Shown here in pieces: positions 1-64,000 of a DNA stretch of 64,000 nucleotides (positions within the stretch are counted from its first letter, which is position 1; every line of letters begins with the position of its first letter). Source of the DNA: Brevibacillus laterosporus (GTDB lineage Bacteria; Bacillota; Bacilli; Brevibacillales; Brevibacillaceae); assembly GCA_007833815.1 (NCBI GenBank), contig CP033464.1, forward strand, positions 4,210,001 to 4,274,000, in the 5' to 3' direction. The notes under the pieces are model-generated. The model saw only the letters and a list, made by a program, of their open reading frames with translations, searched no databases and was not told the DNA's origin. Made by a program: the position numbers and the translations under genes.

Positions 1-879
1 TTAAAAGCGTGCTGCTCTTTCAAAGTGGTCGTTCCACCAGCCTTTAGACATGTTGCTGTAGGTTACGCCACCTTTCCCATATGTATGAAGAACTTTGTTA
101 TTTCCAGCGTAGATTCCTACGTGACCAATACGTTCAACAGAGCTCTTAGAGTATTTCATCGTTTTCTTTGTCGAGAAGAATACTAAGTCACCCACTTGTA
201 GTTCACTACGTGAAATAGGCGTACCTTGTTTGTATTGGGAACGTGCTCCACCTGTACCCAAGTTGATTCCAGCCCCTTCTTTATAAGCCCACATCGTGAA
301 TGCGGAGCAATCCATCGTGCTCTTATCTTTACGACCAGAAGCGTATTTGTATGGGACTCCTAAATACTTTTCTCCCGCTGCAATAATCTTTTGACCAGTC
401 GAAGCACTTGTAGCTTTTTGGCTCGTCTTGCTCGATTTGGATTTACTTGATTTGTCGGTATCTAATTCTCCAGCCTTATCAGCCAAATTCTCAACATCAT
501 TGTAGGTAGCATCCGAGCCATACAGATCGGCGTAATCCTCTCCAATAGCTACATTATCTTCCTCTATGCTATCATCACTGTTTATGTCTGTCTGATTGTC
601 TTCCGTATCGTTTGTATCATCTGAAGTATCTACCAATGGAGTGTTCTCGTCAGCATCTTGCTTTGCTTTTGTAGCCTTCTTATCCTTTTTATGCTTCTTC
701 TCGGCATTTTTGCAATCCTTCTTATCTTTAGATGAATAATCATAGCCATCCATGCTGTATGCATAAGCTGGCGATACATCATATTTGGTGCTGGCAAAGG
801 CTTGTCCATCTGCTAACAGAGAACTTACCATCAGTACCGCTAAAGTTGAACTCATTTTCCATGTTATTTTCTTACTCAT
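1..879 (-). CDS. Secreted NlpC/P60 cell-wall endopeptidase
   Basis: This is a secreted peptidoglycan endopeptidase of the C40 (NlpC/P60) class, expected to cut D-Glu-to-diamino-acid bonds in stem peptides. Residues 1-29 form a signal peptide ending in AFA. A long low-complexity Lys/Asp/Ser linker (about 45-160) follows, and the catalytic domain fills the C-terminus (about 163-292). The catalytic Cys is C191 in the MDCSAF motif, and H253 (RIGHVG) and H265 are the other expected active-site residues. The start has a clean AGGGGG site. It is divergent from the two-component system at 1073, which suggests but does not prove that the regulator controls it. The acidic linker may span or bind the wall. 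Confidence 0.9.
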   Translation of the reverse strand: MSKKITWKMSSTLAVLMVSSLLADGQAFASTKYDVSPAYAYSMDGYDYSSKDKKDCKNAEKKHKKDKKATKAKQDADENTPLVDTSDDTNDTEDNQTDINSDDSIEEDNVAIGEDYADLYGSDATYNDVENLADKAGELDTDKSSKSKSSKTSQKATSASTGQKIIAAGEKYLGVPYKYASGRKDKSTMDCSAFTMWAYKEGAGINLGTGGARSQYKQGTPISRSELQVGDLVFFSTKKTMKYSKSSVERIGHVGIYAGNNKVLHTYGKGGVTYSNMSKGWWNDHFERAARF

Positions 880-959
880 GTGTTATCCCCCTGTGATGTG
901 AAATATTCCCTTGCAATGAATATCTTACAAGGATTCTCTGAGACTTCCAGTAGAAATTC

Positions 960-979
960 ATGAGAATTTGATGAGAATT
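960..979 (+). promoter_or_regulatory. Candidate response-regulator direct repeat
   Basis: The 9-base word ATGAGAATT occurs at 960-968 and again at 971-979, an 11-base period. This is the spacing typical of OmpR/PhoB-family operators. It lies in the divergent gap between the wall hydrolase and the response regulator, so autoregulation or control of both genes is an inference. Confidence 0.4.
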
Positions 980-1072
980 GGTAAAAGGGGGACAAACTGG
1001 TTACACTACTACAGCTATACCTGTTTTTGGATGAACGTCATCATAGATATACAAGGTGAGGTGACAGGTAAC

Positions 1073-1765
1073 ATGAGTTCGCCAGACAACAAAGGGAGCT
1101 TTCTCTTAGTAGAAGATGAGAAAAACTTTGCTCGTTATTTACAATTAGAATTAATGAACGAGGGCTATGAAGTAGATGTCTGCCATGACGGGGCAATCGG
1201 ACTTGATAAAGCCTTACAAAATGAATATGATCTCATTCTGTTGGATGTTATGATACCTCAACTCTCCGGTATTGAGGTATGTCGACGTATCCGGGAGACT
1301 GGAAGTGAAGTACCGATCGTCATGTTGACTGCGCGCAATGAAGTTCCTGATATTGTTGCTGGACTAGATAGCGGTGCCAACGATTATCTGACTAAGCCTT
1401 TTGCTATCGAGGAATTATTTGCCCGAATACGTGCTAATCTTCGCCCTGTTTTTGCCAAAAATCAAGAAATCATTCATCTCGATTCTCTTGAAATCCAAGT
1501 ACAGAATCGTCGCGTATTCCGTGATACCAAGGAAATTCAGTTGACCCCACGAGAGTTTGATCTATTGTTGTATTTAGCCAATCATCAGGGACAAGCCTTG
1601 ACGCGGGAACAATTGTTGACGGCTGTCTGGGGGTTCGATTTTATGGGCAATACCAATGTAGTCGATGTGTATATCCGCTACCTGCGCAATAAGATTGAAC
1701 GAAAAAGATCAAAAAAATTAATCCATACCATTCGTGGTGTTGGCTACAGTTTGCGGGTGGAATAA
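1073..1765 (+). CDS. OmpR/PhoB-family response regulator
   Basis: This is a 230-residue DNA-binding response regulator. The receiver domain (about 10-122) has the acidic pair in VEDE, phospho-acceptor D58 in LLDVM and the conserved Lys in LTKPF. A winged-helix trans_reg_C domain follows (about 135-230), with the usual RGVGY near the end. The ATG at 1073 is chosen because AGGTGAGGTG precedes it. The open frame reaches back to 968 but has no better site and runs through the putative operator. It resembles the ArlR/YkoG group. Its stop codon abuts the kinase start, so the two are translated together. Its regulon is unknown, and the adjacent wall hydrolase is the natural candidate. Confidence 0.93.
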   Translation: MSSPDNKGSFLLVEDEKNFARYLQLELMNEGYEVDVCHDGAIGLDKALQNEYDLILLDVMIPQLSGIEVCRRIRETGSEVPIVMLTARNEVPDIVAGLDSGANDYLTKPFAIEELFARIRANLRPVFAKNQEIIHLDSLEIQVQNRRVFRDTKEIQLTPREFDLLLYLANHQGQALTREQLLTAVWGFDFMGNTNVVDVYIRYLRNKIERKRSKKLIHTIRGVGYSLRVE

Positions 1766-3130
1766 ATGCTAAAGAGACTAACTAGTCGCATGCCCACTTC
1801 CCTCACATGGCGTTTAACTGTCATTTTAACCACGGCAATGACCCTGTTTTTGTTATTCATGAATTTGTTCGTCTATATGTCTACCAGTAATTTGGTCTAT
1901 GAATATGAACAGAAACAATTACAAAAGAAGGTTGTCACGATTTTAAATGAATTGCAGAAAGCGACGTTGGGCTATAAAACTACCAATCTAGAAGCTGTGA
2001 AAGAAGTATTATTAAAATATGCAGATGTTCACCAAGCCATTTTATTAGAAACCTCGAATAAGAAAACCCTGGCCTCTGTGATTGGCACGGGGTGGACAAT
2101 AGAGGAAATAGGTGATCAAGAGAATGTTATTAGCTCCATGCAGACGGTTCAACTACCTGGGTTTTCTGATGTCCTCTTACTAACCATTATTCAGGACAAT
2201 AAACAACTTCGTCCTATTTTTCGGATTCTTATTCAAATTCTTTGCTGGTCTGCTATCGCTACCTTTGTCATCTCAGCCATAGGTGTCTATCAATTGACCC
2301 AGATTGGATTACAACCCTTAACTCAATTGATTGAACAAATTCGGGCAAAAAAAGCTGAGGATTTACGGACACGTCTTCCAGTGATCACTAATGATGTAGA
2401 GATCAAAGATTTAGTCATAGCATTTAACTCCCTATTAGATCGTGTAGAGGATTCCTTTAGCAAACAACAACAGTTTATCGCAGATGCCTCTCATGAATTT
2501 AAAACACCCCTCGCCATCATTGAAGGCTATGCACGCTTACTTCAGCGTTGGGGAAAGCATAATCCAGAGGTACGGGATGAAGCACTCTCTGCTATGCTCC
2601 AAGAGTGTTCTCGCCTTTTTGATTTGATTGAAGATCTGTTATCGCTTGCTAAATTACAGGATAGTACCTCTGGGGAAGCTATTTTTTCCATTCAAGATAT
2701 GGTTCCTTTATTAGAAGAGATTCGTTCAGCTTGGACAACGGTTTTTCCCAAACACCTTACGCTTCGATTTTCATGGAAAGCTCCTTTGAGACTCCCTATG
2801 AACACGGGTAAAATCCGTCAACTATTCGATATCCTGTTGGACAATGCCAAGAAGTACACAGAAGAAGGCTCCGTAGAGGTACATGTCTTCTCTACGGAAG
2901 CCTGGGTCGAGATTCATATTAGAGATTCTGGTGTAGGAATTCCTGATGCAGAACGGGCAAATGTATTCGAACGTTTTTATCGGGTAGATAAATCTCGCAC
3001 ACGTGAAAAAGGGGGTAGCGGACTTGGCCTATCTATCGCCAAATCAATTGTTGATTTGCACCATGGACGTATTGAGATGCGAAGAACGTCCACGGGAGGA
3101 ACTGAGGTTGTGGTTTGGCTTCCTTGTTAA
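1766..3130 (+). CDS. Membrane sensor histidine kinase
   Basis: This is the partner kinase of the regulator just upstream, and its ATG directly follows that stop codon. It has two membrane segments (about 17-39 and 151-173) around a short extracellular sensor of about 110 residues. A HAMP-type linker follows, then a HisKA domain with phospho-acceptor H243 in DASHEFKTP and an ATPase domain with N, G1 (DSGVGIPD) and G2 (GGSGLGLSIA) boxes. The order matches ArlS/YkoH-type kinases. The signal it senses cannot be told from the sequence. Confidence 0.93.
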   Translation: MLKRLTSRMPTSLTWRLTVILTTAMTLFLLFMNLFVYMSTSNLVYEYEQKQLQKKVVTILNELQKATLGYKTTNLEAVKEVLLKYADVHQAILLETSNKKTLASVIGTGWTIEEIGDQENVISSMQTVQLPGFSDVLLLTIIQDNKQLRPIFRILIQILCWSAIATFVISAIGVYQLTQIGLQPLTQLIEQIRAKKAEDLRTRLPVITNDVEIKDLVIAFNSLLDRVEDSFSKQQQFIADASHEFKTPLAIIEGYARLLQRWGKHNPEVRDEALSAMLQECSRLFDLIEDLLSLAKLQDSTSGEAIFSIQDMVPLLEEIRSAWTTVFPKHLTLRFSWKAPLRLPMNTGKIRQLFDILLDNAKKYTEEGSVEVHVFSTEAWVEIHIRDSGVGIPDAERANVFERFYRVDKSRTREKGGSGLGLSIAKSIVDLHHGRIEMRRTSTGGTEVVVWLPC

Positions 3131-3198
3131 AAATATTCAATGCTCGTTCCACCATTAAAAACCTTAAACAGACTAACACAACTAAAGGAGAAATCACT

Positions 3199-3981
3199 AT
3201 GACACACTTCGATCCTAATCTTCCTGTAACTCCATTTGATAATCCTACTAACCATTTAATTCCCGATTATGTCTCCATTGCTACTAACAGCGCGGTGGCA
3301 GGTAAAGCAGATACCGAAATTGGTGCTGGTGTATATGGTTCCAATCCAAAGGGAAATGGTGTTTGGGGAGTATCTGTATCTTCCAAACATTCTGGTGTAT
3401 TAGGAGAAAATAGCGCGAAGGGTGGTGTTGGTGTCAAAGGGGAAAGCGAGGACTGGTACGGTGTTTATGGTACAGGATTTTACGGTGTCGCAGGGGTCGG
3501 TAAAAATATAGGGGTGTATGCTCATGGTGCAGAACTAGCGGGGTTATTTAAAGGCAATGTTGAGATAACCGAAAATCTAATTGTTCAAGGTGTCAATTTC
3601 CGAAACTTACTCCAACACATCTCTCGACTCGAAGAAGAAGTATCGAAACTTTTGGTTTCCGGCAGTGGTTCTTCAACTAACAGCCCTCGTCCACATCCTA
3701 ACATTGGCACGAAACTTCTATGTCCCCCCTTTGGAAGTACGATGAATCTATGGGTTTTCGGTGGGGGATTTCAAGCATTTGAATCTGTAACCGTATTTAT
3801 TACTATTTTGGTCAACAATCAGTTAACTAACTCGCTTCGTTTTTTCATACAAGCCAATAATAACGGATCTTTTGATACGACCGTGTCAGTTTTCTGTACT
3901 CCTGGCGTCATCACCACATTTAATGTAAAAGCCAAGGGTTCATCAAGTGGAGATTCTAATTTTACGGAAGTGTCCTGCTAA
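3199..3981 (+). CDS. Gly-Val repeat protein of unknown function
   Basis: This 260-residue protein has no clear signal peptide. The ATG at 3199 is chosen because AAAGGAG sits before it, whereas an upstream start would overlap the kinase. Residues about 35-120 carry short repeats of the form G-V-x-G (GVYG, GVWG, GVLG, GVGVKG, GVYG, GVAGVG). Such repeats are often seen in beta-helical surface or tail-fibre-like proteins. A short coiled stretch (RLEEEVSKLL) follows, and then a beta-rich C-terminal part of about 75 residues with Ig-like character. It lies 68 bases after the kinase gene and ends in a terminator, so it may be the last gene of that operon. I do not recognise the family. Confidence 0.75.
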   Translation: MTHFDPNLPVTPFDNPTNHLIPDYVSIATNSAVAGKADTEIGAGVYGSNPKGNGVWGVSVSSKHSGVLGENSAKGGVGVKGESEDWYGVYGTGFYGVAGVGKNIGVYAHGAELAGLFKGNVEITENLIVQGVNFRNLLQHISRLEEEVSKLLVSGSGSSTNSPRPHPNIGTKLLCPPFGSTMNLWVFGGGFQAFESVTVFITILVNNQLTNSLRFFIQANNNGSFDTTVSVFCTPGVITTFNVKAKGSSSGDSNFTEVSC

Positions 3982-3999
3982 ATTTAAAATACATACGAG

Positions 4000-4025
4000 A
4001 CCCTCCTTTGATTACGCTGGAGGGT
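4000..4025 (+). terminator. Rho-independent terminator
   Basis: ACCCTCC (4000-4006) pairs with GGAGGGT (4019-4025) and is followed by a short T run. It closes the Gly-Val repeat gene. Confidence 0.8.
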
Positions 4026-4269
4026 TTTAACTATGCTTGAATTGCTAAAAGCCTCCTCTCATCTCCATAAGTAACCTACCCAGAAAACAAATTTCCCGTC
4101 AATAATGATTGTAGCAGCTAGGACAAGCAATACAACGGCAGTTCGTACATCTAGTGAAATTGAAGATGCCAAGGCATGGTTGATAATGTATCAAATTTAA
4201 CTTGGTTGTTAAGAAACCTTTTTTCATTTAAATCGTATTCTTAAGTAAAAAAATAAGGAGTTGCTAAGT

Positions 4270-4461
4270 ATGCAATATAAAGCAGGAGACACACCCATTA
4301 CTTGCCCGTGTTGTAACCATTCATTGTTTGACAAAGACTATCGTCAATTAAATTCAAGGGGAGCCACTTTTTTCGGATTGGATTGGGCTAATAAAGAGGC
4401 AACTATTCTTATTTGCAAGAGATGTTCGTACATCTTATGGTTCATGGATGAACCTTCATAA
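4270..4461 (+). CDS. Small zinc-ribbon protein
   Basis: This 63-residue protein has two Cys pairs, CPCC near the N-terminus and CKRC near residue 49, spaced as in a treble-clef or zinc-ribbon fold. The ATG at 4270 has AAGGAG at a good distance; an in-frame TTG at 4261 is too close to that site. Such small ribbons often bind nucleic acid or act as accessory subunits, but nothing here shows a partner. It stands alone, with a terminator just after it. The function is unknown. Confidence 0.75.
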   Translation: MQYKAGDTPITCPCCNHSLFDKDYRQLNSRGATFFGLDWANKEATILICKRCSYILWFMDEPS

Positions 4462-4476
4462 AAGTAATTTTTACAT

Positions 4477-4502
4477 GAGCTGCCATCGTAGCTCGTTTTT
4501 TT
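4477..4502 (+). terminator. Rho-independent terminator
   Basis: GAGCT and AGCTC arms (4477-4481, 4490-4494) are followed by a run of T. It lies just after the zinc-ribbon gene. Confidence 0.75.
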
Positions 4503-4557
4503 GGGACTAATGTACATGAAGTCAATAAAATACGCCCCTCTTTCAAATAAGTGTCAA

Positions 4558-4599
4558 AGAGGATAGCCACATCCATCTTCAGATGAACAACTATCCTCT
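4558..4599 (-). terminator. Putative terminator of yidC
   Basis: AGAGGATAG (4558-4566) pairs perfectly with CTATCCTCT (4591-4599). It sits just past the yidC stop. The T tract on the minus strand is weak. Confidence 0.55.
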
Positions 4600-4615
4600 T
4601 CGTTATCATTTTGGT

Positions 4616-5395
4616 TTATTTTGTTGTAGCAGAAGACGCCAAAGGGGCATGGTAAACCCTATTTAAAATATAGGTTTGCACGAGCGAAAACACTCCACCC
4701 ACCACCCAATACAATGGAAGTGCCGATGGTAAATTCATTCCTGCCATAAAGATCATGATCGGCATCATGTAATAGAAAATCTTCATATTATTGGCTCCCA
4801 TTGCTGGAGTCATTTTAGTTGACAACATCGTTTGAAAAAAGGTCGTCGCTGCTGCTAATAACGGCAATATATAAAACGGATCGGCATGACCCAGGTTAAA
4901 CCACATAAATGTATGATCCGCAATCTCTGGCATCCGACGAATTGCGAAGTAAAACGCCATTAAGATTGGCATTTGAACAAGAGCTGGCAGACAACCTGCC
5001 ATCGGGTTAACGCCGCTTGTTTTGTACAGTTCCATCATTTCCATTTGCATTTTTTGCGCTTGCTTCGGGTCCTGATTGGAATTACTATATTTCTTTTTCA
5101 GTTTATCGATCTGCGGTTGTAGTCCTCGCATTGCAGCTCCACTTTTCATCTGCTTCATCATTAAAGGCAAGAGAATTGTACGAATCAACAGTGTCATGAT
5201 GATAATCGCTAGACCATAATTACCATCAGTGAAATTGGCAGCGCCCTGAATTAACCAGGAGAACGGATAAACAAAAAAGTGATCCCAAATGCCCGGACTA
5301 TTGGATGTTATGGGAGCTGTATTACTACACCCACTAAGCAACAACACCACGGCAACAAGTAAAAATACAGGTAATGATTTACGTACAGCTTTCAT
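4616..5395 (-). CDS. yidC: Membrane protein insertase YidC/SpoIIIJ
   Basis: This is the YidC/Oxa1/Alb3 insertase, which places proteins into the cytoplasmic membrane alone or with SecYEG. In spore formers one copy (SpoIIIJ) also supports forespore signalling. The ATG at 5395 follows GAGGAGG and gives 259 residues. It starts with a lipoprotein signal (lipobox LSGC), as usual for Gram-positive YidC. The family core follows: a TM segment with a conserved Arg (LIRTILLPL), a Lys/Gln-rich cytoplasmic loop, and TM segments around VQMPILMAFYFAIR and PLYWVVGGVFSL. It lacks the large periplasmic domain of Gram-negative YidC. It is not in the usual rnpA-jag neighbourhood, so it is probably a second paralogue. 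Confidence 0.93.
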   Translation of the reverse strand: MKAVRKSLPVFLLVAVVLLLSGCSNTAPITSNSPGIWDHFFVYPFSWLIQGAANFTDGNYGLAIIIMTLLIRTILLPLMMKQMKSGAAMRGLQPQIDKLKKKYSNSNQDPKQAQKMQMEMMELYKTSGVNPMAGCLPALVQMPILMAFYFAIRRMPEIADHTFMWFNLGHADPFYILPLLAAATTFFQTMLSTKMTPAMGANNMKIFYYMMPIMIFMAGMNLPSALPLYWVVGGVFSLVQTYILNRVYHAPLASSATTK

Positions 5396-5415
5396 GAACA
5401 AATCCTCCTCATTGT

Positions 5416-5712
5416 TTAAAAACTCGGTAAACAAACAAGGAGAACGGTTGGGAGTGTATCATCTGATGACGTGGTTGCTCGCTTCTCTTTTCGCATAGGT
5501 ACGCGTCGATATAAGTTAATAAACGACGGACGTATTGGCATTGTCACCAGCTGTTGACGCCATTCAAAACGTTCTTCAAACTGCATAGATTGACGTTTGC
5601 CTACGATGTGGGTAAATAGCAATTGACAACATGGAACTACAATCACAGATACCCAGAAGAGCAACCAAATGTATGGCAACGACAGGCCAATTAATTCATC
5701 CACCACGTGCAT
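5416..5712 (-). CDS. Small hypothetical membrane protein
   Basis: This predicted 98-residue protein lies just upstream of yidC on the same strand, with 20 bases between them. One strong membrane segment (about residues 8-32) is followed by a basic cytoplasmic-type tail. A GGAGGTGAG site precedes the ATG at 5712 but lies very close. A GTG two or three codons later would have better spacing. Position suggests co-transcription with yidC. I do not recognise a family, and it could be a chance frame. Confidence 0.5.
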   Translation of the reverse strand: MHVVDELIGLSLPYIWLLFWVSVIVVPCCQLLFTHIVGKRQSMQFEERFEWRQQLVTMPIRPSFINLYRRVPMRKEKRATTSSDDTLPTVLLVCLPSF

Positions 5713-5901
5713 CTCACCTCCCCATCTGTACATAAATAACTAGTACAGCACCTATTGTAACACATTGCCCAACTGTTGTGGGAGATGGTGTGACTAGTTA
5801 CTTTTGTCAATTAGGAAAGGTCACTTTAAAATGATCGAAGGCTCATGTGGCCTAAGTAAACCTTTAATAATTTGGAAATTCAATGTGACAGAAACAAAAA
5901 A

Positions 5902-5936
5902 AACGGTATTTATACTAAGTGTAGTTAAATACCGTT
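5902..5936 (-). terminator. Strong terminator of the deacetylase-like gene
   Basis: AACGGTATTTA (5902-5912) pairs perfectly with TAAATACCGTT (5926-5936). On the minus strand it is followed by seven T. It closes the gene at 5981. Confidence 0.85.
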
Positions 5937-5980
5937 CTTTGGAACAACTTAGCTACATTACTGTACCTTACTAGTTCCTC

Positions 5981-6799
5981 TTATTTACTTTTCGATCCCT
6001 TTTCATTCTTTGAAGTCGCATCTTTCTTCCCAATTACCATTTGAGATACGTGCATAATGGTAGCTTCTTTTTGCAATTGAGGTAAATAACTGCGAATGGC
6101 CTTGGCTACTTTTGGACCACCGGGACCTACATGACCAATAGCAATGCAGGTTTCATTCTGTTTCACTTTCTCACTAATGAGTTTCAGTTGTTTAGCGATG
6201 TGTGAGGTTGTATGCACATCGTCTAAAAACATCATGTTCTCTATATAAGGAACCTGCAAATCGCGAGCTACTTGCCCCACTATGCTTTTATAAGAGGTCT
6301 TACTGTCGATATAAAAAAGCCCTCGCTCTTTACATACCTGTAAAACAATCCTCATTATACGTGGATTTTGTGTAACTTTAGATCCCATATGATTATTCAT
6401 GCCGATTGCGTGCGGGACATTGTCAATGGCTTCATTCACCCGCTTACGAATTTCGTCGTCACTTAAGTTATTCATAAGTGCTCCTGGTCCTAGCCAGCTT
6501 TTAGGGCCCTGCATTGGTTCCATCGGCATGTGGACAATCACGTCATGCTTTTTTTGATGAGCCATTTCCGCATCTTTTTTGGTGCTAGGCAAAAATGGCA
6601 TGACCGCAATCGTAAGTGGAATGGGTAAATCAAGGATCTCTTCTGTGCCTCTCATATTGTTGCCAAAATCATCTATGATGAGGGCGACCTTCCTCGTTTT
6701 ATCCGGTACTGGGATAACTTGTTCAGAAGCAGTAACCGAGGAACAGACAAGACCTCCACATAGTAACAAGACTATCCCTAGCTTAGAAACAATCCTCAT
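5981..6799 (-). CDS. Divergent polysaccharide deacetylase (YibQ-like)
   Basis: This 272-residue exported protein begins with a signal peptide (about 1-25). The rest is the divergent polysaccharide deacetylase domain (DUF610/YibQ). Family features include KVALIIDDFG, with the paired Asp, VIVHMPMEPM, and GMNNHMGSKVT, followed by a late GHVGPGG. The fold is the NodB-like beta/alpha barrel, but true substrates of this subfamily are unclear. A Lys/Ser-rich tail ends the protein. It lies downstream of the NagZ- and NamZ-type genes on the same strand, which fits a role in wall or exopolysaccharide turnover, though that is inferred from context. Confidence 0.88.
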   Translation of the reverse strand: MRIVSKLGIVLLLCGGLVCSSVTASEQVIPVPDKTRKVALIIDDFGNNMRGTEEILDLPIPLTIAVMPFLPSTKKDAEMAHQKKHDVIVHMPMEPMQGPKSWLGPGALMNNLSDDEIRKRVNEAIDNVPHAIGMNNHMGSKVTQNPRIMRIVLQVCKERGLFYIDSKTSYKSIVGQVARDLQVPYIENMMFLDDVHTTSHIAKQLKLISEKVKQNETCIAIGHVGPGGPKVAKAIRSYLPQLQKEATIMHVSQMVIGKKDATSKNEKGSKSK

Positions 6800-6858
6800 A
6801 CATAGGACCTACCTTTACTTCTTTTTCGGTAGTATGTGCAACAACATCAACTTTTACC

Positions 6859-8961
6859 CTATTTCAAAACGCTAAGCCCATGACCGTATGGATACAGCAC
6901 CCTACCAGAAGTGTCATAGATGGTAATAGGCAGCTTCCCCTTCGCCTTCAATTTACCAAACAGAATATCCGCTGTGGCTTGAAAACTTGCATTTGCATAT
7001 CCATACTGTGCCACATACACAGGCAGTTTTGGAAAATGAGTCAGTTCATACGGATTACGCGTAGAGATCACCATTACTCGCTTCTTTTTTTGTTGAATCT
7101 CTTTTTTTACTAAGTGATTAACTGGATGTAGGACTCCTGCCAAACCATCTGGAGTTGCATCTGGGAAAAACAACAGGGTATCCGCACGATCTATTTCTTT
7201 TTGCTGCTCAGGTGTAACCTGATAAGAAATGTTAATCGACACTGTATCTGGATGATATTTCTGGATTGCCTTGGTCATTTCATTCGTATAACGCGAGCCA
7301 ATCACAGCTATTTTCTGTTCAGGAGAGGGAGCAAGCGGTAGCACCCCATCATTTTTGACAACTGTAATGGACTGCTCGGCAATTGCTCGTTCCACCTGTT
7401 TGTGAGCAGGCGAAGTAATGGATTTCTCGGCAATTTGTTGCAAGGTAGGAACACTCAGCAACTGTTCCCGCAGAAAAATTCCTCTTCTTATCTTTACCGA
7501 CAATATCCGTCTGACAGCTTCATCTAAACGCTCTTTCGTAATAGCACCCGACATGATCGCTTTCTGCATTCCTTGACTAACCTTTTCTACATCTGGGGGC
7601 ATTAAAATAATATCCGCCCCAGCATTCAGAGCGCGAATACTGGCATCCACCGTCTCAAAATGTTGCGTGATACCTCCCATATCCATAGCATCCGTAATAA
7701 CCAAGCCATCGTAACCTAACTCCTCGCGTAATAATCCTTGAATTAGTTTAGGTGACAAGGTTGCTGGCAAGTATACAGGTTTGTTTTTTTGAGAAGACAT
7801 CACCGTCGTTGACTCTATCTGCGGAAAAGCGATATGCGCAACTAACACAGAATCCACGCCCTGCTTGATCGCTTGACGAAATGGAATGAACTCTACTTGC
7901 TCCAACTGTTTTTTACCATACGATATGACTGGCAAGCCCACATGCGAATCTACTGATGTATTACCATGTCCGGGAAAGTGCTTTCCACTAGCAACGACTC
8001 CTGTTTCCTGCATTCCTGCAATAAAAGAAGTACCCATATCGGCCACCAATTGTGGATTTTCACCATAAGAACGCACGCCAATAACTGGATTCTTGGAATT
8101 ATTATTGACGTCTATCGTTGGTGCAAAATCCAAATTGATTCCAAGTGAGAGCAACTCTTCTGCCATTACTCGTCCTGCCTGACGTGCTAACTCAGTATTA
8201 CGCGTTGCACCCAATGCCATATTACCTGGCATATTTGTCCCATGTTTCAGGCGTGAAACAATACCACCTTCCTGATCAGTGCCGATAAATAATCCATATT
8301 TATGTTGCGTTTTCTGAAGGGCATCCGTTATTTGAACAATTTGTTTTGTTTCATCTAAGCTATCTTTAAATAAAATGACACCACCTAGATGAAGTTTCTT
8401 TATCATATTCGCAATCTCGGGTGTCACCTCACGGAAAGGCTGACCTTTATACATACTAAAGCTCGGCATTAATGTCTGTCCTACTTTCTCAGCCACGCTC
8501 ATGTTAGCGAGCATGCGCGAAATGACATCATAACGAGCATGTTTCTCCGCAATGATTTTCAGACTTTTCTCGTCCGTTCTTTCGAGAACTAAGCGATCAT
8601 GGAAGGTACCATCTGACACTAAAATAACTGTTTGACCCAATTTATCTTGTAGAGTTAGGAGACCTTCCCTTGATATCGTTGCCACATGGGTATTACTGGA
8701 GCTCCAGCTTAGCATCGCTTCCGCTTTCTTTATATGTCCATCCACATAGGTATGCAACGCCTGCAATTGAATCTGTGAGGTTGTATATGTCTTAGGCGTT
8801 TCGGGAAGATTTTGAACGAAAAGAAGGTCCGCAGGGTGATTAGTAGAAGCGATTGTCGTTCGCATGCTATCAGCCCTGTCTTTTGATAAAAGAGGAATGA
8901 AAAAACAAGCAAAGAGAATCAAGCTAACTGATGTATATGCAAAAATCTGCTTTCGTTTCAT
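6859..8961 (-). CDS. nagZ: Secreted GH3 beta-N-acetylglucosaminidase (NagZ-like)
   Basis: This is a family 3 glycoside hydrolase expected to release GlcNAc from muropeptides or from GlcNAc-MurNAc. It has an N-terminal membrane anchor or signal (about 5-25), a spacer domain of about 120 residues, then the catalytic TIM barrel. The NagZ signature KHFPGHGNTSVDSH supplies the His-Asp catalytic pair, and the nucleophile is the Asp in VITDAMDMGG. A C-terminal GH3_C-like domain follows, as in B. subtilis NagZ (YbbD). The ATG at 8961 is preferred over the TTG one codon earlier because GGAGG is well spaced from it. It follows the NamZ-AmiE fusion, mirroring the amiE-nagZ-namZ set of B. subtilis. Confidence 0.92.
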   Translation of the reverse strand: MKRKQIFAYTSVSLILFACFFIPLLSKDRADSMRTTIASTNHPADLLFVQNLPETPKTYTTSQIQLQALHTYVDGHIKKAEAMLSWSSSNTHVATISREGLLTLQDKLGQTVILVSDGTFHDRLVLERTDEKSLKIIAEKHARYDVISRMLANMSVAEKVGQTLMPSFSMYKGQPFREVTPEIANMIKKLHLGGVILFKDSLDETKQIVQITDALQKTQHKYGLFIGTDQEGGIVSRLKHGTNMPGNMALGATRNTELARQAGRVMAEELLSLGINLDFAPTIDVNNNSKNPVIGVRSYGENPQLVADMGTSFIAGMQETGVVASGKHFPGHGNTSVDSHVGLPVISYGKKQLEQVEFIPFRQAIKQGVDSVLVAHIAFPQIESTTVMSSQKNKPVYLPATLSPKLIQGLLREELGYDGLVITDAMDMGGITQHFETVDASIRALNAGADIILMPPDVEKVSQGMQKAIMSGAITKERLDEAVRRILSVKIRRGIFLREQLLSVPTLQQIAEKSITSPAHKQVERAIAEQSITVVKNDGVLPLAPSPEQKIAVIGSRYTNEMTKAIQKYHPDTVSINISYQVTPEQQKEIDRADTLLFFPDATPDGLAGVLHPVNHLVKKEIQQKKKRVMVISTRNPYELTHFPKLPVYVAQYGYANASFQATADILFGKLKAKGKLPITIYDTSGRVLYPYGHGLSVLK

Positions 8962-8987
8962 CAATATTGGCCTCCGTCACATGTTGA

Positions 8988-11414
8988 TTACTCCCCTTCT
9001 ATTGCAGCCAAGGTAGCAATTTTTTGGCGCAAAGCGTTGAGGGAGGGTTTCTCTCTAGTCGGATGCACTCGGTTGGTTAATAACAGCACGATGGACTGTT
9101 GCTGTTGATTTATTACCAAAGAAGTGCCCGTAAATCCAGTATGTCCCACGCTTGTTGAGACAAAACCATGCCCCATGTACCAGCTTTGATCCCGTTCGAA
9201 TCCAAGCCCCATTTGTTTTGAGCTAGCATCGGATAATTGATTAGAGAGCATCTCGCGTACGCTAACTTCCCGAAGGATTCGCTTACCCTTTCCCTTTCCA
9301 TTGTGAAGAATCATATCGGCAAATCGTAATAAATCGTCTGCATTGCTAAATAATCCAGCATGCCCTGCCACACCTTCTAAGGCCCAAGCCTTCTCATCAT
9401 GTACACTACCCCAGATGATATCTCGACTTGTCCATGGTTGTTGTTCTGTCGCCGCAATTTTCTTCTTATCCACTTGAGGACAAAATCCCGTATGCTTCAT
9501 ACCCAATGGTTTAAATAGATTATCTTGCATATATTGATCAAGACGTTTACCTGTTACTTTTTCAATCAAGTACCCAAGCACAATGTAATTGAGGTCACTG
9601 TATACCACTTTTTCACCTGGTTTATTTTTTAGTCCATGCTTAAGTACCGCTTTCATCCGTTGCTCACGTCCACCCGGTACACGATACAGGCGCATACTAG
9701 GGGCAAACCCTGATGTATGTGTCAGTAGTTGACGAATGGTAATATCCTGTTTTCCTTTACTGGAAAAATCGGGGATGTAGGTAGCCACTGGCATATCTAC
9801 GTCTAAGATTTGTTTCTCCACCAGTTGCATAATCGAAACGGCCGTAAATAATTTCGTTAGAGAAGCAATGTCAAATAAATGTTTTTCCGTCATCTTTACC
9901 GGGTTCTCTACTTCTTTTCCTTCTTTATCTTCGTATAAATAGGCATGTCCGTATGCTCGCTCTATTTTTCTCTTTCCTCGCGTTACAACTGCCACTACAG
10001 CACCTGGCATAATCTTTTCTTGGATTGCCTGTTTGATCGCCTGATCCACTTCATCTCGAATGCTCTCACCGCTTTTCTCTTGCCCGCTTTCAAGATACAG
10101 GAGGTACTTTTGACGTTTTTTTAAAAAGGGTTGTACCCCTGCTCTCCACGTCTGAATCATTTGCTGTATATCTTGTGAACTTGGCGTTAGGGCATGACGG
10201 TCAATAGCCTCTTGCAAGGAGCGAGTACCCGATAAATAATGAATCCAGCCGTCCTCTCTCCAGCTAAACTGCTGGGGATAATGCTTCCTGATTATTTGCA
10301 ATAAGGTTACCCCAGTTAAGGTGCTATCATAAGCTGCTCGATCCGTTACATAGATTTGCACACCATGTATGGTTTGTCCTTTATATTTGCCAAACATAGG
10401 CTCCATATGCGCTTCCCTAATCGCTACCCCTGGGAGATTTTCTTTTTCTAGGTCTGCTCGTAAACGATGTGCATCTATAAAAGGCGCACCGATCCATTCA
10501 AATGGATGTGTCGTTCCTCTTCCTTCTGATAGATTGGTTCCTTCTAGTAACCCGGTCGCCGCATATAACCAAACGGAATCTACTGTGGGTAAATTAGGAG
10601 AAGGAGCTACCCATAATAGTCCGGTTTGATCCCATGTCATCTCTCGTTTCCAGCCTTGCATTCGAATCACACGTAAATCGGCCTTTCCTCCAAGCTTGTT
10701 AGGCATGATTTCTTCATTATAAAAGAGAGCAAGCTCACCCATCGTCATTGCATGGCGCAAAGGAATTGGCATCATTCCTATAAAGGAGTTCCACTTCGGT
10801 TCCAATATAGGGCCCTCTATTCTTGCCCCGCCTAACGGATTGGGACGATCTAGTACCATGACTGGTTTATCTGCCAATTTAGCTGCCTCCAGCACACAAG
10901 CAAGTGTGGAGGCGTAGGTGTAATAACGCACCCCCACGTCTTGTAAATCAATTAATAGAATATCTGTGGAAGCAAACAGCATGGCAATTTGTTCTGGTTT
11001 TTTTTGATAAAGCTCAAAAATGGGGATACCACGTTTTTTTGAAAGTGTCGGTACAGATAAAATTGAAGTTGGAACACCATCCTGCTTACCACCCCATATC
11101 CCATGCTCTGGGCCATAGAGCGCCACTACATTCAAACCGCTTTGTTGTAACGCTTCCACATCACTAACCAAATCTTTTGTTACCCCTGTCTGATTAGTGA
11201 TTAGTCCAATTTTTTTACCGGTCAACAGATCAGGATGTAGCAAGAGAACATCGATTCCAGCAAGAACATGATTCGCCTGCTTCTCCTTTGCTTCATATGC
11301 TAAAACAGTGGAACCCCAACTAAAAAGACTGGTCCCCAACAGCAAACAAGCTAGCAAGCATGTCCTTCTAGCTTGAAGAAGCCTGGTTCTTCTCTGAATG
11401 CTTCTCACGTCCAT
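8988..11414 (-). CDS. Fused exo-muramidase (NamZ) and AmiE-type serine amidase
   Basis: This 808-residue exported protein joins two enzymes. After a signal peptide (about 15-40) comes a DUF1343/NamZ exo-beta-N-acetylmuramidase domain (about 50-380), with GPEHGIWGG, DLQDVGVRYYTY, DRPNPLGG and LSEGRGTT. From about 465 to the end is a beta-lactamase-type serine hydrolase with S518-x-x-K521 (SLTK), a YSDLN motif at about 605 and a late HTG. This resembles AmiE (YbbE), the MurNAc-L-Ala amidase. In B. subtilis these are separate genes beside nagZ. The ATG at 11414, or GTG at 11408 with better spacing from GAGG, is chosen. The frame reaches back to 11504, but that part overlaps the MFS relic on the other strand. 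Confidence 0.9.
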   Translation of the reverse strand: MDVRSIQRRTRLLQARRTCLLACLLLGTSLFSWGSTVLAYEAKEKQANHVLAGIDVLLLHPDLLTGKKIGLITNQTGVTKDLVSDVEALQQSGLNVVALYGPEHGIWGGKQDGVPTSILSVPTLSKKRGIPIFELYQKKPEQIAMLFASTDILLIDLQDVGVRYYTYASTLACVLEAAKLADKPVMVLDRPNPLGGARIEGPILEPKWNSFIGMMPIPLRHAMTMGELALFYNEEIMPNKLGGKADLRVIRMQGWKREMTWDQTGLLWVAPSPNLPTVDSVWLYAATGLLEGTNLSEGRGTTHPFEWIGAPFIDAHRLRADLEKENLPGVAIREAHMEPMFGKYKGQTIHGVQIYVTDRAAYDSTLTGVTLLQIIRKHYPQQFSWREDGWIHYLSGTRSLQEAIDRHALTPSSQDIQQMIQTWRAGVQPFLKKRQKYLLYLESGQEKSGESIRDEVDQAIKQAIQEKIMPGAVVAVVTRGKRKIERAYGHAYLYEDKEGKEVENPVKMTEKHLFDIASLTKLFTAVSIMQLVEKQILDVDMPVATYIPDFSSKGKQDITIRQLLTHTSGFAPSMRLYRVPGGREQRMKAVLKHGLKNKPGEKVVYSDLNYIVLGYLIEKVTGKRLDQYMQDNLFKPLGMKHTGFCPQVDKKKIAATEQQPWTSRDIIWGSVHDEKAWALEGVAGHAGLFSNADDLLRFADMILHNGKGKGKRILREVSVREMLSNQLSDASSKQMGLGFERDQSWYMGHGFVSTSVGHTGFTGTSLVINQQQQSIVLLLTNRVHPTREKPSLNALRQKIATLAAIEGE

Positions 11415-11478
11415 CACCTCGCCATGTAGTCTTCCCTCATGGCTGGAATAAATGACAAAAATGTTCCTTTTACCCTGA

Positions 11479-12375
11479 AACAACTGGATAAATACAAGCT
11501 TCATGATTGCTTTTGCTATCGGATCAGCCGTATATGGGAAAATATCCGATATGTATGGAGTGAAGAAGCTACTTATTATTGGTCTTTCGATTTATAGTGG
11601 GGGTTCACTCTTCGGTTTACTCACCCAAGCTTCCTTTCCTGCTGTCATTGTTGCTCGTGTCATTCAGGGAGCTGGGGCATCTGCTGTACCCGCTCTTATC
11701 ATGGTGATTGTTGCAAGGTTTATCAAAGCGGAAAATCGAGGCAAAGCCTTTGGCATGGTAGGCTCAATGGTTGCTATGGGCGAAGGAATCGGACCTGCAC
11801 ATAAGGGCAAAGTGGATGTTCTCGGAGCATTGCTGCTTTCGATTGGGGTTGTCTTGTTTACCTTATCTACCACGGAAGATAAATGGTTCTATATGTTGAT
11901 TAGCCTTGTCCTGTTTTTGATATTTTCCCTGTATACCGTCGCAGGCTTTATTTCCATGGTACCGTATATGATGAGGGATGTGCATCAATTGTCAACAGGA
12001 ATGATTGGCGGAGGAATCCTGTTTCCCCGTACATTAAGTGTCATTTTTTTCGGAATTCTTGGTGGAAACCTGGTGGATAAAAGAGGAAATAAGTTTGTAT
12101 TATATCTCGGAGTCTTTTTCATTACGCTTAGTTTTATTGTGATTTCTCTGTTTGTAGATAAAACACCATGGCTAACATCTATTATGTTGATACTGACTTT
12201 TGGTGGTCTCTCATTTGTTAAGACCGTGATTTCCTCTAGTGTTGCAGAAACACTCGTATCAGAAGAGGTCCGTGCTGGAATGGGAATGCTTAATCTGGCC
12301 TGCTTTTTATCAGAAGGGATAGGAGTGGCAATTGTTGGTGGGGCCATTTACACGTTGACTTACAGTCGAAAATAA
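11479..12375 (+). pseudogene. Decayed Tet(L)-like MFS drug efflux pump
   Basis: The frame encodes a 14-TM drug:H+ antiporter relic close to Tet(L)/Tet(K). Recognisable parts are NWINTSF (from 11482, before the first ATG at 11503), AVYGKISD, ARVIQGAGASAVPAL, VARFIKAENRGKAFG, VGSMVAMGEGIGPA, GFISMVPYMM, DVHQLSTG, GGLSFVKTVISS and FLSEGIGVAIVGG. The first membrane helix or two are missing and a stop lies at 11476. The C-terminal helices are also gone. Two internal stretches of roughly 35-40 residues, compared with Tet(L) from memory, are missing in frame: after GIGPA (near 11800) and just before VAGFISM (near 11935). The intact reading between losses suggests recent or deletion-driven decay. Export function is very unlikely. 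Confidence 0.85.
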
Positions 12376-12395
12376 AGCTGTTCCCTGTATGATTT

Positions 12396-12433
12396 ATGAG
12401 CCGATAATCCTTACATAAGGAATATCGGCTCAT
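12396..12433 (+). terminator. Long hairpin after the MFS relic
   Basis: Arms of 18 positions, broken by one A-A mismatch, run from 12396 to 12433 with a two-base loop (outer ATGAGCCGATA, inner TCCTTA). No strong T run follows. It may be the old terminator or a small mobile palindrome. Confidence 0.5.
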
Positions 12434-12462
12434 TTGCAAAGAACAAAAAATTTCCGTTGTAC

Positions 12463-13440
12463 TTATTTCACCATTTGTTTAGTCAAACTCTCTGCGAGCA
12501 CCTCACCATGGAACCTGCCGTTTTCAATGAAAATTTCATTAGCGTGCAAAGCAGAGACAATTACCCCAGCAACAAATACACCCGGAACGTTGGTTTCCAT
12601 AGTCGATGGATCAAACACCGGTGCTCCTGTTTCCTGATGAAACTCCACTCCCAATGCTTGCAACATGTGACGATCAGGTCGGTACCCAATTAAACTAAAC
12701 ACAAAATCGTTAGAAATTTGGGTAATCCCCTCTGGTTTTTCTACCGTCAGCATTCTATCCGTAATCTCTTTTATCTCAGAAGAATAGTATACCTTTATAC
12801 GTCCTTTATCACACAAGCTTTCAAACAATGGACGAGTCCATGCTTTCACTCGAGAAGAAATCTGCTCACTACGACAGATCACCGTCACTTGAGCCCCTGC
12901 CCGTTCTAAATCCATAGCTGCATCTACAGCAGAGTTATTTCCGCCTACGATGGCTACTTCCATTCCCGCATAGGGATGGGCTTCTGTATAAAAGGAACAT
13001 ACCTTTGGCAAATCCTCTCCGTGAACGCCTAAACGGTTTGGATTGTCAAAATAACCTGTTGCTATCACGACACGCTTTGTTTCATAACGCTTGGCAGACC
13101 CAAAGCGATCTGTGCTAGACACAACAAAATGTTGGTCGACTTTTTCAACCTTTCCCACTTCTTCATAGGTCTGAATACGAATATCATGACGCTTAGCTAC
13201 CATGCGATAGTAATGCAAAGCCTCCAAGCGCGTAGGTTTTTCATTCGGGGTGGTAAAGGGAACCTGCCCAATTTCTAACAGCTCCGGTGTACTATGAAAA
13301 ATCATATAGGTGGGATATCGATAGATAGAATGTACTAAGCTTCCTTTATCCAATACGAGCGGATTGATTCCGCGTTTTTTTAATGCTACAGCCGCTGACA
13401 AACCACAGGGGCCAGCTCCAATAATAATGATTTCCTCCAT
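12463..13440 (-). CDS. ypdA: YpdA-family FAD/NAD(P) bacillithiol-disulfide reductase
   Basis: This 325-residue flavoprotein matches YpdA, which reduces bacillithiol disulfide with NADPH in the cytoplasm. Residues 4-17 (IIIIGAGPCGLSAA) form the FAD-binding fold, and VAIVGGNNSAVDAA is the NAD(P)-binding fold. A late GVFVAG closes the FAD site. The length equals that of the B. subtilis protein. The ATG at 13440 follows GGAAGGAG. The frame runs back to 13599, but that stretch lies in the terminator of the next gene and would be non-coding. Its presence fits a Bacillales organism that makes bacillithiol. Confidence 0.92.
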   Translation of the reverse strand: MEEIIIIGAGPCGLSAAVALKKRGINPLVLDKGSLVHSIYRYPTYMIFHSTPELLEIGQVPFTTPNEKPTRLEALHYYRMVAKRHDIRIQTYEEVGKVEKVDQHFVVSSTDRFGSAKRYETKRVVIATGYFDNPNRLGVHGEDLPKVCSFYTEAHPYAGMEVAIVGGNNSAVDAAMDLERAGAQVTVICRSEQISSRVKAWTRPLFESLCDKGRIKVYYSSEIKEITDRMLTVEKPEGITQISNDFVFSLIGYRPDRHMLQALGVEFHQETGAPVFDPSTMETNVPGVFVAGVIVSALHANEIFIENGRFHGEVLAESLTKQMVK

Positions 13441-13549
13441 AGATGAGCTCTCCTTCCAGTTATAACCTGCATCTCTTATTACATCACTTTTATTATAAGT
13501 CATGCGAACGACGGAATGTGTTTCACAAGTGTATTTCTGCATAGGAAAA

Positions 13550-13590
13550 ATCCTGAAGCAACTCGTAAAACATAGGAGTTGCTTCAGGAT
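13550..13590 (-). terminator. Strong terminator of the exported-protein gene
   Basis: ATCCTGAAGCAACTC (13550-13564) pairs perfectly over 15 bases with 13576-13590. On the minus strand it is followed by a T run. Confidence 0.88.
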
Positions 13591-13638
13591 TCGCTTCATC
13601 TTTTTTACATTTTCAGATGCTTTGGAACTTCTGTTTCC

Positions 13639-14412
13639 TTATTTTTGTGGTGCGAATTGCATATCTTTATAAACTTTCACATCAGAAGGCAACTTAAGTT
13701 CAAAGAATCCTTTCGCAAACTCAGGGTAAAAATCTAGTTTAGTTACTTCTGTGACTCCTTGCAAGCCAAATACCGTTGTGATTGACTTCATGGCAACTCC
13801 TGTTTCTTTATCCATCCACATTTCTACTTGAAGATCATCTTTTAAGGTAGGAATTGCCATGATACGATACGTTGCACGATTGTTAATCGTTTCTTCCCCT
13901 AAGAATTGTAGCTCGTGGTTGTTCTTTAATTCACGAAGATAATAAACATCGTTGTTTACCACTTTTTGATCAGGTGCCGCCGTGATTTCGCTTGCTGATT
14001 TAGCACCCTCTCGATAGTTTATAGAGGACTTACCATTAAATACGTTATAGGTTACAACGCCCGTATGATCTTTTTCCTCAATCCGATATCCTCTGTCTAA
14101 AGGATTGTACCATTCCTTCGCTGTAGAGGTTACTATCTTTCCTTCTTGATCACGTTTGACTGTCGTTTCTTTATAAAGAGGAACCATCTCCATTTTTTTC
14201 AATAACTCTTCATATACTTGATCCATCGTCATTTTGCTATTTTTCACCTCTGGCATAGAACCAGTAGCTACTCTCGTCTGCCCGATTACCTCTCCATTTG
14301 CATTGTGTACATTTGTTTTTATATATTTATCATATACACTTTCTTGTGCGTATGCCCCTGTTGCTACAAGTGTTGCTCCTGCTAAAACCACTGCGATCAT
14401 TTTCTTTTTCAT
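13639..14412 (-). CDS. Exported protein with LolA/RseB-like features
   Basis: This 257-residue protein has a clear signal peptide (about 1-22, ending AYA-Q). The mature part is beta-rich. Phrases such as TYRIMAIPTLKDDLQVEMWMD, KETGVAMKSITT and a Pro-aromatic C-terminal stretch recall the LolA/LppX/RseB fold, in which a half barrel carries lipid or senses wall stress. I cannot assign a precise family. It is a single-gene unit with a strong terminator behind it. A Fur-box-like inverted repeat lies just ahead of the gene. Confidence 0.75.
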   Translation of the reverse strand: MKKKMIAVVLAGATLVATGAYAQESVYDKYIKTNVHNANGEVIGQTRVATGSMPEVKNSKMTMDQVYEELLKKMEMVPLYKETTVKRDQEGKIVTSTAKEWYNPLDRGYRIEEKDHTGVVTYNVFNGKSSINYREGAKSASEITAAPDQKVVNNDVYYLRELKNNHELQFLGEETINNRATYRIMAIPTLKDDLQVEMWMDKETGVAMKSITTVFGLQGVTEVTKLDFYPEFAKGFFELKLPSDVKVYKDMQFAPQK

Positions 14413-14440
14413 ATGAGAAAACCTCCTACGTTATACAAAT

Positions 14441-14459
14441 AACGATAATTGTTATTTTT
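14441..14459 (-). promoter_or_regulatory. Fur-box-like inverted repeat
   Basis: CGATAATTGTTATTT (14443-14457) agrees with much of the 15-base Fur consensus TGATAATNATTATCA. Outer AATAAC/GTTATT arms add symmetry. It lies about 30 bases upstream of the exported-protein start. Chance similarity in AT-rich DNA is possible. Confidence 0.3.
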
Positions 14460-14622
14460 GTTAATAGATAAACAAAACAATCCTTACTACTACTCTCTAA
14501 GCCCATCAGCCTACATGTAGCAAGTTCGTTTTTTTATTGTTTCATAACCTTTGACGGGGAGATTTACGAAATGTTACATGACAAAAAACTTTTTGGTAAT
14601 TGTTCTATTCATACAGAAAAGA

Positions 14623-14653
14623 ACCTACAGAAAACTCCATGCTTTCTGTAGGT
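14623..14653. terminator. Hairpin, possible terminator
   Basis: ACCTACAGAAA (14623-14633) pairs with TTTCTGTAGGT (14643-14653), 11 bases. There is no clear T run on either side. Confidence 0.4.
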
Positions 14654-14800
14654 AATGCTCCTGATCTGCATATTTTCGCAATCCATTTGGTGGTTGCTCA
14701 CTTCCATAAGGGAGTTCCGCAGGTGTTACCAAATGAAGCGCAACATAGGGTATCGACAACAAATCGTAAATTAACACATCAGACTATTTTTCACATAAAG

Positions 14801-14838
14801 AGAGCCTGCTTTCACAAGATGTAATCAAAACAGGCTCT
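14801..14838 (-). terminator. Putative terminator of the VOC gene
   Basis: AGAGCCTG (14801-14808) pairs with CAGGCTCT (14831-14838). T-rich sequence follows on the minus strand. Confidence 0.5.
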
Positions 14839-14926
14839 ACGTTTCCGTATCGAATTTATTTTGTTAAAAACACATCCGTTAGTTCAAATCTAAAATAAAT
14901 GGTCTCTCATCTACATTTCATTTTTC

Positions 14927-15316
14927 CTACTCCGCTGCATTCATTAATACAATTCTCCATCCATCAGGATCTTCTATGGTAGTGCCTTTTTCTTTCCAAT
15001 AAGGATTCTCTGGTTCAACTTCGTAATAGCCCATTGAATGTAGTCTATTAGTAATGTTGTTAATTTCATTTTTATCAGGCATATAAAACACAAGTAGATT
15101 ATCTTTCGTTGGAGCAGGGCAAGGGCTTCCGTTAACATGCTTCGTAAATTCTAAATGATATTCTACATCAGGTAACCCAAACATGATTCCATCGTATCCT
15201 TCATGATTTTCAAAACTACCTACACGTTTTAAGCTTAAACCTGTTTCATAAAACGCTATAACCTCTTCAAATTTATCTGTCGGCCTTGCTATTCTAAACT
15301 GAACCCAATTTTTCAT
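14927..15316 (-). CDS. VOC/glyoxalase-family protein (YycE-like)
   Basis: This 129-residue protein has the two beta-alpha-beta-beta-beta halves of the vicinal oxygen chelate fold. Signs are the opening FRIARPTDKFEEVIAFYE, the YHLEF strand and the closing TIEDPDGWRIVLMN. Such proteins act as metal-dependent lyases or dioxygenases, or bind antibiotics such as bleomycin. The sequence does not fix which. GGAGGG precedes the start. It stands alone in a region of gene decay but appears intact. Confidence 0.85.
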   Translation of the reverse strand: MKNWVQFRIARPTDKFEEVIAFYETGLSLKRVGSFENHEGYDGIMFGLPDVEYHLEFTKHVNGSPCPAPTKDNLLVFYMPDKNEINNITNRLHSMGYYEVEPENPYWKEKGTTIEDPDGWRIVLMNAAE

Positions 15317-15510
15317 GTAATTCCCTCCTCTAGAAATGTAAACTTATGATCCGACGAATTCTTACTCAATCCCCCTTAGTTTTTATACAAAAAAAGTCAG
15401 CTTGCAAGCTTACAGACATTGTAAATAAAAATATCGGTAAAGTCAAAATGTTTTTATACTTTATAAATATTTTTATTTATAAAATAATCCGAACAATGCG
15501 TATTCTGTCG

Positions 15511-15615
15511 TTAGACTCCACGTAAAATTCTACCAGTTAATCCATGTGAGACCGCAATCACTTTTGGTCGCTCTGCTACGCTCTCAAGCCAACTAGAGAC
15601 ACGTGTTACAACCTC
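15511..15615 (-). pseudogene. Histidine phosphatase C-terminal relic
   Basis: A 34-codon frame ends at TAA (15511-15513) and reads VSSWLESVAERPKVIAVSHG followed by LTGRILRGV. That is the last active-site region of phosphoglycerate-mutase-like histidine phosphatases, with the second catalytic His in VSHG. The frame is closed by a stop just upstream, and no start or N-terminal RHG motif is nearby. It is a remnant of a lost gene. Confidence 0.7.
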
Positions 15616-15651
15616 TTATGAATCCCTGATCTAATCTTCCTCATAAGAAAA

Positions 15652-15675
15652 AACACCCACCAAGTGGCGAGTGTT
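15652..15675 (-). terminator. Terminator after the epimerase relic
   Basis: AACAC/GTGTT and inner CCAC/GTGG arms form an imperfect stem. Six T follow on the minus strand. It would have ended the ancestral sugar operon. Confidence 0.6.
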
Positions 15676-15683
15676 CCCCCATA

Positions 15684-16073
15684 TTAATCTCGCAGTCTTG
15701 ACAATAATCTGGTAAAACCATATAAACGATCCGACTCCTCCGTAAACGGTGGTTGCCCTTTCCCATACACTTCAGAAGTAGAAGCAAATACCACTTTGAC
15801 TCCGTATTTTTCTGCTGAATTCAGAACATTACGAGTCCCTTGAAGGTTGGTATCGATGAGTTCTACTGGACGTGTCATTGTTGTTCTCACACCTAAAATG
15901 GCAGCAAGATGAAATACACCATCTGCATTAGAAATTAATTGATCTACCACTTCAGCATTCGTAACGCTGTCTTCCACGATTTTACAACATGCAAACAGGG
16001 ATGAATGATGGGAAAAGGAACCCGTATATAAATTGTCTAATAACGTAACCTGATGTCCACGTCTTATTAATTC
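15684..16073 (-). pseudogene. NAD-dependent epimerase/dehydratase, 3' part
   Basis: This is the body of a short-chain NDP-sugar epimerase cut off from its first 24-25 codons by the ISL3-like element. It reads ELIRRGHQVTLLDNLYTG, then VFHLAAILGVRTT, NLQGTRNVLNSAEKYG and FASTSEVYGKGQPPFTEES. After DRLYG the family sequence is lost and the frame ends in FTRLLSRLRD, so the catalytic YxxxK region is also missing. The N-terminal piece, with the NAD fold, is at 18753-18829. Joining the two at one copy of the 8-base repeat restores HLSEELIRRGHQ without a gap. The gene is dead twice over. Confidence 0.88.
16066..16073. repeat. Target-site duplication, left copy
   Basis: ATTAATTC lies directly beside the left end of the element and recurs at 18753-18760. 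Eight bases is the duplication length known for ISL3-family insertions. Confidence 0.8.
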
Positions 16074-16257
16074 GGGTATTCGGATTATCATGTAGAATAC
16101 CCTAAATAAAAAGATAACAACTACCATACCTTAAATCGGATAATGGTGTGAAATTTCTTCTGACAGTCTTCCCACTTGAAGCCTTCATTTAAACCTGTCC
16201 AAAATGAAACATTATCTATTAGAAAATTGCAGTGAAAATTTAATATCCTTTTCCCCA

Positions 16258-16288
16258 TTGACTCTTACGTTGCGTAATACTTTATAGT
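16258..16288 (+). promoter_or_regulatory. MerR-type promoter with 19-base spacer
   Basis: TTGACT (16258-16263) and TATAGT (16283-16288) are 19 bases apart. The spacer contains the dyad TTACG-TTG-CGTAA (16265-16277). The long spacer with a central dyad is the hallmark of promoters that MerR-family activators untwist. It lies 26 bases before the MerR gene start, so autoregulation is likely. Confidence 0.75.
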
Positions 16289-16314
16289 AGCAATTGAAGG
16301 AGGTGCAAAAAGAG

Positions 16315-17061
16315 ATGGATATGAAAGTGAAAGAAGTAGCTGAATTGGTTGGTGTTAGTATCCGTACACTACATCATTATGATCAGATTGGATTATTGAC
16401 TCCAAAAGAAACCACCGATTCTGGTTATCGGCTTTATTCGGAAGAAAATCTTGAAAAGTTACAACAAATTTTATTTTTCAAGGAGCTTGGTTTCTCCCTA
16501 AAAGAAATTAAAAAGATTATCAATAGTCCTTCGTTTAATCAACAGGAAGCGTTAATCTTACAACGGAAAATGTTGATCGAGAAACGGCATAGAGTAGATA
16601 AAATGATTGAAACCATTGATAAAACGATCAAATTTATGATGGGAGAAATTCAAATGACGAACGAAGAGCGGTTTGAGGGGATTAACTTTAGGCACAACCA
16701 ATATGAACAAGAAGCTCGTCAGCGTTGGGGAAATCAACCTGTCGATGAGACATATGCAAAATTAGAGGGCATGACTAAAGATGAACAAAAAGGTTTATCT
16801 GAAAAGTGGGATATGATTTTCAATAAACTTGCACTCCTTCGTGGTCAATCTCCCAAATCTCAAGAAGTACAAGCGACAATCAAAGAATGGTATGACTTTT
16901 TAAACAAAAACTTTGGTAAATATTCTCTTGATGCCTTTTATGGATTAGGTCAACTATATATTGACGATGAACGCTTTACAAAAAACATTGATCAGTATAG
17001 TGAAGGATTGGCGAAATTCATGAGTGATGCGATGGAAGTCTTTACAGTAAATCAAAAATAA
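16315..17061 (+). CDS. MerR-family activator with TipAS drug-binding domain
   Basis: This 248-residue regulator has an N-terminal MerR winged helix (about 3-72: KVKEVAELVGVSIRTLHHYD, LKEIKKI). A helical linker follows, then a TipAS domain (about 110-245), as in Mta and TipA, which bind amphipathic drugs or thiopeptides. The ATG at 16315 has AAGGAGGTG at the right distance; a TTG at 16294 is in frame but lies before that site. It is cargo of the ISL3-like element. The next gene starts 14 bases after its stop, so both form one transcript under the 19-base-spacer promoter. Confidence 0.9.
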   Translation: MDMKVKEVAELVGVSIRTLHHYDQIGLLTPKETTDSGYRLYSEENLEKLQQILFFKELGFSLKEIKKIINSPSFNQQEALILQRKMLIEKRHRVDKMIETIDKTIKFMMGEIQMTNEERFEGINFRHNQYEQEARQRWGNQPVDETYAKLEGMTKDEQKGLSEKWDMIFNKLALLRGQSPKSQEVQATIKEWYDFLNKNFGKYSLDAFYGLGQLYIDDERFTKNIDQYSEGLAKFMSDAMEVFTVNQK

Positions 17062-17075
17062 CAAAGGTGGTAGCG

Positions 17076-17972
17076 ATGAAAATTGTAATTGAAGATACGG
17101 TCGAACAATATGAAAAATTGTATTCCATGGAAGAAGAAAGAGAAGACTTCTTTCGATATTCAATGATGAAGCCTTTTGAAAAAATGTGGAACACCATTAA
17201 TGTTCCTTTAAAAGCTAAGCAACCTGGTGGGTATGATGTAATAATGGCTACAAATATGCTTGGGTATCTTAGTGTAACGGATACCGAAATTGGAAAGAGG
17301 GCATTAGAGAATTTAAAAGAAATTCAAGCTCTTCAAACTGCACATAATACTTTGAGTCATTGTGTTGATTTTATTGAAGAAAAAAATATGAAGATAAATG
17401 CTGATGAATTGAGATTTGGAATGTATATAGCTGATCCGAAAAACCTCGAATTACAAAAAGGTTATTGTGGATTTGGAGGAATTCCAGGATTTATTCAAGT
17501 ATCAATATACCCTAATTCCTATAATATTCCAAGACTTCCTGCTGTAATTGCACATGAATTTCATCATAATATCCGTTTTTCATATTTTGATTGGGATCAT
17601 GGGAACGTAACCGTTGGTGATTACTTAATTATAGAGGGGTTAGCAGAGTCTTTTGCAAAAGAAATTTATGGAGAAGATCTTTTAGGGCCTTGGGTTACTT
17701 CTTTTGATAAAGAGGACTTGGAATACTCAACAGAGGTAATAAAGGATTCATTAGATATTAAAGGATTTGCTGATGTCAGTAGTTACATGTTTGGTGACAC
17801 CATAGCAAAGGAACAGGGTTATCAACCTGTTGGCTTATCGCCATTTGCGGGTTATGCGGTAGGATACCAAGCAGTACAATCCTTTATGAAATCCAATAAT
17901 GTGGGGATAAGAGAAGCTACCTTACTTGGCACAGATGAAATACTAAGCAATTGTGGACTATTTTCTAAATAA
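17076..17972 (+). CDS. DUF2268 zinc metalloprotease-like protein
   Basis: This 298-residue cytoplasmic protein carries the HExxH zinc motif (HEFHH, 160-164) in IAHEFHHNIR. A downstream IIEGLAESFAKE may give the third ligand Glu. This is the pattern of the DUF2268 putative Zn-dependent protease family. The ATG at 17076 has AAAGGTGG; a GTG at 17067 is too close to that site. It is co-transcribed with the MerR/TipAS gene, which hints that it is an inducible target of that regulator. Its substrate is unknown. A terminator hairpin follows. Confidence 0.87.
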   Translation: MKIVIEDTVEQYEKLYSMEEEREDFFRYSMMKPFEKMWNTINVPLKAKQPGGYDVIMATNMLGYLSVTDTEIGKRALENLKEIQALQTAHNTLSHCVDFIEEKNMKINADELRFGMYIADPKNLELQKGYCGFGGIPGFIQVSIYPNSYNIPRLPAVIAHEFHHNIRFSYFDWDHGNVTVGDYLIIEGLAESFAKEIYGEDLLGPWVTSFDKEDLEYSTEVIKDSLDIKGFADVSSYMFGDTIAKEQGYQPVGLSPFAGYAVGYQAVQSFMKSNNVGIREATLLGTDEILSNCGLFSK

Positions 17973-17987
17973 CCTGCTTGTACCTAT

Positions 17988-18019
17988 GAAGCATTACTAT
18001 CAGAGCTTAGTAATGCTTC
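17988..18019 (+). terminator. Terminator of the MerR-DUF2268 unit
   Basis: GAAGCATTACTA (17988-17999) pairs perfectly with TAGTAATGCTTC (18008-18019). A short T-rich stretch follows. Confidence 0.75.
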
Positions 18020-18088
18020 TCTTATTAACTGCAATTCATATATGTTTTTATTAGTAAAATGATTAATACAACAAAGGAAAATGAAATA

Positions 18089-18722
18089 ATGACAACTAAT
18101 ATGCTCAATCTGCCAAGTTTTAAAATTCTTGATATGAAGGAGAGTGAATATGATTATAGATTCTTAGTAGAGACTATTTTACCACCTCCTTTTTATTGCC
18201 CAAAATGTGGTACGGTTGCTAATCTATATAAGCATGGTAAAAAGGAACAGTTATTTTTTGATTTGCCGATGCACGCTAAACGAGTGGGCATCTTCGTTAA
18301 AAGACAACGGTACAAATGTAAGGAATGTGAAGCTACATTCTCCCTTCTTACCAGACGCAAAGACCTTACTGACTTTGATGATCAAATAAAGTTGCAAGTA
18401 TGGACACAAAACTTCCCTTTACTCTGTCAGGCTTATGAGCTAAAAGAACAATTTTTTGATATTTATGAAGCAAATAATAAAAACAATGAACCATGTCGGG
18501 CGTGGATACTCTTTTGAAGCTCTTAGAGCAAAGATTCTATTCACTCAAGGTTATCGGAAAATTAAGAGGAAAAAGAAATTCAAGGAAGTCGAAGTCACCT
18601 TTGGAAAGATGTTTGATCAATTTCCAAGTTTTTCGCAAACTGCTTATGAATGGGTTTATGAAGAAATATATGATGCTGATTTTTCCACATTAACTAAAGC
18701 TATGGAAGAGGGCTCTTTTTAA
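18089..18722 (+). pseudogene. Broken ISL3-family transposase
   Basis: The N-terminal part (18089-18517) has the ISL3 zinc finger: CPKCGTV near residue 37, then LPMHAKRVGIFVKRQRYKCKECEATF. The frame then jumps to late family sequence (FPLLCQAYELKEQFFDIYEA) without the DDE core, and shifts near 18490. The second frame continues as HVGRGYSFEALRAKILFTQG and runs to 18722. About 210 codons remain of the 400 or more in an intact ISL3 transposase. Both an internal deletion and a frameshift make it non-functional. AAAGGA precedes the start. Confidence 0.82.
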
Positions 18723-18752
18723 CCCTTCTTCCACACTATTTTCCGATTACCC

Positions 18753-18760
18753 ATTAATTC
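18753..18760. repeat. Target-site duplication, right copy
   Basis: ATTAATTC directly follows the right end of the element and matches 16066-16073. Confidence 0.8.
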
Positions 18761-18829
18761 TTCTGATAAGTGGGAGCCGATAAATCCTGCTCCGCCAGTA
18801 ACTACATATCGTTTTCCTGTTGTTTTCAT
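18753..18829 (-). pseudogene. NAD-dependent epimerase, 5' part
   Basis: From the ATG at 18829 this reads RYVVTGGAGFIGSHLSEEL, the Rossmann GxxGxxG motif of NDP-sugar epimerases. It then enters the ISL3-like element, and the frame stops at 18719. The rest of the gene resumes at 16073. The ATG overlaps the stop of the dehydrogenase relic (ATGA), so the two were translationally coupled in the ancestor. Confidence 0.88.
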
Positions 18830-18974
18830 CGCATCACCTTCTCCTCTCCAAGCGGTATAATACCTCGAGTGTCCAGTACTAAACGGGCATGAATCACCAA
18901 GTTGTTCCAGTCAATCGAACTATGATCAGTAAGAATTAGCGTAAGATCTGCGCTGGCTAATTCCTGCTGAGTTA
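18826..18974 (-). pseudogene. Nucleotide-sugar dehydrogenase C-terminal relic
   Basis: The frame ends at TGA (18826-18828) and reads ASADLTLILTDHSSIDWNNL followed by VIHARLVLDTRG. That is the C-terminal NAD-linked domain of UDP-glucose/UDP-ManNAc dehydrogenases. About 47 codons are left and an in-frame stop lies just upstream. With the epimerase it once formed a surface-polysaccharide precursor operon. Confidence 0.8.
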
Positions 18975-19113
18975 ATTAAACTGAGCAGTATTCCTGATTG
19001 TGATGGCAAAGAAATATTTATAAAAGCTTGCCATACACCAGTAATATATGAAAAGGTAATTTCTTTGGAACCGTACAGGCATACAATCATGATGCCTTTT
19101 TCTATAACAAAAA
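18975..19113. other. Unassigned junction DNA
   Basis: The dehydrogenase homology ends abruptly here. A plus frame open from about 18957 reads on through KACHTPVIYEKVISLEPYRH toward 19119. It has no start signal and no family I recognise. It may be the tail of another deleted gene. Confidence 0.35.
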
Positions 19114-19136
19114 AAGACCCTAAAATTCTGGGTCTT
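19114..19136 (-). terminator. Terminator overlapping a stop codon
   Basis: AAGACCC (19114-19120) pairs with GGGTCTT (19130-19136), and seven T follow on the minus strand. The stop codon of the gene at 19120 lies inside the stem-loop. Confidence 0.8.
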
Positions 19137-19632
19137 CATGTTGGCAGTCATATCCCTCTAATTCACTCAAACGAATCATGGCCATTTCCAGTATTTCTAC
19201 CAAAGACTGTTCCTCTGTCGGTTGTAGCTCAAAGAAAAAACGTAAATGAGTGCAATCCTCTCTTTGTACATGTGCGACAAACGTAAACTGATCGGATTGT
19301 TGTAACACGCGCTTACGTTTTTGAATGGTATAATCTAACGAAAAGATGCCGTCCCATTCATGGTAGTGGTAAATCGAACTCACTTTAAAATTGAGACTCG
19401 TCCCATTTTTTCCCTTAGAAAAGGTGACGTGATCTTCTGGATAAAATCCAAGTCCAGTTGTTAATTCTCCTTCTAAACAAAACGAGATGCCCTGCGGCAA
19501 ATCACCCGGCTTTAAGACATCGGCCCAACTCCCTGTGAGAAGTGCCACATTATTGCTATTTAGCTGTATCTTTTCGCCAAATACTACGATTTCCAGCTGG
19601 CCTTGAGCATCCTTTTGCGACTGAACATACAT
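19120..19632 (-). CDS. Hypothetical protein
   Basis: This 170-residue protein has no signal peptide or membrane segment. The ATG at 19632 follows GGAGGAG; an earlier ATG at 19677 has no site. The sequence is beta-rich in the first half (QGQLEIVVFGEKIQL, DLPQGISFCLEGEL) and acidic at the C-terminus. Loose similarity to PilZ-type barrels can be imagined, but the RxxxR and DxSxxG motifs are absent, so I make no assignment. It appears to be a single-gene unit. Confidence 0.65.
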   Translation of the reverse strand: MYVQSQKDAQGQLEIVVFGEKIQLNSNNVALLTGSWADVLKPGDLPQGISFCLEGELTTGLGFYPEDHVTFSKGKNGTSLNFKVSSIYHYHEWDGIFSLDYTIQKRKRVLQQSDQFTFVAHVQREDCTHLRFFFELQPTEEQSLVEILEMAMIRLSELEGYDCQHEDPEF

Positions 19633-19729
19633 ACGAATCTCCTCCTGATTCTCATATGTATGAAACAGTATAATCACTGTTTTGTACTTTCAAACCCAAT
19701 TTTGTCTAGCTTCTTCTACTAAAAAAAGA

Positions 19730-19758
19730 AAGCCTTATCTTTTTTATAGATAAGGCTT
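19730..19758 (-). terminator. Rho-independent terminator
   Basis: AAGCCTTATCT (19730-19740) pairs with AGATAAGGCTT (19748-19758). T-rich sequence follows on the minus strand. Confidence 0.85.
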
Positions 19759-19780
19759 AACAATGTGGAATTTTAATAAA

Positions 19781-19963
19781 TTAGCTACAATGTCTTTGAA
19801 TGTTAGTTAAACGTCGGTCGATGGTTACTAGCTGGCTCCGAATCTTTGATAAACGGTTTTCGGTACTATTTAATCGTTGATGAATGCCCTTAAGCCTTTG
19901 ACGAATACGCTCTAATTGTTTCTCTGCATGCTCGGTTTGCTCGATTAGTTGAGCTATCAACAA
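19781..19963 (-). CDS. Small coiled-coil protein
   Basis: A 60-residue protein starting with TTG at 19963 is predicted because AGGAG lies seven bases before it. There is no ATG in the frame except one inside deoD. The sequence is almost wholly helical with heptad-like spacing (AEKQLERIRQRLKGIHQRLN, then TENRLSKIRSQL), giving a likely coiled coil. It is followed by a good terminator. I know no family for it. It could assemble with itself or a partner. Confidence 0.55.
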   Translation of the reverse strand: MLIAQLIEQTEHAEKQLERIRQRLKGIHQRLNSTENRLSKIRSQLVTIDRRLTNIQRHCS

Positions 19964-20047
19964 TGACCATCTCCTATGTTTTAAACTCCACAAAATGGAT
20001 TTAACCGATTTTATTTCATTTGAAACAAATCGAAGTGTAAAAAAATA

Positions 20048-20073
20048 GTCCTGCCCGATAAAAAAGGCAGGAC
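20048..20073 (-). terminator. Terminator of deoD
   Basis: GTCCTGCC (20048-20055) pairs with GGCAGGAC (20066-20073). A T-rich tract follows on the minus strand. Confidence 0.85.
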
Positions 20074-20087
20074 GACTATAACATTTA

Positions 20088-20798
20088 TTACGCTTCAGCA
20101 ATAATTGCTTCCAACGCAACTTCAATCATTTGGTTAAAGGTGGTTTGACGTTCCATAGCTGTCGTTTCTTCACCTGTCAAAATATGATCACTTACTGTAA
20201 GAACTGACAACGCACGCGCTCCAAATTTAGCTGCGATCGTGTATAGCGCAGTCGTTTCCATTTCAACTGCTAACACTCCATATTCTGCCAATTTCGGCAT
20301 ACGAGTCGCATCATCATTGTAGAACGAATCACTTGTAAATACGTTACCTACTCTTGTTGGCATGTTACGTTTTGTCGCTACATCATACGCTTTTTTCAAC
20401 AAATCGAAATTAGCTGTTGGTGCATAATCGATATCGTTAAAACGTACTTTGTTAACGGCAGAGTCAGAAGAAGAAGACATCGCAATGATGACATCTCTTA
20501 CTTTTACGTCTTTTTGGATCGCACCGCATGTACCTACACGAACCAAATTTTTCACACCATACGAATTAATTAATTCGTGAACATAGATAGAAATGGATGG
20601 TACGCCCATTCCCGTTCCCATAACAGAAACGCGTTTTCCTTTATAAGTACCTGTAAATCCTAGCATACCGCGAACATTATTAAAGCACTCTGGGTTTTCC
20701 AAGAATGTTTCAGCAATGTATTTGGCACGCAACGGGTCTCCTGGTAATAAGATTGATTCTGCGATTTGGCCTTCTTTAGCTTCGATATGTACACTCAT
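20088..20798 (-). CDS. deoD: Purine nucleoside phosphorylase DeoD
   Basis: This 236-residue enzyme cleaves purine (deoxy)nucleosides with phosphate to base and (deoxy)ribose-1-phosphate in the cytoplasm. It is the hexameric bacterial type. Family marks are [15 protein letters not shown] (phosphate site), [35 protein letters not shown] (ribose-binding Met/Glu) and LTVSDHI with the catalytic Asp. Length is normal. GGAGGG precedes the start. A TATAAT box lies in the 107-base upstream gap. Confidence 0.96.
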
Positions 20799-20905
20799 GT
20801 TCGTGTCCCTCCAGTTATGTAAGAGATAGTTGGACGGGCATCAAAAGAGACGCCTTCCGTATTATAACCCATCCTCTCAACATATCATAGCTAAATTCTT
20901 CACAA

Positions 20906-21844
20906 TCATGATTCCTTCGTAAGACTTTCTTCCACTCGCAGTATTCCCGCATGAGCGATGACCGTTCCTCTGACACCTAATGGCAAGGGGAGATTGGTGG
21001 GATCGTGACCAATTTGTATATTGGCTAAAGTAGGTTTTTGAAAGGGAACAATAATTCGTTCTATGATTTCCTCCACTGTAAAGCTCTCTTTCCCCTCTTT
21101 TGGTAAACAAGCCTCCCATGACCCTAATACGATAGCATTTGCATCAGAGAATTTTCCTGCCAAAGCTAGCTGAGTTAGCATACGATCCACTTGATACGGC
21201 TCCTCGCCTACATCTTCCAAAAACAAAATTTTATCGGTTGTATCAAGCTCATATGCTGTCCCTAACGTTGTACAAATCAAGCTTAGATTACCTCCAACAA
21301 TAATACCAGATGCTTCACCAGGCACGAGGCAATGAATTGCTTCATTCAATGGATTCACGATCTCTCCCAATGGCTCTGTACGAAATAATACTCTTTCCAT
21401 ATACTCTTTTGATAGAGGATCAAAACCATTAATTGGTTCTACGGCTGCCATCGGTCCATGTAGTGTCGCTAAGCAAGCTTCTTGCATAAAAGCTGTATGC
21501 AGTGCTGTAATGTCACTATAGCCAATAAATAACTTTGGGTTCTTCACGATAATGGAGTAGTCTATTAGATCTAAAAGTTGTGGTGTACCATATCCTCCAC
21601 GCAGGCACCAAATCGCATTCACATCTGGATCGCAAAACATTGCTTCCAGTTCACACACCCTATTTTCTGGTGTATCACTCAGATACCCACCAAAGGATCG
21701 ATAGCTACTAGGTCCTACCTTTACACGTAAGCCCATTGCTTCTACCGCTTGTATTGCTATCTCTAAGCGCCCCCCTTCTATCGGACTTGCTGGAGCTGTT
21801 AACCCCACACAATCTCCAGCTCGCAATGTGCGTCCTTTATTCAT
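20906..21844 (-). CDS. LD-carboxypeptidase (S66 family, LdcA/YkfA-like)
   Basis: This 312-residue cytoplasmic serine peptidase removes the terminal D-Ala from murein tetrapeptides; relatives (MccF) inactivate microcin C. The nucleophile is the Ser in FIGYSDITAL. Other marks are GLTAPASPI, CLRGGYGTPQLLDLIDY and FLEDVGEEPYQVDRML, with an acidic residue, and a late His in GHDPTNLPLPLG. The ATG at 21844 follows AAGGAGG. The frame extends to 21997 but that part overlaps the kinase gene. It complements YkfB and YkfC elsewhere in the window for recycling of wall peptides. Confidence 0.92.
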   Translation of the reverse strand: MNKGRTLRAGDCVGLTAPASPIEGGRLEIAIQAVEAMGLRVKVGPSSYRSFGGYLSDTPENRVCELEAMFCDPDVNAIWCLRGGYGTPQLLDLIDYSIIVKNPKLFIGYSDITALHTAFMQEACLATLHGPMAAVEPINGFDPLSKEYMERVLFRTEPLGEIVNPLNEAIHCLVPGEASGIIVGGNLSLICTTLGTAYELDTTDKILFLEDVGEEPYQVDRMLTQLALAGKFSDANAIVLGSWEACLPKEGKESFTVEEIIERIIVPFQKPTLANIQIGHDPTNLPLPLGVRGTVIAHAGILRVEESLTKES

Positions 21845-21962
21845 GTAACGTCTCCTCCTTGTTGTCATGTCATTGCCCATAGACCATTTATATGCTTCTC
21901 GGCTGTACCAAGCTATTCTTCTCATCCCTAAAAAAACTAGCTTAGATTTTTTTAAGTCAAAT

Positions 21963-23030
21963 TTAAAATGGACCGATAGGAAGGGCAATCGTGACAATTG
22001 TTCCCTCGTTTTCCTGACTATGGATCATAATTCTTCCTTGATGTTGTTTAACGACTTGATAGCACATAGTGAGTCCCAAGCCTGTTCCTTTTTCTTTCGT
22101 TGAATAAAAAGGTTCTCCTAACCGATGTAAACGTTCCTCTTCAATTCCGATACCTTCATCAACCACCGCTATGCATACCTCTAACTCGTTTACATACAAC
22201 GTCAGAAAAATATCTCCTCCATCAGGCATCGACTCTGCAGCGTTCATGAGCAAGTGAACTACTACCCGCTTCATCAAATCACGATCGCAACAAACCAAAG
22301 GGATTTCTCCATAGAAATGAAAATCAATCTGAATATCTGAAATTAGTCTTTGATTTTCTTCATAAAATAGTTGAATGGCTTCCTCCAGAAGACATGGAAG
22401 GGACATACATTCACTTTTTATTGGTTCAGGCAAAGACAACTGCATAAACCCATCCACAATCTGTTCAATTCGCTCAAATTCTCCCGACATGATCTGTAAG
22501 TATTTCTTTATCCTCTCATCCTTATTTTCAGTTTGCTTTTGCATTAATTTAAGAAAACCTTTTAAGGAAGTTAAAGGATTACGTAACTCGTGAGCAATCG
22601 CAGCAGAAAGTTGACTTACTACCCATAGCTTCTCGGACTTGCACAGTCTTTCTTCAACCAATTTCCGTTCTGTGATGTTACGCACAATCCCTACCACAAA
22701 CTGAGTTGAGCTTGCTTGCTTAATGGGGTGTAGGGCAACTTCGTACGTATATGTACCCAGCGGAGCATTCAAGCTCTCTTCATATTCGACTGTGGATTGT
22801 TGTTGGATGGCTTCCTTACATTTATCTACAGAAAACAGCATTGATTCTTCCTTGAGGAATGCGTGTACTTTTTTCCCAACAACTTCATGGTACTCATAAC
22901 CAGTAGCTTCCAAAAAGGCTTCATTTACTTGCAATACAACTAATTGATGTTCTGCTGTTACTTTTATCAAGAAGATAATGTCTTTTACTTGGTTCATCAG
23001 AAATGAAAACGTGGCCAACTCAGTCTGCAT
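21963..23030 (-). CDS. Soluble PAS-domain sporulation-type histidine kinase
   Basis: This 355-residue kinase has no membrane segment. A PAS domain with a PAC tail (about 10-125) precedes a HisKA domain, where the His lies in AIAHELRNPLTSLKG. The ATPase domain has an N box (HLLMNAAESMPDGG), G1 (DEGIGIEE) and G2 (GTGLGLTM). The layout matches the cytosolic orphan kinases that feed the Spo0 phosphorelay, such as KinA and KinE. No response regulator is near. A sigma-H-like promoter lies upstream, which supports a role in the start of sporulation. Confidence 0.9.
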   Translation of the reverse strand: MQTELATFSFLMNQVKDIIFLIKVTAEHQLVVLQVNEAFLEATGYEYHEVVGKKVHAFLKEESMLFSVDKCKEAIQQQSTVEYEESLNAPLGTYTYEVALHPIKQASSTQFVVGIVRNITERKLVEERLCKSEKLWVVSQLSAAIAHELRNPLTSLKGFLKLMQKQTENKDERIKKYLQIMSGEFERIEQIVDGFMQLSLPEPIKSECMSLPCLLEEAIQLFYEENQRLISDIQIDFHFYGEIPLVCCDRDLMKRVVVHLLMNAAESMPDGGDIFLTLYVNELEVCIAVVDEGIGIEEERLHRLGEPFYSTKEKGTGLGLTMCYQVVKQHQGRIMIHSQENEGTIVTIALPIGPF

Positions 23031-23087
23031 GTTTTCCCTCTCCAGCTTTCGGTTCCTTTATTGTCTACCAAAAAACATCTTCCTCTT

Positions 23088-23116
23088 ACATTCGACCCTT
23101 CTTACATATTTTCTTG
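23088..23116 (-). promoter_or_regulatory. Candidate sigma-H promoter of the PAS kinase
   Basis: On the minus strand CAAGAAAAT (23116-23108) is followed after 11 bases by GTCGAATGT (23096-23088). The -10 fits RnnGAATww. The -35 departs from RnAGGAWWW at two positions. The spacing is right for sigma-H. Confidence 0.4.
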
Positions 23117-23289
23117 CAACCAGCCTTCATCAAACTGCAAAAAAAGATTACTAGTCTCTGTGTATTTGAAAAAGAACAGCGATCCAAAGCTATAGGAAAC
23201 AAAGGGACAAGCATATTCCTCAAGCTCATCCCTTGTACATATTATTGGAATTTTTTTGTTTCATAGGGGAAGAGAAAACCATGTAGAAA

Positions 23290-23694
23290 TTACGAAATTT
23301 TTCTTCTACCTAGATATCCTTCTTCCATTCCATGATAATGAGAAACACTCCCCTCTCCCAACTTCCAACAGAGATATACCTCTACTCCGTCTAAAATAGC
23401 TGGAAAATCTACTAACCCAAGTTCTACCTCTTTAACTTGCATGCCATGCATTTCAATCGCTTTAGCATGCATTGTATACTCCATATGCAAAAATTCCAAC
23501 TGACATTCTAATTCGAAAACCTCATGATCGGCATACTCATGAAACCCAATATGGTCAACATGACTTTTAACAATTTGTAGGCGATGATATTTCTCTGAAA
23601 TTTCACGCTTTTGATCTCGTAAAAAAAGGAGCTCTTTTTCCAGAAACGGGACATATTCATTCGCTTCTTCTAGACTAAAGTATTTTTTACTCAT
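23290..23694 (-). CDS. DUF2203-family protein
   Basis: This 134-residue protein fits DUF2203. It opens with the conserved FSLEEANEYVPFLEKEL and has a helical middle. It ends with GLVDFPAILDGVEVYLCWKL and SHYHGMEEGYLGRR, the most conserved family segment. Members are soluble and of unknown function. GGGAGA precedes the start. It stands alone between a kinase and a divergent SprT-like gene. Confidence 0.85.
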   Translation of the reverse strand: MSKKYFSLEEANEYVPFLEKELLFLRDQKREISEKYHRLQIVKSHVDHIGFHEYADHEVFELECQLEFLHMEYTMHAKAIEMHGMQVKEVELGLVDFPAILDGVEVYLCWKLGEGSVSHYHGMEEGYLGRRKIS

Positions 23695-23884
23695 GCAGAC
23701 GTTCTCCCTTCTACGCTATAATCTACATTATAAGTAACAACAGACTTATCAAATTATTCATTTTTCTTCTAATATTTTACATGAAAACGTCTTCAAATGT
23801 AATCCAGAAAACTGTAATTCCCTAGCTTCTTGTGGTAGCTATTTTTTCTTGCCATCTTTGTTTTTCTCTCGCTACAATAGAGAT

Positions 23885-24589
23885 ATGAATAGTAAACAAA
23901 AACCAACCGCCCTCATGTTAAAATATTTGTACGCACATTTATTTGTTGTGGATCCAACACGCGAACTAATGCTAGAGAAACTTTCCTATCAGGACGTCTA
24001 CGAGTTGATTCAACAAATCAAACGGTTCACAAAAGAGAAACAACAGTCTTTATCATCTTCTACTAGCTTTCAAGAGCATGTCATTTGGCGTATTGACACC
24101 TCATCTTCAGAGGAATTGTATCAGATTGGCAATAAACTAAGCCTTCAGTATTTTGGTCGCCCATGTAAAGTTCCTATTGAATGGGATAAATCGGTAAAGG
24201 ATGCTGCAGGACGATTTATATTTGAGCGAACACACCAAAAGCCCATTAAAATTGTACAAAGCCTGTGGCAATACACCCAATTTGGTGCCCAGCATGTCAT
24301 AGCTACTTTAAAGCATGAACTCGCCCATTACCACCTATGCTTGCAAAAAAAGCCCTTTGCAGATGGGGCACCAGAGTTCGTAGCAGAATGTAGACGAATA
24401 GGTGCTCCGCTGTTCGCGGTTAAAATGTTGGAAGGGTATCAGACATACTGTTCCGTGTGTAGCGCTAAGGCTGAGGTTTTGAAAAAACCGCGAAAAAAGG
24501 ATAAAAGTCCATGTTGTAAAGCAGATCTCGTATTTAAAGAGTATATCATCCGTTTGCCTGATGGACGAATTGTCCAAGTAGAAGTGTAA
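23885..24589 (+). CDS. SprT-like zinc metallopeptidase
   Basis: This 234-residue protein carries the SprT core with HExxH in LKHELAHYHL (about residues 150-160) and a C-terminal zinc ribbon (CSVC, CC-K). SprT/Spartan proteins cut DNA-crosslinked proteins in eukaryotes, but the bacterial role is unclear. The N-terminal 70 residues are extra compared with the 150-residue B. subtilis YdcK. The ATG at 23885 has only a weak site, and an upstream in-frame ATG at 23849 is possible. It is followed 18 bases later by a small gene. Confidence 0.85.
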   Translation: MNSKQKPTALMLKYLYAHLFVVDPTRELMLEKLSYQDVYELIQQIKRFTKEKQQSLSSSTSFQEHVIWRIDTSSSEELYQIGNKLSLQYFGRPCKVPIEWDKSVKDAAGRFIFERTHQKPIKIVQSLWQYTQFGAQHVIATLKHELAHYHLCLQKKPFADGAPEFVAECRRIGAPLFAVKMLEGYQTYCSVCSAKAEVLKKPRKKDKSPCCKADLVFKEYIIRLPDGRIVQVEV

Positions 24590-24607
24590 TCGTAAAGGAG
24601 TAAGAAA

Positions 24608-24916
24608 ATGAGTCGTAAAGAAATAGAGGAACAGATCATCCGTCAATACCAGCAAGATGAACATATGATGATTCTTGTCTTCGCACAATGGTGCGTGAAT
24701 CACAAGCTCGACCCACATGAGCTCTATCAGAGGGCATATCCTCATCAGAGTCAAAATCCATTGCTCAATCAGGTAATGGAACTAACCGTTTCCAAAGAAG
24801 AAGCTGGAGACATTGATAATGAGACCCTGATTGCTGTATTAACCATGTATGAAAATGACGACCTCGCTTATGTGGTAAGTCAGGAAATGGAACGAATTCC
24901 CAAACAAAAAAACTAG
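24608..24916 (+). CDS. Hypothetical protein downstream of sprT-like gene
   Basis: This 102-residue acidic protein has no membrane segment. A strong AAAGGAG precedes the ATG. It is mostly helical, with NETLIAVLTMYENDDLAYVV near the end. It probably shares a transcript with the SprT-like gene. I do not recognise a family and make no functional claim. Confidence 0.75.
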   Translation: MSRKEIEEQIIRQYQQDEHMMILVFAQWCVNHKLDPHELYQRAYPHQSQNPLLNQVMELTVSKEEAGDIDNETLIAVLTMYENDDLAYVVSQEMERIPKQKN

Positions 24917-24998
24917 TAGAATGATCAGTATAGGAGTCAACTAAAGCTATTGAGTTACTTATTAAGTAGGAGTTAAACGTTCAAAGATAAGAGATCGT

Positions 24999-25030
24999 AG
25001 GGCGTACGTATACCTTGTTGCGTACGCCCT
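24999..25030. terminator. Bidirectional terminator between convergent genes
   Basis: AGGGCGTACG (24999-25008) pairs perfectly with CGTACGCCCT (25021-25030). It lies between genes that converge here. T tracts are weak. Confidence 0.65.
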
Positions 25031-25048
25031 ATCTATCTATTGATATTC

Positions 25049-26746
25049 CTACATATTTTCATAATCCGCTTGTTCTAACCAGTCTACGATGTCCTTAACC
25101 ACTGAATCCAGACAACCTTCCTTAAACGGAGAGCGCAACTCCGCCAGCTCCACTATCTCTGTAAAGCTTTTGCTACCCCCTACCTCACAAATGCGCAAGT
25201 AATTTTCCCATGCATGTTCCCGGTCTTTATTAGCTAATTGCCAAAACTGGAAGGCACAAATTTGAGCAAGACCGTAGTCAATATAATAGAATGGGAACCT
25301 GAAGATATGGCGTTGTTGATGCCAGTAGTTACCTCGCTCTAAATAATCATTCTCTTCAAAGTTATAATAAGGGCGGTACTTTCGTTCCAACTGCCGCCAC
25401 GCCTGTTTACGCTCCTCTACACTTGCTGTGTGATTCTCGTAAACAAAATGCTGAAATTCGTCCACCATACAAATGTAGAGAATAGAAGAGAGGCTATCAT
25501 GTACATGCTCATATTTAAATTTCTCCGCGTCTTCTTTAAAAAAGAGCGCCATCCATGGCCATGTTAAAAATTCCATGCTCATGGAGTGAATCTCAGCTGA
25601 TTCACTAGTTGGGAAAATGCATTCTGGCATAGGAATATGTCTGCTTGTGTAAGCTTGGAAGGCATGACCAACCTCATGTGTAAGTACTATAACATCGTGA
25701 GAAGTACCATTGAAGTTGGCAAGGATAAATGGAACTTGTTGCTCCTGAAAATAATCGCAGTAGCCACCTGTCACTTTGCCTTTTCTACTATATACATCAA
25801 ATAAACCTCTATCTAGCATCATTTTGAAAAATTCGTTCGTCTCAGGTGATAGCTCTTCATACATCTTTTTTCCGTTTTCTAAAATCCACTCTGGATCACC
25901 CTTTGGAACTGGATTCCCAGTAGGAAATAACAAAGGATCATCATAATAAGTAAGAGTAGATACACCGATATGTTGGCGTTGGCGTTCTTTGAGACGATTC
26001 ACGGCCGGAACAATCTGCTCTTTCACTTGTTCACGAAATACGTTAACCATCTCTTTGTTATAATCAATTCTTTGCATACGAGCATAACCTAACTCCACAA
26101 AAGAAGGAAACCCTAATTTGTGGGCAATGGTCGTTCTAATCTGGACAAGCTTGTCGAAAATTTGATCTAGTTCTTCTTCATGATCTTTTAAATATTGATA
26201 TTTCGTTTCCATGGCTTTTTTACGGGTATCTCGATCAGTCGATTGTTGATAAGGACCTAGCTGTGGCAAGGATATTTCCTGACCGTCAAATTCAACCTTG
26301 GCACTTGCTATTAATTTTACATATTCACTGCAATATTTGTTCTCCTCCTGTAGATCATGCAAAATATCTGGAGAGAAGGTGCTCATTTGCTTTTCTGCCA
26401 ATGCAAAATAAACCTTTCCCCACTTTTCCTCATGATTTTCTCTGTGACGCGAATGTAAAATAGAACGATAATACTCGTTCTTCCACTCATCAAAGTATGG
26501 AACCTGCTCATCGTAAAATTCCTGTTCTGCCTGATAAAATTCATCTTCCGTATTAATTGAAAACCGGTTGCTTGCAGTGCTCCATGCTGTAAGAAACTTA
26601 CGTTGCAGGGCAAGAATGGCGGTTATGGCTGCTTCTTCTTGTTCATAGCTACTCGTTTCTGTGAAATTATTTAATTGTTCAGTAAATTCACCTTTCATTT
26701 GTGACATACTAATTCGTTCATACGGAAAATCCTTAAATTTTAACAT
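25049..26746 (-). CDS. M3-family oligoendopeptidase (PepF-like)
   Basis: This 565-residue zinc oligopeptidase is expected to degrade short peptides in the cytoplasm. The zinc motif is HEVGH in VLTHEVGHAFQAY, and the third ligand Glu lies in the FPTSESAEIHSMSMEF stretch. The late RFPFYYIDYGLAQICAFQF is typical of the M3B/PepF group. The length matches the shorter PepF-like members. GGGGGAG precedes the start. It is a single-gene unit. Confidence 0.93.
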   Translation of the reverse strand: MLKFKDFPYERISMSQMKGEFTEQLNNFTETSSYEQEEAAITAILALQRKFLTAWSTASNRFSINTEDEFYQAEQEFYDEQVPYFDEWKNEYYRSILHSRHRENHEEKWGKVYFALAEKQMSTFSPDILHDLQEENKYCSEYVKLIASAKVEFDGQEISLPQLGPYQQSTDRDTRKKAMETKYQYLKDHEEELDQIFDKLVQIRTTIAHKLGFPSFVELGYARMQRIDYNKEMVNVFREQVKEQIVPAVNRLKERQRQHIGVSTLTYYDDPLLFPTGNPVPKGDPEWILENGKKMYEELSPETNEFFKMMLDRGLFDVYSRKGKVTGGYCDYFQEQQVPFILANFNGTSHDVIVLTHEVGHAFQAYTSRHIPMPECIFPTSESAEIHSMSMEFLTWPWMALFFKEDAEKFKYEHVHDSLSSILYICMVDEFQHFVYENHTASVEERKQAWRQLERKYRPYYNFEENDYLERGNYWHQQRHIFRFPFYYIDYGLAQICAFQFWQLANKDREHAWENYLRICEVGGSKSFTEIVELAELRSPFKEGCLDSVVKDIVDWLEQADYENM

Positions 26747-27080
26747 ACGTGCTATCTCCCCCTTCTCTCTATTCTTAGATTCGTTTTAGAACAGAAAACT
26801 CCTGCTTTTTTATTAAGAATGGCTTCAAGATAACCAGTACCATTAAAGAAAAACTTTTCAATATGTCTATTTTCCTGCTATATTTATATCATTTGACCTA
26901 TCTCTCGTTTTTTCTTACAATTTATACTTGAAAAGGACTAAATTTACTTATTTCAAAAAAACATCTTTTATGTTATTAATATGTATGATTAAACCAAGCA
27001 GGATATTGTTATTATTTGTCGAATCTTGCAATGAGAACTAATGTTCAATTTTGGATATGTCACCTATAGGAGGAAAAGAA
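26747..27080. other. Divergent intergenic region
   Basis: This AT-rich gap separates the divergent M3 peptidase and BMP-like genes. It holds the sigma-H-like promoter reported separately and no coding frame that I can support. Confidence 0.6.
26998..27024 (+). promoter_or_regulatory. Candidate sigma-H promoter
   Basis: GCAGGATAT (26998-27006) fits the sigma-H -35 consensus RnAGGAWWW exactly. After 11 bases GTCGAAT (27018-27024) fits the -10 RnnGAAT. It sits about 55 bases before the GTG start at 27081. Confidence 0.6.
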
Positions 27081-28079
27081 GTGACCGAACAATCCAAGGG
27101 TTTCGTCTACATTATTGGAGCTTTGGTAATCTGGTTACTTTTGCTCCTAACCTTTCAATTTCTACTAAATATGAAACAAATCCAAGAGTTCACACGAAAA
27201 AGTGTAGCGGAACATCAAATTGCTTTGATTCTAGAAGGTCCTACTTACGATCAAGCTTGGAATAGTGCAGCATTGCAGACCATGTATAAGCTGCAAGACA
27301 AATACCATTTTGATCTAGAGATCGTACGAGAAGTGGATAGAAATAAGATTAATAAAGTGGCGACCCATCTAGCGGAGTCAGGTTATGATTTAATTTTGGG
27401 TCATGGAATTGTTTTCTCAGATCCCTTTACAGAAGTAGCTGTAAATTATCCAAAAACACGTTTTGTTACACTTAATGGAACAGCCACTTATCCAAATCAG
27501 ACGGCCATTCAATTTGATATGGAACCAGCTGGTTATATGATCGGTAAACTGGCTACCTTGATGTCCAAAACAAAAACGGTCGGTTTTATCGTTGCGGATA
27601 TGCCAAATGATAAGCCACTTGCTAATGGATTGAAACGTGGCGTTATGGAAACAGATCCATCCGTAAAAGCTTTAGTCACATTTATTCCAGATTACAATGA
27701 TACAGAAGCCGCAGTCAAAGCCGCTCGCAACTTGATGAATGAGCACAATGCTGATGTGATTTACTCTGCGGGAGATAGTATTAATTTACAAGTAATTAAT
27801 GAGGTGCAAAAGCGAAATGTACTTGCTATCGGTTATATTAGTGACCAGCGTTTCTTAGCTCCTAATCACGTGATTTCTAGTTTGGTGCAGGACGTACAAC
27901 AAATTTATACGACCCTCATTGAACAATATCTCCAAGAAAGGCTTCAGAGTGGTACTGTGCTATATGGACTTAATGAAAATGTCAACTGTTTAGGTCCTTA
28001 TGGGAAAATGGTCCCTATTTCTGTCCAACTGGAGATGAATCGTACCATTGAAAAACTAAAACGAGCCAATGCCCATTGA
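27081..28079 (+). CDS. Membrane-anchored BMP/Med-family protein
   Basis: This 332-residue protein has one N-terminal membrane helix (about 9-30) and then a periplasmic-binding fold of the BMP (PnrA/Med) type. Marks are IALILEGPTYDQAWNSAA, DLILGHGIVFSDPF, AGYMIGKLATLMSKTKTVGF and a late KMVPISVQLE. BMP lipoproteins bind nucleosides for ABC importers, whereas B. subtilis Med affects comK. There is no lipobox and no transporter here, so a sensory role is more likely. GTG at 27081 follows AGGAGG by seven bases. The kinase gene begins 22 bases after its stop. Confidence 0.85.
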   Translation: MTEQSKGFVYIIGALVIWLLLLLTFQFLLNMKQIQEFTRKSVAEHQIALILEGPTYDQAWNSAALQTMYKLQDKYHFDLEIVREVDRNKINKVATHLAESGYDLILGHGIVFSDPFTEVAVNYPKTRFVTLNGTATYPNQTAIQFDMEPAGYMIGKLATLMSKTKTVGFIVADMPNDKPLANGLKRGVMETDPSVKALVTFIPDYNDTEAAVKAARNLMNEHNADVIYSAGDSINLQVINEVQKRNVLAIGYISDQRFLAPNHVISSLVQDVQQIYTTLIEQYLQERLQSGTVLYGLNENVNCLGPYGKMVPISVQLEMNRTIEKLKRANAH

Positions 28080-28101
28080 TAATGGCTTAGGAGGGATTTT
28101 T

Positions 28102-29952
28102 GTGTCCCCTTTTCGCAACATGGGATTTCAGATGAAAATGATGTTAAGTTACTTTGTGATGATGCTTCTCATTGGCTCCGTTGCAATCCTGAACAGTTAT
28201 CAAATTACCAAGGTAACCTCTGAGGAATCTCATTTAACGCAAAAGGTTGTTCCGCAAACCAATGCTTTACTAGAACTGAAAAATCAATTGTACACGAAGA
28301 TGTTTGCCCTACAGATGTATGTATCCACTCAGGAACCGAACTATCTAGAAAAATACTATACGGTGTTCGAGTTACGCGATACGTTTACTATGTTGAAACG
28401 AAATGAAGAAAACAAAGAATTTTTCCGAATTATCGACCTTATTCACGAGTTAGATCTTATTTTTCTTAATAAGGTAGATCCATTACTCAAGGCAAACAAC
28501 GTAGATGCTGTTACCTTCGTCTTGACAACAGAAGTAGACCCTAAGATCGCTTATTTAGAGAAATTTGTCAGTTTGTCTTTACGAACGATTGAAGCGAAAA
28601 CATCAGAAGAAGTGCTAAACAGTAGCAAGAGACTAAAATTTTCACTGATTATTACATATACAATTTCTGTAGCATCCATCTTGTTCGGCTTATTTTGTAC
28701 ACTCTATTTCCGAAAAGAACTGATGCGTCCTATTCGCTCGCTACTTAGACAAGTACGGGAGGTTTCACACGGAACATTCGGGCAACAAATTACTTACAGT
28801 GTACGCGATGAATTTTTTGAATTAGCACAGGAATGTAACAAAATGTCTCGCAATATTTCTATTCTCTTTCAACAAGGAGAGCGGCAAAATCAAACGTTGG
28901 CCCAAGAAAAATATGTGCGGGAACAAATTCTTGATTCCTTGCCTGTAGGGATTATTACCCGTCATTTTGTTACTGGTGAAGTCTATATTAATCGCAAAGC
29001 CTTAGAATTGGTGCAGTTAGATGAAGAGTCCTATCCTCGCACAGTGACACCACAAGTCTGGGTGACGAAAGATGATCCAGACATTGACTGTGATTCGGTT
29101 TGGTTTGAAAATAAAAAAATGGAGCTATTACACAAAAATAACTCCCCTTTTCTTGGGTTAGTTTCCTATGTCCCCCTACGCGATAATGATCAAGGAAATA
29201 TGGGATGGATGGTTGTTTTGTCAGATATTACCGAACAAGAACAGGTACAACAGTATATTCACCAATCGGAAAAACTAGCCTTAGTGGGACAATTAGCTGC
29301 TGGCGCCGCCCACGAAATTCGTAACCCTCTGACGGTAATCTATGGATTTATTCAACTTTTACAACAAAAGTTAACTAAGGAAGAGCGTAAACAATACCAT
29401 CTAGCATTAGTGCTACAAGAGATTGAACGTGTGAACAAAATCGTTACAGAAATGTTACTTTTGTCTAAACCTTCGACACCTATTAATCGTGAAATTCCTG
29501 CCTTGGAGCTATTGAACTCAATCTTCACCCTAACAAAGGGGGAAGCTCTTCTGCATGGAATTGAGATGAAATTTATTTGTCCCTCAACCATCTCACTTTA
29601 TGTTGATCAGGAGCAAATGAAGCAAATCCTGTTAAATCTAATGAAAAACAGCATGGAGGCAATGCCTCAAGGTGGACAACTAAAAGTCGTTTGTACAGAA
29701 ACGAAATTAGGCGTACGTATTCGCATTATTGATACCGGAAACGGTATTCCTGCCGAGTATCTATCTCGTGTAATGGATCCTTTCTTCTCTGAGAAAGAAG
29801 GGGGAACAGGTCTAGGTCTACCTATTACGATGCGTCTTGTGAGCAATCATGGCGGTGAAATGCAAATTGAGAGCGAATTAGGCAAAGGTACTACCATTAC
29901 CATTGATCTCCCCAACCAGCAAAAAAAGCTGAAGGATCAGACCAGATCATAA
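28102..29952 (+). CDS. Membrane sensor histidine kinase paired with BMP protein
   Basis: This 616-residue kinase starts with GTG at 28102 after AGGAGGG. It has a first membrane helix (about 10-32), an extracellular helical region of about 150 residues, a second helix (about 183-206), a HAMP domain, a PAS-like region (about 275-390) and HisKA, where the His lies in GAAHEIRNPLTVIYG. The ATPase domain has an N box (NLMKNSMEAMPQGG), G1 (DTGNGIPAEY) and G2 (GGTGLGL). It has no partner regulator nearby. With the BMP-like gene and sigma-H-like promoter upstream it may feed the Spo0 phosphorelay. Confidence 0.9.
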   Translation: MSPFRNMGFQMKMMLSYFVMMLLIGSVAILNSYQITKVTSEESHLTQKVVPQTNALLELKNQLYTKMFALQMYVSTQEPNYLEKYYTVFELRDTFTMLKRNEENKEFFRIIDLIHELDLIFLNKVDPLLKANNVDAVTFVLTTEVDPKIAYLEKFVSLSLRTIEAKTSEEVLNSSKRLKFSLIITYTISVASILFGLFCTLYFRKELMRPIRSLLRQVREVSHGTFGQQITYSVRDEFFELAQECNKMSRNISILFQQGERQNQTLAQEKYVREQILDSLPVGIITRHFVTGEVYINRKALELVQLDEESYPRTVTPQVWVTKDDPDIDCDSVWFENKKMELLHKNNSPFLGLVSYVPLRDNDQGNMGWMVVLSDITEQEQVQQYIHQSEKLALVGQLAAGAAHEIRNPLTVIYGFIQLLQQKLTKEERKQYHLALVLQEIERVNKIVTEMLLLSKPSTPINREIPALELLNSIFTLTKGEALLHGIEMKFICPSTISLYVDQEQMKQILLNLMKNSMEAMPQGGQLKVVCTETKLGVRIRIIDTGNGIPAEYLSRVMDPFFSEKEGGTGLGLPITMRLVSNHGGEMQIESELGKGTTITIDLPNQQKKLKDQTRS

Positions 29953-29982
29953 AAACACATAAAACAACACCTTACAATAAAT

Positions 29983-30016
29983 AAAAGGGGTATTCGAATA
30001 GTCGAATGCCCCTTTT
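29983..30016. terminator. Bidirectional terminator
   Basis: The stem of 29983-29997 with 30002-30016 (AAAAGGGG/CCCCTTTT outer arms, one G-T pair) lies between the convergent kinase and pncB genes. T runs flank both sides. Confidence 0.85.
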
Positions 30017-30027
30017 GTTTTTCTATT

Positions 30028-31470
30028 TTACTTTTGCTTATACTGCGAAATGAGATTCATTTTGGTATCCCATACCAATTGGCTTAAATCTACTGGATAT
30101 CTCTCTGGATTTAATTTGCGTAGATACTCATCCCAGAACATTTGATACTGTCCCTTATGGTATTCTTTTGTTTCTTCCAGAGACGGTGACTCATACACCA
30201 AAACTCCATCCGTATAGATCGTTTGTAGCAACTCGATTGCCTCGTAGTTCTCCACGAATTTATGGAGATAAACGTGAACTGGATCAAATAACATGATTCG
30301 TGGCAGACCATGCACTTGCTCTTCAGCCATCGCAATATAATCCCCTTCTGCCTTGCCTGTATCCTTGTTGATTACTCGATAAACGCGCTTGTTGCCTGGT
30401 GTGGTAATTTTTTCCGGATTACCCGAGATTTTAATCGTAGGAATGTAGTGGTTATCCTCTTTCTTTGCTACCACTTTGTAAACCCCGCCTAATGCCGGAT
30501 TATCCTCCGCCGTAATCAGCTTAGTTCCAACACCCCAGGTATCAATCTGCGCGCCCTGCATTTTCAAGTTAAAAATCACACCCTCATCCAAATCGTTGGA
30601 TGCAATAATACCAACTTCCGGGAATCCAGCATCGTCCAGCATTTTGCGAGCTTTCCTCGATAGATAAGCAATATCGCCACTATCCAATCGAATGCCTTTT
30701 AAACGCTTGCCTTCTTTGCGTAGCTTCTCTCCCACCTTGATGGCATTCGGTACTCCGCTTTTTAACGTATCATATGTATCAACAAGTAAAACCACATTGT
30801 CAGGAAGCGCCCTAGCAAATTTCTCAAACGCTTCTTCTTCCGTAGCATGGTCCTGTACCCAAGAATGGGCGTGTGTACCCTTTGTAGGGATTTTAAACAG
30901 CATACCAGCCCGCATGTTAGACGTGGCATCAAATCCCGCTAAATAAGCTGCACGTGCTCCCCATACAGCTGCATCTGCTTCCTGTGCTCGTCTGGTACCA
31001 AACTCTAACAATGTCTCGTTTGGTGCAATCAGACGAATGCGTGCCGCTTTTGTTGCGATCAGAATCTGATAGTTTATAAAGTTTAGGATTGCTGTTTCAA
31101 TTAATTGCGCTTCAAAGACGCGAGCTTCTACCTGTAACAATGGTTCATTTGGAAAAATAATGGTACCTTCTGCCATACAACGAAGTTGACCCGTAAAACG
31201 CAATCCCGCTAATTCTTCTAAGAAGGCAGGTTCATAATTTTCTTCCTGCTCCGCCAAGTACTCCAGCTCTTGTTTTGTAAAGTGTAGACTGTCAATATAT
31301 TCAATGACCCTTTGTAAGCCGGCAAACACAGCAAAGCCATTTCCAAAAGGCAACTTCCGGAAATAAGCCTCAAAGACACGAATTTGATTGTGAGTACCAT
31401 TTTTCCAATGAGCATACATCATGTTGATCTGATATTTGTCCGTATGTAACGTCAAATTCTCATAGTTCAC
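30028..31470 (-). CDS. pncB: Nicotinate phosphoribosyltransferase
   Basis: This 480-residue enzyme makes nicotinate mononucleotide from nicotinate, PRPP and ATP, the entry step of the Preiss-Handler NAD salvage route. Family marks are LTDKYQ-like LHTDKYQINMMYAHW, EFGTRRAQEADAA with the catalytic His region, SNMRAGMLFKIPTKGTHAHSW, GIRLDSGDIAYLSRKAR and IIASNDLDEGVI. GTG at 31470 is chosen because AAAGGAG lies nine bases ahead and the upstream pncA-like gene ends 14 bases away. They form a salvage operon. Confidence 0.94.
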   Translation of the reverse strand: MNYENLTLHTDKYQINMMYAHWKNGTHNQIRVFEAYFRKLPFGNGFAVFAGLQRVIEYIDSLHFTKQELEYLAEQEENYEPAFLEELAGLRFTGQLRCMAEGTIIFPNEPLLQVEARVFEAQLIETAILNFINYQILIATKAARIRLIAPNETLLEFGTRRAQEADAAVWGARAAYLAGFDATSNMRAGMLFKIPTKGTHAHSWVQDHATEEEAFEKFARALPDNVVLLVDTYDTLKSGVPNAIKVGEKLRKEGKRLKGIRLDSGDIAYLSRKARKMLDDAGFPEVGIIASNDLDEGVIFNLKMQGAQIDTWGVGTKLITAEDNPALGGVYKVVAKKEDNHYIPTIKISGNPEKITTPGNKRVYRVINKDTGKAEGDYIAMAEEQVHGLPRIMLFDPVHVYLHKFVENYEAIELLQTIYTDGVLVYESPSLEETKEYHKGQYQMFWDEYLRKLNPERYPVDLSQLVWDTKMNLISQYKQK

Positions 31471-31484
31471 AGCTGGCAGCTCCT

Positions 31485-32033
31485 TTATTTTGACACGACG
31501 GTGGCACCCATCGCATTCTTGAAGTGTTGCAAGGCCCATTCATGCCCTGTAGCAGAGAAGCTTTGCACGGCATCCTCATGAATAACCACTTGAAATCCAC
31601 GATTGTACGCATCAACAGCCGTATGAAGTACACAAATATCTGTACATACGCCAGTCAGATGAATTTCCGTAATACCTTTTGTCCGCAGACGAATGTCCAA
31701 ATCGGTTCCTGCAAAAGAACTATATCTGGTTTTATCCATCCAGATAATGCGTTCATTATTTTGTTCATAAACCGTCTGAACGCTCCCATAAAGATCGCGT
31801 CCATGTGTCCCCCGAATGTTATGAGGAGGATATAATTTTGTCTCAGGATGGTCAGGGTCGTTCTCCTCATGAAGATCAACAGCCATAATAATCTCATCCC
31901 CGGTTTGCAGAAACTCTTCTAATAGCGAAACAATACGATCCTCAATAGCTTGTCCAGGAGCCCCACATGTTAGTGCTCCCTCGTCAGCGACAAAATCAAC
32001 CGTATAATCAATAACAAGTAGTGCGCGGTTCAT
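31485..32033 (-). CDS. pncA: Nicotinamidase (isochorismatase-fold)
   Basis: This 182-residue cysteine hydrolase deamidates nicotinamide to nicotinate. The triad is visible as Asp in VIDYTVDF, Lys in MDKTRYSSFAGTDL and Cys in LTGVCTDICVLHTA. VDLHEENDPDHPE gives the metal-binding Asp/His pair. The ATG at 32033 follows GGAAGGAG; the long upstream frame to 32162 is not needed. The product feeds PncB, encoded next on the same strand, which supports the nicotinamidase call over other isochorismatase-like hydrolases. Confidence 0.92.
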   Translation of the reverse strand: MNRALLVIDYTVDFVADEGALTCGAPGQAIEDRIVSLLEEFLQTGDEIIMAVDLHEENDPDHPETKLYPPHNIRGTHGRDLYGSVQTVYEQNNERIIWMDKTRYSSFAGTDLDIRLRTKGITEIHLTGVCTDICVLHTAVDAYNRGFQVVIHEDAVQSFSATGHEWALQHFKNAMGATVVSK

Positions 32034-32141
32034 CAGCCACATCTCCTTCCCGAAGGCGGCTCTCCATGTAAATGTGTGCCGCTTTGCATTCATATGCAAC
32101 ATTGTATGATGAGGACATACCGTTGTCAAACCAAGAAAATA

Positions 32142-32157
32142 GCCCGTTTGAACGGGC
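32142..32157 (-). terminator. Terminator of the alpha/beta hydrolase gene
   Basis: GCCCGTT (32142-32148) pairs with AACGGGC (32151-32157). A T-rich tract follows on the minus strand. Confidence 0.75.
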
Positions 32158-32183
32158 ATCAATTGGCTACTCTATTTTTTCGA

Positions 32184-32969
32184 TTATTCCAGAAAGGAGG
32201 TTACCGCTGTCAACCATTGTTGTGGAGTTTCGATCATCCCCATATGACCTGCTCCCTCAAGCAATACGGTTGTTACATTCTCCCTATGTACAAGAAACGT
32301 TTTTTGAAGTGGTATCACTTTATCTTCACTGCCTGCCATCAGCAGAATCGGACAAGATAATTCCTCGATAACAGAGGTTCGATCAGGACGATCCTTCATC
32401 CCTGCTAAGGAGTGTATAGCTCCCTCGGGGGTTGTTTCGTAGCCCATTTGTTTTATCTCCTCTTCCCATTTCGGGTTCTGGCTCAAAAATCCAGGCGCAC
32501 ATAGTTTGGGAATTAATTGATCAACAAATGGTATAATCCCTTGCTCCTCAATCGTCTTTATACCAGTAGCCCGATTTAGCTTCCCTTGTTCGTCATCAGG
32601 CAAAGATGTCGAGTGAATAAGGCCCAAATGATCTAACCAAATCTGATAACGACTGGCAAACGCTAGACTAATGTAACCTCCTAACGAATGGCCAAACAAA
32701 GAAATACGATCAACATGTAAATGATGTAATAAATCGCGCAAATCATTAGCAAAGCTCTCCATGGTGTAGGTTCCAACTGGCGACCAGCTATCCCCATGTC
32801 CACGAAGATCAGGTGCAATAACAGTATATCGCTCCGCTAATTGGTTCATTACAGCCTCCCAATAAAGCAAGCTACCACAGAAACCATGCAGTAATACAAC
32901 AACAGGTCCCTCTCCTTGTTTATGATAGGCGATTCTTTTTCCATGAATGTCAGCAAACTGTTTTTGCAT
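32184..32969 (-). CDS. Alpha/beta hydrolase
   Basis: This 261-residue hydrolase has the oxyanion HGFCGS, the nucleophile elbow GHSLGG, an acid in AGSEDKVIP and a terminal His in GAGHMGMIE. It resembles the MenH/BioH-like esterase group, but the substrate cannot be deduced. AAGGAGGGG precedes the ATG. It has its own terminator and is not obviously part of the NAD salvage unit. Confidence 0.92.
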   Translation of the reverse strand: MQKQFADIHGKRIAYHKQGEGPVVVLLHGFCGSLLYWEAVMNQLAERYTVIAPDLRGHGDSWSPVGTYTMESFANDLRDLLHHLHVDRISLFGHSLGGYISLAFASRYQIWLDHLGLIHSTSLPDDEQGKLNRATGIKTIEEQGIIPFVDQLIPKLCAPGFLSQNPKWEEEIKQMGYETTPEGAIHSLAGMKDRPDRTSVIEELSCPILLMAGSEDKVIPLQKTFLVHRENVTTVLLEGAGHMGMIETPQQWLTAVTSFLE

Positions 32970-33079
32970 GTTGCCACCCCTCCTTATCCGTTATTCTGTT
33001 TATTCTTACCCAAACTAGCAAGCATTTGACACAATGATGATTTTTGAGGCTTGGATTAACGGAATCCAGTAGTACAGGT

Positions 33080-33106
33080 ACACAACTGTTCGTATATCAT
33101 AAACTG
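33080..33106 (+). promoter_or_regulatory. Candidate sigma-K promoter
   Basis: AC at 33080-33081 is followed after 16 bases by CATAAACTG (33098-33106). This agrees with the sigma-K pattern AC-N16/17-CATANNNTA except for the last base. It lies about 34 bases before the CotS-like start. Confidence 0.5.
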
Positions 33107-33139
33107 AAAGATAACGATTTAGAGGATGTGAACATTCTC

Positions 33140-34129
33140 ATGAACAAGTACCTTGCAAAAAAAGTGAAAGAGCAGTATGGGTTGACTATTCGCTCCAGTA
33201 AAAATTTGAGTCGTATCCCATCTGTACATGTCAGTAAAATCATAACCGATCAAGGAATTTATCTTTTGAAGGGGAAAAAAGAGCAGAAAAGCCGAATGCA
33301 TTACATTCGAGCTACTCAACAGCATCTGCACAAAAAAAAAGTTCTAATACCGCGCGAATATCCAACAGTAAGCGGAAAACCTTATTTTGTATTTGAAAAG
33401 AAAAGCTACATTTTACAAGAATGGATTAAAGGAAAGAGTCCTACTGCTCGTTCTCAGCAAAATATTCTAAAACTAGGCTCACTCATCGGTCGTTTTCACC
33501 AACGCTCCTTAGAATTTTCTCCCCCAGTTGGCTGTCGAGCCATGGGAGCCTTGGACTGGGAAAACAAATATCAAGCGGATATAAAACGCATCAAGCAGTG
33601 GTATAGAAGGCATCATCGCTCTCACTCACTTAAAATCAAATGGATTGTGCGTTACTGCAAACGATTTATAGCACGTGCAGAGTGGGCTTATAAAACCTTA
33701 CTAGCTTATCCCTTTTACCACCAATGGAAATCATATCCAGATAATCAACATTATTTATGTCATGGAGATTATCACCCACGTAACACCTTGTTGCACAAAG
33801 CCACACATTATCTCATCGACTGGGAACACGTTTGCCATGATTTTGTTTCCAAGGATATTTCTCGTATGCACTTTATGATCATGCGTAAACATAAGTCGTT
33901 TTGTAAATCACGCTTCAAAGCTTTTTTGCAAGCATATCAACAGGAAAATCCACTACAGGAGCAAGAACTTGGGCTTCTGTATATTGACCTCTCCTTCCCT
34001 CACATATTTGAACGATTTATACGTAAACGACTGTATCATAAAATGAATACCAAAGAAGTCGCTCAATTTGTTACGTATGAATGGAAAAAAACACTTTACA
34101 TGTGCCGAAAAGCCAAGCTCTATTGCTGA
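33140..34129 (+). CDS. CotS-family spore coat kinase-like protein
   Basis: This 329-residue protein has the aminoglycoside-phosphotransferase/choline-kinase fold used by CotS, YsxE and YutH of the spore coat. Marks are YLLKGKK in the N-lobe, ILQEWIKGKSP, the Brenner motif CHGDYHPRNTLL and YLIDWEH for the metal-binding Asp. The ATG at 33140 is chosen because a sigma-K-like promoter ends just upstream, which excludes the longer frame from 33044. The sequence is unusually basic (many K/R/H), as in coat proteins. Mother-cell expression is inferred. Confidence 0.83.
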   Translation: MNKYLAKKVKEQYGLTIRSSKNLSRIPSVHVSKIITDQGIYLLKGKKEQKSRMHYIRATQQHLHKKKVLIPREYPTVSGKPYFVFEKKSYILQEWIKGKSPTARSQQNILKLGSLIGRFHQRSLEFSPPVGCRAMGALDWENKYQADIKRIKQWYRRHHRSHSLKIKWIVRYCKRFIARAEWAYKTLLAYPFYHQWKSYPDNQHYLCHGDYHPRNTLLHKATHYLIDWEHVCHDFVSKDISRMHFMIMRKHKSFCKSRFKAFLQAYQQENPLQEQELGLLYIDLSFPHIFERFIRKRLYHKMNTKEVAQFVTYEWKKTLYMCRKAKLYC

Positions 34130-34138
34130 GCTTGGCTT
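34110..34138. terminator. Bidirectional terminator
   Basis: AAGCCAAGCTC (34110-34120) pairs perfectly with GAGCTTGGCTT (34128-34138) between convergent genes. The left arm overlaps the end of the CotS-like gene. Confidence 0.8.
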
Positions 34139-34152
34139 ACAGACATATCATT

Positions 34153-37041
34153 TTAATCCTGATAAGAAGCCAACAATTCCATCACTTTATCCTCCCAGCG
34201 GCTAATTTCCTCTCGGGAGTTCGTATAGCCGTTTAAGATCAAAGTGACAGCGAGACGCTCGTTCCCTTTAGTGGTAACATAACCAGTGATACTAGACACA
34301 CCTTGTGATTGGCTGCTCAAAGCCCGCAAATTCCCTTGAGCATCTGTGCGTTTTAGCCTGTCTTTTAGTGTTCCATCGACACCAGCAATGGACAGAGAAT
34401 TGTAAAACGCAGGATATTCAGCTTGCCCGGCTAATCTAACTAAAGCATCGTTTAGTTGTCGGGCTGAAAGAAGATTATATCGGGTTACCCCTGACGCATC
34501 CAGCATATCATAGTTCGTATTCACCCCCCAGCTTTTAAGAATATCCTGGGTAGCCGCTATCCCGGCTTCGGTAGTGCCTTTACTTGTTTTCCTTGCCCCT
34601 ATCGCTTTATTAATCATTTCTGCAAACAAATGATCATCGTTTTTATTTTGCCAGACTAATATATCCTGAAGCGGTACGGATTGCACTTCTCCAATCTTGA
34701 CCGATTCTACTGGCACTGCACCTAAAAGTACTTTACTAGTAGGCGCCAGCCTTATGCCCATATCCTGCATTTTTTGCAAAAATAGTACCCCTGAATAAAT
34801 AGCTGGTTCCTCTACCGAGATAAGTTCCTGCTGTTCTTTCATTCCTATTGGCAACCCTCCAACCATATGCAAAACATTTTTAGCCCGATCCTTCTTCATG
34901 AGAAAAGTATTCTCTGCTCCCTTACTTACTGTAGTTGCATCTTGAAATATTGCTACATAACTTGTTTTTGGCCACATATCAAAGATAACGGGATCCCCTT
35001 TTTTCAGGCCGGGCTTATAATGAAGCTTTACTTTTCCAGCTTCACTTGTGAGTGCACTAACTTTAGCTAGCTGCTTCTCAGCATCCCACGTCCAGCCTAA
35101 TCCTACCAATTGATGGTCAAAATAGCTCTGATCTACGAGAATATTACCGTTCACCTGTTTGATCCCTTTATCTGTTAGAAAACCAACTAATTGTTCCAAT
35201 GTAGGGCCTTGCCCCTCGTCATCATTTTGATGGTCCGCACGTAGAGTGGGATCTCCATATCCCTTTAAAATGACATCTCCCTCCACCACGCCACTAGCAT
35301 TGGCAGGTTTTGAAAAAAGTACTTCTGTTTTAAAAGAATAATTCTCCCCTAGCGTCAATAGCGCACCAATGCTGGTCAGTTCCTTGATAATTGTACCTGG
35401 CGTTAGCCAACGATCAGCCTGATGTGCATACAAAGTCGCTTCTATCCCTGTTCGATCTAAAGAAGTCACAATCATACTACCGTGCATATTGGCTAGAGCT
35501 GGATCTTCCCACAACGGGTCAAGCAACGCACTTAATTCATAGATCGGAGGAGCAGGTGTTTGACTAGGTGTTTCCGGTACCATAGGATAATTGGCAAGTG
35601 CGGTCCCAATAGCATCCTGTAATTGAGTAGCGAACTTTGACTTATAAATTCCGTTAATCATGATGGAGAAAGCTAGTTTATCACCGTTAGTAGCTATTAC
35701 ATAGCCTGACAAGCTGTTTACACCGCCCATGGAGCCTGTTTTAGCCATCAGATTATTTGCCGCTTTTGTCTCTTTCATACGGCTTTTTAATGTCCCATCC
35801 ACGCCTGCAATCGGCAAACTAGCTTCAAATGCATCTCGATACTCTTTCTTTTGCACATAGCGGAGGAGAGCCATCATCTGATTTGGTGTAATCAAATCAA
35901 GACGCGACAATCCAGAGCCATCTACCTGCTGATATTTACCTGGAAACTTAGCCTCTCGTAACACCTCAGTGATTGCCTGTGTCCCAGCATTCCAACTACC
36001 TTCTCCTTTTTTTACAACACCCATAGTCTTGGTTAACATCTCTGCATAAAAATTATCACTATCTTTATTTAATTCCAGAATGATCTCCAATAAAGGACGC
36101 GAATAATGAGTCACTAAAGGCGTTCCTTTGAGCAAGCTTGTTTTTTGAACAGATTTTTTCTCTACGAGCGTAATCCCTTCTGACTGTAAGATAGACTGGA
36201 ACACATCCCCGGCGAAAAGTGAAGGATCTTCCATAGTAACGTCTTCTCCATAGGGAATAGCATCTTTACCAATAGTACCCTTTACAACCAATTGATTATG
36301 CCCGATTGTACGTTCAACAGTGATCTCACTTTCCTTGCTATCAGTCGTACTGACAGTGGAGATGACCCTTACGTACTCATTTATGGGTGTTATGGTAACA
36401 GTAGCTGGTTTACCCACTTCTTTTGCAGGTGTGATCACTGCCTCCATGCTATTTTTATGTAGGGACAATCCGCTGATTTGTGCGCTATAAGCATAAACTT
36501 CATCGTCCCACATCCAAGCTGGTCCCAGACGAGTGTCATCGAAATAACTTTCATCCACATACACCTGTCCCTGAATGCTCGTAATTCCTTTTTGTTTTAA
36601 TTCAGTAGCTATTTTTTGAAGGTCTTTTGGTTGCAAAGTAGGATCACCATAGCCTTTTAGAACCAGATTACCCTGAAGTACTCCATTTTGACTCACTTTT
36701 CCATCTGAATATACTTCTGTTTTAAACTGATAATCAGCCCCTAATTCTTCTAAAGTAGCTGCAACAATGAACAACTTCATATTAGATGCCGGGATAAAAC
36801 TCTTATCTGCCTCATGCTGATATAAAACGGCATCTTTACTTAGATTGTATATAGAGATACCAGCATACATCCCTTTACTTAATTCGTCTCGCGAAAGCTT
36901 TTCAAGCAACGAATCGATCTGACGGCCAACCATGCTTACTTCTATTTTGCTTGCCAATGCGGTAACAGGTGCGAATACCATCTGCATGAGAAGCACCACT
37001 ATAAGAAGACAGCGTAGCGTAAGACTGTTTTTCCCCTTCAT
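34153..37041 (-). CDS. Tandem S13 D-Ala-D-Ala carboxypeptidase with dead second domain
   Basis: This 962-residue exported protein contains two copies of the PBP4/DacB (S13) fold, joined by a Pro-rich linker (about 486-506). A signal peptide covers about 1-33. The first copy has all three catalytic motifs: S86-N-M-K89, S328-D-N330 and K434-T-G436. In the second copy the aligned sites read T550-I-I-K553, D-D-H (802-804) and L-S-S (908-910), so the nucleophile and partners are lost. Repeated phrases such as LKGYGDPTL and SIAGVDGTLK show the duplication. The ATG at 37041 follows AAGGAGG; the longer frame to 37221 has no support. The second half may bind wall or scaffold. Confidence 0.93.
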   Translation of the reverse strand: MKGKNSLTLRCLLIVVLLMQMVFAPVTALASKIEVSMVGRQIDSLLEKLSRDELSKGMYAGISIYNLSKDAVLYQHEADKSFIPASNMKLFIVAATLEELGADYQFKTEVYSDGKVSQNGVLQGNLVLKGYGDPTLQPKDLQKIATELKQKGITSIQGQVYVDESYFDDTRLGPAWMWDDEVYAYSAQISGLSLHKNSMEAVITPAKEVGKPATVTITPINEYVRVISTVSTTDSKESEITVERTIGHNQLVVKGTIGKDAIPYGEDVTMEDPSLFAGDVFQSILQSEGITLVEKKSVQKTSLLKGTPLVTHYSRPLLEIILELNKDSDNFYAEMLTKTMGVVKKGEGSWNAGTQAITEVLREAKFPGKYQQVDGSGLSRLDLITPNQMMALLRYVQKKEYRDAFEASLPIAGVDGTLKSRMKETKAANNLMAKTGSMGGVNSLSGYVIATNGDKLAFSIMINGIYKSKFATQLQDAIGTALANYPMVPETPSQTPAPPIYELSALLDPLWEDPALANMHGSMIVTSLDRTGIEATLYAHQADRWLTPGTIIKELTSIGALLTLGENYSFKTEVLFSKPANASGVVEGDVILKGYGDPTLRADHQNDDEGQGPTLEQLVGFLTDKGIKQVNGNILVDQSYFDHQLVGLGWTWDAEKQLAKVSALTSEAGKVKLHYKPGLKKGDPVIFDMWPKTSYVAIFQDATTVSKGAENTFLMKKDRAKNVLHMVGGLPIGMKEQQELISVEEPAIYSGVLFLQKMQDMGIRLAPTSKVLLGAVPVESVKIGEVQSVPLQDILVWQNKNDDHLFAEMINKAIGARKTSKGTTEAGIAATQDILKSWGVNTNYDMLDASGVTRYNLLSARQLNDALVRLAGQAEYPAFYNSLSIAGVDGTLKDRLKRTDAQGNLRALSSQSQGVSSITGYVTTKGNERLAVTLILNGYTNSREEISRWEDKVMELLASYQD

Positions 37042-37359
37042 TGCTTTCCTCCTTCTTCTAATAGAGTAAACAAAGCCAAGCCAAGCCATGCATGCTATTA
37101 AGAAACCGACACCTAAGCTGAAGTTTCCCTTATTCTTAGATAAGCAAAAACTGGCTTGACTAGAACTATAAATTCGTAACATACAATCCATTTCCTGCTT
37201 GAATATTCCATTTTTATTCATTTTTTAGATTTTTCAAAAAATAAATTCAAATATTTTTTATTTTCTCCAATCAAAATAGACATGATACGATTGGGGATTG
37301 AAGCCCCTTTTGTACCATGCCTTCCTTTTTATCCGATCATCTACTACCAATTCCTATCC

Positions 37360-37998
37360 TTATGATTGCTTGCGAAAAAATTGTAAAAAATGCATAAGAA
37401 TGCGTGCAGTTAATCCCCAGATAATTCGACCATCTACCTCATAAAAATATTCAGGTAATTTTCCATGTCTCCATTTATAATCTCGACCATTTGCTATTAG
37501 ATGATAAGGAAAATCTTCACCTGGTTCAAAACGTAGGTCAATGTCAAAACGATCAGGAATGGTATCAAGTAGGGTTTGTAACGATACAACAAAAACTTCT
37601 TCCACTTCATCTGGGTTAGGTGTGAGATCAGTAATTTCGGTATGCACAAAACCAACATATGGATACACCAACAAACTCGAAGATAAGACCAGAATATCCA
37701 AATCCCCTGCATATATAATTTTGCTAGGATCAATGGCTAACTCTTCTGATGTTTCACGTCTAGCCGCTTCCCATTCATTATGATCAATGGGATCAACATG
37801 TCCACCTGGAAAACAGATTTCGCCCGCCTGACTCCTTAGGGTTGAAGCCCGCTTCTCAAACAACACAGACCATTCTCCACGTTCATTGCGAATCAATGGA
37901 ACAAGCACCGCTGTTCTGCGAGATTCTTCTTGACCCAAGATGCCACGCTGACGGTTTACCATTTGTTCAACAACTCGATCTATCTGTCGATCATCCAT
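37360..37998 (-). CDS. Nudix hydrolase, CoA pyrophosphatase-like
   Basis: This 212-residue enzyme carries the Nudix box from GGHVDPIDHNEWEAARRETS into EELAID and the upstream LRSQAGEICFPGG that marks the NudL/CoA pyrophosphatase group. It would split CoA or CoA esters into phosphopantetheine and ADP. It starts at an ATG overlapping the stop of the metal-dependent hydrolase gene (TAATG), so the two are translationally coupled. The substrate is inferred from the subgroup motif. Confidence 0.9.
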   Translation of the reverse strand: MDDRQIDRVVEQMVNRQRGILGQEESRRTAVLVPLIRNERGEWSVLFEKRASTLRSQAGEICFPGGHVDPIDHNEWEAARRETSEELAIDPSKIIYAGDLDILVLSSSLLVYPYVGFVHTEITDLTPNPDEVEEVFVVSLQTLLDTIPDRFDIDLRFEPGEDFPYHLIANGRDYKWRHGKLPEYFYEVDGRIIWGLTARILMHFLQFFRKQS

Positions 37999-38687
37999 TA
38001 TACTTCCCAGCCTTCTCCCGGCTGCATTACTTTGCCTTGTAGCCCTTTTGTAGACAAAGCTTTAACAAATTCATGTCCATCTTGCTTGATTGGAGGGAAA
38101 GTATCAAAGTGAATCGGTACAACTGTTTTTGCTTTTATCCACTCCGCAGCAAGTAGCGCATCTTCTGGTCCCATTGTAAAATGATCACCTATTGGTAAGA
38201 AAGCAATATCTGGCTGGTGCAACTCACCAATCCATTTCATGTCGCCGAAAAGTCCAGTATCTCCAGCATGATAGAAGGTTTTACCACCCATGTTGACTAC
38301 GAGTCCTGCTGGCATTCCTGTATAGATAATACGTTGTTCTTCATCAAAAACAATGCCTGTGCTATGAAAAGCTTGTGTCATTTTTACCGAACCAAATGGT
38401 AGATGAACCTTTCCACCAATGTTAAACCCCATAGTCTTAGCCCCTTGCCAGCCTAAATAATGGGCTAGTTCCACCATGCAAATAATCGTTGCATCGTTTT
38501 GTTTAGCAATTTGGACTGCATCGCCAATATGATCACCATGTCCATGTGTTAACAGAATGTAATCTACTTTTATATCTTCCGGCTTACATGTGGCAATAGG
38601 ATTGCCTGTCAGGAATGGATCAATAATGATGGATTGATTGTCATGTGTCAATTGTACACAAGAGTGTCCATGAAATTGAATGTACAT
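37998..38687 (-). CDS. UPF0173 metal-dependent hydrolase (YtkL-like)
   Basis: This 229-residue protein has the metallo-beta-lactamase fold of UPF0173. It opens with IQFHGHSCVQLTHDNQSIII, has LTHGHGDHIGDAV as the metal motif, AGDTGLFGDMKWIGE with the bridging Asp and a late PIHFDTFPPI. B. subtilis YtkL is close in length. The substrate is unknown. AGAGGG precedes the ATG at 38687. The Nudix gene follows with a one-base overlap. Confidence 0.93.
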   Translation of the reverse strand: MYIQFHGHSCVQLTHDNQSIIIDPFLTGNPIATCKPEDIKVDYILLTHGHGDHIGDAVQIAKQNDATIICMVELAHYLGWQGAKTMGFNIGGKVHLPFGSVKMTQAFHSTGIVFDEEQRIIYTGMPAGLVVNMGGKTFYHAGDTGLFGDMKWIGELHQPDIAFLPIGDHFTMGPEDALLAAEWIKAKTVVPIHFDTFPPIKQDGHEFVKALSTKGLQGKVMQPGEGWEV

Positions 38688-38780
38688 GATATCCCTCTTT
38701 TCATCTATGTAATAACCATTATTATACACGAAGAAAAGGATGCCTGTCCCCTTTTGATAGGTTTACCATCCGAAAGTAAA

Positions 38781-38806
38781 AGAGCCGTCTCTTTAGAAAC
38801 GGCTCT
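38781..38806 (-). terminator. Terminator of the LtaS gene
   Basis: AGAGCCGT (38781-38788) pairs with ACGGCTCT (38799-38806). A T run follows on the minus strand. Confidence 0.8.
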
Positions 38807-38829
38807 CCTGAATTTCATTTGCTCTCTTA

Positions 38830-40674
38830 TTAATCCCTCACTGGTAATTGATTCACGTAAGCATCAGAGATGGACAAGAGCTCCAGGGTTTCTTCATACA
38901 TTTTCCTATATGGCTCTAAATTCTCAACAACTTCGTGCGTCTTAATATTGATAGCAGAACCATCTTCAAGACCCTGACCAGGAATAAATAGGATGTCATC
39001 ATTAATAAAGGAACCGCTTGGCATGTAGAAGCGTTCTCCCAATACATTGTGTGTAGTATTTAGTAAATCTTGCCCGAAATAAGTGGCATTTGAAAGATCA
39101 AGTCCCACTACATTAGCGATGGTTGGCATAATATCAATCTGCCCACCCATATTCTCCATTGTTTTCCCTTCTGCATAACCTGGAACTTTAACAATCAATG
39201 GCACGGTGAATGCATCCACTTTATCGTAGGCATGTCCCGTCAAGCTTTCGATAATCGGTTTTCCATCTTTGTCCTGCTCGTCTTGCGTGATCCCATAATG
39301 ATCTCCATAGAGAACAATAACCGTATTATCCCACAGTCCGTTTTGTTTCATTTTCGCAAAGAGGGCTCCCAGCTGCTCATCCACATAATGTTGCGCTTGC
39401 ATGTAGTTACCTACATTAGTCCCTACCCAAGAAGGTGGTAGTGATAGGGTGGCCTTTTCTTCGGGAATAACAAAAGGATGGTGTCCTGACAAAGTGATGA
39501 TTTGAGAGTAAAACGGTCGGTTCTGTTTGTGCTGTTCTTCTAGAATCCCTAGGGTTTTATCAAATAAAATCTCGTCAGATGGACCAAGTCCAACAATATC
39601 GTCATATCCAAAGAATTCGGTATCAAAATATTTGTCAAAGCCTAGCCCTGGATACATCACATCTCGATTCCAGAAATCAGCCTTATTCACATGGAAAGTC
39701 ATGCTAGTGTAGCCTTTTTCTTTTAACATACGAGGCAAGCTCGGAATTTCTCTTTCCCCAAAAGAAACGGACATCGGTGAAGTTCCTACTGGATAAATCG
39801 ACGTGTTACTGATAAATTCAGCATCTGATGTGTTTCCTTGACCCACTTGTTGGAAAAAGTGCGGGAAATAATAACTTTCCTTGATCAAAGCATTTAGATG
39901 TGGGGTGATTTCAGCACCGTTTATTTTTTTGTTAAGCAAAAAGTTTTGGAAGGCCTCCAATTGAATAACCATCACATTTTTACCTTTTGCGGCCCCAAAT
40001 AATTGCTTGGGTTGCTGTGTTTCACGTTCAGCCTTTAATTCCTTGATACGTGCTATATACTCCTCATTCCATGCTGGGACCTTTTGATCTTTCAAGAAGG
40101 TATTGAGCTGGAAAGTAATTAATCCTTGTTGTTGCGCTTTTTTAGTTTCATTCTGGATACTGGCAGTCCGCTCTGCTTTTACACCTTCTAAAGAGAACAA
40201 AACTACCACACAACAGGCGGCTAAAACCAATCGTTTTAACAAGGTCATGTCCAAATGTGCTTGAGATTCATTTTGTTTTTTCTTTTTGACAGAGCGATAC
40301 CAGAGTAAGAAAATAACTAAATCCAGATATAGCACAAAGTATTGTGGTTTAATTAAGGAAAATACACTGGAAGATACATCTTTTACCTGTCCAATCTGCA
40401 TGAAGGCTTGATAGGTCATAATTTTTCCATAGTAGGAAAAGTACACAACGATAGCAAGCATAAAGCTAGACAACAAAAAGTTAGCGATCGTATACATCAA
40501 TGTTTTACGCTTATAAAAGAGTAAGGTAAAGATTACGACGATCAACAGAACAGAGCTTGTTTCAGCCCATAGCAAACGAAAAGGGTTTCGGTCATCGTAA
40601 ATAAAAATTCTAAACCAAAAAAATTTAGTTAAGAGTAACAGAGACGTTATCAGAGAATACTGTTTCCAATTCAT
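38830..40674 (-). CDS. Lipoteichoic acid synthase (LtaS family)
   Basis: This 614-residue protein polymerises glycerol-phosphate from phosphatidylglycerol on the outer face of the membrane. Five membrane helices fill about 1-190 and an extracellular sulfatase-fold domain fills the rest. The metal and catalytic sites are visible: the Glu in VIQLEAFQNF, the nucleophile Thr in GQGNTSDAEF and the Asp-His pair in LYGDHYGI. It resembles LtaS/YflE/YfnI/YqgS of Bacillus, so which paralogue it is cannot be told. It has its own terminator. Confidence 0.92.
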   Translation of the reverse strand: MNWKQYSLITSLLLLTKFFWFRIFIYDDRNPFRLLWAETSSVLLIVVIFTLLFYKRKTLMYTIANFLLSSFMLAIVVYFSYYGKIMTYQAFMQIGQVKDVSSSVFSLIKPQYFVLYLDLVIFLLWYRSVKKKKQNESQAHLDMTLLKRLVLAACCVVVLFSLEGVKAERTASIQNETKKAQQQGLITFQLNTFLKDQKVPAWNEEYIARIKELKAERETQQPKQLFGAAKGKNVMVIQLEAFQNFLLNKKINGAEITPHLNALIKESYYFPHFFQQVGQGNTSDAEFISNTSIYPVGTSPMSVSFGEREIPSLPRMLKEKGYTSMTFHVNKADFWNRDVMYPGLGFDKYFDTEFFGYDDIVGLGPSDEILFDKTLGILEEQHKQNRPFYSQIITLSGHHPFVIPEEKATLSLPPSWVGTNVGNYMQAQHYVDEQLGALFAKMKQNGLWDNTVIVLYGDHYGITQDEQDKDGKPIIESLTGHAYDKVDAFTVPLIVKVPGYAEGKTMENMGGQIDIMPTIANVVGLDLSNATYFGQDLLNTTHNVLGERFYMPSGSFINDDILFIPGQGLEDGSAINIKTHEVVENLEPYRKMYEETLELLSISDAYVNQLPVRD

Positions 40675-40849
40675 TTTTTGTAAGCCTCTCTTTTAATCTT
40701 TTATCGGCCTGTTTACCTAGTATGAGGTATTTCCGCCCAAAATATCTTACCATAAACCTGTCAAAGTGGCACCTATTCGATGAAAAAAGTTGAAAAATCC
40801 CAAAATGCGGTAATTCTATGTTTGTTCCAATAAAGCAATGCTGAAAACA

Positions 40850-40873
40850 AAAGATGACCAAACGGCCATCTTT
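40850..40873 (-). terminator. Terminator of the SpoIID-like gene
   Basis: AAAGATGACC (40850-40859) pairs with GGCCATCTTT (40864-40873) with one G-T pair. T-rich sequence follows on the minus strand. Confidence 0.8.
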
Positions 40874-40919
40874 GTATAGTGACATAATTTACGTAAGAGT
40901 TCAACAACACTCTACAAAT

Positions 40920-42737
40920 TTAAGATTGATACAAATTTACCAATTGGTGATTAGGATAGAAGGTTTGGAGAATTTGCTCTACAGGTAAACCTAGTTTATC
41001 TAGTGTCGAAGCACCATACTGGCTCATCCCTACACCATGTCCATTTCCACCCCCATAAATGGTGACGCTCTGAAGATTCCCCTTCTCATCTTGGCTTACT
41101 TCAAAGGCAACAAAACCGGATGGCAATAGGCTGTAGTTCTTCATTGCTTGCTTTGCATCATATTGAGAAGAATCACCTGAAGTCCGGTGAAGAATAACGT
41201 CTCCACCACCTGTATAGGTCTTAGTAGGACGAAGTAAGTAACGCACATTATAATCTTTTACCACTTTAAAGGTACCATTGCTTCCTTCGAGAATTAACTC
41301 CTGAATATTTCCATTTTCTCCGCGTTTACTAACGTGAAGGTTATATAATTCACCTACACCATTTGAGGGAATAGCTCCTTTGACGAACTCTCCATCACCC
41401 TGGCTGATATATACCCCATTCGGATCAGCGGCTGCACGGGCAGCTAAATTTTTATTAATCGTGTTTTGTAGCTCTCCTTTTGATAATTCAACCTTCCAGC
41501 GGAAAAACGGCGATTGAGAATCGACACTAATGACCGATAAATTTTTCACAAAAGAAAGCATATCTTCCTCACTTGCGATTGTTATTGGCATAAATTTTGC
41601 TTTCTTTTGAGATTCCATTAAAAAACTCTGTGGAATCAAATAAGGGACACTGCTTCCAGGAAACTGCTGTGTAACTGTATCAGGCCAAATTTCGTGACGC
41701 CCTGCCCCCACTCCTGAAGATGATGAATAGTAACGTGCATCAACCAACTCATTCTGATACTTCATTACCAGACCCGTTGTTTCCTCAATCGCTTTTGTCA
41801 CTGTCGCATTTTCTGGAGTATTGTTGTAGACCTGACTCATTGTGCTATCATCTACATGGAATCCTTTTGCAGCATAACGATTGCTGTAGTAGTCGCTCAA
41901 AGCATATGTACGCGCTGCGATTGCCTGAGCTTTTAATGCCTCTTGTCCAAAGGATGCTGGCATTTCACTTGGTACTACCTGATACAAATATTGCTCCAAC
42001 AATAATTCATTGATAACAGATAGTTTACCGTTTGACGTGGATGGTTTAATTTCTAGCATACCTCGGTATTTAGGCGTTCCTTGCGCTCGATTGAGACTCA
42101 ACACTTCCGTCATTCCATTAGTAGCAGCAGGAACCACGTACAGACGTTCTGACATAGAAACAAGCGTTTGGTTGTTAACGCTAACGGTTAAGGTATTGCC
42201 TTGGTTAGTGATGCTGACAGATTGATCTGGGGCAACTTCATATTGCTGGTTGGTTTTTTTATCAATAAGTAACAAGCCGTCTGCTGATTTCGCTTGAAAT
42301 GAAGCATGATCAAGTGAACCAAAGCCTGAATTAAAAAGTCCAATGCGCATTCGATCTACACGTGTCTCTCCCTCCAGGATCAACAGTTTTACCTGATCTT
42401 GTCCATTTACATATACTCTGACATTTTCGGCACCCACACGTACATCTGCCAAAGATTTAGGAACGAGCGAATCGCCAGATAATTGATAAACTTGTACCTC
42501 ATTTGCTAAGGTAAGCAATCCCGATCGTTCCAATTCAATCGTTTTCTTTGCCGTATCCTTCGTCATAATTTTCTCTGTGAGATACGTTCCTTGAAGATCA
42601 ATTTGATCCATGGATCGGTATGCATTCGTGTTACTAGCCATAAGCACAGGGGCTTTTAATTGGCTTGCCATAGCACTCGGAGTGATGGCCGTAGACATGA
42701 GCACCACCAATGACAGGATCGAACTTGTTTTTTTCAT
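40920..42737 (-). CDS. Exported SpoIID/LytB-domain protein
   Basis: This 605-residue protein has a signal peptide (1-24, ending AMA-S) and an N-terminal beta-rich region of about 200 residues. The SpoIID/LytB domain follows, with VVPSEMPASFGQEALKAQAI and AARTYAL, YYSSSSGVG and the closing NGHGVGMSQYGA. SpoIID is a lytic transglycosylase acting during engulfment, whereas LytB-type proteins enhance amidases. It is longer than SpoIID (about 340), so it is more like LytB or a vegetative paralogue. A strong AAAGGAG precedes the ATG. Confidence 0.9.
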   Translation of the reverse strand: MKKTSSILSLVVLMSTAITPSAMASQLKAPVLMASNTNAYRSMDQIDLQGTYLTEKIMTKDTAKKTIELERSGLLTLANEVQVYQLSGDSLVPKSLADVRVGAENVRVYVNGQDQVKLLILEGETRVDRMRIGLFNSGFGSLDHASFQAKSADGLLLIDKKTNQQYEVAPDQSVSITNQGNTLTVSVNNQTLVSMSERLYVVPAATNGMTEVLSLNRAQGTPKYRGMLEIKPSTSNGKLSVINELLLEQYLYQVVPSEMPASFGQEALKAQAIAARTYALSDYYSNRYAAKGFHVDDSTMSQVYNNTPENATVTKAIEETTGLVMKYQNELVDARYYSSSSGVGAGRHEIWPDTVTQQFPGSSVPYLIPQSFLMESQKKAKFMPITIASEEDMLSFVKNLSVISVDSQSPFFRWKVELSKGELQNTINKNLAARAAADPNGVYISQGDGEFVKGAIPSNGVGELYNLHVSKRGENGNIQELILEGSNGTFKVVKDYNVRYLLRPTKTYTGGGDVILHRTSGDSSQYDAKQAMKNYSLLPSGFVAFEVSQDEKGNLQSVTIYGGGNGHGVGMSQYGASTLDKLGLPVEQILQTFYPNHQLVNLYQS

Positions 42738-43064
42738 GTTGTAACTCCTTTCAGTTCCTATACAAGGCCTGTCCCATAGAAGGTCTTATCAGGCAAGCAT
42801 TCGCTACCCTTTGATATATTTTTTGGATAACTTTCCCTCCTATTATAGACTCTAGACTTTGCAAATAGTTTCACTAAATTTGAAAAAAATCAGCACAAAT
42901 ATGCTAAAAACCATATTCAATGCATATATATGACAAAAAGTTAGTACATTTTGTTTAGTATCACTAAAAATATCAATCATCCAATCTGGCTGTTTTTTTG
43001 GAATATATTCCTAATAATATTATTCATGATACTGCTTTTTTGAAAAGTGTTTCTCCATATAAAA
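42738..43064. other. Leader and promoter region of the SpoIID-like gene
   Basis: No gene is seen. On the minus strand a TATAAT box lies at 42847-42842, leaving a leader of about 100 bases. The leader contains a GCCTG/CAGGC inverted repeat (42767-42771 with 42790-42794). I recognise no known riboswitch. Confidence 0.45.
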
Positions 43065-43108
43065 AGGGTTGTGTAATCAGTTAATAGATCTTCTGATTAC
43101 ACAACCCT
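43065..43108 (-). terminator. Strong terminator
   Basis: AGGGTTGTGTAATCAG (43065-43080) pairs perfectly over 16 bases with 43093-43108. Five T follow on the minus strand. Confidence 0.88.
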
Positions 43109-43132
43109 ACTGTAATGCATTCCTAACAATCG

Positions 43133-43327
43133 TCAATTTTTTGAAGAAAGTGTACTAGCATACAACGAAAAAACTTCGCGGATAAACACATCTTTGCCGA
43201 AGGGTACCTGAGGAAACAGAAAAATCAGTTGCCCTACTTGGTTTTTTAAGCGATAAGGAATGGAAAAATCATCAAGTATTTTTTTTATTTGACCTGCATC
43301 TTGCCAGGTTACTTGATAACCAATCAT
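43133..43327 (-). CDS. Small hypothetical protein
   Basis: This 64-residue protein is predicted from an AGGAGG about a dozen bases before the ATG at 43327 and from the strong terminator just behind it. It reads MIGYQVTWQDAGQIKKILDD, then a basic and hydrophobic stretch. There is no membrane segment or known motif. It is probably a real single-gene unit of unknown role. Confidence 0.6.
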   Translation of the reverse strand: MIGYQVTWQDAGQIKKILDDFSIPYRLKNQVGQLIFLFPQVPFGKDVFIREVFSLYASTLSSKN

Positions 43328-43484
43328 AGCTTTTACATGCCTCCTAACGCTGTACAAGGCATTGCCTTTTTGCTAATCAGTATGCCTAATGGTTAGAGAG
43401 CACATACGCTAAACACGAAACATTGCAATCTCAAATTTCCTTTAAGGAATCTCGATGATTTGAAACTCCATTTTGGGCAAAAAA

Positions 43485-43509
43485 AGAACCAACCACTAAG
43501 GTCAGTTCT
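43485..43509 (-). terminator. Terminator of the PfkB kinase gene
   Basis: AGAAC (43485-43489) pairs with GTTCT (43505-43509), with a weaker inner pairing. Seven T follow on the minus strand. Confidence 0.6.
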
Positions 43510-43516
43510 CTATTCG

Positions 43517-44491
43517 TTATGCTTGTCCTACTAATTCATGTCGAAAAAGCAAGTCACGCATTTCTTGGTTTTGTTCAATTTTCTCCATTAAATCAGGACA
43601 GATGCTCTCTGTTGATTCAATAGTCCACCCTGCTACTCTAGTGCCACATACAACCGCTTCTTGAAGGGATAAACCAGTAGAGAGTCCCATTACAATACCA
43701 GAGAAGTAGGCATCTCCTGCACCACTACAGTCTACCAGGTTCACTGGGAATACAGGCTGGTGACCCCGTGCGCCAGTCTTCTTATCATAAAATACAGAGC
43801 CTTTTTCACCCAACGTAATCACCATTTGTTGTAAGCCGGATGTATTCATGTAAGAAGTAAGTGCCACTAATTGAGCAGTAAGCTCCATGTTTGTAAAATC
43901 AACATCCAGGATTTTGTCCGCTTCATAATTATTACAAACAAAACAATCAAAATCATGTAGTAGCTCTGGATGTTCAAGCACAATCTCCATATTAGCTGGT
44001 AAACCATAGATTGGTTTGTTATGCTTTTTGGCCAGGCTCGTGATTAGAGCAATAATTTCGTGATTCAAGTCTAATTCAGTAATAATGTGCGAGGAAGCTT
44101 GAACGATTTCTTCTCCGCGGTCCTTAATCAATTGTTCCATTTGTTTCAAATCTGGCATTTGAGAGATAGAGCCTTGCAGTTCTCCAGTCTCATCCAAAAT
44201 AACCATCCACATTCCCATGCCACCATGCTTGGTATAATGAGAATAATCCGTGCTTACATTGGCTGCTTTCAAACGATTTTCAACATCTGGACCCATACCG
44301 GTTGTTTCAAGAACCGATACAAAAGCGGTTGGACAGCCCGCTCTTCCTAAATTTTCAGCGATGTTACGTCCTACTCCGCCATGAACAAACTGGACATTAC
44401 CTAGATTCCGGTTTTTGGCTTCATATGCTTGAAACGGAAATCCCTTCACATCCATAAAAACTGTTCCTAGAACAGAGAGAAAAAGACTCAT
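43517..44491 (-). CDS. PfkB-family carbohydrate/nucleoside kinase
   Basis: This 324-residue kinase has the ribokinase fold: an N-terminal GGVGRNIAENLGRAG (substrate loop), FDCFVCNNYEADKI, VITLGEKGSVFY and the signature DCSGAGDAYFSGIVMG with the catalytic Asp. It is close to the PfkB group that includes pseudouridine and ribose kinases, but the substrate is not determined. The ATG at 44491 is taken, with GTG at 44497 as an alternative. It stands alone. Confidence 0.88.
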   Translation of the reverse strand: MSLFLSVLGTVFMDVKGFPFQAYEAKNRNLGNVQFVHGGVGRNIAENLGRAGCPTAFVSVLETTGMGPDVENRLKAANVSTDYSHYTKHGGMGMWMVILDETGELQGSISQMPDLKQMEQLIKDRGEEIVQASSHIITELDLNHEIIALITSLAKKHNKPIYGLPANMEIVLEHPELLHDFDCFVCNNYEADKILDVDFTNMELTAQLVALTSYMNTSGLQQMVITLGEKGSVFYDKKTGARGHQPVFPVNLVDCSGAGDAYFSGIVMGLSTGLSLQEAVVCGTRVAGWTIESTESICPDLMEKIEQNQEMRDLLFRHELVGQA

Positions 44492-44700
44492 AATCACTAG
44501 ACCCCTGTCTTTGTATTGTTTTATCTCATGACCAATCCATATGCCATTTACGTTATTGTAATATTACCTTATTCGACAGCTTTCAACAATAGTTAAATGG
44601 CAAAGCTGCCTGACGTTTCTTGTTAATAGAACGAAAAAACATGGTTCTATGGTATACACACAAAGCATGTTATCCGGTGAATTTTAGTTCAAAAGTAAAA

Positions 44701-44738
44701 GAGCGAACAAGAAACAGATTACGTTTCTCCATTCGCTC
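44701..44738 (-). terminator. Terminator of the small basic-protein gene
   Basis: GAGCGAA (44701-44707) pairs with TTCGCTC (44732-44738), with an inner GAAAC/GTTTC. T-rich sequence follows on the minus strand. Confidence 0.75.
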
Positions 44739-44765
44739 ATTCCAAGCTTTTGTTTGTCTAAAATC

Positions 44766-44948
44766 CTATGAACCACCTGTGCGTCTGCGTTGGTTGTTAG
44801 GCTTCTTGTTGTTTTGCGTCTTTAGCACCTTTGTTGCTTGATTCCCTTTTTGAGAATCCTTTTCATGTGCCTGTTGCTTCTTTTGAGCTAATCTTTGCTT
44901 CATCGCTTCAGCTAGGCTAACTTTTTTTGGAGCTTGTTCTTCTGACAT
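44766..44948 (-). CDS. Small basic hydrophilic protein
   Basis: This 60-residue protein is highly charged and rich in Gln, Lys and Asn (LAEAMKQRLAQKKQQAHEKD; ending RRRTGGS). It is likely disordered apart from one helix. AGAAGGTG precedes the start and a terminator follows. I do not recognise a family. Small proteins of this type in Bacillales are often conserved without known function. Confidence 0.65.
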   Translation of the reverse strand: MSEEQAPKKVSLAEAMKQRLAQKKQQAHEKDSQKGNQATKVLKTQNNKKPNNQRRRTGGS

Positions 44949-45015
44949 AGATTTACACCTTCTTCATCTAAAACTACTTTCTATTGTATAGCTTTTTACG
45001 AAAGCGTTCAACATC

Positions 45016-46239
45016 CTATTTTTCTAACAACATATACAATTCATCTCGTGCATATTCAAGAATCTGTTCTAGGCTGTAACGAGATGCCGCGCCCCCTTGA
45101 GCTATCAACACATTACCTCCACCTTTCCCTTCAACACGTGGTAGAATGTGTTTTACCCAAGTATTCATTTCAACATGTGCTCCTGTGCCACATGCACAGA
45201 CAAATTGTTGCTTCACTCCACCCGTAATCAGGAGAACAATCGCATTCGTTGCTTGTCCAGTTATGAGCTGAGCTACTTTTTGTAACTCTGTCAAAGGACG
45301 CTCTTCATACAATTGCGTAATTAATATCCGATCATGAAGTTCCTCAGCTGAACTGAGCAACTGGTCTCTTTCATATGTCAACAACTCTTCTTTTACTTGT
45401 AAAAGCTCTTCGGTTAATCGTTTCTGTTCCTCTTGTACTCGTAAAACAGCCTCAAGCAAACCAGCTTCATTGGTTTGTAAAACACGACTCACTTGTCGAA
45501 GTAAAGCATGTTTATGATGCAATAAATCCATCGTTCGCTTGCCTACTGTAAACTCTAAACGGATATGTCCCTTATGCTTTTCCCATTGTAAAATAAGGAT
45601 CGGACCTACTTCACCTGTGCGATTAGGATGTGTTCCTCCACAAGGATTGTAGTCAAAATCAGGTATAATAACCAAGCGAATATCTTCCTCAACGGTCGAC
45701 TTTTTACGAAGCGGATATTTCTCCAGCTCTTCTTCATTCACAAAACGGGCAGTAATATCTCGATTCTCAAACACGATTTGATTAGCACAGGTTTCTGCTT
45801 CTTTAGCCATCTCATCGGTCAATTCTTTGATATCTAGATCGATCGTACATGTTTCTTGACCTAAATGAAAGCTGATGGTAGTCGCCTTACATTCCTCTGC
45901 AAAAGCTGCCGATAAAATATGTTGCCCCGCATGTTGTTGCATATGATCGAAGCGTCGCTCCCAATCAATCTTCATCTGCATCTGTTTTTGATCAGAAGTG
46001 AGCGGAGTGTCTAGTTGATGCCAGATAACTCCATCTCGCTCTTCCACATCTAGTACCTTCTGTTTTCCTATGTATCCTGTATCGTGCGGCTGACCTCCAC
46101 CTGTTGGATAAAATATAGTTTGGTCAAACACAACCCAGTTTTTTTGACATTCATCGGTGATTTGCTGCAAGACGGTTGCTGTACATTCCCGCCAATAAGG
46201 ATTTTGATAATAGAGTTTTGCTGTCGCTGAGATTAACAT
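45016..46239 (-). CDS. Stand-alone alanyl-tRNA editing hydrolase (AlaX-like)
   Basis: This 407-residue enzyme removes Ser or Gly wrongly attached to tRNA-Ala. It lacks the aminoacylation domain of AlaRS. The editing domain has the zinc ligands HxxxH in QQHAGQHILSAAF and a Cys/His pair in NPCGGTHPNRTGEVG. A coiled region (RVQEEQKRLTEELLQVKEEL) leads to a DHHA1 domain with GGKGGGN-like GKGGGNVLIAQGG. This is the AlaX-L architecture. The ATG at 46239 follows GGAGG by ten bases. Confidence 0.9.
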   Translation of the reverse strand: MLISATAKLYYQNPYWRECTATVLQQITDECQKNWVVFDQTIFYPTGGGQPHDTGYIGKQKVLDVEERDGVIWHQLDTPLTSDQKQMQMKIDWERRFDHMQQHAGQHILSAAFAEECKATTISFHLGQETCTIDLDIKELTDEMAKEAETCANQIVFENRDITARFVNEEELEKYPLRKKSTVEEDIRLVIIPDFDYNPCGGTHPNRTGEVGPILILQWEKHKGHIRLEFTVGKRTMDLLHHKHALLRQVSRVLQTNEAGLLEAVLRVQEEQKRLTEELLQVKEELLTYERDQLLSSAEELHDRILITQLYEERPLTELQKVAQLITGQATNAIVLLITGGVKQQFVCACGTGAHVEMNTWVKHILPRVEGKGGGNVLIAQGGAASRYSLEQILEYARDELYMLLEK

Positions 46240-46618
46240 GCTTCTCACACCTCCGCTTCTATTATAGAGGGAACAGAGTGAAAAGAGCAAAAGTACTGAA
46301 ACCTGAAAGAAAAAGTTGGTAGCTTTTGGTTGCAAATAATTGAGTTATAACTAAGACATAAGGATCTACCAACACGAAGACAAAAGCAACCATTGCAGCA
46401 ATCCTAGCAGGAACGATGTTTAAGGGAAAAGTATATGATTTCCGTAAAATCATTCAAATTAGATTAAAAATCATACATAATTACCAAAAATCATAAATAC
46501 AATTTTATCCATAAACAAAATGATCTTGTTTGAACAAAATGGCCCATTGAACTACTCTATCCAACTAAAAAGATCTCTTACATTCCATGTGAAAATAATA
46601 GGAAATGAGGTTATTCTT
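46240..46618. other. Intergenic region between divergent genes
   Basis: No gene is supported. The stretch is AT-rich from 46450 on and likely holds promoters for alaX and the acyl-CoA ligase. A plus frame reading KATIAAILAGTMFKGKVYDF (about 46386-46450) has no start and no family I recognise. Confidence 0.4.
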
Positions 46619-48133
46619 ATGTATTCATTGCAAGAAATACTCAAACTTCGCGCTGAGCTAACCCCTAATTTGGAAGCGCTCGTTAGTGGTCCGATTCGCT
46701 ATTCGTTTCAAATCTATTACGAAAGAGTAAATCAATTGGCACACTATTTACTGGAATTGGGCTTAAAAAAAGGGGACCGGGTTGCAATTTTGTGTAAAAA
46801 CAATCATCCTTATCCAACCATCATGATGGCAGCATTAAAAATCGGGGCAATTGTTGTTCCATTAAATCTTCATTATTCCTTCTATGAATTAGAAGGTATC
46901 GTAAAAAGTTCCCAGCCGAAGATCCTCTTCTACGACCAAGAATTTGGAGAAGTCCTTCCTGATATGCAGCTAATCCCCTTCTTCATACTGGTAGGAGCGG
47001 GAATCGATACCTCTACAACGTTTGATGAAATCTTTACGGGCCGCTACCCTGCCACGGAACCTTCTGTTACCGTCAGCGAAAGCGATACGGCCTTTTACAT
47101 GTTTACTTCTGGTACCACTGGTAATCCAAAAGCTTGCGAGCTCATCCATCGTGCTTTCTCCCAATCCCTTAAAGAGGTTTTTTCCTATTCCACTTCTTAT
47201 AAAAATGAACGGTTCCTTGCCGTACATCATCTCTATCATTTAAGTTCTGTGTATAACATGCTATACAGTATCGTCTCTGGAACTACGATGGTCTTTTTAT
47301 CTGATTTAAACCCAGCAAAGATTTGGAATATGATTGATAAAGAGAAAATTACCATGATGTTTGCCTTTCCATATGTTTATACCTACATGCTGCAAGAATT
47401 TAAAAGGAGTCAGAGAAAAAAGACATCACTAAAAATAGCCAGCACAGGGGGTACAAAAGTACCATCAATTTTAATCAATCATTATAACGAACTCGGAATT
47501 TCAATGACAGCCGGATATGGTTGCACAGAAGGGTTGGGAATTAGCCATTATTCTCCTGAAATGGGTCTAGAAAAAGCCGAATCGGCTGGAATGATAATCC
47601 CAAATGTTGAATGTAAAATCGTCCATCCCCAAACAGGAGAAGAGCTTTCTGTAGGAGAAATTGGGGAAATCGCTATAAAAAGCCCCTATGTATTCAAAGG
47701 CTATTGGAAAAATCCTGAAGCCACAAAAAAGGTGTTAAGAGAAGGATGGCTACATACCGGCGATAGTGGCAAATTAGATGAGGATGGTTTCTTATATATT
47801 TTAGGGCGATATAAGGATGTCATTGTATCTGGTGGAAGAAATGTATATCCCGATCAGGTAGAAGAAGTTATTTTGCAAATTCCGCAGGTACTAGAAGCAG
47901 CGGTCATTGCTGTTCCAGACGAGGTTTTGGGGGAAATTCCACGTGCCTATCTTGTGAAGGAAGCGGGGAGTATTCTTTTAGAAGATAAGATACACGAATA
48001 CTGTAAGCAAAGACTTGCCAGTTATAAGATCCCACAGATTAGATTTACTAATGCTCTGCCGAAAAATAGTTTAGGAAAAGTGTTAAAAAAATTCTTAAAA
48101 GAACAAGCACTTGTCATGGAAAATAAGCAATAA
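46619..48133 (+). CDS. Acyl-CoA ligase (class I adenylate-forming)
   Basis: This 504-residue ANL-superfamily enzyme activates a carboxylic acid with ATP and CoA. Marks are FTSGTTGNPKACEL (P-loop), AGYGCTEGLG (A5), WLHTGDSGKLDEDGF, LGRYKDVIVSGGRNVYPDQV and the late catalytic Lys in LPKNSLGKVLKK. The substrate is uncertain; the layout fits medium- or long-chain fatty-acid CoA ligases. The ATG at 46619 follows GAGG. The longer frame from 46520 has no site. It ends in a strong terminator and stands alone. Confidence 0.9.
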   Translation: MYSLQEILKLRAELTPNLEALVSGPIRYSFQIYYERVNQLAHYLLELGLKKGDRVAILCKNNHPYPTIMMAALKIGAIVVPLNLHYSFYELEGIVKSSQPKILFYDQEFGEVLPDMQLIPFFILVGAGIDTSTTFDEIFTGRYPATEPSVTVSESDTAFYMFTSGTTGNPKACELIHRAFSQSLKEVFSYSTSYKNERFLAVHHLYHLSSVYNMLYSIVSGTTMVFLSDLNPAKIWNMIDKEKITMMFAFPYVYTYMLQEFKRSQRKKTSLKIASTGGTKVPSILINHYNELGISMTAGYGCTEGLGISHYSPEMGLEKAESAGMIIPNVECKIVHPQTGEELSVGEIGEIAIKSPYVFKGYWKNPEATKKVLREGWLHTGDSGKLDEDGFLYILGRYKDVIVSGGRNVYPDQVEEVILQIPQVLEAAVIAVPDEVLGEIPRAYLVKEAGSILLEDKIHEYCKQRLASYKIPQIRFTNALPKNSLGKVLKKFLKEQALVMENKQ

Positions 48134-48284
48134 AAGCCAGTTGGCGTGTGCAGAAATTTTCGATTACTTATGCGAAAAAATGCCATGGGGAAATTTTTAT
48201 GAAAGGATTGGTTCCTCTGTAACGATATGCTTTCATGGACACACAGAGAACTGCACCGACGTTCTCTTCTTTACGATTTCTTAT

Positions 48285-48331
48285 AAAAACTTGGTAACTT
48301 GAAGAGTCTCCTCTTATGTTATCAAGTTTTT
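48285..48331 (+). terminator. Terminator of the acyl-CoA ligase gene
   Basis: AAAAACTTGGTAAC (48285-48298) pairs with GTTATCAAGTTTTT (48318-48331) with one mismatch-type pair. T-rich sequence follows. Confidence 0.75.
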
Positions 48332-48461
48332 CTTTTAAGGACAGGGCAAACTAATGAATACATTGTTACAAAAATGTGTTAAAATTGTGTTATTATAAGA
48401 AAGACACAAAGATTTCACTTGTTTTCTTTCATCACTTTTACTCTCAAAGGGAGGTTCCCAT
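48332..48461 (+). promoter_or_regulatory. Leader of the 26-residue TM peptide gene
   Basis: AT-rich DNA with several TTGTTA and TATTAT words near 48365-48398 likely holds a sigma-A promoter. The exact boxes cannot be picked with confidence. AAAGGGAGG at 48446-48454 is the ribosome site. Confidence 0.35.
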
Positions 48462-48542
48462 ATGTTTACACTCCTGATTTCTATCTTTATTTTAGCCATT
48501 GGAGGCGTTTTCTTTTTGTTTGGCCCAAAAAGAAGCTCTTAA
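48462..48542 (+). CDS. 26-residue single-TM peptide
   Basis: A very short gene encodes MFTLLISIFILAIGGVFFLF followed by GPKRSS. One hydrophobic helix fills most of it and a basic tail would stay in the cytoplasm. AAAGGGAGG lies at the proper distance before the ATG, and a terminator-like hairpin follows. Such peptides may modulate a membrane complex, act as a type I toxin, or be forespore proteins. Nothing here decides which. Confidence 0.6.
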   Translation: MFTLLISIFILAIGGVFFLFGPKRSS

Positions 48543-48599
48543 ACTCTACTATGTGATTCCATGTCATGATTTCCTTTTATTTCCTGCAATTCCTTCCTA

Positions 48600-48627
48600 A
48601 CTGCTTCTCTTTAGAGAGCAGTTTTTT
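48600..48627 (+). terminator. Terminator after the TM peptide gene
   Basis: ACTGC/GCAGT arms with an inner TCTC/GAGA are followed by six T at 48622-48627. Confidence 0.75.
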
Positions 48628-48659
48628 GTTTTTTCCTCTATTAGATATGGATTTATAAA

Positions 48660-48700
48660 AACATCCCGTAATCACTTCTCTAGTGACAAGACGGGATGTT
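48660..48700 (-). terminator. Terminator of the ykfBC unit
   Basis: AACATCCCGT (48660-48669) pairs perfectly with ACGGGATGTT (48691-48700). An inner TCACT/AGTGA adds stability. T-rich sequence follows on the minus strand. Confidence 0.85.
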
Positions 48701-48747
48701 CGATTTATTCAATCTATACAGAACAGAGAAGGCTTGTTGCATGTTCG

Positions 48748-49728
48748 CTAGTTGGCATGAATGACAACAGGTTCTGCTAAATGCCAGTACCTGCTGGCAA
48801 TACATAATTCTGGCTCATACTCAGGATGGCCCTTAATCTCTAGTTCTTCCACGCATCTGCCTGTCTTGGGGGCATGAATCATACGGGTACCTCCAAGGGA
48901 GATAGCTACGTGATGAACAGCGCCCTTCCCTTGATCATAAGCAAAAAACAGCAAATCTCCCGGCTGTGCCTGGTCAAGCGGTACCTCCAAGCCAAATCTA
49001 GCCTGATTGGAAGCATCGCGCGGAATAATTTTACCAAATGCTTTGTGCATCGAGTAGGCAAATCCAGAACAATCATAGCCAAAAGAAGAGGCTCCAGCCC
49101 ACAGATAGGGCAAACCAAGAAATTGCTTACCTGCTTGCACAATGAGCTCTCCAGACACATCAACTTTCTCATTACGTTTACGGATGGCAACATCTGCTTG
49201 TTTCAGCCATCGATCTCCGATTGGTGTTAGTACTCGTACCCACATATCTTCTTGTTCGACGACAGGCAGTGCAGTTAAATAGCTTAATTCTACCCCTATT
49301 GCTTTATCACCAACGTCTTTGCTAGTACATGTCTTTTCAACATACATATGCGCTTTGCTCACTTGTACGATAGCAATTAACTCATCTGGTGTAGGTATAG
49401 GCCAATTAACAAGGGCTAGTTGATTACGCGGCATCCAACCAGGATAACCATTCTCATTTTTTAGAGAAGGCTGATCACTAACGAGCACTTTGATCCAAGC
49501 TTCGGTCTCTTCTTCTACTTGAACAATCGTTCCAAACAATATCTGCGTCTGTGTTTTGTTTGTGTCACATAATTCCAATCGCTCATTATAACCAAGAACA
49601 CTCAACCACTCAGGAAGTTTAGTAGGATTTTGCAAGGCAAGCTGATCCAACTCACGTGGTGAATCAGGAGATGTCCAAAGAGTTGCTACATTTACACTTA
49701 CGACATACTGCTGTTCGCTTTTACTCAT
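48748..49728 (-). CDS. ykfC: YkfC-like gamma-D-glutamyl-L-diamino acid endopeptidase
   Basis: This 326-residue C40 peptidase has two SH3-like regions (about 5-105 and 110-200) and a C-terminal NlpC/P60 domain. The catalytic Cys is in GYDCSGFAYSMHKAF and the His in HHVAISLGG. This matches YkfC, which cuts L-Ala-gamma-D-Glu from diaminopimelate in imported murein peptides. There is no signal peptide, which fits a cytoplasmic role. The ATG overlaps the ykfB stop (ATGA), and GGAGG sits inside the end of ykfB. Confidence 0.93.
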   Translation of the reverse strand: MSKSEQQYVVSVNVATLWTSPDSPRELDQLALQNPTKLPEWLSVLGYNERLELCDTNKTQTQILFGTIVQVEEETEAWIKVLVSDQPSLKNENGYPGWMPRNQLALVNWPIPTPDELIAIVQVSKAHMYVEKTCTSKDVGDKAIGVELSYLTALPVVEQEDMWVRVLTPIGDRWLKQADVAIRKRNEKVDVSGELIVQAGKQFLGLPYLWAGASSFGYDCSGFAYSMHKAFGKIIPRDASNQARFGLEVPLDQAQPGDLLFFAYDQGKGAVHHVAISLGGTRMIHAPKTGRCVEELEIKGHPEYEPELCIASRYWHLAEPVVIHAN

Positions 49729-50816
49729 GTTGGTTCTACCTCCAATACATCTGTAATGCCTAATCCAGGAGCATCGGTTACTTTCATCAAGCGCCCCTCA
49801 TAAATGACGCCACCTTTAACTGTATCATGCTGTAGCATCAATGGCGCATCAAAGTCAAAACGGGTAATATTTTTCTTACTTGCAGCAAAATGAGCTGCCG
49901 CAGTAATTCCTAATCTGGTTTCAATCATACTACCCACCATGCACTCCACACCGCATAACTCAGCCAATTGATTAATCTGTTGGGCTTTGTAGATGCCGCC
50001 GGCTTTCATTAATTTGATATTGATCAAATCTGCGGCTCGTTTTGTTAGTACTTCGTAAGCTTGCAAGGGACCAAACACACTTTCATCAGCCATGATTAGT
50101 GTATCCACATGGTCCGTGACCATCTTTAGACCCTCAATATCATGCGCTTTAACTGGCTGTTCTACTAATTCAATACCCAATCCCATCTCTTCCATTTTGC
50201 GAATGGAGTAGATCGCCTCCTTAGCTCCCCAACCTTGATTAGCATCCAGTCTAATTTTTACTTGTTTGCCGACACGGTTGCGAATTTCCTGAATACGAAT
50301 GATATCATTTTCAATCTTATCTTTACCTACCTTAATTTTAAGTGTATCAAATCCCGCTTGCAAATAGGCAACAGCGTCTTCTCCCATCTCTTGAGGCGAG
50401 TTTACACTGACCGTATAATCGGTCTCCATACTGTTGCGATATCCTCCTAAAAACTGATACAACGGCATTTGGGCTTTTTGTGATACTAAATCGTAAATAG
50501 CCATATCTACTGCGGCTTTGGCACTGTTGTTACCCACAATGCAACCATGCAACGTATGAAAGATATCTTCATAGTTAGACAAAGATTTTCCGACTAATTG
50601 GGGACGAATAATACACAAGATAGCGCCCTCAATGCTATCGAGACTATCACCAGTGATGACCACAGTTGCAGGAGCTTCACCAAAGCCATGCCATCCATTA
50701 TCAGTCGTCACTTTTACAATGATCGATTCTGAAGTAATCACCGTTCTCAAGGCTGTTTTAAAAGGTTTAATCAGCGGCACAAATTGCCGTTTGATCTCTA
50801 TGTCAGTAATAATCAT
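49725..50816 (-). CDS. ykfB: L-Ala-D/L-Glu epimerase (YkfB)
   Basis: This 363-residue enolase-superfamily enzyme turns L-Ala-D-Glu into L-Ala-L-Glu, so that murein dipeptides can be cleaved by ordinary peptidases. It follows B. subtilis YkfB closely, with the catalytic Lys pair in LKIKVGKD and NIKLMKAGG and the metal-binding Asp/Glu/Asp in LDANQGW, LVEQP and MADESVF. TALRTV near the start is also shared. A strong GGAGG precedes the ATG. It lies 102 bases after an ABC permease gene and overlaps ykfC by four bases. Confidence 0.94.
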   Translation of the reverse strand: MIITDIEIKRQFVPLIKPFKTALRTVITSESIIVKVTTDNGWHGFGEAPATVVITGDSLDSIEGAILCIIRPQLVGKSLSNYEDIFHTLHGCIVGNNSAKAAVDMAIYDLVSQKAQMPLYQFLGGYRNSMETDYTVSVNSPQEMGEDAVAYLQAGFDTLKIKVGKDKIENDIIRIQEIRNRVGKQVKIRLDANQGWGAKEAIYSIRKMEEMGLGIELVEQPVKAHDIEGLKMVTDHVDTLIMADESVFGPLQAYEVLTKRAADLINIKLMKAGGIYKAQQINQLAELCGVECMVGSMIETRLGITAAAHFAASKKNITRFDFDAPLMLQHDTVKGGVIYEGRLMKVTDAPGLGITDVLEVEPT

Positions 50817-50880
50817 GAGAAACCTCCAGTTGTTAGAATTATGGAATACTTCAGTAAATTACACGTTAATTAATATCCGT

Positions 50881-50889
50881 AGTATACCA
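50881..50889 (-). promoter_or_regulatory. Possible extended -10 promoter of ykfB
   Basis: On the minus strand TGGTATACT (50889-50881) fits the extended -10 TGnTATAAT with one mismatch. It lies in the gap between the ABC permease and ykfB. If active it would let ykfBC escape the upstream riboswitch. Confidence 0.35.
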
Positions 50890-50918
50890 AAATTCCCTGG
50901 GTTCGCCCATCCAAAACC

Positions 50919-51920
50919 TTATTGAGAACGATGTCTCAACTGATAGTAGGTAGCTGACAATGCCAAAATTAACACTGTACCCTTTACAATATCATGTGCG
51001 TAATAAGGTAAATTCAGCATCGTCAAAGCATTCAAGAGTACACCAATCAATACAGCACCTACAAAAGTCCCCCCGACATTTGGTTTACCTGCGCCTAACA
51101 CGGAGTATCCCACAAAGGCTGCTGCGACGGCATCCATTAATAGAGGAGCGCCTCCATCCACTTGACCTGTACCGATACGCGCTGTCATCAGAACCCCGGC
51201 CAATCCACAAAAGAGTCCAGATAACAGATAAGCTAACACTCGATAGCGATCAACCGGAATCCCCGACAGACGAGCCGCTTCTCGGTTGCCACCAATCGCA
51301 TAGAGCAATCGTCCGTAACGCGTGTAATGTAGAAAAATATACACCAACACCACAGCTACTATCATGATGATAACGGCGATCGGAATGTTAGCAATTGTTC
51401 CTTGTCCAATTTTTAAAAAGGTCGGGGAAATCGTGCCTGGTGCTGTCGTCTGATCTGGCATCACCATTTTAGAAGTAATGGAGTAACCTTTCGTATAGAC
51501 CAGATGAATTCCTTTCACAATGTAGAGAGCTGCTAACGTTGCTAACAAGTCAGGAATTCTAACTTTTACTACAAGATATGCATTGAACAATCCAATGAGA
51601 CCACCAACCAGTATCGGTACCAAGACAGCGAGCCAAATGCTTTGTTCAAACCAAACCATAATGGATGCCGACACGACGGAAGCTAATGATACGATAGATC
51701 CTACTGACATATCAAAGCCATTTACAATTAAAGTAAAAGTGACCCCGATAGCTACCAATGTAACGATAGATATAGAATGTAAGATGCCTGTGATATTGTT
51801 GAACGTGAAAAAATACTCATTTACAATGCTAAAAAAAATGATAATGAACGCAATAAATCCTAACGTTCCATATCGAAAAAGGATGTGCAAGAGTTTTTCT
51901 TTACCTGTTTCTTGTGCCAT
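50919..51920 (-). CDS. CUT2-type sugar/nucleoside ABC permease
   Basis: This 333-residue RbsC-like permease has about nine or ten membrane helices and the EAA-like loop YAIGGNREAARLSGIPVDRY that docks to the ATPase. VNGFDMSVGSIVSLAS near the N-terminus is typical of ribose/galactose permeases. It is encoded just after its ATPase (2 bases apart) and binding protein. The transported compound is unknown. Regulation by the S-box upstream points to a sulfur-related ligand such as a methylthio-sugar or nucleoside. Confidence 0.92.
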   Translation of the reverse strand: MAQETGKEKLLHILFRYGTLGFIAFIIIFFSIVNEYFFTFNNITGILHSISIVTLVAIGVTFTLIVNGFDMSVGSIVSLASVVSASIMVWFEQSIWLAVLVPILVGGLIGLFNAYLVVKVRIPDLLATLAALYIVKGIHLVYTKGYSITSKMVMPDQTTAPGTISPTFLKIGQGTIANIPIAVIIMIVAVVLVYIFLHYTRYGRLLYAIGGNREAARLSGIPVDRYRVLAYLLSGLFCGLAGVLMTARIGTGQVDGGAPLLMDAVAAAFVGYSVLGAGKPNVGGTFVGAVLIGVLLNALTMLNLPYYAHDIVKGTVLILALSATYYQLRHRSQ

Positions 51921-51922
51921 TG

Positions 51923-53461
51923 TTACTGTCCTCCGCTCGCGTAGTACATGATGGTTTCCTGTGTTGCTTCTGCTCGGCTAAGTTCTTTAACAAAGGCTCC
52001 GTCGTACATAACTAAAATACGATCAGCAATCCCTACTATCTCGTCGAACTCACTAGAAAGGTACACTACCCCTTTCCCATTTTTAGCTAGCTCTCCAATA
52101 ATTTTATAAATTTCCGATTTGGCTCCTATGTCTACACCCTTCGTGGGTTCGTCAAACAGAAAGATGTCAGATTCAGTTGCTACCCATTTTCCAATAACTA
52201 CTTTTTGCTGATTTCCTCCACTTAACGAACCGATGGACATCTGAGGGTTAGCCACCTTGATCTGTAATTTTTGAATTAGCTTTTCCACAGCTTCATTTAC
52301 TAACATAGGGCGTAAGAAACCGAGTCGACTATAATTTTGAAGTGTTGGCAAAGTTAAATTAGCTGCTACTGATTCTTCTATAACAATACCTTCTTTTCGA
52401 CGCTCTTCAGGAACCAATACAATTCCTTGATCAACGGCTGCTTTTGGCGATGTACATTTCACCTTTTGCCCCCTCTTGTACACTTCTCCCGATGCCAGTG
52501 GATCAGCACCAAATAATACTCGGGCTAATTCTGTTTTCCCTGCACCAACTAAGCCTGCAATTCCTACAATTTCTCCTTCATGTACTGTAAAGGAAAGGTT
52601 TCGTACATATGAGCCAGCCTGTATATTTTTTACTTCAAGCAGCTGATCCCCTATTTTGACTTGTTCTTTTGGGTATTCATGGGTCAGTGTTTTTCCCAGC
52701 ATACTTGTAATGATTTCGTGCGGGTTCGTTTCTTCTGTTCGCTTGCTCAAAATCTGTTCGCCATCTCGTAGCACCGTAATTCGATCGCTAATTTCAAACA
52801 CTTCTGGCAATCTGTGTGAGATAAATACAATACCGATCCCTTGCTCACGTAATTGCTTAATGATGTGGAACAACTGCACAGTTTCTGCTTGACTTAAGGG
52901 TGCAGTCGGTTCATCTAGCACAATTATTTTGGCTTTTTGTGCCAAAGCCTTTGCCAATAGAACCAACTGCTTTTCCGATAGAGTTAGTTCCTCTACCTTT
53001 TTTTGAATCGGTAAGTCAAGGCCCAAACGTTTCAGTGCTTTTGTTGCTTCCTCCGCTAAACTTCGCCAGTTGATAAAAGGAGAGCGTCTCCCTCCAACAA
53101 ATCCTTCTAGCATAATGTTCTCTGCAACACTTACGTATCCAATGAGAGCTGTATCTACTTCCTGATACACACACTGGATTCCATGAGCTTTGGCATCTTG
53201 TGGTTGTGTCAGATTAACTTCCTTTCCATCTACGAAAATCTGACCTGCGTCTAGCTCATAAGCACCTGTCATAATTTTCATTAATGTACTCTTTCCTGCT
53301 CCATTCGCCCCCAACAAAGCATGAATTTCACCAGGCTTTACATCAAAATCTACACCGCGTAAAGCCGGAACAGAGCGAAATGCTTTTTTGATTCCCTTCA
53401 TTTCTAATGCTGTCAACGTGCTCTCCCCTTCCATGCGCGGATTGTACAAGAGGTCTGGCAT
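51923..53461 (-). CDS. CUT2-type ABC ATPase (RbsA/MglA-like)
   Basis: This double ATPase of about 512 residues has two ABC cassettes. The first has Walker A LLGANGAGKSTLMKI, signature LTLSEKQLVLL and Walker B IIVLDEPTAPL. The second has a degenerate Walker A (AGLVGAGKTELAR), signature SLSGGNQQKVVI and Walker B IFLFDEPTKGVD. This is the layout of ribose/galactose importers. The start is unsure: ATG at 53461 is given, with 53434 possible. Neither has an ideal site; GAGGGGG lies 13 bases before the first. Confidence 0.9.
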   Translation of the reverse strand: MPDLLYNPRMEGESTLTALEMKGIKKAFRSVPALRGVDFDVKPGEIHALLGANGAGKSTLMKIMTGAYELDAGQIFVDGKEVNLTQPQDAKAHGIQCVYQEVDTALIGYVSVAENIMLEGFVGGRRSPFINWRSLAEEATKALKRLGLDLPIQKKVEELTLSEKQLVLLAKALAQKAKIIVLDEPTAPLSQAETVQLFHIIKQLREQGIGIVFISHRLPEVFEISDRITVLRDGEQILSKRTEETNPHEIITSMLGKTLTHEYPKEQVKIGDQLLEVKNIQAGSYVRNLSFTVHEGEIVGIAGLVGAGKTELARVLFGADPLASGEVYKRGQKVKCTSPKAAVDQGIVLVPEERRKEGIVIEESVAANLTLPTLQNYSRLGFLRPMLVNEAVEKLIQKLQIKVANPQMSIGSLSGGNQQKVVIGKWVATESDIFLFDEPTKGVDIGAKSEIYKIIGELAKNGKGVVYLSSEFDEIVGIADRILVMYDGAFVKELSRAEATQETIMYYASGGQ

Positions 53462-53495
53462 CTTATCTGCCAAACCCCCTCACACTAAACCCTTT

Positions 53496-54575
53496 CTATT
53501 GGCCTTGCGTACTAGTGCCCCACTCTTTCACGTACTTTTTCAAATCAGCCATTTTCACTGGCTCTTTAGGCAATTGTTCACGTGTGACTAATACAGGGTT
53601 TAAGCTTACTTTATCGGGTACTTGCTCACCGTTAAGCTTTTTAAACAAGTAACGTGCCTGTACCCGTCCAATATCAGAAGGGTCTACGGCTGCCGTTGCA
53701 ACCCAAGGTGATGTCTGATCTTGAATCATCTGTAAATCTTCATCACTCATATCGATGCCATATACCTTAATTTCATTGCGGCCTGCTTGTTGAATTGCAC
53801 GAGTTGCCCCTTTTGCAAATTCATCCCAAGCAGTCCAAACGGCTGTAATATCCCCCTTATTGGGATGTTGCTTTAAGATTGCTTCCATTTGTGCTTGTGT
53901 ATCCAGAGCCGTATTTGCAGACGCCGAGCCAAATGCAGCAATTTCTTTCAAGCCCGGGTTTTTGTCCATAAATGCTTTATAAGCGATTTGGCGCCGTTCC
54001 ATTGGAGTGAAACCGGCTACCCAAATCTTCACAATATTTCCTTTACCACCTACATCTTCTGACATTTTGTTTAATGTTTGTTCAGCCAACTTGATATCAT
54101 CTTGCTCTACCACCGTTACTCCTGGAACATCTAACCCTGTATCAAAAGCAACAATTGGTGTTTTTTGGACCAATGCTTTTTGAACACCTGGTGTCAAGCT
54201 ATCTGCTCGACCATGGTCTAGTAGAATGCCATCAAATTGTTGCGTAACTGCCGCGTCCAAATGTGAAGCCATTTTAGCAAGATCATTATCCCCACTCAAC
54301 ACGGTCAATTCTCCACCTAGCTTCTCCACTTCTTCTTTCACGCCAGCAATATATTGAGAAGAGAATGACCCGATATTAAATTGCACCACCAACGCAATTC
54401 TCTTTTTCTTTTCCGTTGTAGGTTGATTCCCTTTCGCTTCACTACCTGATGCTGTCACATTATCTGTTGGCGTTGCTTTTGTTGTGGATGCTGTCCCACA
54501 ACCACTTAGTACGCTCCCTAATAAAAAGAAAATTGCGAATAAATAAACAACTGTTTTGTTGATTGTACCCCTCAT
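53496..54575 (-). CDS. Sugar-type ABC substrate-binding lipoprotein
   Basis: This 359-residue lipoprotein starts with a signal peptide and lipobox (LSGC, Cys about residue 26). A periplasmic-binding-protein type 1 fold (peripla_BP_4) follows: RIALVVQFNIGSFSSQYIAG, FDGILLDHGRADS, AFDTGLDVPGV and KVYGIDMSDEDL. It is the binding subunit of the CUT2-type importer encoded next. GGGGAGAG precedes the ATG. Its leader is a SAM-I riboswitch, an unusual control for this transporter class. The ligand may be a methylated thio-sugar, but that is a guess. Confidence 0.92.
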   Translation of the reverse strand: MRGTINKTVVYLFAIFFLLGSVLSGCGTASTTKATPTDNVTASGSEAKGNQPTTEKKKRIALVVQFNIGSFSSQYIAGVKEEVEKLGGELTVLSGDNDLAKMASHLDAAVTQQFDGILLDHGRADSLTPGVQKALVQKTPIVAFDTGLDVPGVTVVEQDDIKLAEQTLNKMSEDVGGKGNIVKIWVAGFTPMERRQIAYKAFMDKNPGLKEIAAFGSASANTALDTQAQMEAILKQHPNKGDITAVWTAWDEFAKGATRAIQQAGRNEIKVYGIDMSDEDLQMIQDQTSPWVATAAVDPSDIGRVQARYLFKKLNGEQVPDKVSLNPVLVTREQLPKEPVKMADLKKYVKEWGTSTQGQ

Positions 54576-54667
54576 ATGTCTCTCCCCTTTTTACAATTTC
54601 TCTGTTGTGTGTGCAAAAATGTACAGTATGCGGCGGATCACTGAGCTGTGTACTACACGATGCAAAA

Positions 54668-54696
54668 AAGCCCCTTTTCCTAAGGAAAAGAGGCTT
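54668..54696 (-). terminator. Intrinsic terminator of the S-box leader
   Basis: Arms at 54668-54680 and 54684-54696 pair with one mismatch (AAGCC and CTTTTCC blocks). Six T follow on the minus strand. It is the expression platform of the riboswitch. Confidence 0.85.
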
Positions 54697-54832
54697 GTGT
54701 ACATGAAGACCCACTACGCCTCTTATCTCTCAGGTTTCCCTGCAGGAGGTAGCACCTTGATGTCTTGTCATACAGACATTAGGTTGCCGGGCGTCATCGG
54801 GCCAGTCCCTCAGCCAACTCTTGATAAGAGAG
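54697..54832 (-). ncRNA. SAM-I (S-box) riboswitch
   Basis: The minus strand holds the S-box core. P1 arms CTCTTATC and GATAAGAG (54830-54823 with 54727-54720) enclose a conserved GAGGGA then CTGGCCC, GATGA, the GGCAACC of P2/P3 (54788-54782) and AAGGTGCTA then CCTGCAG. A terminator follows before the binding-protein gene. High SAM would end transcription, and low SAM would allow the ABC importer to be made. The order and spacing of motifs are those of SAM-I aptamers, so I am confident in the class. Confidence 0.93.
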
Positions 54833-54900
54833 TATTTTAAATTTTGTAACGTTTTTCTTAAGACAGATATTACACCTGTGGCCTAAACGATGTCAATAAC

Positions 54901-56124
54901 TTATTTTGCTTCACCTTCAAATTTCTTAGAGCCGCCTGCGTATTTATAAATAAACACTTGGGCGTTTTTATTGTCACCTTTATCATCGAAAGAGACGTTT
55001 ACGAATTGACCTTTAAAGTCCTGTGTTTTGTGAATTGCCTCTAACACTTGGGCGCGAGTTGGCTTTTTGTTGCCATTCGCTTTGGCAGCTTCCTCAATTC
55101 CGTTGATTGCTACCGCCATCGCATCATAGCCAAATGATGTAAAGATTCCTAACTTTTTGCCTGTAGAGCTTTCAAATTCTTGAATCCATTTCTTGCCGTC
55201 TTCTGTAGCCGCTACATCACCAACAGTGGAAGTAAACACGACACCCTCCGCTGCTGGTCCAGCAATTTTAAACATTTCAACGGAATCAAGACCATCTGCG
55301 CCCATAAACACACCAGTAAACCCTTTATCACGCAATTGTTTGATCAGAATACCTGCTTCTGCATAATAACCACCAAAGTAGATCATTTCAGGTTTTTTAG
55401 CCATCACCTGGTTCACAACTGCGCTGTAGTCTTTCTCTCCAGCAGTCAATCCTTCAAAGCCAACAACAGAAACACCATCTGTTTCAAATTGCTTTTTCAC
55501 TTCTTGTGCTAGACCTTGACCATAGGCTTGTTTATCATGAATCAGCATCGCATTTTTCACATTCAAGGTATTCTTCGCATAAATAGCTGCCTTACTTCCT
55601 TGTTGGTCATCGCGTGCACAAATGCGGTGAGCTACTTTTTTACCACCCTCAGTAAAGTCTGGACCTGTTGTAGAAGGAGATACCATCACCAAACCAGCTT
55701 TTTCATAAGCCGTTACAGCAGACAAAGATGAACCAGTTGTCACATGACCCACAACCGCTAAGACGTTGTTGTCGTTAATCGCCATTTGCGCATTCACGAC
55801 CCCTTGTTTTGGTTCTGCTTGGTCATCCAGCGGTTTTAATTCAACGTTAAAGCCTAAGTCTTTTAAATCTTTTTGCTTTAATTTCAGTGCATATTCAGCC
55901 CCTGCTTTAGCAGAATCTCCATAGTCAGAAGCAGATCCAGACAGAGGTCCAACCAGAGCTATAACAATTTTGTCACCACCTGCCGCTGTGCTTCCTCCTT
56001 CACCTCCGCCTTGTTGTTTTGTGCCACCTGAGCTTGCATTATTTCCTCCTGCACAACCTGATAAAGCTGCTCCAGCCAATAAGATAGAAGATACAAGTGC
56101 AAGCGATTTTTTATTTACTTTCAT
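54901..56124 (-). CDS. Leu/Ile/Val-type (HAAT) substrate-binding lipoprotein
   Basis: This 407-residue lipoprotein has lipobox LSGC (Cys about residue 23), a low-complexity Gly/Ser/Gln linker and a type 1 periplasmic fold of the LivK group (peripla_BP_6). Marks are VIALVGPLSGSASDYGDSAK, VVGHVTTGSS, MVSPSTTGPDF and YFGGYYAEAGILIKQLRDKG. No LivHMGF genes are near. It follows three genes of a TrpXYZ-like importer, so it may be an extra receptor for that or a distant permease. The ATG at 56124 has GAGGG; the earlier frame start is less likely. Confidence 0.9.
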   Translation of the reverse strand: MKVNKKSLALVSSILLAGAALSGCAGGNNASSGGTKQQGGGEGGSTAAGGDKIVIALVGPLSGSASDYGDSAKAGAEYALKLKQKDLKDLGFNVELKPLDDQAEPKQGVVNAQMAINDNNVLAVVGHVTTGSSLSAVTAYEKAGLVMVSPSTTGPDFTEGGKKVAHRICARDDQQGSKAAIYAKNTLNVKNAMLIHDKQAYGQGLAQEVKKQFETDGVSVVGFEGLTAGEKDYSAVVNQVMAKKPEMIYFGGYYAEAGILIKQLRDKGFTGVFMGADGLDSVEMFKIAGPAAEGVVFTSTVGDVAATEDGKKWIQEFESSTGKKLGIFTSFGYDAMAVAINGIEEAAKANGNKKPTRAQVLEAIHKTQDFKGQFVNVSFDDKGDNKNAQVFIYKYAGGSKKFEGEAK

Positions 56125-56191
56125 GAATTGTCCCTCTTTCATCATTCATCTTGGTTGAATGTTCTGAATTTTTTATGTTTTAAAAATAGAT

Positions 56192-56989
56192 TTACGCTAA
56201 AATAAAACGATCTTCTGTAAAGGCCTCTCCGCCTCTCGCTTCCTCAAACGCTTCCAACAAATCTTTCGTTGTCATCTGCGATTTTATCTCTTGAGGAAGG
56301 TCCAGAATGATCTTCCCATCATGGAGCATTAATAACCGATTCCCCATATGTAGGGCCTGCTCCATGTTATGAGTAACCATGAGTGTAGTCAAATTGTTTT
56401 CTTCGACTACTTTTCGAGTCAGATCAACAATTAACTGAGCACGTTTTGGATCCAAGGCAGCCGTATGTTCATCCAACAATAGTAGTTTTGGGTTGGTAAA
56501 CGTAGCCATCAACAAGCTAAGCGCCTGACGTTGTCCACCTGATAAAAAGCCAACCTTCGTTTTCAGACGATTTTCCAATCCTTGATCTAATACTGTTAAT
56601 TTTTCTTGAAAAAAGGCCCGTTTTTTATTGTTTACACCAAGGGAAAGCGTTCGGCGATGACCACGGGAATAGGCAATAGCCAAATTTTCCTCAATCGTCA
56701 TATGGGGAGCCGTGCCTGCCATTGGATCTTGAAACACACGACCAATCAGCGCTGCTCGCTTATGCTCGCCCTGTTTTGTTACATCTTGATTATCAATGAA
56801 AATATTTCCGGTGTCGGGGATAATACCGCCGGAAATCGTATTCATCAGAGTGGATTTTCCTGCACCATTGCTACCGATCACTGTCACGAAATCACCATGT
56901 GCTAGCTTTAAGTTAATGTTGGTAAGCGCAATTTTTTCATTCACAGTACCTTGGTTAAATACTCTGCCTACATTGGTTATCTCTAACAT
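56192..56989 (-). CDS. TrpZ-like ABC transporter ATPase
   Basis: This 265-residue ABC ATPase has Walker A VIGSNGAGKSTLMNT, a Q-loop, signature FLSGGQRQALSLLMA, Walker B LLLLDEHTAALDPK and the switch His in LMVTHNMEQAL. It is the usual partner of PF04392/BPD_transp_2 transporters such as TrpXYZ. GGGGG precedes the start. It follows the permease gene by five bases. Confidence 0.92.
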   Translation of the reverse strand: MLEITNVGRVFNQGTVNEKIALTNINLKLAHGDFVTVIGSNGAGKSTLMNTISGGIIPDTGNIFIDNQDVTKQGEHKRAALIGRVFQDPMAGTAPHMTIEENLAIAYSRGHRRTLSLGVNNKKRAFFQEKLTVLDQGLENRLKTKVGFLSGGQRQALSLLMATFTNPKLLLLDEHTAALDPKRAQLIVDLTRKVVEENNLTTLMVTHNMEQALHMGNRLLMLHDGKIILDLPQEIKSQMTTKDLLEAFEEARGGEAFTEDRFILA

Positions 56990-56994
56990 GGTCG

Positions 56995-57906
56995 TTATCC
57001 CCCTTTCACCGTTTTTCCAATTTTCCAGACGCCCTTCATCATGTTTGGCAGAATTAAGGCAACGATTACAATAATCGCTGTTATTAGCTTCATATCGGAT
57101 GCAAGGAAACCTGCACGTAGGGCAAAAGCGATAACCAATCGATACACAATCGAACCCAGAATAACTGCAAGCGTAAGTCGCATGATGCTCTTTGTCCCAA
57201 ACAGTACCTCTCCAATAATGACGGAAGCAAGTCCAATGACGATCATTCCGATCCCCATTCCTACATCTGCAAAACCTTGATATTGTGCCACCAAAGCCCC
57301 AGACGCCGCTACAAGTGCATTTGATAACGCCAGACCTATAATGGTAGTCGTATCTGTATTAGCACCAAAGCTCCGAATCATCCTATCATTATCACCTGTA
57401 GCTCGAATGTCTAGCCCCAAATCCGTATGCAAAAACCAATCAATGATCAATTTTAGGATTATGACCATGATTAGAAAAACGATAGTGCTCGTCAGTGAAA
57501 CACCATAGATTTGAAAGTCAAAAATCGAAACCTCTTGGGCTTTCGTGTAAAGTGTCTCTTCACGCAAAAGTGGTAGGTTCGACTTTTTGCCCATGATTCG
57601 GAGATTGATTGAATATAGGGCAATCATGGTTAAAATTCCCGCCAGAAGCCCATTAATTTTTCCTTTTGTCGTCAGAATACCAGTAAATGCTCCTGCAATC
57701 GCGCCACCCACCATTGCAATCAGGGTTGCCAGAAACGGATTCATCCCGTCTATGATAAATGTAGCTGCGATAGCTCCTCCCATGGCAAAACTTCCGTCCA
57801 CCGTCAAATCAGGAAAATTCAGAATTCGAAAGGTTAAAAAGACGCCCAGCACCATGACTGCGAAGAGCAGACCTTGTTCAATTGCGCCAATGATTGCAAT
57901 GGTCAT
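56995..57906 (-). CDS. TrpY-like ABC permease
   Basis: This 303-residue permease (BPD_transp_2 type) has about eight membrane helices. LNFPDLTVDGSFAMGGA near the N-terminus and GLDIRATGDNDRMIRSFGAN (ATPase-docking loop) are typical of the TrpY group. GAGGAGG precedes the ATG. It lies between its binding protein and ATPase genes. Confidence 0.92.
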   Translation of the reverse strand: MTIAIIGAIEQGLLFAVMVLGVFLTFRILNFPDLTVDGSFAMGGAIAATFIIDGMNPFLATLIAMVGGAIAGAFTGILTTKGKINGLLAGILTMIALYSINLRIMGKKSNLPLLREETLYTKAQEVSIFDFQIYGVSLTSTIVFLIMVIILKLIIDWFLHTDLGLDIRATGDNDRMIRSFGANTDTTTIIGLALSNALVAASGALVAQYQGFADVGMGIGMIVIGLASVIIGEVLFGTKSIMRLTLAVILGSIVYRLVIAFALRAGFLASDMKLITAIIVIVALILPNMMKGVWKIGKTVKGG

Positions 57907-57938
57907 TGGTTCCTCCTCTTGGTTCTTATGTCATTTTC

Positions 57939-58985
57939 CTACTGGTCAAACGTTTGTGCGGCTTGGTCTAATAAATCTTTTGGTAATGTTATTCCCATTT
58001 TTTCCGCAGCCTTTTTATTGATGACCAGCTTCATTTCTTTTTGAGACTCGATAGGCATTTCACCTACCTTGCTCTCTCCCTTGAGAATTTTAGCACCCAT
58101 ATCTCCGGTTTGGGCACCAAGCAAGCTGTAGTCAATACCAAAAGTTGTAATCGCTCCACTCTTTACGGAATTCTCTTCCCCCGCAACCACAGGGATTTTT
58201 TGCGCTTCCGCTACACTTACAACAGCTGATATGGAAGCTACTACCATGTTATCTGTCGGTACATAGAAGGAATCTACTTTACCTATCATGGATTCCGCCG
58301 CTTGTTTTACCTCTGTCGGGTTTGTTATGGCAGCTTCTGTAATCGTTAAACCTAATTTTCCAGCTACCTCTTTAGCTTTATCTACTTGCACTTTGGAATT
58401 AACTTCCCCAGCGTTATAAATTACGCCTACATTTTTCGCATCTGCTTTTAATTTTTTAATCAAAGATAATTGCTCTTCTACGGGGTTCATGTCTGTGGTA
58501 CCTGATACATTGCCACCTGGTTTATCCATTGATTTAACTAATCCGGCGGATACTGGATCTGTCACCGCTGTAAAAAGGATAGGGATATCTGTGGTAGTTT
58601 GTGCCGCAGCTTGGACAGCTGGGGTGCCAATGGCAAGAATGAGGTCAACCTTGTCACCAGCGAATTTTTTGGCAATTTGAATCGCTGTATCCATATTCCC
58701 TTGCGCAGATTGAAGATCATACTTCACAGTTTTGTCTTCTTCAAAACCGTTTGCTTTCATTTTGGCTATAAAACCGTCCTTCGCTGCATCCAAAGCAGGA
58801 TGTTCGATTATTTGGACAATTCCGACTTTTAAAAATTTTGTTTCAGTCTCTTGAGGTGTAGCAACAGAACCACTTTGGTTATTAGCTGGTGCTGTGCTTG
58901 TCTGACTACATGCCGTTGCAATCAGAAGCATTAGTGTTGTTAGTATACCCAAAATGAACTTTGCCTTCCTTGTTTTACCTTTCAC
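57939..58985 (-). CDS. ABC_sub_bind (PF04392, TrpX-like) lipoprotein
   Basis: This 348-residue lipoprotein has a lipobox (ATAC, Cys about residue 26) and the PF04392 fold: VGIVQIIEHPALDAAKDGFI, DLILAIGTPAVQAA, ILFTAVTDPVSAGLV and GVIYNAGEVNSKVQ. TrpX-like members bind tryptophan or other aromatic compounds, but the ligand cannot be set here, and no T-box lies upstream. GTG at 58985 follows GGGGG by seven bases. It is the first gene of a three-part importer. Confidence 0.9.
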   Translation of the reverse strand: MKGKTRKAKFILGILTTLMLLIATACSQTSTAPANNQSGSVATPQETETKFLKVGIVQIIEHPALDAAKDGFIAKMKANGFEEDKTVKYDLQSAQGNMDTAIQIAKKFAGDKVDLILAIGTPAVQAAAQTTTDIPILFTAVTDPVSAGLVKSMDKPGGNVSGTTDMNPVEEQLSLIKKLKADAKNVGVIYNAGEVNSKVQVDKAKEVAGKLGLTITEAAITNPTEVKQAAESMIGKVDSFYVPTDNMVVASISAVVSVAEAQKIPVVAGEENSVKSGAITTFGIDYSLLGAQTGDMGAKILKGESKVGEMPIESQKEMKLVINKKAAEKMGITLPKDLLDQAAQTFDQ

Positions 58986-59098
58986 ACAGAATCCCCCTTC
59001 TACTTTCTAAAAATATCTATACAGTAAAACTATGTTACCATTAATCAATGGTTTTTTGAAGAGTACGAAAATTATTTTATCGGACATTAGCCCGATTA

Positions 59099-59422
59099 CT
59101 AGATAAATATAGTACATGATTGTATCCAAGAATATAGGTCAGGTACGGATTCGAAGGCATATTTTCGAGCTACTTCTCTATCACGCTGGTAAATAATGAG
59201 ACATGGGACACTAGTAATTTGCCATTCTTGTGCTAGCTTTTTATGAATATTAATATTAGCTCGATAAAACATTACCTCCGAAAAGAGTTGCTCTAACAAT
59301 GTAACCATTTGACTAGCGATTTGACAGGTACCACACAGCGGCGTATACAGATAGAATACCGAGTATTCTGCCTGTAATAGGTCTTCCTGAATTATTTTTT
59401 TGTAATCTGTTATCTCATGCAT
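59099..59422 (-). CDS. Thioredoxin-like protein (CGTC)
   Basis: This 107-residue thioredoxin-fold protein has the redox motif CGTC in YTPLCGTCQIA and the cis-Pro in ITSVPCLIIYQ. It resembles the YusE group. No signal peptide is seen, so it works in the cytoplasm. Two extra Cys (after the cis-Pro and near the C-terminus) are unusual. GGGGGAG precedes the start. Confidence 0.9.
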   Translation of the reverse strand: MHEITDYKKIIQEDLLQAEYSVFYLYTPLCGTCQIASQMVTLLEQLFSEVMFYRANINIHKKLAQEWQITSVPCLIIYQRDREVARKYAFESVPDLYSWIQSCTIFI

Positions 59423-59582
59423 ATAATTTCTCCCCCTTCCCTTACAAAGGTAGTTCGTAACTACACACTAATAGGTATAGCTTGGCTGATGAAGGATGGA
59501 TAGGCAAGGAACAACGAATGTTTGTGACAAGACAAGCCATACTATGGGTCAGATCAGTTTTGTGTAGAAAGGAGGTAGCACC

Positions 59583-59690
59583 ATGTCCAAACATAACAAT
59601 ACGACTAAACGTCCAACGACTGCTTCTGCTGGATCACGCAGCACTCCACCAAAAACAGGGGAAAATACGACTCATAACAATTCTAGATAA
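59583..59690 (+). CDS. 35-residue hydrophilic peptide
   Basis: The gene encodes a short Thr/Asn/Ser/Pro-rich peptide (MSKHNNTTKRPTTASAGSRS, then TPPKTGENTTHNNSR). An ideal AAAGGAGG lies seven bases before the ATG. There is no membrane segment. Its size and composition recall small spore proteins, but I cannot name the family. Confidence 0.6.
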   Translation: MSKHNNTTKRPTTASAGSRSTPPKTGENTTHNNSR

Positions 59691-59790
59691 CATCTTACTT
59701 CATGAGCAGGTAGCTTTGCCAGGCCTTCGCTAACAAATCCTGTCTCCCCTCTTCTTATAGTTACGACTCTTATAGATTGACACCCTGCAA

Positions 59791-59817
59791 AAAAGCACTC
59801 TTTGGTGAGTGCTTTTT
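59791..59817. terminator. Bidirectional terminator
   Basis: AAAGCACTC (59792-59800) pairs with GAGTGCTTT (59807-59815), with A/T runs on both sides. Confidence 0.85.
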
Positions 59818-59822
59818 CTTAT

Positions 59823-60056
59823 CTACGTTCGAGATATGAGTTCCTGTAGCTTTTGGTTGCGAACAGCACGCTCGCTCTCTCCTGCCAAATCGTACTTTTT
59901 AAGTGCATGGAACAGTTCGTTCAAAGTCGATTGTGACAGCTCCTTTTGCAAAAAGGACTGAATCTGATCTGCTAATGATTGTGGCAAATAGACCTGTTGA
60001 TCCGCCCATTTTTGCAAGACGTCTGCCTGACTGTGATCCAGCTTGCACTCCCCCAT
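59823..60056 (-). CDS. Small hypothetical protein
   Basis: This 77-residue acidic, helical protein starts at ATG 60056, eight bases after AAAGGAGG. A GTG two codons upstream is too close to that site. It reads LDHSQADVLQKWADQQVYLP and ends in NQKLQELISRT. There is no membrane segment or known motif. It has its own terminator. The function is unknown. Confidence 0.72.
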   Translation of the reverse strand: MGECKLDHSQADVLQKWADQQVYLPQSLADQIQSFLQKELSQSTLNELFHALKKYDLAGESERAVRNQKLQELISRT

Positions 60057-60210
60057 TTTCACTACCTCCTTTCGGTGTTTCTATTCTTACCATAACCTGT
60101 TTTTGACCAAGCTTCCATCTTTTTGGGCGCAAAAACTTTATCTCCGTCAATAACCATCCACCCACTCGTGTCATATGAATATAGGGCAGAGACAAAGGAG
60201 GGTGATATGA

Positions 60211-60321
60211 ATGTCAAGTATCTTTGGTGGTAATGGTTGTGGCGATTTCTCTTGTATCCTCGTGTTGTTCATTCTTTTAGTGATTATCAGTTGCTGCTTG
60301 GACTGCGGCTCCCGCTGCTAG
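60211..60321 (+). CDS. YjcZ-like small sporulation protein
   Basis: This 36-residue peptide reads MSSIFGGNGCGDFSCILVLF, then ILLVIISCCLDCGSRC. A Gly-rich start followed by one hydrophobic helix is the pattern of YjcZ/YczM-type small sporulation proteins. This one also has seven Cys, mostly around the helix, which could cross-link in the spore. AAAGGAGG lies at the right distance before the ATG at 60211. Confidence 0.7.
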   Translation: MSSIFGGNGCGDFSCILVLFILLVIISCCLDCGSRC

Positions 60322-60486
60322 GCAATGAAACACTAGAGTAGGAAATAGCCAACATTCCTAACCAACATTCCATAATAACCAGCAATCATGACAGACTTAT
60401 ATAAAGCGCTACTACTAGTAGGTCATATGACGGTGTTTCCTAAGTGAGTTAGATCAACATCTCTATATCTGATTCACAAACAGAGT
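60322..60486. other. Intergenic DNA
   Basis: No gene or signal is recognised between the YjcZ-like gene and the terminator of the acyl-CoA synthetase gene. Confidence 0.5.
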
Positions 60487-60517
60487 AAAAAGACGCCAAA
60501 TACACAGGCGTCTTTTT
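60487..60517. terminator. Terminator of the acyl-CoA synthetase gene
   Basis: AAAAAGACGCC (60487-60497) pairs perfectly with GGCGTCTTTTT (60507-60517). It works in both directions. Confidence 0.88.
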
Positions 60518-60534
60518 GCATGATATCCACAAGA

Positions 60535-62145
60535 CTATTCTATTCCCTCTGAAGCCTTTTCAAACTGGCGTAGCTCTATTCGCCTGATTTTTCCGGAAGT
60601 AGTTTTTGGCAACTCACTGACAAACTGAATTTTACGTGGATATTTATAAGGAGCGGTCAAGCTTTTTACATGCACTTGCAACTGTTTAATTAGATCATCT
60701 GAAGCTTCCACTCCTTGTTTTAATACAACGAATGCTTTTACAATTTGGCCTCGGTCGGGATCTGGACTACCCACCGCAGCACATTCAGCCACTGCCTGAT
60801 GCTTTACTAAAGCATCTTCTACTTCAAAAGGTCCAATGGTATAGCCAGCCGAAATAATAATGTCGTCAGAACGACCCTCAAACCAAATATAACCTTCTTC
60901 ATCCTGACGCCCTTGATCCCCCGTCACGTACCAGTCACCGCGAAAAGCACGCTGTGTCCGCTCTGGGTCGTTCAAATAGCCCTTAAATAAGGCAATCATG
61001 TCCCGATCTACTGCAATATCGCCCACTTGCCCTGTTTCCATTTCATTGCCTTCCTCATCGATAATTGCAATTCGCACGACAGGAGAAGGTCGTCCCATCG
61101 AACCTGGTCGTGGTTCTACACCAACAAATGTACCAACCAACAAGGTATTTTCTGTTTGCCCGTATCCATCCCGTACAGTCAGGTTAAAGGTACGGCGGAA
61201 CGTATCGATTACTTCACGGTTTAACGGCTCACCTGCTGAGCAAGCGGAGCGCAAAGCTTTGAGTTTATAGCTTTCCAGATCTGGCATTTTAGCTATTAAT
61301 CGATATTCCGTCGGGGTGGCGCACATCACCGAAATTGGGTATTTTTGTAATAAAGATAAGTAGGTATCAGGTCCAAATTTCCCCTTGTAGACAAAAGCGG
61401 TTGCCCCTTTACCCAAAGTGGATACAAACGGACTCCACACCCATTTTGCCCATCCAGGACCCGCTGTTGCCCAAACCATATCATTCTCCTGAACATCAAG
61501 CCAGTATGTAGCCGCCACAGCCAAATGAGCGAACGGCCAACCGTGCACATGCATGACACCTTTTGGACCGCCAGTCGTTCCAGACGTATAGGATAAAAAG
61601 GCAAGTTCATCCGAGCCAGTATCCACAGTCTCAGCTTCTTCTGATACTCCCTCAAGAATATCAGATAGCTCCTGCCAGCCTGGCCTCCGCTCCCCTACGG
61701 AAATAAAATAAGCCAGTGACTCACACTCGCTTCGAATACCCTCCATTTCCGACAACAGTTCTTTAGTAGCAATGATTGCCTTAGCTTCTGCATGATTGGC
61801 ACGATATGCAATATCCTTGCCTCTTAGCATTTCGGAGCCAGGCATCACGACAACACCCATTTTTAACAGAGCTAAATAAATACCATATGCTTCTATCCCA
61901 CGTGGCACCAATACGAGCACTTTATCATAGCGAGCAATCCCACAGCGCAAGAAAGCGTTCACAAGTTTATTCATGTAAATGCGTAATTGTTCATAGGAGA
62001 GCATTTCTTCTTTACCATCTTCTGACACTATCACCAGTGCAGCTTTTTCTGGATGCAAAAGAGCATACCTCTCTACTTCAGCTGCAAAGTTATACAGTGG
62101 TGGAATCTCAAGCTCCCCATTTTCTCTAAGTTTATCTGTTGACAT
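60535..62145 (-). CDS. Acyl-CoA synthetase (acetyl-CoA synthetase-like)
   Basis: This 536-residue ANL enzyme activates a short or medium carboxylate with ATP and CoA. Marks are LSYTSGTTGGPKGVMH (P-loop), RDGYGQTENTL, WYVTGDQGRQDEEGYIWFEG, SDDIIISAGYTIGPFEVE and the late Lys in PKTTSGKIRRIELR. The YGQTE motif and overall layout match the MbcS/AcsM-like short-chain acyl-CoA synthetases such as YtcI. The ATG at 62145 follows GGGAGGAG; the longer frame is not needed. Confidence 0.92.
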   Translation of the reverse strand: MSTDKLRENGELEIPPLYNFAAEVERYALLHPEKAALVIVSEDGKEEMLSYEQLRIYMNKLVNAFLRCGIARYDKVLVLVPRGIEAYGIYLALLKMGVVVMPGSEMLRGKDIAYRANHAEAKAIIATKELLSEMEGIRSECESLAYFISVGERRPGWQELSDILEGVSEEAETVDTGSDELAFLSYTSGTTGGPKGVMHVHGWPFAHLAVAATYWLDVQENDMVWATAGPGWAKWVWSPFVSTLGKGATAFVYKGKFGPDTYLSLLQKYPISVMCATPTEYRLIAKMPDLESYKLKALRSACSAGEPLNREVIDTFRRTFNLTVRDGYGQTENTLLVGTFVGVEPRPGSMGRPSPVVRIAIIDEEGNEMETGQVGDIAVDRDMIALFKGYLNDPERTQRAFRGDWYVTGDQGRQDEEGYIWFEGRSDDIIISAGYTIGPFEVEDALVKHQAVAECAAVGSPDPDRGQIVKAFVVLKQGVEASDDLIKQLQVHVKSLTAPYKYPRKIQFVSELPKTTSGKIRRIELRQFEKASEGIE

Positions 62146-62279
62146 GATAAACTCCTCCCTCAGATGTATTTGTTCATTAGTAAGCAATTCTATTTATTTT
62201 CTGAAAATTCCTTTTTATAAGACGAATTTTTAAATATCCCGTTTGATTGCATAAACTACCAAATGATAATGGTCACGTC

Positions 62280-62322
62280 AGAAAAAGCAGACAGGAGTTT
62301 TGGCTCCTTGCCTGCTTTTTCT
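62280..62322 (-). terminator. Terminator of the mnmA operon
   Basis: AGAAAAAGCAG (62280-62290) pairs with CTGCTTTTTCT (62312-62322), with inner CAGGAG/CTCCTTG pairing. It lies about 50 bases past the gene at 62375. Confidence 0.8.
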
Positions 62323-62374
62323 GGTTTCTGGGTTTAGTTATTCTCGTTTCCACTTGCTTCTTCTTGATGTCCTT

Positions 62375-62710
62375 TTATTTCTTCTCTTCTGGATAAATCC
62401 ACTTTTCCGGTTCGCGAATTATAGACAGCTCATTAAACGCTCGATAGTAAGCAGTATAGCTTTTATTCGCTTTTTGATACTCTACTTGATAAATCGTGTT
62501 ACCCTTATTACTTTTGTCAAAAGGGCTTTTTTCTAACGGTATCACAGCAGCAGAAGTAAACTGTCCACCTTGCTGGGCAATAGCCTGCTTAATCGTTTCT
62601 AGATTCGCATCTTTTGCTTGTCTGAATCCGAAGAAAGCCGCAACAACCGCTAGTACGCTTACAACCAAAAATCCGATGATCAACAGTTTCGATTTCCTTG
62701 TACTGTCCAT
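62375..62710 (-). CDS. Single-TM hypothetical protein
   Basis: This 111-residue protein has a membrane helix (about 8-29) and an extracytoplasmic domain of about 80 residues that ends in a charged tail. IYQVEYQKANKSYTAYYRAF is the most distinctive stretch. GGAGG precedes the start. It begins 17 bases after mnmA and is probably co-transcribed with it. I do not recognise the family. Confidence 0.78.
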   Translation of the reverse strand: MDSTRKSKLLIIGFLVVSVLAVVAAFFGFRQAKDANLETIKQAIAQQGGQFTSAAVIPLEKSPFDKSNKGNTIYQVEYQKANKSYTAYYRAFNELSIIREPEKWIYPEEKK

Positions 62711-62727
62711 CCGGCTCCTCCTTGCGA

Positions 62728-64000
<1,273 letters not shown>

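Follow-up and report, generated by a model that had tools for sequence, protein, structure and literature searches.

An importer behind a SAM-I riboswitch in Brevibacillus laterosporus, probably for methylthioribose, and its ykfBC neighbors

In the 64,000-nucleotide stretch of the Brevibacillus laterosporus genome that we analyzed (the window), a SAM-I (S-box) riboswitch precedes three genes for a sugar-type ABC importer on the minus strand, and ykfB and ykfC follow. Methylthioribose (MTR) is a sulfur-bearing sugar that is recycled to methionine, and the best reading of sequence comparisons and a modeled protein structure is that the importer takes up MTR for methionine salvage. This predicted assignment is well supported, because the structure match, the co-occurrence with mtnK, the mtn clusters shared in relatives, and the S-box found in most of the family all point to it. 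Taking the locus as a whole, we consider it highly probable that the importer brings in MTR under SAM control and that ykfBC are neighbors, probably with a promoter of their own and possibly receiving some read-through. We see it as a conserved importer of a kind that was already predicted, with an S-box, in B. cereus (PMC3228920, in the sections considered here), and the assignment is not new in that sense.

Riboswitch and expression platform

The aptamer lies at positions 54720..54830 of the minus strand. The RF00162 search for which a preliminary description of this DNA had called matched 54830-54720 at full length (model positions 1-108 of 108) with a score of 76.4 bits (gathering threshold, 44.4; E 3.6e-16), placing it in the SAM-I family as one of 10 such riboswitches in the whole genome. 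An intrinsic terminator with a 13-pair hairpin and a T run follows at 54668..54696 (read 54696-54668), so that the full aptamer plus terminator described earlier is indeed present, as in the known class and with nothing unusual seen. The terminator scan returned four terminator-like sites versus 5.5 expected in shuffles, and its count is therefore not above chance; this hairpin was the sole site with more than six pairs. The 5' arm of the terminator, GCCTCTT, is complementary to AAGAGGC at the 3' end of P1, and the two could form a 7-bp antiterminator competing with the terminator, as judged from sequence complementarity only. Of 37 leaders given, 35 had a terminator arm, and 31 of these could form an antiterminator of at least 6 bp; shuffled arms reached this length in 39% of trials. 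Upstream, a putative sigma-A type promoter of the importer operon, TTGACA-18-TAATAT, was located at 54867..54896 (minus strand, 10/12 consensus matches), but it is a candidate only, because the consensus scan gave 22 sites versus 16.5 ± 3.6 in shuffles. When the complete leader was folded to minimum energy (z = −3.6), the aptamer was missing from the result, which we do not count as evidence.

We propose that plentiful SAM would bind the leader and hold P1 together, whereupon the terminator would form and transcription would halt before the importer genes, and that at low SAM the 3' strand of P1 would instead pair with the terminator's 5' arm, allowing the importer to be made. The lipoprotein would then capture extracellular MTR, the ATPase and permease would import it, and MtnK, MtnA, and MtnWXBD, whose genes are located at other sites in the genome, would convert it back towards methionine.

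The importer and its substrate

The importer genes encode a lipoprotein substrate-binding protein, predicted to be of the MTR-binding type (53496..54575), a CUT2-type double ATPase with two ABC_tran stretches (51923..53473), and a CUT2-type permease matching Pfam BPD_transp_2 (50919..51920), all on the minus strand. The order and families given previously, from riboswitch through binding protein, double ATPase, and permease to ykfB and ykfC, were thus confirmed; the range given with them, 49725-54832, includes almost none of ykfC. The closest binding protein among the named loci, also from Brevibacillus laterosporus, is 89% identical.

The predicted structure of the binding protein matched 4ry8 best, in a tie with a Yersinia relative, 5ulb, which Foldseek ranked first; the title of 4ry8 is that of a 5-methylthioribose transporter solute binding protein, and that of 5ulb names no ligand. 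The closest match to a solved MTR transporter binding protein is thus one of predicted structure and is shared with 5ulb. The 4ry8 protein, TLET_1677, comes from Thermotoga, unlike our Brevibacillus host, and the likeness rests on the overall match rather than on ligand contacts; its crystal reportedly contains bound MTR.

Among 299 genomes of the class, mtnK is present in 85 of the 86 that carry the importer binding protein, a co-occurrence that agrees with an MTR importer and was computed without regard to the relatedness of the genomes. In 38 of the 86, but not in the genome studied here, the distance between these genes is at most 10 kb. Within the family, mtnK occurs in 40 of 40 genomes and therefore does not explain why the importer is absent from four. 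In 6 of 80 named loci the importer stands beside salvage genes, and these are mtn genes.

In the genome studied here, the importer is not adjacent to mtn genes. Genes for mtnW, mtnX, and mtnB, each scoring over the NCBIfam cutoff, lie downstream of a single S-box and are followed by a gene read by eye as mtnD, for which no NCBIfam match was obtained at 1e-25. The mtnK gene (556 bits) is separated from a divergent S-box upstream of it by about 0.7 kb, a stretch that contains a 240-amino-acid reading frame for which no Pfam match was obtained. The mtnA gene (457 bits) is elsewhere, apart from the other mtn genes (L209; G000:C4, about 4014054), beside a class II aldolase gene and a divergent regulator gene, DeoR-like by eye, an arrangement also seen in 5-deoxyribose disposal clusters. 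One relative (G036, L079) carries in one row a second mtnK, an importer without an S-box, a 2-hydroxyacid dehydrogenase-like gene, and mtnW. A gene cluster upstream of many family importers (c3), considered as a candidate mtnK, was rejected, as it reads by eye as a sensor histidine kinase.

Two other substrates have to be weighed against MTR. Ordinary ribose or another common pentose, with the S-box incidental, would suit a member of the CUT2 family, and the models closest to both the permease and the ATPase are those for ribose, xylose, and arabinose, although none of the best NCBIfam models of the ATPase (xylose, arabinose, and ribose ATPases) was matched over its cutoff. The binding protein, however, scores only 63 bits to the RbsB model (cutoff, 337), for which another protein of the genome reaches 378.7 bits, and together with the structural matches to 4ry8 and 5ulb and the mtnK co-occurrence this makes a common pentose very improbable. 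5-Deoxyribose is a by-product of radical-SAM enzymes, and an importer mainly for it, or for both it and MTR, would be in line with the mtnA-aldolase neighborhood described above. Disposal clusters with putative sugar transporters have been published (PMC6079011, in the portion considered). The importer nevertheless lies outside the mtnA-aldolase cluster and under its own S-box, and the salvage genes next to the importer in relatives are mtn genes (the same 6 of 80 named loci, in a comparison restricted to salvage genes other than the aldolase), so that we regard a 5-deoxyribose role as rather unlikely.

MTR thus stays the preferred substrate, and it accords with the sulfur-linked sugar suggested in the preliminary description. 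An MTR importer was reportedly first predicted by Rodionov in 2004 (NAR), and we take MtnABC to be another name for the probable MTR ABC importer. The sections of PMC3228920 considered describe a probable MTR importer (MtrACB) that was first identified in B. cereus, where it has an S-box, and that was not functionally characterized in 2011; they refer to an earlier B. cereus study for it. In the corresponding parts of PMC4239095, the probable MTR ABC importer is named mtnXYZ. The present importer shares with this probable importer the sugar-type ABC composition, the co-occurrence with mtn genes, and, with that of B. cereus, the S-box, but it is located away from the mtn genes, is preceded by an S-box of its own, and has ykfBC behind it. 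In B. subtilis, MTR influx has been assigned to another protein, MtrA (YfnA) (PMC5743806, part considered), and the part of PMC2211319 considered names no MTR importer. Our 299-genome sample adds comparative support for assigning this importer family, uncharacterized as of 2011 (PMC3228920), to MTR.

ykfB and ykfC behind the importer

The murein-peptide enzymes YkfB, an L-Ala-D/L-Glu epimerase (49725..50816, minus strand; 501.6 bits to 1jpm), and YkfC (48748..49728, minus strand; 241.6 bits to 3h41) are encoded by genes overlapping by four bases and are close to solved enzymes that we take to be from B. subtilis (1jpm) and B. cereus (3h41). Known murein-peptide operons are ordered in the manner of dpp-ykfA-ykfB-ykfC-dppF; here, in contrast, no ykfA or Dpp-type importer gene was seen within positions 44000-60000 of the window, where the reading frames are of other kinds (partly by eye). 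Among six ykfBC loci of relatives, all away from the importer and inspected by eye, Dpp-like genes surround ykfBC in three (L121, L124, and L127); L122 has one Dpp-like gene after ykfBC, and L123 and L126 showed no such gene.

The permease and ykfB lie on the same strand, 102 bases apart, and read-through from the importer is possible because the scan found no terminator-like site between them. The stretch before ykfB has no unusual fold (z = −1.0). A possible, weakly supported extended −10 element of ykfB, TGGTATACT, lies at 50881..50889 (minus strand). It recurs at the same place in L045, L046, and L047, and the G001 genome, which lacks the importer, has TGTTATACT (L120), so that the pattern TGnTATACT precedes ykfB in the window, these three loci, and G001; it is not found in L048. 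This element (50889-50881) may be the weak extra promoter proposed earlier, although the promoter consensus scan does not list it.

Same-strand order, the short gap, and the lack of a detected terminator would also suit a single SAM-controlled operon running from the importer into ykfBC in the B. laterosporus group, in which low SAM or methionine would raise MTR uptake and wall-peptide use together, and ykfB directly follows the permease in four of six genomes of the genus (our own, G003, G004, and G005). In B. dissolubilis (G002), however, a gpx gene (glutathione peroxidase-like, best NCBIfam match under the cutoff), a probable terminator (by eye, a hairpin plus T run), and a tRNA gene come between importer and ykfBC, and G001 has ykfBC at the same site, after the same branched-chain-type binding protein neighbor, with neither importer nor S-box. 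The promoter-like element shared with G001 likewise speaks against a single operon, and an S-box was found at none of the nine ykfB loci away from the importer that were examined (of 30 such loci in the family). Moreover, ykfB is near the importer in only 5 of 37 family loci, all in one genus; among the 80 named loci there are two such cases, both from Brevibacillus. We therefore consider the common operon unlikely, and the gene order and its distribution suggest that ykfBC are neighbors, probably outside the SAM-switched system, their link to it being positional on present evidence. They would encode murein-peptide enzymes of the usual kind and would have ended up downstream of the importer in the B. 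laterosporus group, probably with their own promoter and possibly with some importer read-through. Of the earlier interpretation, MTR import for salvage holds up, whereas the possible link between methionine status and wall peptides is not supported; the gene-order survey it proposed found the adjacency in four of six genomes of the genus and, at the family and named loci, in no other genus. If read-through into ykfBC were shown, methionine status and wall recycling would be coupled in an unusual way; none of the papers listed by a literature search, judged by titles and the opening lines of abstracts, deals with S-box control of ykfB.

Control of the importer across lineages

In 36 family genomes, an S-box precedes 33 of 37 importer loci according to an S-box model built partly from these same S-boxes; RF00162 itself found one in 11 of 11 importer loci of one set and in 9 of 11 of another. 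Of the four misses in the family, two have a truncated upstream stretch (L059 and L064) and two have no S-box (L079 and L080). Across the 80 named importer loci, an S-box stands directly upstream in 19 and before a mtnK-mtnA-importer row in 2; none was found in the stretch examined at 56, and in 3 the stretch was too short. SAM control is thus not universal for this importer, as these 56 loci (54 from Paenibacillus, 1 from Gordonibacillus, and 1 from a metagenome genome) indicate, and RF00162 had no match at seven Paenibacillus importer loci searched. Control of the importer appears to differ by lineage: Brevibacillus has an S-box, as do several Bacillus-like genera, whereas none was found in Paenibacillus.

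Paenibacillus importers without an S-box (e.g., L136, L162, and L176) carry an inverted repeat, CCNANTAANNNNNTNGG, upstream of the start codon of the binding-protein gene (sbp). Of the 54 loci, 33 were tested, and 31 of them have the repeat with at most one mismatch, versus 0.88 expected in base shuffles, although the pattern was itself drawn from these loci. It resembles a CymR-type sulfur operator. A related pattern occurs at 12 sites in the L136 genome and at 8 in the control; two of the 12 lie upstream of genes that read by eye as cysJ-like and sulfonate-binding-like. In the B. laterosporus genome, another S-box (L084; G000:C4:4937957-4948056) is found in front of an operon for an Opp-like oligopeptide importer (NCBIfam matches under the cutoff), behind which lies an amidohydrolase gene.
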